From: a virus
DNA: 21,429 nt
Direction: 5' to 3' (one strand)
Virus record (IMG/VR): IMGVR_UViG_3300048549_000892
Location: 1-21,429 of that record
The notes below the pieces were generated by a model. The model was not told where the DNA came from. It ran no database searches and saw nothing but the letters and a program-made list of their open reading frames with translations. Shown here in pieces: positions 1-21,429 of this stretch. The translations under genes were made by a program, and so were the position numbers. The stretch's first letter is position 1, and the number at the start of each line of letters is the position of its first letter.

Positions 1-186
1 AGCATTGCGCTTAGCAACCTCAAGGGCTTCGTCAGCCCTGCGGATGTCAGCCTCAATGCGGTCAATCTTTTCTAGCTCAGCAGAGTCAAGTCCACGACCC
101 TCACTCTCAGCACCCTCGATAACTTCGCGGATTTGCATAGTGAGATTGGCGCGAGCCTCCTGCTGAGTCTTGATGAACTCAGACAT
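1..186 (-). CDS. Major capsid protein, N-terminus (partial)
   Basis: The first 62 codons are present, starting at ATG 186 and running off the left edge. The peptide is charged and helical, with a motif like ELEKIDRIEADI near residues 38-49. This resembles the N-terminal coiled-coil delta (scaffold) region of HK97-type major capsid proteins, which the prohead protease removes during maturation. A strong GGAGGA ribosome site lies a few bases upstream. Position supports the call: portal, prohead protease and capsid occur in that order on this strand, but here the capsid is separated from the protease by two forward-strand genes and a terminator, so it probably needs its own promoter. The capsid fold itself lies outside the window, so the call rests on the N-terminal region and gene order. 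Confidence 0.75.
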   Translation of the reverse strand, partial: MSEFIKTQQEARANLTMQIREVIEGAESEGRGLDSAELEKIDRIEADIRRADEALEVAKRNA

Positions 187-311
187 TTAGTCCTCCAAAT
201 AGTTTGAATGTTTTATTCGCTATGGCGGTAACGCTCAACAGCTACCAGCAGCGATAACGCACAAATCCGGTATGCCCATTGTATCGGGTTAGTGTCTACT
301 TACTTTCAGAA
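187..311 (-). promoter_or_regulatory. Capsid gene leader with two short palindromic repeats
   Basis: This is the non-coding leader upstream of the capsid gene. It holds two copies of GCGNTAACGC (225-234 and 251-260; 9 of 10 bases equal, starts 26 bases apart), each a weak palindrome GCG-n4-CGC. On the minus strand a TACAAT hexamer (278-283) could be a -10 element, but I see no convincing -35 at 16-18 bases. Since the operon from the terminase side appears to end at the terminator near 1152-1189, a local promoter for the capsid is expected. The promoter call is weak; the repeats are directly visible. Confidence 0.3.
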
Positions 312-339
312 AAAACTTTACAAAAGTTTGTGTTTAGAG

Positions 340-366
340 TTGTGTTATTGTGTAAAGTGCTATACA
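340..366 (+). promoter_or_regulatory. Promoter of the forward gene pair
   Basis: An extended -10 is seen: TGC (358-360) directly before TATACA (361-366). A poor -35, TTGTGT (340-345), lies 15 bases upstream. The start of transcription would fall near 373, leaving about 26 bases of leader with an AAAGGAAA ribosome site (387-394) five bases before ATG 400. An inverted repeat ACTTTACA/TGTAAAGT (315-322 and 351-358) brackets the region, and a palindrome shared with another control region (352-365) covers the -10. Confidence 0.55.
352..365. promoter_or_regulatory. Operator-like palindrome, copy 1
   Basis: The sequence is GTAAAGTGCTATAC. With one flanking base on each side it is an imperfect 16-base palindrome, 12 of 16 positions symmetric. 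It overlaps the -10 of the forward promoter. A 13-of-15 match (with the next base) is found at 16855-16869 in the HTH gene control region. A repressor bound here would block the promoter. The binding protein is inferred, not shown. Confidence 0.5.
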
Positions 367-399
367 CTAGAGATATAACAACAACGAAAGGAAACCAAA

Positions 400-600
400 A
401 TGATAAAAATTACTGACAAACTCCAATATGTATGTGACACGCTTGCAGAAATTATTCAAAACGAACAAGAGCAGAAATGGTTGGACTCTCGGATTACGTA
501 TCTCATTGAGGCTCAGCAGGATCAGGACTCTATTGCTCGTGAGCTGGCCAATGAATACGGCATCGAACTTCCCAAAGACCGTTGGAATGTTTGGGCATAA
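400..600 (+). CDS. Hypothetical 66-aa acidic protein (moron gene 1)
   Basis: This small, mainly alpha-helical, acidic protein is of unknown function; I recognise no domain. It starts at ATG 400 behind a good ribosome site (AAAGGAAA, five-base spacing) and its own promoter. It is the first of two forward genes set against the direction of the head operon. Its leader shares the 12-base string ACAACAACGAAA (378-389) with the leader of the next gene (620-631), so both translation signals seem to be copies of one another. The sequence looks more A+T-rich than the flanking head genes, compatible with separate acquisition. The C-terminal part (residues about 43-66) contains an ARELANEYGIELP stretch that suggests a small helical bundle, but it lacks a clear helix-turn-helix. 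Confidence 0.7.
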   Translation: MIKITDKLQYVCDTLAEIIQNEQEQKWLDSRITYLIEAQQDQDSIARELANEYGIELPKDRWNVWA

Positions 601-641
601 GGCATAAATTAGAAACATCACAACAACGAAAAGGAATAAAA

Positions 642-1145
642 ATGCCAAACTGGATGAACAACAATCTATCAATATCGGGAAGTGAAGCAGACATCCAAGC
701 TTTCATTCACAAAGCAGCTGAACAACCTGGTCGCAACTCAGGAATCTTATCTTTCGGCAACTTTGTCCAGCCGGTTGCATCTCATGAAGACTCGCAAGCA
801 ATGGCATGGGGATGCAAATGGGATGCTATGGAAGTCAAGGTACTACGCAAGGGCAACGGATATGTGAATTACACCTTCGTCACCCCTTGGAGCGCCCCTT
901 TCCCAGTCCTGAAGGCCATGTCTGAACAGTTCCCAAATCTGATTTTTTCTCTGACCTCAATAGAGGAACAAGGTTGGGGCGAGGAACTTATATCAAGCCA
1001 GGGCAAATTACGAATTGTCAAGCAGTGGGATGCACCTAAAAGTCATCAAGAAATGATCGAAGTTTTAGGATACTGCTCATGCAAAGACGAAAGTGAAGAC
1101 ATTTTCAACGACTGCAACTTTGAGACTGTAGAAAACCACGTATAA
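642..1145 (+). CDS. YubB/DUF1281-like ferredoxin-fold protein (moron gene 2)
   Basis: This 167-aa protein begins MPNWMNNNLSISG, the typical opening of the DUF1281/YubB-type alpha-beta (ferredoxin-like) family found on plasmids and phages, whose biochemical role is not established. Further family-like features are a WGCKWDA block (near residue 65), a WSAPFPVLKAMSEQFPNL stretch (near 90-107) and an EEQGWGEE segment after it. The ATG at 642 is preferred over an in-frame ATG at 582 because it has the AAAAGGAA ribosome site and matches the family N-terminus; the earlier start would overlap the previous gene. It forms a two-gene forward unit with the 66-aa gene and ends just before a hairpin terminator. 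The C-terminus carries a short acidic, Cys-containing tail. Confidence 0.75.
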   Translation: MPNWMNNNLSISGSEADIQAFIHKAAEQPGRNSGILSFGNFVQPVASHEDSQAMAWGCKWDAMEVKVLRKGNGYVNYTFVTPWSAPFPVLKAMSEQFPNLIFSLTSIEEQGWGEELISSQGKLRIVKQWDAPKSHQEMIEVLGYCSCKDESEDIFNDCNFETVENHV

Positions 1146-1151
1146 AGAAAA

Positions 1152-1189
1152 CCCCCCCTGCCCGAAAAGGAATGAAAAGACAGGGGGGG
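1152..1189 (-). terminator. Intrinsic terminator between convergent genes
   Basis: A 9-bp stem CCCCCCCTG (1152-1160) / CAGGGGGGG (1181-1189) encloses a 20-base loop. Read on the minus strand it is followed by GTTTTCTTTA, a usable U-tract, and it starts 8 bases beyond the stop of the 71-aa gene. On the plus side the hairpin is followed by AACTCTTT, a poor U-tract, so termination of the forward pair is less certain. It appears to end the terminase-portal-protease transcript. Confidence 0.65.
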
Positions 1190-1196
1190 GAACTCT

Positions 1197-1412
1197 TTAG
1201 CGCTGCTCAACAGCTTCCATGATACGAGTTTCTTTTTCTGCCTGCTCAACGGTGCCCCTACTGGGCTTCCCCTTACGAGAGGTCTGAGCAGAAGGATTAT
1301 CCAAAACATAAACCGCTTCAGCCATTTCATCAGCTAGTGAAGCAATCGCACCCGAAACAGGATTGCCAGCAGTCTCCAAAATAGCTTTCTTGATCTGATC
1401 TTTAGTAGCCAT
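1197..1412 (-). CDS. Hypothetical 71-aa head-region protein
   Basis: The function is unknown. The N-terminal half is a predicted helical stretch (KDQIKKAILETAG, then ASLADEMAEAVYVLDN) and the C-terminal half is charged and low in hydrophobics (SRKGKPSRGTVEQ). The ATG at 1412 overlaps by one base the TAA of a 15-codon microgene, and the GGAAAGGTGG ribosome site lies inside that microgene. It is the last gene of the packaging and head operon before the terminator. Small proteins at this place in phages can be head decoration, scaffold or completion proteins; nothing in the sequence decides between these. Confidence 0.7.
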   Translation of the reverse strand: MATKDQIKKAILETAGNPVSGAIASLADEMAEAVYVLDNPSAQTSRKGKPSRGTVEQAEKETRIMEAVEQR

Positions 1413-1459
1413 TATTTACGTTTGCCACCTTTCCCATAGCCCTTATCTTTGTGTGGCAT
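1412..1459 (-). CDS. 15-aa basic microprotein, coupled between protease and 71-aa gene
   Basis: The reading frame encodes MPHKDKGYGKGGKRK. Its ATG (1459) overlaps the protease TAA as TAATG, and its TAA overlaps the next ATG as TAATG again. So it fits exactly between two real genes with no spare base. The peptide is Lys/Gly-rich, like tiny basic peptides sometimes found in phage head operons. It could be a real product, or a coupling device that carries the ribosome to the GGAAAGGTGG site of the next gene. Confidence 0.5.
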   Translation of the reverse strand: MPHKDKGYGKGGKRK

Positions 1460-3300
1460 TACAGCCCCATCAACAATTCTAGCTTTTTCTTTTTCAAAGC
1501 CAGCATATCCAAATCACCCTTGACATCTTCTACTTTCTCAAGTGGTGCAAGCTTATCCAAAACGGTAGTGATGAGCTGCCGGTCATCGGTGCTAATGTCC
1601 TCACCATTCTCAATTTTGAGAAGCGCATCAGCCAAAGCATCCGCATCCACTTCAGCACGCTCTGCGACCTTATCCAAACCACGAACCAAAGCAGTGCCAT
1701 TGGTGGAAGGATATGCAGGGAAGGCTACCCCTGTGGAAACTTCCATGAGACGAACAGCATTCAAAGTGCGCTCACTGCCGTCTTCATTCCAAGAATCACC
1801 ACCCGAAGGAACAGTGAACCCAAAAGAAAAACCTGTTACATCCCCACGATTGATCAGAACCTTCGCATCTTTCCCAGCTTGTGTCTCTGGAAGTGTCGCA
1901 GAAACCCTCAAGCCTTGGTCATCTTCAGAAAGTTTCAACGTGCCTGCACGAGTCGAACCAAGAACAATGGAACTATCGTGATTCCAAAGCAGTTTGACAT
2001 CATTACGCGACTGTAGAGAACGCTTGAAAGCGCCAGGTGCAATGTACTCCCTGAACGGTAGCGGCTCAGAAGCCTCATTGAATCTTGCAGCATAGCCCGT
2101 TAGGTGCATGCCATCTTCCTCTTCGCGTACCTCAAAATCTGTGACGGTCACGCGAGTTTCCATTTTGCTCAAAGCTTGCCCCTTCACTCTGCCCTCATTT
2201 TCTTTCTCAATTCTACCAATAACCCCGTCTGCATAATCCATAGCACGTTGAGCTGAACGTTTTGTAGTGCCACCACCCCACAAAGAGATTGCGACAACTC
2301 CAGGAGAAGGGAAGTCTTCATGATCAACTGAAGCGGCAGGCGCGTCAAAGTCCACCATGTGGCGAGCAAGGAAAGCTCGAATCCTAACCCATTTTTCGGC
2401 AGTTACTGAGCCTCTCGCTAAAGCCCTAGCCTCTCTGACGGTACTATCTTGTAGCCCAGGCCCAGAAAGTCCCTCAGAATGCCACTCAAGGCCTCTCCGA
2501 GCGCTTGCACGCATATAAGCTGGCGGTGTCAAATCAACCTGTCTAGTCTCTGCATCCAAATCTTCTGAGCGTGTACTTTTCGGATGACCCTCTGGCAGCA
2601 AATCGTTATCTGAGATATACGCTGCATTTTCTGGCCTACCATTTCGCAGTAAATATAGAAAAGCATTCACTCGTGCCATCGACCAAGCGGCACGAGAAAC
2701 TCCAGGCCGGTGAGAAGTCGAATATGCACCTGACCCACGCCGATAAACCGCCGCAAGTTGCCCGTAAGTGGTGCGAGTGTAATCAGGTTTGTCATCTTCA
2801 GCCATTTGGTCATTATGGTCACGAACTTTATTGCGCAAAGCCGTTTGTGTAGCTTCACTTAGCTTGATATCGCCTCCAGGCCCACTAGCCGAGCCAGGTT
2901 CATTGACCTGAGAACCCTCAATCTGGTCTTCGGGTGGTGCGGGCTCTGATTCTTGCCGATAACCTGACCCTCCCACGATTGCCTCATAGGCAGCGTGAGA
3001 ATCGCACGGCATGTAAATCGTTTCACCGTCATCTGTCATCGTGTGAAAACCGGCGCAGCCAATCACCTTAGCCCTAGCAACCGCCTCAGCCTCAGTCGTA
3101 AACTTGTCCTCTGCAAGCGCTACACGCATCTCTGGGCCTTCATACATACCGCCAGGTTCAATGCCCTCAGCTAAACTCACCGCGACCATTTGCGCCACCG
3201 CTGAATCTTCATCCATGTGGCACGCGAAAAGTTCACCATCCTCTTTCACTACAGCCACACCACTACATTCAGGGTGCGAATCAGTAATAAAATACGGCAT
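1459..3300 (-). CDS. Prohead protease (HK97 gp4/S78 type) with long N-terminal extension
   Basis: This 613-aa protein carries the HK97-family prohead protease in residues about 385-540: LLWNHD with likely catalytic His441, FSFGF with likely Ser492, and an acidic residue in LMEVST (Glu520). The protease processes capsid and scaffold during head assembly. Ahead of it are three further segments: residues 1-110 with a HTMTDDGETIYMPC block near 86-99 that recurs in actinophage head proteins; a linker rich in Pro/Gly/Glu; and 175-365 with an RRGSGAYSTS block, a MARVNAFLYLLRNG stretch, and a P..MRASARRGLEW...FLARHMVDFD...SLWGGG pattern often fused to phage proteases. The C-terminal tail (555-613) is charged and helical. 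HK97 gp4 is about 225 residues, so this is nearly three times as long. An internal Met380 precedes the protease domain, but its ribosome site is poor. Stop overlaps the microgene start; the portal gene ends 3 bases upstream. Confidence 0.9.
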   Translation of the reverse strand: MPYFITDSHPECSGVAVVKEDGELFACHMDEDSAVAQMVAVSLAEGIEPGGMYEGPEMRVALAEDKFTTEAEAVARAKVIGCAGFHTMTDDGETIYMPCDSHAAYEAIVGGSGYRQESEPAPPEDQIEGSQVNEPGSASGPGGDIKLSEATQTALRNKVRDHNDQMAEDDKPDYTRTTYGQLAAVYRRGSGAYSTSHRPGVSRAAWSMARVNAFLYLLRNGRPENAAYISDNDLLPEGHPKSTRSEDLDAETRQVDLTPPAYMRASARRGLEWHSEGLSGPGLQDSTVREARALARGSVTAEKWVRIRAFLARHMVDFDAPAASVDHEDFPSPGVVAISLWGGGTTKRSAQRAMDYADGVIGRIEKENEGRVKGQALSKMETRVTVTDFEVREEEDGMHLTGYAARFNEASEPLPFREYIAPGAFKRSLQSRNDVKLLWNHDSSIVLGSTRAGTLKLSEDDQGLRVSATLPETQAGKDAKVLINRGDVTGFSFGFTVPSGGDSWNEDGSERTLNAVRLMEVSTGVAFPAYPSTNGTALVRGLDKVAERAEVDADALADALLKIENGEDISTDDRQLITTVLDKLAPLEKVEDVKGDLDMLALKKKKLELLMGL

Positions 3301-3302
3301 GA

Positions 3303-4673
3303 CTATTCAGTCACCTCATCTTTATAGGCGGCATCTGGGTCTTCAGGGTTCACCTGAGCTACCCCCTGCAACTGAACGGATGGAAGACCAGTGTGACCAA
3401 TCGCAGGCAGTCCAATCATCTCCATCGCCTCAGCAGGGTCAAATCCAGCGAATACAAGGTCACGCACCATTTGAATCTTCTCTCGCTGCGCTTTTACTCC
3501 AGACTCCGACAGATTGACGTTAGCTAACGGTACACGAACCGCACTCGCGGCATCGCCCTCTTGGGGAGCCAAATCTTCCAAACGCCTAACATCATTGATT
3601 GCTAAGAATCCAGATTGCAGACCTGTCGAATATGCACTGAATCGGCTTTGAATATCTGCCCTGAGTAACCCGTTCATGTTGAATTTGATAAACGCTTCAG
3701 AGCCTCCAGGATAACGCGACATCAAAGAACTCATCGCATCTTCAATCTTGGTCACATAAGGTCGCAAAGTGTGTGTGACGAATCCGAGCATGTTCTGTTC
3801 CACGCTCGAATAAGTGTTAGTTCCAGGGAGGTTCAGCAAGAATGACGGAATACGAAAAATCCGTGCAATGTCTTCCACTGCCATTCTGCGAGCCTCAAGT
3901 GCCTGAGAAGTCTCAGGGTCAGCCTGTGTTGCTTTGAAACTAGCACCACCACTCAAAACACCTGTGCGACCTGACTTTCTCCAACCCTTATGTGACTGGT
4001 CGAAAGATGAACGCAAAGAATCTGCCTGCTCTTGAGTTAGCGCTCCAGGATATTCGATAACACCATGCAAAGTTGTACCTTGTCCGAAAAACGTAGCCGC
4101 ATACAGCTCAAGCGCTTTAGATAGACCCAGGTTCTCACGCAAAGCAACCACACGCGACACGCCACGAACAGTTCCAGGGCGTAGAAGGTCAGGGATATAA
4201 ATAACCTGCTCTGAAGTGAGTGGCCTATCTTCACCCTGCACTGTGAAAATTAGCGCACCCTCAGCGTTCCGTTTTATCTCAACATGAGAAGGATTGAGAA
4301 CGACTAGGTTGATAACCTCACCGCGCCGATTACTGAAAACTCTAATGAAACCGTTGCCGTCAATCAGCATCGAAACTAGAAGACTGTTATAGAACACGGA
4401 ATGCCCATTGAAGTTCATGTCGGGCTGACCAACCCACGTTGGTTTCGGTCTAAACGGCCTACGGTTCCCATCGTCACGGATGAAAACATCAACTGGCAGA
4501 GTCGAAACAGTGTCCGCTATCAAAGACACTGCCGAATGTAACGCGGCAATCGTTAGCGCGTTATCTTCATCAATTCTTGTGCCAGATTGATTTCCGACAC
4601 CGATATCATCGCCAGACTCAAAGATTGTCTGAAACGAGATGGCCCTATCTTCCCAAAGTCTGTTGAATACCAA
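3303..4673 (-). CDS. Portal protein (HK97 family)
   Basis: At 456 aa this has the length and pattern of HK97-type portals: an N-terminal AALHSAVSLIADTVSTLPVDV segment near residues 44-64, the WRKSGRTGVLSGG block near 231-243, and an EDIARIFRIPSFLL motif near 268-281. The portal forms the dodecameric ring for DNA entry and tail joining and binds the terminase. The start codon is TTG (4673-4671): no ATG or GTG lies in frame before the conserved region, and GGGGA sits about six bases upstream. The TTG directly follows the TAA of the 42-aa gene, so translation is probably coupled. The C-terminus is acidic and likely flexible. Confidence 0.93.
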   Translation of the reverse strand: MVFNRLWEDRAISFQTIFESGDDIGVGNQSGTRIDEDNALTIAALHSAVSLIADTVSTLPVDVFIRDDGNRRPFRPKPTWVGQPDMNFNGHSVFYNSLLVSMLIDGNGFIRVFSNRRGEVINLVVLNPSHVEIKRNAEGALIFTVQGEDRPLTSEQVIYIPDLLRPGTVRGVSRVVALRENLGLSKALELYAATFFGQGTTLHGVIEYPGALTQEQADSLRSSFDQSHKGWRKSGRTGVLSGGASFKATQADPETSQALEARRMAVEDIARIFRIPSFLLNLPGTNTYSSVEQNMLGFVTHTLRPYVTKIEDAMSSLMSRYPGGSEAFIKFNMNGLLRADIQSRFSAYSTGLQSGFLAINDVRRLEDLAPQEGDAASAVRVPLANVNLSESGVKAQREKIQMVRDLVFAGFDPAEAMEMIGLPAIGHTGLPSVQLQGVAQVNPEDPDAAYKDEVTE

Positions 4674-4802
4674 TTATTTCCCCAAAGCTAAACCGAGTAA
4701 AATCAAAACAGCGCCACCCATAATTATTCCAGCAGGAATTGAAATGAGAGTTACGCCTGCAATCAAAGTTGCTGCACCAACAATCTGAAGAACTGAACTC
4801 AT
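4674..4802 (-). CDS. 42-aa hydrophobic protein between terminase and portal
   Basis: The frame starts at ATG 4802, seven bases beyond the terminase stop, with an AGGTGA ribosome site overlapping that stop, and ends with TAA directly against the portal TTG. Apart from a short polar end it is wholly hydrophobic, with two stretches split near SIPAG, so it may form a helical hairpin or one long membrane segment. I have the impression that similar tiny hydrophobic genes occur at this place in other actinophages, but cannot check. Function unknown. Confidence 0.65.
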   Translation of the reverse strand: MSSVLQIVGAATLIAGVTLISIPAGIIMGGAVLILLGLALGK

Positions 4803-4809
4803 AAATCAC

Positions 4810-6333
4810 CTATCCAAAAAATTCTGGCACTGGGTCTAGTTTAGCGCCTGTTAGTGCGCGGTCTACAGCAATCACCATCGCAACCGCCGCATCTATCTTT
4901 CTAGGGCTATTCCTTGAGTCTTTCACAATGCGTGGCCCCATGTTGTCAATCTTAGTTACCGCATTGCTCAAGTGCCTAGCAAGAATCGGATTTCCGTCAT
5001 GGATAAGACGTGACTCAGTGACCACATCAAAAACTTTCGAACAAGCTGGAACCATACGCCGAGCTGAAGTGCTCGGATATTCCACGATAGGCACACCCCT
5101 ATCTTCCAAAACCTGCATGGAACGCTGCCAGCGGAAAGGGTCGCACGCAACCTCACGGACTTTCGGGTGAGCTTGACAGAAATCCAACACGGTTTGCTCT
5201 ACCTCAGCAATATCAACCCTCCAGTCATCATCATGGATAGTGACATCTTTCTCCCACGCCTTGACAAGAAAAACTTTCACCGGTTCATCATCTTTTGGAA
5301 CAATCGCACCCACAATGACCGAGGCATCTCCAGAGAACGAACCGTCAAAACCAAGCACTATCTCATCATCAGGTGAAATCTCAAACGGTTGCTGGCACGC
5401 CTCCCATGTCCCCGTTGGAAGCCACGAAGTTTGAGAGGACACCCACTGATTACATCGTTTAGTTCTAAACTCTGCTTCCGGTGTACGTTTCACGGCACTC
5501 TCGAAATCGCTTTCAGCGTTGAGGTCATTGAATCCAGGGTTAGCTATCGCCCATGTTGCAGGGTCACGGTGATCAAGTTCCTCTGGCGCTTCCCACGCAG
5601 CCATGAAAAAAGTTGGGTCATTTATTTCACCGCGAGCGACCTTCTGCCCATACTGATAAAGACTGTAGCAAATCGAATCGCGACCTGTGGAATCCATCTT
5701 CACCCCAGCAGTTGAAATCGCTATCAGTGTCGCTAGCTTCCCCCGCGCACCCATAGCCAAAGAAAAAGTGTCGTAAAGATCGCGATTTTTCTGAGCGTGC
5801 AACTCATCAAACACAGTCATCGTAGGAGACAAGCCCTCTTTCGAATAAGCCTCAGCAGACATCACACGATAAACAGAATTCAACTTAGGCAGCTCAATCG
5901 CATCTCGGTAAAGCTTCGTGATAGCAGTAAGCTCAGCGCTTGCCTCAATCATTCTCTTAGCATCCGCAAACACAATCCGAGCCTGCTCTTTCTCAGCTGC
6001 CACACTATAAACCTCCCCACCGGCAGAACCCAACACCAATCCATATAAACCAATAACAGAACCCAGGGCACTTTTACCATTTTTTCTCGGCATCAAAATG
6101 AGTTGTGATTGATGACGAAAACCGCCATCTTCCCTAGCGAACATATGTTCTAAAAGTGACTTTTGCCAATCCCGCAACACTAACGGTTCGCCCGACTTTC
6201 CTGCAACCGTATCCTTCGTGATAATCCCGAAAGCTTCAGCGAAATCTATTACAGGCTCACTAGCTTGACCGCGCTCAAGCGCATCAACGGGGACAGCAGT
6301 AAGCCATCTTGGAGGCCAACTGCTATCCGCCAT
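4810..6333 (-). CDS. terL: Terminase large subunit
   Basis: At 507 aa this has both terminase domains. The ATPase carries a Walker A PRKNGKS (residues 82-88) and a Walker B MTVFDE (172-177). The RuvC/RNase H-like nuclease has candidate metal ligands in GFDGSFSGD (Asp330), ACDPFRW (Asp398) and KIDAAVAMVIA (Asp481). It cuts concatemers and pumps DNA through the portal. I chose ATG 6333, which overlaps the end of terS by 11 bases with AGGG six bases upstream; a longer frame to 6378 is open but would overlap terS far more. Both catalytic centres seem intact. Confidence 0.95.
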   Translation of the reverse strand: MADSSWPPRWLTAVPVDALERGQASEPVIDFAEAFGIITKDTVAGKSGEPLVLRDWQKSLLEHMFAREDGGFRHQSQLILMPRKNGKSALGSVIGLYGLVLGSAGGEVYSVAAEKEQARIVFADAKRMIEASAELTAITKLYRDAIELPKLNSVYRVMSAEAYSKEGLSPTMTVFDELHAQKNRDLYDTFSLAMGARGKLATLIAISTAGVKMDSTGRDSICYSLYQYGQKVARGEINDPTFFMAAWEAPEELDHRDPATWAIANPGFNDLNAESDFESAVKRTPEAEFRTKRCNQWVSSQTSWLPTGTWEACQQPFEISPDDEIVLGFDGSFSGDASVIVGAIVPKDDEPVKVFLVKAWEKDVTIHDDDWRVDIAEVEQTVLDFCQAHPKVREVACDPFRWQRSMQVLEDRGVPIVEYPSTSARRMVPACSKVFDVVTESRLIHDGNPILARHLSNAVTKIDNMGPRIVKDSRNSPRKIDAAVAMVIAVDRALTGAKLDPVPEFFG

Positions 6334-6781
6334 CCTCAACCCTGTTCGCGTTCGCCTTACGTTGCATGAGTTCCTCAAGTTTCGATTGAGTCTTCACCTC
6401 AGCCAAACCTAAACGTGATCGATCTGAAGGCGTGAAGCCTAATAAACCTAATGAGGTCTGAATAAGCTTCTCCGTCTCCAGCAAAGACATGTTTATCTTG
6501 CGCTCAGTTGGATCAGCTAAAAATTCTTTTCGTAGAATCTCGCGTCTATCCAAAAGCTCACAAACCATTTGCAGCAACTGAGTATCAGTGCGAGAACTCA
6601 CCCACAAACCGCCAGCCTCAAACACCTCAGACCAAAGTTGCGCCCCAGCCTCACCTAACGGCCGCAACGGTTCCCTGTATCCACCTTCAATCTGCATCAA
6701 CGCACCCTCTCCAGGCATCGCACGTTTACCAGGATTTCCTAGCTTGCGTTTCATTTCAATCGGCTTCGCAGGATTTGGCAT
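6323..6781 (-). CDS. terS: Terminase small subunit (P27 family)
   Basis: This 152-aa protein has the P27-type pattern: an N-terminal KPIEMKRKLGNPGKR basic stretch, a central helical region (about 40-105), and a C-terminal LGFTPSDRSRLGLAEV motif (near 113-128). TerS binds the packaging site and regulates TerL. ATG 6781 gives the family N-terminus; its ribosome site is unusual, since a GGGGG run sits only one base from the ATG. It follows a 240-base non-coding stretch that is a good candidate for the packaging recognition site. Confidence 0.88.
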   Translation of the reverse strand: MPNPAKPIEMKRKLGNPGKRAMPGEGALMQIEGGYREPLRPLGEAGAQLWSEVFEAGGLWVSSRTDTQLLQMVCELLDRREILRKEFLADPTERKINMSLLETEKLIQTSLGLLGFTPSDRSRLGLAEVKTQSKLEELMQRKANANRVEDGG

Positions 6782-7023
6782 ACCCCCTAGAGTACCCCAA
6801 ACCTTTGAAATGCGGGTATCTGCAATATTGTGGGCTACGGGGTGCTCTGTCTAGCAAAATCGATGTTTTGACCCAGTCTGTATAGATGCCGGTGGGGGGG
6901 GTGGGGGGTGCCTAAGGTGGGGATGTGGCGTATAGGTCGTGTTGTTGTTATGAAAAATACTTGCCTATGTGGTGGTGGGGTAGTGGTGTGGTGGTGTGGT
7001 GTTCGCAATCCTCATGGCTACCC
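6782..7023. other. Strand-asymmetric non-coding gap upstream of terS; candidate packaging site
   Basis: This is the longest gap in the window. The plus strand carries G8-T-G6 (6894-6908), GGGG (6919-6922), then a GTGG/TGGTG-rich tract (6967-7000), with almost no runs of C. Similar GTGGTG units recur and could be TerS-binding repeats, and the G-runs could form a quadruplex. The gap lies between an HNH nuclease gene and terS, where cos sites of many cos phages are found. On the minus strand a 16-codon frame (7015-6965, MRIANTTPPHHYPTTT) has an AGGGG site five bases upstream, but its low complexity follows from the repeats and I do not call it a gene. No convincing terS promoter is seen. Confidence 0.4.
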
Positions 7024-7359
7024 CTATGTTTGTAACGGTTTGTTACCCCTTGATTGATTACAAAATGAATGAGTTATTGCTAATGGTGAATCCATGTCGG
7101 ATGGTGTCAGATGGTCTGCTTGACCTGTGCCTGGTAGTACGACCTCCCCACACAGGTAGCAGATACCCCCCAGGGATACTAATAAGTTTCTGCGTTTGCG
7201 ATATTGAGAATTGTATAGGGTGGCCTTCTTGAGTTTTCGGGAAGGGTCAGCATCGCGCTTTCTATCGCGTATCCGTTCACTGGCCTTGTGGCAATCGTCA
7301 CATTTGTATTTACGGGATAAGACACCGCAGTTTATACAAGGCTTGTTGAAGCCGGTCAT
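7024..7359 (-). CDS. HNH endonuclease next to terminase
   Basis: This 111-aa protein has an N-terminal zinc knuckle (Cys8, Cys11, Cys20, Cys23), a basic linker (RDRKRDADPSRKLKK, about 31-45), then an HNH domain with CYLC (Cys67, Cys70), the catalytic-type ADHL (His83) and a C-terminal HSFCNQSRGNK (97-107). HNH proteins next to terminase, such as HK97 gp74, are known to be needed for or to stimulate cos cleavage; that role is inferred here from position. ATG 7359 is chosen because it forms an ATGA overlap with the upstream stop; a TTG at 7377 in frame has no ribosome site. Confidence 0.85.
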   Translation of the reverse strand: MTGFNKPCINCGVLSRKYKCDDCHKASERIRDRKRDADPSRKLKKATLYNSQYRKRRNLLVSLGGICYLCGEVVLPGTGQADHLTPSDMDSPLAITHSFCNQSRGNKPLQT

Positions 7360-7658
7360 TGGTTGTAGTTTATCCAAGCCTGGAGGACAGTAAGAAAATC
7401 ACCGATCCCTAGAGCTTGTAGTCTTTGGAAGTCTTCTGGGCTGAACGCGAACTCTGCTGCCTCAGACAGAATGAGCAAGTCGCTACCGTCATTACTGTAT
7501 TGAGCTGCTCGCAGGTCTAGAAGGATAGTGGTGGGCAAGCTATAGAAGTTTTTAGCCACACCCCGAAACTGGTCTGTCTGTACTTCCACATAGGGCAGGT
7601 CTCTACTCTTATGCGCTTTGATGATGTTCTGGAAGTCCCGTTCATCTTTATTTTTCAC
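7356..7658 (-). CDS. Hypothetical 100-aa protein, weak resemblance to tail assembly chaperones
   Basis: The start is GTG 7658, overlapping the upstream TGA as GTGA; the stop overlaps the HNH ATG. No clear domain is recognised. The second half (LPTTILLDLRAAQY, then a helical region, then LQALGIGDFLTVLQAWI) has the rhythm of small siphophage tail-assembly chaperones: a short conserved loop, a helix and a final DL-like helix. But the gene lies between a phosphoesterase and an HNH gene, not beside the tape measure gene, so this is only a pattern match. It might equally be a packaging or replication accessory protein. Confidence 0.65.
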   Translation of the reverse strand: MKNKDERDFQNIIKAHKSRDLPYVEVQTDQFRGVAKNFYSLPTTILLDLRAAQYSNDGSDLLILSEAAEFAFSPEDFQRLQALGIGDFLTVLQAWINYNQ

Positions 7659-8806
7659 AGTAGCTCAACCTTCCCCCGAAACGGTTTCCCTTTCTCTAGG
7701 GTAAAGCATGTGATGGCTGGAGTTGAATCACCACCTGCGCCTTGTGTCCTCGAATACCAATCTGATCCGTTATCCATCGTGCTTGCTTGTATCCACCATC
7801 TTTCATTGCCTTGCGTTCCCGAAAACTGTTCGACCCTATGGTGATGAAAATGTCCCGTCACCATGAGAGTTGTTGCTGCAAGATATGAATCTTTGAATAC
7901 CGATTTTGTCCAGAAAGATTGAAACGCATCAGGTCTTGGCACTTGATGACCGTGAATCGCACCGAGGATATGTGAGCCATCATTGAAAACGTCAAACGCG
8001 AATCCTTCATCGTCAGGTTGGGGAACTATCCATCTTTCAACAGGTAAACCAACCTCAGTTGCTAAGCGTCTGAGCTGTTGCAATATGACAATCCCCCAAT
8101 CATCAACCCCAGGGCTTCCCACCCGTTGTTTCTGAACCCTAAACTGACAATGATTCGATGCCACCGAGCCATAAGTTATCGGTGCATATCGTGAAGCAAG
8201 TTTGATCAAATCCCACAACAGGGCACTAGCCAAATCAACCTGCTGCATCGGTGACAAAGTATTACTGGAAATTTGATCCATATCGGCTTTATTCTGGACA
8301 CCCTCAACAACATCACCCATATCCAAAATGATTATGTGTTGAAAGTCACCCGTTTTTAGTTGAGTTTCAATACGTTCATAAGCGGCGTGAATCCTTGCAA
8401 TGCTTTCCTCGTGCCCTCCACGACTGCCACCCTTACCAATTTGAAAGTCAGCAGGGCAGATAACAAACACCCTATCCGAGGGTTTTGGTTTCGGTTTCTT
8501 AGGTTTCGTTCGCTTCGCTTGAGCATAAAGAGTCGGCAAATCAATATCCGTCACTTTTCTTCGAAAGTGAAACCGATATGCGGTCAGCCAGAGCCCATCC
8601 CATCGCTGCCATTGAGAGGTGCGCGGTGTTCCCACGATTTCATATTCATCAGGACTGTAACCACGTTCTGCAAGAAACTCATCAAAGTTAGGAGGCTCAG
8701 CTAAGCCCTCAGTGGTAGCCATACCCTCAGTGCCATCAAACTCTAGACCTGGCCTGAAATCTTTTGGTGGTTGAACTTTCTTTGCCGGTTCTAAGTTCTC
8801 TAGCAT
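7655..8806 (-). CDS. Calcineurin-like metallophosphoesterase
   Basis: This 383-aa protein has the metallophosphoesterase motifs in order: PADFQIG (Asp120), MGDVVEG (Asp165), ASNHCQF (Asn218, His219), HGHQ (285-287) and GHFHHH (His319, His321). The first motif is D-x-Q where D-x-H is usual. Members act as nucleases, phosphatases or phosphodiesterases; in phages of this type a DNA-processing role is presumed. Residues 40-85 form a separate N-terminal segment with a LAERGYSPDEYEI block, and 98-110 is a Lys/Pro linker. I chose ATG 8806; a GTG at 8812 in the same frame is an alternative. It overlaps the upstream gene by 7 bases. Confidence 0.85.
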   Translation of the reverse strand: MLENLEPAKKVQPPKDFRPGLEFDGTEGMATTEGLAEPPNFDEFLAERGYSPDEYEIVGTPRTSQWQRWDGLWLTAYRFHFRRKVTDIDLPTLYAQAKRTKPKKPKPKPSDRVFVICPADFQIGKGGSRGGHEESIARIHAAYERIETQLKTGDFQHIIILDMGDVVEGVQNKADMDQISSNTLSPMQQVDLASALLWDLIKLASRYAPITYGSVASNHCQFRVQKQRVGSPGVDDWGIVILQQLRRLATEVGLPVERWIVPQPDDEGFAFDVFNDGSHILGAIHGHQVPRPDAFQSFWTKSVFKDSYLAATTLMVTGHFHHHRVEQFSGTQGNERWWIQASTMDNGSDWYSRTQGAGGDSTPAITCFTLEKGKPFRGKVELL

Positions 8807-9018
8807 GAGCACTCATTCATTCGATGTTTACGGATCACCTTTTCTCCAATATCGACACCGCGTTTGGCTAACTCACTTGATAAACCTGTAGCTGTCCAGT
8901 TACTACTGTCATCAATCGCTTGCATAAAAATAATTCCATCTGTGGCATCTAGTTCGCCTGCGATTCGGCGAACCTTGCAGGAGTAGACCCGTTTCGGTGG
9001 CATCAAATCCTCAAGCAT
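8800..9018 (-). CDS. Small helix-turn-helix-like protein
   Basis: At 72 aa this is a basic protein whose second half (WTATGLSSELAKRGVDIGEK then VIRKHR, residues 41-66) reads as a helix-turn-helix: a helix, a turn at RGVD and a recognition helix, followed by a Cys-containing C-terminus (ECSC). The pattern suggests DNA binding, perhaps with TerS, replication or transcription; no target is apparent. ATG 9018 is preferred over an upstream in-frame ATG at 9114 because AAAGGTGG lies exactly five bases before it, and the longer frame would run 56 bases into rusA. Confidence 0.65.
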   Translation of the reverse strand: MLEDLMPPKRVYSCKVRRIAGELDATDGIIFMQAIDDSSNWTATGLSSELAKRGVDIGEKVIRKHRMNECSC

Positions 9019-9058
9019 ACCTTCCACCTTTCCTTGAGACTCTGCAAGTCTAGCCCTA

Positions 9059-9469
9059 TCAAGTGATAATCGGCTTGATTGTGATACAAGCACCTGGCTC
9101 TCGCGTGTCTGCATATTCTTTCGAAGCGGTCAATTTGACAACCAAATCATCATCAGTCCAAACTCCAGCATCAGTCAGACCGTCACACACACCGCGCACA
9201 AGTTTATCGAGGTCGGGAGGTTTGATAGGCCACGGGCGTTTTTGCTTTGGAATCGTAGTCGGGCGTTCTAAGTAAAACACCACCTCAAGGTGAACAGGAT
9301 ACGCAATAGTCTCCCAGCCCTGATCTTGCATAATTTTGACCGCAGCAGTAGTTATTTCTTTCCGCCATGCTGGAAGATATTTAGAAGCCTCGATGAAGCG
9401 ACCCCCACCGACATGCCTCTTGCTACCTTGTGGCGCTGGTCTCCCATATACTTCAAAAGTAAGGTTCAC
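9059..9469 (-). CDS. RusA-like Holliday junction resolvase
   Basis: This 136-aa protein has the RusA pattern: an N-terminal VYGRPAPQGSKR, then PPDLDKLVRGVCDGL with acidic residues Asp86 and Asp88 and basic Lys89, and GVWTDDDLV with Asp106-108. In RusA three Asp residues bind Mg2+ at a dimeric active site that resolves four-way junctions; phages use it to debranch DNA before packaging. The start is GTG 9469, 18 bases beyond the SSB stop, with little ribosome site; it is supported by the family N-terminus. Confidence 0.9.
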   Translation of the reverse strand: MNLTFEVYGRPAPQGSKRHVGGGRFIEASKYLPAWRKEITTAAVKIMQDQGWETIAYPVHLEVVFYLERPTTIPKQKRPWPIKPPDLDKLVRGVCDGLTDAGVWTDDDLVVKLTASKEYADTREPGACITIKPIIT

Positions 9470-9487
9470 CCAACTATTTTATATTCG

Positions 9488-9868
9488 TTAGAAGGGCGCA
9501 CTTTCATCGATAGGCTTATTCGGGTTTACAGAAGGCCACACACTATTCAGAGCAGCCTCACCAACCTTGCCATCAGCAGGCATAACTGACTCAGCCCTCA
9601 CCTTGATAGACACACCCGTTGAACCATCACGTTTCTCAAACGAGTTAGTGCCCGTGATACGCCCAACAATTTTGACCTGCTTCACACCCTCAAGCGGAGC
9701 CTTCCCGTCAGTCGTGACATCATAAACAGTCTTATCAACCGTCTCCCATTCGCCCTGATGATTTTTTCGGCGAACATCAACACCAACTTTCAGCGCAGTG
9801 CCCCATTCAAACTCCCTCATGTCATTCAACCAACCAGTAAGCTCAATCAGAGCTTCATTCTTTACCAT
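9488..9868 (-). CDS. Single-stranded DNA-binding protein (OB-fold type)
   Basis: This 126-aa protein has a beta-rich N-terminal two thirds (ELTGWLNDMREFEWGTALKV, then VDKTVYDVT, VKIVGRITGTN, VSIKVRAESV) and ends in DESAPF. The acidic, Phe-final tail mimics the DDIPF-type tip of bacterial SSB that recruits partner proteins. It lies in the recombination and replication cluster between rusA and a methyltransferase. It is divergent from host SSB, so the assignment rests on the fold pattern plus tail. ATG 9868 has AAGGGAAA upstream. Confidence 0.72.
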   Translation of the reverse strand: MVKNEALIELTGWLNDMREFEWGTALKVGVDVRRKNHQGEWETVDKTVYDVTTDGKAPLEGVKQVKIVGRITGTNSFEKRDGSTGVSIKVRAESVMPADGKVGEAALNSVWPSVNPNKPIDESAPF

Positions 9869-9880
9869 TCACTTTCCCTT

Positions 9881-10465
9881 CTATATCAAAGTAGGTTGTA
9901 ACAGGGCTTTAGTGACAGCCCCACTACCGAAAAACAAATCATCCACCTCATCGATTTCTGAATCGTAGCCAAGCAAATCCAACACCCAGTGAGTCCAGGC
10001 TACAGGTTTTGATCCTGGGAACCCATTATTCATTCTGCGGATGGTCACACAATCTTTTGGAAAAATTGTTTGACCCTTAGAGGCTCTTCTCCCCTCTGGT
10101 ACATGAAAAACAACCGGTTCATAAGTATTCATAACCCTAGATCCAGAAGGCATGTTTTGTGGTTTGTTCCAAATACCCACATGAATAGGAACAGACCTCG
10201 GAATCAAAGGTAAATAATCTCTCAAGTTGTCGTGAGCCATAGCAATAGCCCAGCCATCATAATTCTTAATAAGCATTGAAACCATCTCCTGATGCTTCTC
10301 AATCCGATCCCATTCTTGAGCCTCAGGATGGTAGTCAGCAGGTTTAGCCTCAGTAGTGTTTGCATTCCCACCTTGATTTTTTCCAAGCTTCGATTTGTGC
10401 ATTTTGTCGCCATACCATATAGCTGCTCGGCCAAGATAGGGAGGATCAGCGATGCATAGTTTCAT
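9881..10465 (-). CDS. DNA adenine-type methyltransferase, compact
   Basis: This 194-aa protein has the catalytic ADPPYLGR (DPPY at residues 7-10) at its very N-terminus and a SAM-binding-like DLFFGSGAV (176-184) at its C-terminus, the order of beta-class amino-methyltransferases. The space between is short, with little room for a large target-recognition domain. It would methylate N6-adenine or N4-cytosine, protecting phage DNA or marking it. ATG 10465 has AAGGAAAG five bases upstream and lies inside the 3' end of the zinc-protein gene (20-base overlap). The protein is small for the family but both motifs are intact. Confidence 0.75.
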   Translation of the reverse strand: MKLCIADPPYLGRAAIWYGDKMHKSKLGKNQGGNANTTEAKPADYHPEAQEWDRIEKHQEMVSMLIKNYDGWAIAMAHDNLRDYLPLIPRSVPIHVGIWNKPQNMPSGSRVMNTYEPVVFHVPEGRRASKGQTIFPKDCVTIRRMNNGFPGSKPVAWTHWVLDLLGYDSEIDEVDDLFFGSGAVTKALLQPTLI

Positions 10466-10730
10466 TATCTTTCCTTACTATAATGTGATCTGCTCGTACA
10501 CAGTCTTGATGACCGCAAACCCTCACCCCAGGCAACACAGGTTCACCATCGTCATCGAGAGGCGTGACATCATCTGCTGCGAACCCTCCATGCCACGGAA
10601 TACATTTACCCTTTGTCGTGTGAACAGTCTGGACTTTCTTTGCCCTGCAAGACCCACAAAGAATCGTTTTCTGTCTCGAACTGTTGAGCTGCCATTCAAA
10701 CCCACACCGCTCACACCGGATCGTTCCCAT
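10446..10730 (-). CDS. Zinc-ribbon / HNH-like small protein
   Basis: At 94 aa, the N-terminal part is a zinc ribbon (Cys6-x2-Cys9, Cys25-x2-Cys28). The C-terminal part (43-84) has CIPWHG, a GEPVLPGVRVCGHQDCV stretch and ADHI (Cys72, His74, Cys77, His82). The GxRxCGHxDCVxxxHI pattern resembles the metal site of some HNH-like nucleases and is probably a second metal centre. No full catalytic HNH is evident. The gene overlaps both neighbours (the 103-aa gene by 20 bases, the methyltransferase by 20 bases) and ATG 10730 has GGAG six bases away. Confidence 0.7.
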   Translation of the reverse strand: MGTIRCERCGFEWQLNSSRQKTILCGSCRAKKVQTVHTTKGKCIPWHGGFAADDVTPLDDDGEPVLPGVRVCGHQDCVRADHIIVRKDNETMHR

Positions 10731-11022
10731 CTAAGCTCCGCAGCGCAATCTGAAGCTGTCTATCTGTGAACTCATATTTTCTAACCCTAGCGCTTCTCTT
10801 TGCTTTCGAGTTGTGTTTCTTCGCTACCGTGTCGATAAGGCGTTTAGGAATGTGATTCTTGATCTGTGCAAGATATCGTTCTCTTTTCCAGTAATCCTCA
10901 GCTTGCTTGGTTGCTTTGAATTTCAGGTGAACTTGTGTCGGATGTGACGGCCTTTCTGTCACAAGCTCACTCAAATCCAAACCCATTTCCTCAGCCCAAA
11001 AGTTATCAGAATAAAGTGACAT
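10711..11022 (-). CDS. Hypothetical basic 103-aa protein
   Basis: The protein is strongly basic with regions such as KRERYLAQIKNHIPKRLIDTVAKKH (quoted as KNHIPKRLI and AKKHNSKAKRSARVRKYEF), and the end FTDRQLQIALRSL suggests a helix. The basic middle would suit nucleic-acid binding, but no known domain is seen. ATG 11022 or ATG 11028 are both possible; GGGG lies six bases before the first and AGG seven before the second. Either start overlaps the end of the large methyltransferase gene, so it is probably translated with it. Confidence 0.65.
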   Translation of the reverse strand: MSLYSDNFWAEEMGLDLSELVTERPSHPTQVHLKFKATKQAEDYWKRERYLAQIKNHIPKRLIDTVAKKHNSKAKRSARVRKYEFTDRQLQIALRSLDGNDPV

Positions 11023-12331
11023 CGCCATCCCCAACCTGTTCGCTTGCCCACCGTAACCTGCCCTCAATAATCGGCAGATACTCCTCTGTCAATTCAACAC
11101 CCACAAACTCGAACCCGTCAAGTAATGCTGCTTTACCTGTAGATCCTGAACCCGTGAACGGATCAAGAACTGTCCCCCCAGGTGGTGTGACCAGTTTGAT
11201 CAGGTAGCGCATGAGTGCTGTAGGTTTCACTGTAGGGTGGAAGTTTTCTCTGACAGGGTGATTTGTGGGTTTGCCTTCGCGATATTCTGCCCCATTCATA
11301 GAACCGCCAACACGCGCCTCCAGCTCCTCTAGTCCTTCATTCCGGTCACGCTTAGAAGCCTTAGCCACATAGAAAAAGCGTGAAGCCCCACCAGAATCGT
11401 CAAAACCGCGTTCAGAAGTAAATCCAGCGTGGCTTTTCCGCTTCCATCCTTCATGACTCCCTTCTACTGTCATGGAACCCATAAGTGACCGCTTACTTAC
11501 GCTCACTCCACTCTGCTCATCAAGTAGCCCTGCGGTGTGCTCGTCAAGGATCACATTCGCAGGCCACCTTCCGGCAGCGTGAGGCTCAGTACCAGGATGT
11601 GCTGTAGGTTCACCCATCAAACCATTAGACCGCCCACTATTTGCCTTCGCTGGCACGACAGGATAAGAACCGGCAATCCTGCAAGCATCAATGTTCAACC
11701 CACCCACACCCCACTCCAACACATTCTCCGCTACAGTCCCCACCAACGGTTTCCGCCCCACCACAACCGGTTCATGGGCAGGCTTCAACGCAGTACCCCA
11801 CCCCTCCCACTGTTGTGCTTCAGAAGTTGCAGGGGAAGTTAGGTCAAAAGTTCTAACGCCATTTTCATCAGCCTTTGACGAATCTTGCCAACCTCCGTCA
11901 TCCACTTGCCAATTACCTTTCCCAATTTGCCTTGACTGTTGCCCAACAACCTCACGCTCAGCCCCAGCCCGCTTATCTATCGCCTTAGACACATCCAACG
12001 ATTTAGGAAAACCACTGCCATAAATCCACGAAATATTATCCCTAATCTCGAAGCCAGCATCCTCAATCGCAACCGCGAGCCTGTGCCAAGTTCTCGATCC
12101 ACCAAACGCCAAAATATGACCTCCAGGTTTCAACACGCGCAGACAATGCATCCATAAATTCACATCGTAAGCAATGCCACTAGAATCCCAACCCTTCCCC
12201 ATGAATCCAAGCTCGTAGGGTGGGTCAGTCACTATAGAATCCACCGAGTTATCCGGAAAGCCCTCCAAGACCTCACGACAGTCACCAAGAAACACCTGAG
12301 CACCATCAATATTTATTTGTGGTTTGATCAT
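11006..12331 (-). CDS. DNA N6-adenine/N4-cytosine methyltransferase, large
   Basis: This 441-aa protein has the catalytic TDPPYELG (DPPY 36-39) near the N-terminus, a long middle region (about 90-330) that should hold the target-recognition domain, and the SAM-binding DPFTGSGS (390-397) followed by FVGVEL near the C-terminus. This order defines the beta class. Near residues 355-375 it also has HPTVKP, typical of such enzymes. Its product would be a modified base in phage DNA that blocks host restriction. ATG 12331 forms an ATGA overlap with the stop of the replication gene. No cognate nuclease is visible, so it is an orphan. Confidence 0.92.
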   Translation of the reverse strand: MIKPQINIDGAQVFLGDCREVLEGFPDNSVDSIVTDPPYELGFMGKGWDSSGIAYDVNLWMHCLRVLKPGGHILAFGGSRTWHRLAVAIEDAGFEIRDNISWIYGSGFPKSLDVSKAIDKRAGAEREVVGQQSRQIGKGNWQVDDGGWQDSSKADENGVRTFDLTSPATSEAQQWEGWGTALKPAHEPVVVGRKPLVGTVAENVLEWGVGGLNIDACRIAGSYPVVPAKANSGRSNGLMGEPTAHPGTEPHAAGRWPANVILDEHTAGLLDEQSGVSVSKRSLMGSMTVEGSHEGWKRKSHAGFTSERGFDDSGGASRFFYVAKASKRDRNEGLEELEARVGGSMNGAEYREGKPTNHPVRENFHPTVKPTALMRYLIKLVTPPGGTVLDPFTGSGSTGKAALLDGFEFVGVELTEEYLPIIEGRLRWASEQVGDGDVTLF

Positions 12332-13062
12332 TTGCACCCAAACTCTCCGACACGGCATTCAAAATGCTCACCCATGTCATGCATCTTTTTCACCCATAAC
12401 CGAGCTTGAGGTAACTCAGCAGCAGGCTTGACCCCTGGAATCTTTTTCAAATCAGGTTCAGGGTACGGGTCATCAGTCCACCGTTCCTGATTCAACCAGG
12501 TGGCAGCCCTCGGAATGAACTGGCTTGCTGGCAGGTGAGGGTCATTAGCTAAGCGTTTCACGCCATCCATGATGACTTCAGGCCCATGCTTTTTTACCGC
12601 TTTGGCAAATGCACCCCTAGCTTCACCCTTACCTAGCTTCCTAGGGAAGACATTCCAAAATTCATTGAATAACGAACTTAAGTTAAGTGGTTCTAGTTGA
12701 GTGGTTCTAGTTAGGTCATCAGTGGTGCTAACCCCCCTCATCATGGGTGATGACCCCCCCTCATCATGGGTGATGACCCCCTCCGACATTTTCAAAGTGT
12801 AAACTAGTGAACTATTGTGACGCTGTTTCTTAGTGATCGCACCAAGGCGGAGCAGCTCATCTGTAGCCCTATCCACTGAGGCCTTCGAACACACCATCTT
12901 CTCTGCAAGAGTCTCACGAGACGGGAAAGCCTCATGGGTTTGATTATCAGCAAAGCGACACAACACACAGTAAAGCCTGACTGCCTTATCCGAAATCTGG
13001 GCATAAGTAATCCACTCAGGGATGATGCTGAACCTAATCTCAGCAGTCAAACGCTGTTCCAT
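12328..13062 (-). CDS. Replication initiator / helicase-loader-like protein (winged helix plus C-terminal domain)
   Basis: This 244-aa protein has an N-terminal winged-helix domain (about 20-90; AFPSRETLAEKMVCSKASVDRATDELLRLGAI, quoted here as PSRETLAEKM and KASVDRATDELLRLG), then a linker (95-130), then a C-terminal domain with FNEFWNVFPRKLGKGEARGAF and FIPRAATWLNQERW (131-195). The pattern is that of phage replication proteins of the HTH_36 and DnaD-like type, which bind an origin and recruit helicase. The linker-coding DNA carries repeats (12675-12781) that look like an origin. ATG 13062 has AAAGGTGG six bases before; a GTG at 13071 is less likely. It overlaps the methyltransferase start. 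Confidence 0.8.
   Translation of the reverse strand: MEQRLTAEIRFSIIPEWITYAQISDKAVRLYCVLCRFADNQTHEAFPSRETLAEKMVCSKASVDRATDELLRLGAITKKQRHNSSLVYTLKMSEGVITHDEGGSSPMMRGVSTTDDLTRTTQLEPLNLSSLFNEFWNVFPRKLGKGEARGAFAKAVKKHGPEVIMDGVKRLANDPHLPASQFIPRAATWLNQERWTDDPYPEPDLKKIPGVKPAAELPQARLWVKKMHDMGEHFECRVGEFGCK
12675..12781. repeat. Iteron-like repeats inside the replication gene; candidate origin
   Basis: Two exact copies of the palindrome TCATCATGGGTGATGA (12738-12753 and 12761-12776) lie 23 bases apart, each bordered by C-runs of 5-7. Two copies of AGTGGTTCTAGTT (12686-12698 and 12700-12712) lie 14 bases apart, next to the perfect palindrome AACTTAAGTT (12675-12684). Neither period is a multiple of three: the first pair is read as VITHDE and SSPMMR, so the DNA, not the peptide, is conserved. 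This is the layout of lambda ori inside gene O. Confidence 0.6.
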
Positions 13063-13076
13063 GATTTCCACCTTTT

Positions 13077-13418
13077 CTAAAACGGTTGATCAGTTTCCCA
13101 CGATTCTGTTTTATGACCGTCAGAGTGAAGATACCACCATCGACCAAAGCAATCAAACACTGGCTCCCTAAGAGACTGCCACCTAGATAGTTTATGACCG
13201 TCAGAACGCGCAAGCTCAGCTATCTGGGCCGATGATTCCATCTGCCCGTTATATTGAGCGCAAACCATAATGATGTTCTCAGGAACATCTAGAAGTTTCG
13301 ATGAACCCATACCCCTGTTTATTCTATGGTGGGGCACTAGGTCATTCTGTGTTCCGCAATGCCAACAATGATCATCACGAGACATTACAAGTTTCAAAAC
13401 TTTCTTAGGGATAGCCAA
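13077..13418 (-). CDS. HNH endonuclease (replication region)
   Basis: This 113-aa protein has an HNH core: CWHCG (Cys18, Cys21), HHR (His30, His31), ENII (Asn48) and VCAQYN (Cys53, Asn57). In related proteins the last block is CxxCN, so the second Cys is Tyr56 here and the zinc site may be incomplete. The start is TTG 13418: the sequence MAIPKKVLKLVMSRD matches the usual opening of the family, while ATG 13385 would cut the first helix. It probably acts as a nicking or homing-type nuclease, but that is inference. It follows the M23 gene stop by three bases. Confidence 0.8.
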   Translation of the reverse strand: MAIPKKVLKLVMSRDDHCWHCGTQNDLVPHHRINRGMGSSKLLDVPENIIMVCAQYNGQMESSAQIAELARSDGHKLSRWQSLREPVFDCFGRWWYLHSDGHKTESWETDQPF

Positions 13419-13421
13419 AAG

Positions 13422-14114
13422 CTAACGCCATCCAATTTCAGAACCCTTGATGACCTGACTCTGGGCCAAAATTGGCAACGGATCAACAACCTGCCCATCA
13501 ATATGCAGCTCGAAATGGAGGTGCGGCCCTGTAGATATCCCAGTGCTACCGACAGCCCCAATGGTCTGACCTCGCTCAACTATTGCCCCGACATAAACCC
13601 CAGCAGGTATCGAACCCCTCTGCAAGTGTGCGTAAATCGTTTCCCAGCGCTCAGGATTTGATTGTTTCACTGGCACGATATGTTCGATCTTGACCCAGTA
13701 TCCATAGCCTTCATTCAAGCCAGAAGCGACAACAATCCCTGGTAAAACCGACATCACAGGCTTTCCCTCCCCTGGAATGAAATCAACGCCTTGATGATCG
13801 CTCGAACAGGCTTTGCATGGCGCAATCCTCCACCCAAAATCACTTGATATTTCAGGGTCATGGACTGGCAGGATAGCTTGAGCATAGTTATCAAAATTTG
13901 GCCTGCTTATTTCTTGCTCAAACTGACTTGAAACAAACACGCTTGTATCAACTTCTGTCGCTATGTCATAGGGAGACTGTTGATTACTGATGTCAGCACC
14001 CGAACCGGAAAGATTGACAGGGGAATCAAACGTGACCAGCATCGGCAGGAACAAGTAAGCAAAGATGATCACCGTTTGGGTACTAACCTGTCTTTCTTTC
14101 AAGACTCGCCACAT
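13422..14114 (-). CDS. Membrane-anchored or secreted M23 peptidase
   Basis: This 230-aa protein has an N-terminal hydrophobic helix (about 12-30, VIIFAYLFLPMLVTF) that would act as signal anchor, a polar stretch (31-80), and an M23 (LytM-type) domain with HQGVD (His107, Asp111), YAHL (His163) and PHLHFE (His198, His200). All Zn and catalytic positions are present, so it should cleave peptidoglycan cross-bridges from the outer face of the membrane. Its place among replication genes, away from the endolysin cassette, is odd. ATG 14114 overlaps the stop of the coiled-coil gene by one base. It has no cleavable lipobox that I can see. Confidence 0.88.
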   Translation of the reverse strand: MWRVLKERQVSTQTVIIFAYLFLPMLVTFDSPVNLSGSGADISNQQSPYDIATEVDTSVFVSSQFEQEISRPNFDNYAQAILPVHDPEISSDFGWRIAPCKACSSDHQGVDFIPGEGKPVMSVLPGIVVASGLNEGYGYWVKIEHIVPVKQSNPERWETIYAHLQRGSIPAGVYVGAIVERGQTIGAVGSTGISTGPHLHFELHIDGQVVDPLPILAQSQVIKGSEIGWR

Positions 14115-14440
14115 TACAGTTTCATCTCCGCTTGGAGAATCTTGGAGGCAGTAGCTAAAGCCATCAACTCTGATTCAATCGTTCGCATCTTCGTTCTGAT
14201 CCGGTTCACCTTAGCCTTACCTAAGTCACGGTGAAACCGTGCCTCAGCCGCTGCAAGTTTCGCCACGGCTTGACGCTCAGCAACGGAACCCTCAGCCTTC
14301 AGGAACTCAGAAGCTTCACACTGATCAAGTGCCTTCTCTGCCTCAGCTAGTTCCACCTCTGCCTCATGCAGAGCTTCCACGCCTTTCTTATTTGTCTGGG
14401 TTAGCTCAACTAGGTCTTTCGCTATCTCTAATGGAGTCAC
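14114..14440 (-). CDS. Coiled-coil protein of the recombination cluster
   Basis: This 108-aa protein is almost wholly helical and charged: ALHEAEVELAEAEKALDQCEASEFL (quoted in parts as LHEAEVELAEAEKAL), an EGSVAERQAVAKLAAAEARF segment near residues 50-69 and a basic GKAKVNRIRTKMRTIESEL region after it. This looks like a long coiled coil that would multimerise. Similar proteins with the EGSVAERQA-like motif seem to travel beside phage annealing proteins, but the role is unknown. GTG 14440 is chosen because GGTGG lies exactly six bases upstream and its first bases overlap the stop of an 8-codon leader frame. Confidence 0.7.
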   Translation of the reverse strand: MTPLEIAKDLVELTQTNKKGVEALHEAEVELAEAEKALDQCEASEFLKAEGSVAERQAVAKLAAAEARFHRDLGKAKVNRIRTKMRTIESELMALATASKILQAEMKL

Positions 14441-14463
14441 AGACAACCACCAATCGCTTGCAT
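14437..14463 (-). CDS. Eight-codon leader frame before the coiled-coil gene
   Basis: ATG 14463 has AAGGTGG with four-base spacing, encodes MQAIGGCL and stops at TGA 14437-14439, which overlaps the GTG of the coiled-coil gene (GTGA). The ribosome site of the next gene lies within it. It may be a coupling leader peptide or a chance frame. Confidence 0.3.
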   Translation of the reverse strand: MQAIGGCL

Positions 14464-14493
14464 AATTCCACCTTCCAAAACTCGCTCAGAGTT

Positions 14494-15051
14494 TCATCGT
14501 TTGCTCTTTGGGCCGCGAGATATGCTTGTGACAGTTCCCTCACGCTCGCCATCAACATTGATTGATTCTGCATAGGCCTTCACCTGCTCTAATATCTCGG
14601 TTGATGCACCGGCTTTTGATGCTTCACCCCATAGTAAACGCAGTTGGTCTTTATCATTCAGATTTTGAGCCTCAGCGAGCCAGTCACGTTTGCTTGCCGC
14701 ATCTTCGAACCGTGCCACCTTCCCCATCTCTGACCGAGTGACACCCTTACCACCGAAAGCTTGTTTCAGGCATCTGCCCAAACTGCTCGTTTCTGCATTT
14801 TCAAGCGCAGCTGTCTGAGATGCTCCAGCACTTCCCTCGATCTCAAAAGCCCAACCTGTAGCTTTTGGCAATCCATCTGCCTGTTCAGCAGCATTCAAGA
14901 ACACGGCAGAACGGACAATAAAGTAACCGCGTGCCCTGTCTTCTGGACTAGCGCATTCCTCAGTGACAATTCGCAAATCGGGATATTCTTTCAAGGCTCT
15001 GGCAAGCCGGTCTTCTACGAGTTCGTAATCATCTAAGTTGAATCGTGCCAT
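14494..15051 (-). CDS. ERF/Rad52-like single-strand annealing protein
   Basis: This 185-aa protein has a TGWAFEIEGSAGASQT stretch (65-80) followed by LENAETSSLGRCL (83-95), the ENAETSxIGRAL signature of ERF/Rad52-type phage annealing proteins. The N-terminal region predicts beta strands typical of the core; the C-terminal part (110-185) is charged and low-complexity, with a SRGPKSKR tail. It should anneal complementary strands along with the exonuclease encoded two genes upstream. ATG 15051 has AAAGGGAAA upstream and overlaps the TAA of the 45-aa gene as TAATG. Confidence 0.75.
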   Translation of the reverse strand: MARFNLDDYELVEDRLARALKEYPDLRIVTEECASPEDRARGYFIVRSAVFLNAAEQADGLPKATGWAFEIEGSAGASQTAALENAETSSLGRCLKQAFGGKGVTRSEMGKVARFEDAASKRDWLAEAQNLNDKDQLRLLWGEASKAGASTEILEQVKAYAESINVDGEREGTVTSISRGPKSKR

Positions 15052-15188
15052 TATTTCCCTTTCATTTGTTCCAGCAGTTTCGCTTCGAGCTTCCAAAAGT
15101 CACGCCATAAATCAGGCTTCTCAGTTGTACGCAAGTCAGCCACATATTTATGAGCAACTTTCAAGACGTTCTCGTTTTTCTTATCCAT
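15051..15188 (-). CDS. 45-aa helical protein between exonuclease and annealing protein
   Basis: ATG 15188 lies within the last eight bases of the exonuclease gene, and the TAA overlaps the ERF gene ATG. The peptide opens MDKKNENVLKVAHKYVAD and contains DLWRDFWKLEAKLLEQM, a clear amphipathic helix rich in Trp and Leu. Coding is supported by overlaps at both ends. Its role is unknown; a partner of the exonuclease or annealing protein is a guess from position. Confidence 0.65.
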   Translation of the reverse strand: MDKKNENVLKVAHKYVADLRTTEKPDLWRDFWKLEAKLLEQMKGK

Positions 15189-15759
15189 GATTTACCCTTC
15201 CCCATAACTCATCAGCCACCTTGACCAATGTATTTATCATGCCTTCATCTCTTTCAATGTACAAGTGTTTCGGCTCCCACCAAGCCGGTGCAAACACGCC
15301 ATCAATATCAATCCGTAACATCCAAACAAACAAACACGCCTCAGCCCCAGTAACGTGGAGCTGCCACTGCACCTGCCTACGGTACTGAATAGGCACTTGC
15401 ACTTCCTCAAAATCACGCCCACTTGTTTTGATCTCTGCAATCAGTTTGTGGTCAAGGCTCAAACCATCCGGTGTTGCAAGATGATGTTGGTTATCGGCGT
15501 GTCGCAATAGCCAATCGTTTGGAAGAATGTCGAACTTTTGATGCACGATGCGAGCAATCACGGGTTCCATGTCACGCCCAAACTTCATGTAAGCGTTATC
15601 TGTCTCCATGTGTTCACTGTGATAATCGTGGATCGCTTGCTCGAACCCTCTCTCTGTGGAAGCCTTGGCAACTTGTGTAGCAGTCACGCCCTTCCGGCGC
15701 TCCGAAAGCCAACCATCGGGGAACACAGATTTCGAGACCACGAACTGATTAGCTCGCAT
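15181..15759 (-). CDS. YqaJ-like (lambda exo-type) recombination exonuclease
   Basis: This 192-aa protein has the YqaJ/lambda exonuclease PD-(D/E)XK pattern: GVTATQVAKA (24-33), FGRDMEP (60-66), HLATPDG with Asp98, AEIKTSG with Glu109 and Lys111, and YRRQVQWQLHVTG (126-138) with paired glutamines. It would resect dsDNA 5' ends to make substrate for the annealing protein. ATG 15759 is preferred, with an 11-base overlap of the upstream gene; ATG 15783 is an alternative that adds eight residues. All the catalytic positions look intact. Confidence 0.88.
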   Translation of the reverse strand: MRANQFVVSKSVFPDGWLSERRKGVTATQVAKASTERGFEQAIHDYHSEHMETDNAYMKFGRDMEPVIARIVHQKFDILPNDWLLRHADNQHHLATPDGLSLDHKLIAEIKTSGRDFEEVQVPIQYRRQVQWQLHVTGAEACLFVWMLRIDIDGVFAPAWWEPKHLYIERDEGMINTLVKVADELWGRVNHG

Positions 15760-15949
15760 CAAGACGTTTACCCCATTTCGCATAGGCCATCACATAGGCC
15801 TTTTCTTTCGTTTCCTCATCCACCAAATCGAGTGCAGCCGTAAGTTTCTTGTGAGACATAGTCCACACATAACCCGAATCACTCATCGCATCTGACCACT
15901 CATTCAAAATCAAATCTCTAAGTTCTGTAACCTTATCTATGTCTGTCAC
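15749..15949 (-). CDS. Hypothetical 66-aa helical protein
   Basis: The start is GTG 15949 with AAAGGG six bases upstream. The protein is acidic and helical, with KLTAALDLVDEETKEKAYV and a final YAKWGKRLDAS. It is the first gene of the recombination cluster, and only 28 bases separate its start from the divergent whiB start. No function is suggested by sequence. No clear promoter for it is seen in the short gap, so its transcript may come from the 16.8 kb leftward promoter, running antisense through whiB, or from an unseen promoter in whiB. Confidence 0.6.
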   Translation of the reverse strand: MTDIDKVTELRDLILNEWSDAMSDSGYVWTMSHKKLTAALDLVDEETKEKAYVMAYAKWGKRLDAS

Positions 15950-15965
15950 CCTTTTCCCTTTCCGT

Positions 15966-15971
15966 TAGTCT
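15966..15971 (+). promoter_or_regulatory. -10 element of whiB, leaderless layout
   Basis: TAGTCT ends six bases before the whiB ATG, which would place the first transcribed base on the ATG. There is no ribosome site before whiB. A weak -35-like CTGTCA (15943-15948) lies 17 bases upstream. Confidence 0.45.
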
Positions 15972-15977
15972 TACTTT

Positions 15978-16232
15978 ATGAGCAACGACCCACACCGGCC
16001 CTATTCCAAACTCATGCACTCAGTTGATGCAGTAGAAGAAACGCCTTGTATGGGAATGCCAGAGGTATTCTTTCCTGAAGACTTCCCCCACAAAGAGGTG
16101 AAGGCTTGTGCCGTCTTGGTTGCTCGCCATCTTTGTAACACCTGCCCAATCAAACGTGAATGTTTTGAGTACGCGACAGAACGAGGTGAGCCCTACGGCA
16201 TATGGGCTGGCACGTTACCATCTGAACGCTAA
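15978..16232 (+). CDS. whiB: WhiB-family transcription regulator
   Basis: This 84-aa protein has the four-Cys [4Fe-4S] ligand set Cys24, Cys53, Cys56, Cys62 (C-x28-C-x2-C-x5-C), preceded by an acidic N-terminus, and then the GxWxG turn as YGIWAGT (73-79), where GVWGG is usual. The basic tail after the turn, normally used for DNA contact, is short here. WhiB proteins act with sigma-A RNA polymerase. The phage TM4 WhiB is known to down-regulate host whiB2, block septation and exclude superinfection; the same role here is possible but inferred. The gene is in opposite direction to its neighbours, overlaps the 59-aa gene by four bases at the 3' end, and seems leaderless. Confidence 0.93.
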   Translation: MSNDPHRPYSKLMHSVDAVEETPCMGMPEVFFPEDFPHKEVKACAVLVARHLCNTCPIKRECFEYATERGEPYGIWAGTLPSER

Positions 16233-16408
16233 CCATCTTCCGGCTCTATATCTTGGAATGGGTCTTTGAAAGCCCACGAATCCAAGTGCAATCGAAGTGT
16301 TTGCGCCTGTGTACGGGTCAAAACGAGAGTGCCTGGTTCCTCCATCGCCCACACATCATCTCTCAAAACGACCCTCACTTCACGACCATCTGAACTAACT
16401 TGCATCAT
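16229..16408 (-). CDS. 59-aa hypothetical protein convergent with whiB
   Basis: ATG 16408 overlaps the upstream TGA as ATGA and has AGGAG about eight bases upstream. The protein has a strand-rich start (QVSSDGREVRVVLRDD), a Trp-Glu segment and a helical, acidic C-terminus (TRTQAQTLRLHL, then DIEPEDG). It might be a small regulatory or anti-restriction protein, but no family is recognised. Its 3' end overlaps the end of whiB by four bases; no terminator is seen between them. Confidence 0.65.
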   Translation of the reverse strand: MMQVSSDGREVRVVLRDDVWAMEEPGTLVLTRTQAQTLRLHLDSWAFKDPFQDIEPEDG

Positions 16409-16557
16409 CTTTCTGCGCTCCTAACTAGTTTGTATCCACTCCATGCAACCAAACCCAAACCGAGAAGGGTTGCACCGTTGATGACCGCATAAGGGTTCAC
16501 CATTCCAGGCGTGAGCATAAACACTGCTCCAATGAAAAGTACAATCCACCACCTCAT
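16405..16557 (-). CDS. 50-aa membrane protein
   Basis: ATG 16557 forms an ATGA overlap with the previous gene. Two hydrophobic segments are visible: about 3-16 (WWIVLFIGAVFMLT) and 23-42 (ATLLGLGLVAW), so this is a small two-pass membrane protein with a basic C-terminus (KLVRSAER). No cognate lysis gene lies near, and expression is likely early, being the second gene from the leftward promoter. Confidence 0.65.
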   Translation of the reverse strand: MRWWIVLFIGAVFMLTPGMVNPYAVINGATLLGLGLVAWSGYKLVRSAER

Positions 16558-16799
16558 AGCGTTAGCCCCACAATCACGATGATCAAAATAGCTGTCACTG
16601 TCACTAACGACCATCCTAAAAAACGCCGATACTGTTTTCGCTGTAGCCGTAACTGTTTCCGCGTGACCGGAAACTCTAACAGTGAAACGTGATCCTTAGC
16701 ACGCTTTGGTTTCTTTCCAAGCTCTCGTGCAAGTGTGGCAGTGAATTCCTCATCCATGTAACCACGCGCTTGAGCATCTAGTTCTGAATATACGCCCAT
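16554..16799 (-). CDS. 81-aa single-pass membrane protein, first gene of leftward operon
   Basis: The N-terminal 55 residues are soluble and charged (TATLARELGKKPKRAKDHV, then RKQLRLQRKQYRRF), and a single membrane helix follows at the C-terminal end (LGWSLVTVTAILIIVIVGLTL region). With basic residues before the helix the protein would place its N-terminus in the cytoplasm, like a tail-anchored protein. ATG 16799 has AAAGGTGG seven bases upstream and lies about 25 bases after the predicted start of a strong leftward promoter. Such early membrane proteins in phages can be superinfection exclusion factors, but nothing specific supports this here. Confidence 0.7.
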   Translation of the reverse strand: MGVYSELDAQARGYMDEEFTATLARELGKKPKRAKDHVSLLEFPVTRKQLRLQRKQYRRFLGWSLVTVTAILIIVIVGLTL

Positions 16800-16830
16800 C
16801 TTGATTCCACCTTTCTTTGACGTTACTAAG

Positions 16831-16859
16831 ATTGTAAATGTTTTCTTTTAGAAAGTAAA
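16831..16859 (-). promoter_or_regulatory. Leftward promoter for the membrane-protein operon
   Basis: On the minus strand, TTTACT (16859-16854) and TACAAT (16836-16831) are separated by exactly 17 bases. Transcription should start near 16824, about 25 bases before ATG 16799. The -35 overlaps the operator-like palindrome at 16855-16868. It is the best-looking promoter in the window. Confidence 0.65.
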
Positions 16860-16868
16860 GCGCTAAAC
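16855..16868. promoter_or_regulatory. Operator-like palindrome, copy 2
   Basis: GTAAAGCGCTAAAC has a perfectly symmetric AGCGCT core and GT/AC ends. It is a close copy of 352-365 and sits between the divergent promoters of the leftward operon and the HTH gene, overlapping the leftward -35 and the place where the rightward -35 should be. Binding here could repress both promoters. Confidence 0.55.
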
Positions 16869-16880
16869 AGTTTCGGCGTG

Positions 16881-16886
16881 TATAGT
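16881..16886 (+). promoter_or_regulatory. -10 element of the HTH gene, leaderless layout
   Basis: TATAGT ends seven bases before ATG 16894, so transcription would start on the ATG. No ribosome site precedes the gene. No consensus -35 is seen 16-18 bases upstream; that place holds the palindrome. Confidence 0.5.
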
Positions 16887-16893
16887 AGTTAGC

Positions 16894-17103
16894 ATGATGA
16901 TAACTAATGACCTAGAAGCAGAGAGAGAAACGCTAGACCAGCTTGCCGATAAACGGGCATGGCAGCTTGAGCGCCTCGACAAGATACAAAGCCAACTCAA
17001 AGAACGGGTAATTGAGGCTTATAGAGATGGCGAATCAATCCAAAGCCTAGCGAAACGAGCCGGTGTTAGCCGAGTGACGGTTTATTCATGGGTAGGTGAA
17101 TAA
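16894..17103 (+). CDS. Small helix-turn-helix regulator
   Basis: This 69-aa protein has an N-terminal coiled-coil-like stretch (about 5-45, heptad-like Leu/Ala in LDQLADKRAWQLERLDKI) and a C-terminal helix-turn-helix, IQSLAKRAGVSRVTVYSWVG (residues 49-68), of the type found in resolvase-like and transposase-like HTH domains. A dimerising coiled coil with a single HTH suits binding to a palindrome. It lies opposite the leftward operon, with a shared operator-like palindrome between them, and is followed by a strong terminator, so it is a monocistronic regulatory gene. That it binds the palindrome is inference. Met1 (16894) or Met2 (16897) could be the start; the -10 spacing fits Met1. Confidence 0.8.
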   Translation: MMITNDLEAERETLDQLADKRAWQLERLDKIQSQLKERVIEAYRDGESIQSLAKRAGVSRVTVYSWVGE

Positions 17104-17105
17104 AG

Positions 17106-17140
17106 AAATCCCCCTAGCAGGTGGAGTGCTAGGGGGATTT
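17106..17140. terminator. Strong bidirectional intrinsic terminator
   Basis: A 14-bp perfect stem AAATCCCCCTAGCA (17106-17119) / TGCTAGGGGGATTT (17127-17140) with a seven-base loop GGTGGAG. On the plus strand it starts three bases after the HTH gene stop and is followed by TTTTGAAT; on the minus strand it is followed by TTTCTTTATTC. It should stop both the HTH transcript and leftward transcripts coming from the lysis genes. Confidence 0.8.
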
Positions 17141-17168
17141 TGAATAAAGCAGAAACATGCCCAATCAG

Positions 17169-17177
17169 ATTATATCA
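17169..17177 (-). promoter_or_regulatory. Possible extended -10 promoter directing a short RNA
   Basis: On the minus strand TGATATAAT gives an extended TGn plus perfect TATAAT. The TGA is also the stop of the 26-aa gene. Transcription from about 17162 would meet the terminator at 17140-17106 and give an RNA of roughly 60-65 bases with no clear frame. No -35 is seen, so it could be chance. Confidence 0.3.
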
Positions 17178-17255
17178 CTGGCATGCTTCACAATCTAGTG
17201 CATCCATCGGATCAATAGGGCAAGCGTAGCCGTCTACGGTTTCACAGTTGTTCAT
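17175..17255 (-). CDS. 26-aa cysteine-rich microprotein
   Basis: ATG 17255 overlaps the holin TAA as TAATG, with AGGTG close upstream. The peptide ends in CPIDPMDALDCEACQ and has four Cys (4, 12, 22, 25) in 26 residues, the last two as CxxC, suggesting that it folds around one metal ion or with disulphides. It is the final gene of the lysis unit and lies just before the terminator. I recognise no family; a metal-knuckle or cap for a partner is only a suggestion. Confidence 0.6.
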   Translation of the reverse strand: MNNCETVDGYACPIDPMDALDCEACQ

Positions 17256-17455
17256 TACTCACCTGCCTTGTCGTACTGCAATACCGAGGTAAGCAGTGAC
17301 ATGACACCGGCAAGCGCGGCAACCGAAAGCACGTTCAACCAATCTACGTTCAGGATTCCAGTCGCACCGACACCGATAGTTGCAATCGCTACTTGAGCAA
17401 TAGTTTTGACTGCCCTCTCCCCTGCGTAATTCCAATATGTTTTTAGCTTATCCAT
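17255..17455 (-). CDS. Holin, r1t-like
   Basis: This 66-aa protein fits the r1t-holin pattern: ERAVKTIAQVAIATIGVGA (near 13-31) as the first membrane segment, NVDWLNVLSVAALAGVMSLL (36-55) as the second, and a charged tail (QYDKAGE). Holins of this type form pores in the inner membrane at the programmed lysis time. ATG 17455 has GGGGGA about four bases upstream and overlaps the previous gene by eight bases. It is the third in a row of small membrane proteins after the endolysin. Confidence 0.8.
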   Translation of the reverse strand: MDKLKTYWNYAGERAVKTIAQVAIATIGVGATGILNVDWLNVLSVAALAGVMSLLTSVLQYDKAGE

Positions 17456-17666
17456 CTTGTCCCCCTTGTTTCTTGTCCTCGTACACAGCCCCAGCAATAT
17501 AGCTAGTCAAAATCAAAGTAATCAGCGCCACGCCACCCGTTATTAGGTCGCGAGTACCACTATCGTTATTCATCAATGTTGCAACGCTCCCCGTGACCAA
17601 CATGAGTGAACCCAACATAAACGCCGCAAATATGTAACGCCTTCTAATTTTCCATGACGGTTTCAT
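17448..17666 (-). CDS. 72-aa two-pass membrane protein of the lysis cassette
   Basis: The sequence has a basic start (KPSWKIRRRY), a membrane segment near 12-30 (IFAAFMLGSLMLVTGSVATL), a short polar loop (NNDSGTRD) and a second segment near 40-57 (ITGGVALITLILTSYIAGAV), then a charged tail. The topology suits a second holin or an antiholin. ATG 17666 overlaps the previous stop by one base (TGATG). Function is inferred from its position between an XhlA-like protein and the r1t-like holin. Confidence 0.7.
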   Translation of the reverse strand: MKPSWKIRRRYIFAAFMLGSLMLVTGSVATLMNNDSGTRDLITGGVALITLILTSYIAGAVYEDKKQGGQDG

Positions 17667-17899
17667 CAAACCAACCTCACAATCAATGGCATTGCTGCCG
17701 CTAGTAATCCAAACACCCCAACAGCCCAACCCATACGCATCTCAAGCTTGCGGATACGCTGTTCGTGATCATCAATCTTTGCTTCTGAGTCTGGCAGCTC
17801 AGCTGCAAGTTTCTCAAGCATCGACTGAATTTTCTGCACCTGCATATAAATATCTTTCATTGATACCTTCACAACGCTTGTATCTGTATTTTCAGGCAT
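17666..17899 (-). CDS. XhlA-like coiled-coil membrane protein
   Basis: This 77-aa protein has a long coiled coil (about 15-50; IYMQVQKIQSMLEKLAAEL, then HEQRIRKLEMRM) followed by one membrane helix at the C-terminus (WAVGVFGLLAAAMPLIVRLV). The HEQRIRKLE block and the overall form match haemolysin XhlA-type proteins of phage lysis cassettes, which associate with the membrane and cooperate with a holin. ATG 17899 overlaps the endolysin TAA as TAATG. Confidence 0.72.
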   Translation of the reverse strand: MPENTDTSVVKVSMKDIYMQVQKIQSMLEKLAAELPDSEAKIDDHEQRIRKLEMRMGWAVGVFGLLAAAMPLIVRLV

Positions 17900-18633
17900 T
17901 AGCAGTCACCGGCTTGCTTATCGAACCATTTTTCGTCATTCAAAGACCTCTGGAGCGCCCTGTACGTGATTTTTCCCCACACACCATCAACAACATCGAT
18001 GTAGTAATCCCAAGCCTTCAGCTGCGCTTGTACGGCTTTACGAGTTTGTGGCCCCATAACACCATCAACAGGAACGCCCACCGCTCGTTGGATCGCTTCA
18101 TAAGTCCACTTCCCAGGCTTACCATCCACGCGGCCCTTGTAATGCCCTGCAGAGGCTAACTGGGTCTGCCACGCCCTCCAAGTGTTTTTACCCATACGAC
18201 CATCAACACGAAGGGCAGAATTCGCACCAAGATTATTTGCTACAAGATATGGCTGTGGGTCTACTTGTGTCCCCCATGCTCGGCTAGTTCTCACTTCGAA
18301 GTGGAGGTGATCGCCGGTACTCGCTCCCGTGTTACCTGACATGCCAATTCGAGTATTTATATCCACCCTGTCACCCTTACGAAGGTGAGTTTTATATTCC
18401 AAGTGATAATACACAGTGTGAATATCGCCATGGTCCAATATGACCACATGCCCCCCACCTTGAGGACTCCAGCCAATATGAGCCACCACGCCTGCTGCGG
18501 CTGCTGTCACTGGAAATCTCCCAGCTACATCTACGCCCCGATGTAATTTTCTTGTTTTGGAAATCGGATGGATACGATAACCAAATAAACTCGTGATTTT
18601 GTTTGTTACAGGCCAAGGATTTACGAGCCTCAC
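17899..18633 (-). CDS. Endolysin: M23 peptidase with peptidoglycan-binding repeats
   Basis: This 244-aa protein has an M23 domain (about 10-130) with HRGVD (His31, Asp35), YYHL (His77) and DHLHFE (His109, His111), followed by three short peptidoglycan-binding-type repeats, each with VDGxxG...T..A.Q (143-156, 169-205, 215-231). It should cut peptide cross-links and bind the wall. No signal peptide is present, so release needs the holins encoded next. The start is GTG 18633, overlapping the fibre gene TGA as GTGA. The catalytic residues seem complete. It is distinct from the anchored M23 protein of the replication region. Confidence 0.92.
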   Translation of the reverse strand: MRLVNPWPVTNKITSLFGYRIHPISKTRKLHRGVDVAGRFPVTAAAAGVVAHIGWSPQGGGHVVILDHGDIHTVYYHLEYKTHLRKGDRVDINTRIGMSGNTGASTGDHLHFEVRTSRAWGTQVDPQPYLVANNLGANSALRVDGRMGKNTWRAWQTQLASAGHYKGRVDGKPGKWTYEAIQRAVGVPVDGVMGPQTRKAVQAQLKAWDYYIDVVDGVWGKITYRALQRSLNDEKWFDKQAGDC

Positions 18634-19763
18634 GATGACGGATACCTAATAATGCAGATACCAGAGCCACCTGCCCCTGCAGCCCCTCCCGACCGATTTC
18701 CTCCACCGCCACCGCCCGTGTTCGCAGCTCCAGAGGTCGCCGCTGTGTCAGTATCAGCCCCTGTTCCTCCGCCCCCTGGCGCCTGAATAACATCGGTCGA
18801 ATTGGCATTATTCCCACCGCCGCCGCCAGATGCGAAATAGTAAGCCGTGGCACCACCGACAGTGACCGCATCGCCGATGGTTGAACCTGCCACAGCAGTA
18901 GCGCCTGCGCCTATCGAATCTAGCCGCATTCCGATACCACCTTGTCCGACACGACCGAAGAAATCACCTGTAGTTTGAGAATCCCAGTCACCATTAGCTG
19001 ACTTGCTGAAGTGCCCAGGACTTCCGGCCCCTCCGCCTCCGCCGCCCCGCGTATTTCCTGAAGTATCAGATCCTCCACCATCGTGACCTTGCGAACCTAT
19101 GCCATCATAAAGACCCAAAGCTGAAGTGCCTATCGCTACGCCCCCATTGCCGCCCCCTGACGAACTTGAGGCCCCTCCGCCTGCTGAGCCTCCCGTATTT
19201 CCTTGGTCATTGTTCTTGGCACCCCCACCGCCTCCCTTTGCGGTAAGGCCGGCGAAAGTCGAATCTGCACCGTCAGAACCAGTCGTTCCTGAAGACCCAG
19301 GTGCAGCACCACCTGCCCCTATAACCACAGCGTTAGCACCGGCAGAGACGGCCACGGTGGTCAAGATCAATCCTCCAGATCCGCCTCCGCCTCCACTATT
19401 TACCCCACGCCCACCGGAACCGCCGCCAGCAATAAGCAAGCATTCAACACTGCCAGCTTGTCCAGCGGTGAACGTACCATCGGCAGTGAAGATGTGGTAT
19501 TTGAAACCGCCATTAGTGCCTGAGTGATTACCGCCTGAACCGTCAAAACCGGAACTGAACGTTTCCCATGCTGAAGCGGCACGATACGTCAATGTGTCGG
19601 TGTCTTTCAAAAATGCGAATTGGCCCTCCTGCGGTGAACTAATAGCAGCATCGCGAGCTGTAGCCGATGCGAATACGAGAATCCCCTGCATGAGGAAGTT
19701 GTTTATTTTGTCTTCGTCAAGCGTCTCGCCTGCCACGAATGTTCGAAATCCACCTAATGCCAT
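18630..19763 (-). CDS. Glycine-rich tail fibre / receptor-binding protein
   Basis: At 377 aa, residues 1-70 form a globular start that closely resembles the small gene upstream (ATARDAAI, SP, EG, FA, LKDTD, LT and AW..F in common), probably a tail-attachment domain. From about 75 the sequence becomes a Gly-rich domain: FTADGTFTAGQAGSVECLLI, then many runs of 3-6 Gly with Ser and Asn, ending in AGGSGICIIRYP, the usual end of glycine-rich phage adhesins. Such domains form a polyglycine-II-like sandwich that presents variable loops to receptors. ATG 19763 overlaps the upstream TAA. The repeats make the gene prone to recombination. Confidence 0.8.
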   Translation of the reverse strand: MALGGFRTFVAGETLDEDKINNFLMQGILVFASATARDAAISSPQEGQFAFLKDTDTLTYRAASAWETFSSGFDGSGGNHSGTNGGFKYHIFTADGTFTAGQAGSVECLLIAGGGSGGRGVNSGGGGGSGGLILTTVAVSAGANAVVIGAGGAAPGSSGTTGSDGADSTFAGLTAKGGGGGAKNNDQGNTGGSAGGGASSSSGGGNGGVAIGTSALGLYDGIGSQGHDGGGSDTSGNTRGGGGGGAGSPGHFSKSANGDWDSQTTGDFFGRVGQGGIGMRLDSIGAGATAVAGSTIGDAVTVGGATAYYFASGGGGGNNANSTDVIQAPGGGGTGADTDTAATSGAANTGGGGGGNRSGGAAGAGGSGICIIRYPSS

Positions 19764-19972
19764 TAGAAGTTCCCCCAAGCTGTAGTGTAAACGGTTAGTG
19801 CGTCTGTGTCTTTGAGATATGCAAACATGCCCTCGGCTGGAGATGTTATCGCAGCATCCCGAGCTGTAGCGTCATCGAATACCATCAACGCTTGGTCTTG
19901 GATGTATCCCTGAACTTCTGACGCGAGTAACACACTATTGTTAGAAAACACCTTGAAACCGAGGCCTGCCAT
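19763..19972 (-). CDS. 69-aa paralogue of the fibre N-terminal domain
   Basis: This protein aligns along its whole length with residues 1-70 of the fibre encoded next: both have F, ATARDAAI, SP, EG, FA, LKDTD, LT and AW..F in the same order, and the DNA also keeps stretches such as CGAGCTGTAGC. It is therefore a product of tandem duplication, or a free tail-tip domain from which the fibre was built. It may form a collar or an anchor for the fibre. ATG 19972 has GGAGAGAT upstream; the stop overlaps the next ATG. Confidence 0.78.
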   Translation of the reverse strand: MAGLGFKVFSNNSVLLASEVQGYIQDQALMVFDDATARDAAITSPAEGMFAYLKDTDALTVYTTAWGNF

Positions 19973-19979
19973 ATCTCTC

Positions 19980-21179
19980 CTAAAATCCTAGAACGCCTGG
20001 AGCGTTCGTTCCTATTGTACCGAACTCAGCGTCACCAATGACGAACAGAGACGTTTGAAGTGACCCAACACCAATCCGCATAATATGGTCATCCGGTGTG
20101 ATGTCGTGAGCAATCGCAATGACCAAACCGAACCGGTCAATCTGTGGAGAAACACCATTAGGTGTGAACTTGATTTGGATGACAGAACCCATATCCAGCC
20201 CAAACATCGAAGTCTTCTGCCCTGAAGTTAGGTTGCTCATATCTATTGAAAGCTGGGCGAACCTATATTCGGGTTCCCCAAAGCGAGCCACTAAAAATGT
20301 CGCGTAGTCAGTAACTTGAGTCGCATCCGATAAAAGCGTGTCCACGTCTTTCTCTAAAATCCCATATCTAGTTTGACTGAGCAGATTATTAGCCGTAGAA
20401 GTGTCACTGCTCGGATTAGTCACCGTGACCTGATTGAATAATTGTTCAATACCGAAATCAACCTGTGCCGGTGCGAACGGAATCCCTGAGCCATCATCAG
20501 CGAACACCGTCACGCTCGAAGTTGTTGGACTTGCCAGCCTGTCTTTGAAAGTAACCCTGCCCTGTTTATCAATAAACAACAATCCACCCTCTGATAGTTC
20601 GACCTTCTGCAAATAGGTCAAAGCGTTACCTGAAAACGTGTCAGTGCCTAACGTGGATGCGCCTGTCGCAATACTGCGTTTATCACTAGGCCAATCAACA
20701 GAAGCCATATCAAGAACCGCAGTCACTCTAGCCCCTGTTGTCTGTGCCGTAGCAGTGCCAGCCGTCAAAACCTGTTGAGCTAGAAACGTCAAACCATCCG
20801 AGGCGACAAGCTGAGCGATAGACTGCCCACTCTCATCATAGGCAATATTCCAGTCATCTATCTTCCCCACATACTGCTCAGCGCCATCGGCCTTGATTCG
20901 CACGTCACGTCTAGGCACGATGTTCCCGTTATATGGTGACGAAGTGAAAAGCGGGTCAAACGCTCTATCAGTGTTATTGAAAGTGACACTCAAAGTTCCC
21001 GCACTAAACCTATCAAGGTCACGATTCTTTCCTCTAGTGATCGCTATCTCGCGAGTCTTAGAAGTAACATCTACAAATTCAATTCCTCCCACCGTGAACT
21101 CGGTTGAACCGATCACCCCTGCCACCGGATCATCGAGGGTGAAGGCTTTGGAAAGTCCAAGCTCTACAGTTACCGCCAT
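19980..21179 (-). CDS. Minor tail protein (distal tail / baseplate type)
   Basis: This 399-aa protein has the actinophage minor-tail pattern, ITRGKNRDLDRFSAGTLSV (near 47-65), followed by FNNTDRAFDP and SPYNGNIVPRRDVRI (to about 95). The rest is beta-rich, with a GIEQLFNQVTV block and a C-terminus ending EFGTIGTNAPGVLGF. It likely forms the tail tip hub between tape measure and fibre; no separate tail lysozyme gene follows, so it may combine distal tail and hub roles. ATG 21179 overlaps the tape measure TAA by one base. Confidence 0.82.
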   Translation of the reverse strand: MAVTVELGLSKAFTLDDPVAGVIGSTEFTVGGIEFVDVTSKTREIAITRGKNRDLDRFSAGTLSVTFNNTDRAFDPLFTSSPYNGNIVPRRDVRIKADGAEQYVGKIDDWNIAYDESGQSIAQLVASDGLTFLAQQVLTAGTATAQTTGARVTAVLDMASVDWPSDKRSIATGASTLGTDTFSGNALTYLQKVELSEGGLLFIDKQGRVTFKDRLASPTTSSVTVFADDGSGIPFAPAQVDFGIEQLFNQVTVTNPSSDTSTANNLLSQTRYGILEKDVDTLLSDATQVTDYATFLVARFGEPEYRFAQLSIDMSNLTSGQKTSMFGLDMGSVIQIKFTPNGVSPQIDRFGLVIAIAHDITPDDHIMRIGVGSLQTSLFVIGDAEFGTIGTNAPGVLGF

Positions 21180-21429
21180 TAGGCACTCACAAAGACAGGC
21201 CCAGAAGACCTTTCGTAACGTTTGATAGCAGTCACAATCTGCTCACCTAGTTGTGGCCCGTTCGCTCCCATACCAGCGTTCACCGTGATGTTGTAAACAG
21301 TCTTTCTATCTCCAGTGCCTTGAGCGCCTTGCGAAAGCATCGAATCCAACTGAGTTAGTGGCATCACAACTTCTGGCTGACCAACCTCAGCGAGCCGCCC
21401 TAGAATCCCTCCAGGTTGCGGCATGACAA
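21179..21429 (-). CDS. Tape measure protein, C-terminus (partial)
   Basis: The frame runs in from the right edge and ends at 21179. The visible 82 or so residues have GGILGRLAEVGQPEVVMPL, a motif found near the C-terminus of many siphophage tape measure proteins, a NITVNAGMGANGPQLGEQ beta segment and a helical end. The tape measure sets tail length and is extended into the host cell on ejection. The main coiled-coil body lies outside the window. Gene order, just before the minor tail gene, agrees. Confidence 0.82.
   Translation of the reverse strand, partial: VMPQPGGILGRLAEVGQPEVVMPLTQLDSMLSQGAQGTGDRKTVYNITVNAGMGANGPQLGEQIVTAIKRYERSSGPVFVSA

Follow-up and report, generated by a model that had tools for sequence, protein, structure and literature searches.

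A likely theta replication origin within the linker-coding DNA of the initiator gene in an uncultured virus of a probably actinobacterial host

The DNA analysed in this study, hereafter the window, is a virus record of 21,429 bases that carries terminase, portal, recombination and WhiB genes. Since the WhiB gene points to an actinobacterial host, the virus is probably an actinophage; a search of genome contigs for prophages and hosts returned no relatives. The WhiB gene and a small helix-turn-helix (HTH) gene are located on the plus strand (15978-16232 and 16894-17103), while nearly all the other recognised genes are on the opposite one. Two genes encode M23 peptidases (13422-14114 and 17899-18633), and one of the pair belongs to the replication region, where it lies two genes upstream of the initiator gene described below. 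The terminase genes occupy positions 4810-6781, and G-rich short repeats (GGTGGGGGG and GTGGTGGT) are found at 6891-7002, near the genes that precede the large terminase gene. The GC skew is inverted over these G-rich repeats (+0.24 at 6751-7250), which possibly represent a packaging site.

The gene of interest is encoded on the minus strand, at 12328-13071, starts with either a GTG at 13071 or an ATG at 13062, and has a product of 247 amino acids. In a Pfam scan, the protein matches HTH_36 (1.8e-13), and most of its length (aa 4-211 of 247) matches phrog_270, annotated as "replication initiation protein" (6.1e-41), with a further match to phrog_9327, "primosomal protein", at aa 124-204. The AlphaFold2 model comprises an N-terminal winged helix-turn-helix domain, presumed to bind the iterons (aa 19-93, minus strand 12793-13017, pLDDT mostly 74-94), a linker predicted to be disordered (residues 98-127), and a C-terminal helical domain, presumed to recruit the helicase (aa 131-194, minus strand 12490-12681, pLDDT about 90). 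According to fold comparison, the N-terminal domain is a MarR/CRP-like winged helix whose best matches, at Z 9-10, include the plasmid initiator structures 4pql, 4pt7 and 5kbj; 4pql (Z 10.1) and 4pt7 (Z 9.9) are tied by riboflavin kinase and many ordinary winged helices. Sequence searches of the PDB with the protein, both as a single sequence and as a profile, gave no credible match. On its family matches, we consider that the gene encodes a winged-helix replication initiator. The gene directly downstream encodes a DNA methyltransferase. Of the proteins scanned in the window, none was recognised as a helicase, a helicase loader or a lambda P-like product, in a record that may be a fragment.

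The linker-coding DNA of this gene contains two identical units of 23 nt (12732-12754 and 12755-12777). Iteron 1 (minus strand, 12761-12776) has the form TCATCA-N4-TGATGA, with its dyad centre at 12768.5, and adjoins a G run on the coding strand; iteron 2 (minus strand, 12738-12753, centre 12745.5) equals iteron 1 inside the 23-nt unit. An earlier note made from the letters of this stretch had placed a pair of exact 16-base palindromes in the linker-coding part of the gene. The location agrees with the predicted disorder of residues 98-127, and the two units are indeed identical, but the claim of exactness was rejected from the sequence, as TCATCATGGGTGATGA consists of 6-bp arms, TCATCA and TGATGA, around the asymmetric, non-palindromic centre TGGG. 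Both iterons counted in that note are present; a third, degenerate one had been missed (minus strand, about 12716-12731, centre 12723.5, 74% over 23 nt). The spacing between centres is therefore 22 and 23 bp, and the whole array extends over 12716-12781. It is the top-scoring tandem repeat of the window, in which a search allowing up to three mismatches found no further iteron sites (0 expected), and the tandem score of the gene (L035 in our set) reaches 27, whereas the best of 300 codon shuffles that preserve the protein scores 20.

A second element, which we call element II (minus strand, 12688-12712), is formed by two copies of AACTAGAACCA at 12702-12712 and 12688-12698, and the dyad centre of the last iteron lies 11.5 bp from it. 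The reported pair of 13-base repeats with period 14 is confirmed here, as the exact 13-mer AGTGGTTCTAGTT occurs at 12686-12698 and 12700-12712. The two copies of element II are read in two different codon frames, and neither of the repeat periods, 23 and 14, is a multiple of three, from which the earlier note had argued that selection acts on the DNA. The codons of element II show this directly: its columns are near-invariant in the alignment of relatives, and at positions where the residues agree between relatives less than 65% identical, 97% of its codons are identical against 31% expected, compared with 35% against 33% for the HTH domain. A scan of viral contigs with the DNA of element II as the only query gave 48 matches, and all 48 lie inside an initiator reading frame, right after the repeats. 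Repeats containing AGAACC also follow the linker repeats in two distant relatives, L121 (Arthrobacter phage Laroye) and L124 (Vibrio phage D173), hinting that the core of element II may be widespread.

Element II is embedded in DNA of low stability (12633-12713, no strand assigned, about 37% GC), which reaches the 99th percentile of the window in a nearest-neighbour energy scan and is a candidate unwinding region; A+T-richer sequence next to the repeats had been noted before. The palindrome AACTTAAGTT, also mentioned then, is present at 12675-12684; it is not kept in relatives, so it is probably incidental and was dropped as a part of the origin. The cumulative GC skew, which had been proposed as a check, does not turn at 12633-12781. 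Nearly all genes lie on one strand; the skew is uninformative as an origin marker in this window and cannot support the proposal.

The viral contigs retrieved by protein searches encode initiators that are about 30-100% identical to that of the window, and dozens of the related viruses keep the same layout within the initiator gene. Matches to plasmids are weak and mostly partial. Loss of the repeats in close relatives with a conserved initiator, the outcome that the earlier note had named as speaking against an origin, was looked for and did not occur. In relatives at about 40-65% protein identity, the repeats are found at the same place and with the same period; their sequences differ, and the arms change together. 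The repeats in the linkers of relatives are of 22-23 nt and mostly combine a G run with a dyad, as in GTCACCAGTGAC, GACACCAGTGTC, CTGACACAGCTGTCAG and GCGACAAAAACGACC. Of 41 non-redundant relatives, counting the window gene, 24 score above every one of 300 shuffles that preserve the protein, with the repeats almost always at aa 91-125. In a further group only a few shuffles match the score, while several relatives, mostly distant (e.g. L048, L082, L084, L089, L109 and L111), have no significant tandem signal in this test. One contig, L007, differs from L003 in that the first G run of its linker is one G short (4281-4330), which produces a frameshift and stops; this is either a sequencing error or a broken copy of the initiator at a contig end.

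Position and phasing are likewise conserved. When 31 non-redundant linkers were anchored at element II, the lag autocorrelation peaked only at 22-23 (0.46 and 0.40, compared with about 0.25), and symmetric positions paired better within than between phages around three centres, -11.5 (z 7.0), -33.5 (z 9.2) and -56.5 (z 5.5), which are those of the three iterons of the window. As within-phage pairing exceeds between-phage pairing, the arms of the dyads change together, and this covariation is stronger evidence for the dyads than the symmetry measured phage by phage, which is modest (mean z 1.0). A group of relatives (L055, L056, L059, L066, L068, L078 and L079) has direct repeats that keep the period without a strong dyad, so the binding of a dimer to each dyad may not be general.

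These data bear on two alternative explanations. Tandem repeats could arise by slippage in an unconstrained linker and have no function, and the predicted disorder of the linker and the slippage-prone nature of G runs agree with such an origin; we nevertheless give this explanation practically no credit, since it is contradicted by the covariation of symmetric positions between phages, by a period of 22-23 and a phasing that stay constant across diverged sequences, and by the 97% codon identity of element II. Alternatively, the dyads could fold into hairpins once transcribed and so regulate the translation or decay of the mRNA. Some of them could make short stems, and the linker of L006 folds better than shuffled sequences (z -1.8); however, the fold z values of five linkers are +1.0 (window), +1.1, -1.8, 0.0 and +2.3, so that four of the five fold no better than shuffled, several dyads would leave a loop of only 2 nt (GTCACCAGTGAC), and the group of direct repeats without a strong dyad retains the period all the same. 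A role in the RNA is therefore very improbable.

The iterons vary together with the domain that presumably binds them. Iteron similarity tracks the identity of the HTH domain (Spearman 0.41, a value reached in none of 1000 permutations), whereas its correlation with C-terminal identity is 0.02. HTH and iterons are thus inherited together, and the type of iteron appears to go with the type of HTH domain; the two segments are adjacent in the gene, an arrangement in which linkage alone would also make them covary, so linkage contributes to this correlation and is inseparable from specificity here. The C-terminal domain follows a different course. In some phages it is 83-97% identical while the HTH domains are below 60%, and in the pairs L159/L165 and L141/L159, which have unrelated HTH and iteron modules, DNA identity begins precisely with element II and continues through to the C-terminal module, which indicates that element II is a point at which modules are exchanged. 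Conversely, L050, L053, L067, L069 and L071 have another C-terminal domain (FVDFHTAKGSVFK...W) and keep the HTH domain, the iterons and element II.

The exchange breakpoint at element II in L159 versus L165 and L141 versus L159 would also agree with a cis-acting site of another kind. The segment could be a joint for recombination, serve partition or packaging, or confer self-immunity in the manner reported for an element within the bstA defence gene. We regard this as quite unlikely, given that a mere joint does not need phased and covarying iterons, that packaging sites are usually near the terminase genes, here at 4810-6781, and that the protein belongs to a replication-initiator family. Somewhat less remote, and still improbable, is the explanation that the repeats serve as operators, bound by the HTH protein to regulate transcription of its own gene or of downstream genes, no origin being involved. 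A MarR/CRP-like winged helix and sites in the form of dyads are what such a regulator would have, and initiators often autoregulate as well, so that operator and origin roles can coexist. Nonetheless, the sites lie about 300 nt past the start codon, deep in the coding region, and transcriptional control would leave unexplained their fixed phase to a near-invariant element of low stability, the replication-initiator family of the protein, and the neighbouring genes in relatives: genes for a helicase and a single-stranded DNA-binding protein (SSB) come after the initiator gene in cultured Gordonia phages, and a gene for a DnaB-like helicase does so in Brevibacterium phage Rousseau.

Considering all of the above, the segment 12633-12781 is very probably the theta replication origin of the phage, lying within the stretch of the initiator gene that codes for the linker, as judged from sequence comparison. 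The earlier proposal of a lambda-O-like origin in this gene is thereby supported, among other things by the retained place and period of the repeats and by the synonymous-codon conservation of element II. In the mechanism that we infer, the winged-helix domain would bind the three iterons, probably as one dimer per dyad, at distances of 22-23 bp that correspond to about two helical turns, and would so build an O-some-like complex whose phase to element II is fixed. Melting of the low-stability DNA that surrounds this element would follow, one strand of element II would be recognised by a conserved factor, either the initiator or a protein of the host (DnaA, SSB or DnaB, for example), and the C-terminal domain would recruit a helicase of the DnaB type. 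Covariation suggests the step of the initiator on its iterons, while melting and helicase recruitment are proposed by analogy and from gene context.

The constancy of element II deserves an explanation of its own. It is kept with every combination of HTH and C-terminal domains seen, which suggests that it is read either by something conserved within the system or by a factor of the host. Within each 14-nt copy, one strand reads TnnTnnTnnT and the other 3'-CAA-GAT-CAA-5', somewhat like DnaA-trios; the former contains the motif TnnT, which DnaD binds in the Bacillus DRE (PMC10201434). A speculative idea, to which we assign a low probability, is that element II is a strand-specific, single-stranded signal of the kind found in bacterial oriC and used here by a phage. 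It would then be read by a factor present in all hosts or by a portion that the initiators share, and this would account for an element II that remains near-invariant while iterons, HTH and C-terminal domains change, and for the exchange of C-terminal domains at that point.

New here are the anatomy of the origin across the family, an element II that hardly varies, and the exchange of C-terminal modules at it; searches of the open-access literature found neither these actinophage origins nor element II described before. For a large group of phages that are uncultured and probably actinobacterial, the likely origin has been located by sequence alone, and element II offers a 25-nt signature with which the origin can be located in contigs. 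The natural variety of HTH domains, each with its own iteron, makes the specificity between initiator and iteron testable by swaps, and an element that stays near-invariant amid such change suggests that some step of recognition is conserved when the origin is opened or the helicase is loaded.

Lambda and the lambdoid phages are known to have their origin inside the initiator gene (PMC7466680), and an in-gene origin was earlier suggested for the repA genes of mycobacteriophages (PMC7157519). The lambda origin and the one proposed for the window both occupy the middle of the initiator gene, where it codes for the linker between the DNA-binding and the C-terminal domains, and low-stability DNA (0.28 GC in lambda) comes right after the iterons, on the C-terminal-coding side. 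The order of HTH, iterons, low-stability DNA and C-terminal domain is that of lambda O; in the same shuffle test on the lambda record, O scored 15 against a maximum of 13 (0/300), at the known iterons. There are differences as well. The annotation of lambda shows four imperfect dyads in tandem, at intervals of 20-24 bp, where the window has three iterons beside G runs. The second element of the window is a specific and conserved 14-nt repeat, and no counterpart of the lambda helicase loader P is recognised beside its initiator. The two proteins have no close sequence relation, the family of lambda O being phrog_277 and that of the window initiator phrog_270; they meet only through weak matches to O-like profiles, among them phrog_391 and phrog_678, partly over different regions.

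Among cultured actinophages, the related initiators of the Arthrobacter phages Cupello, Juno112 and Marchesin and of the Gordonia phages Vendetta and TinaLin contain in-gene tandem repeats that exceed all 200 codon shuffles. Their sequences are unrelated to those of the window; the period is 22 in the Arthrobacter phages, with a second array of GAACCGTCC repeats right after, and 11 in the Gordonia phages. The best family of the Vendetta protein is phrog_2447, and phrog_270 matches only at its C-terminal part. In the open-access papers that we found, these repeats are not called origins; as the phages are cultured and have the same layout, they allow bench tests.

Two further systems resemble the window by their published descriptions. 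In oriL of the Bacillus phage SPP1, gp38 binds direct repeats in its own gene 38, with an adjoining AT-rich unwinding element (PMC6316719); SPP1, however, carries its own loader gp39 and helicase gp40. In the plasmid pSK41, the Rep boxes are central in the rep gene, the N-terminal domain of Rep binds them, and the middle of the protein is a linker (PMC5703833). A Pfam scan up to E 1 gave no RepA_N match in the window initiator and the fold matches are tied, and for these reasons we claim no kinship with pSK41 Rep. By analogy, the best reading of the window system is that it works like ori-lambda, SPP1 oriL and pSK41.
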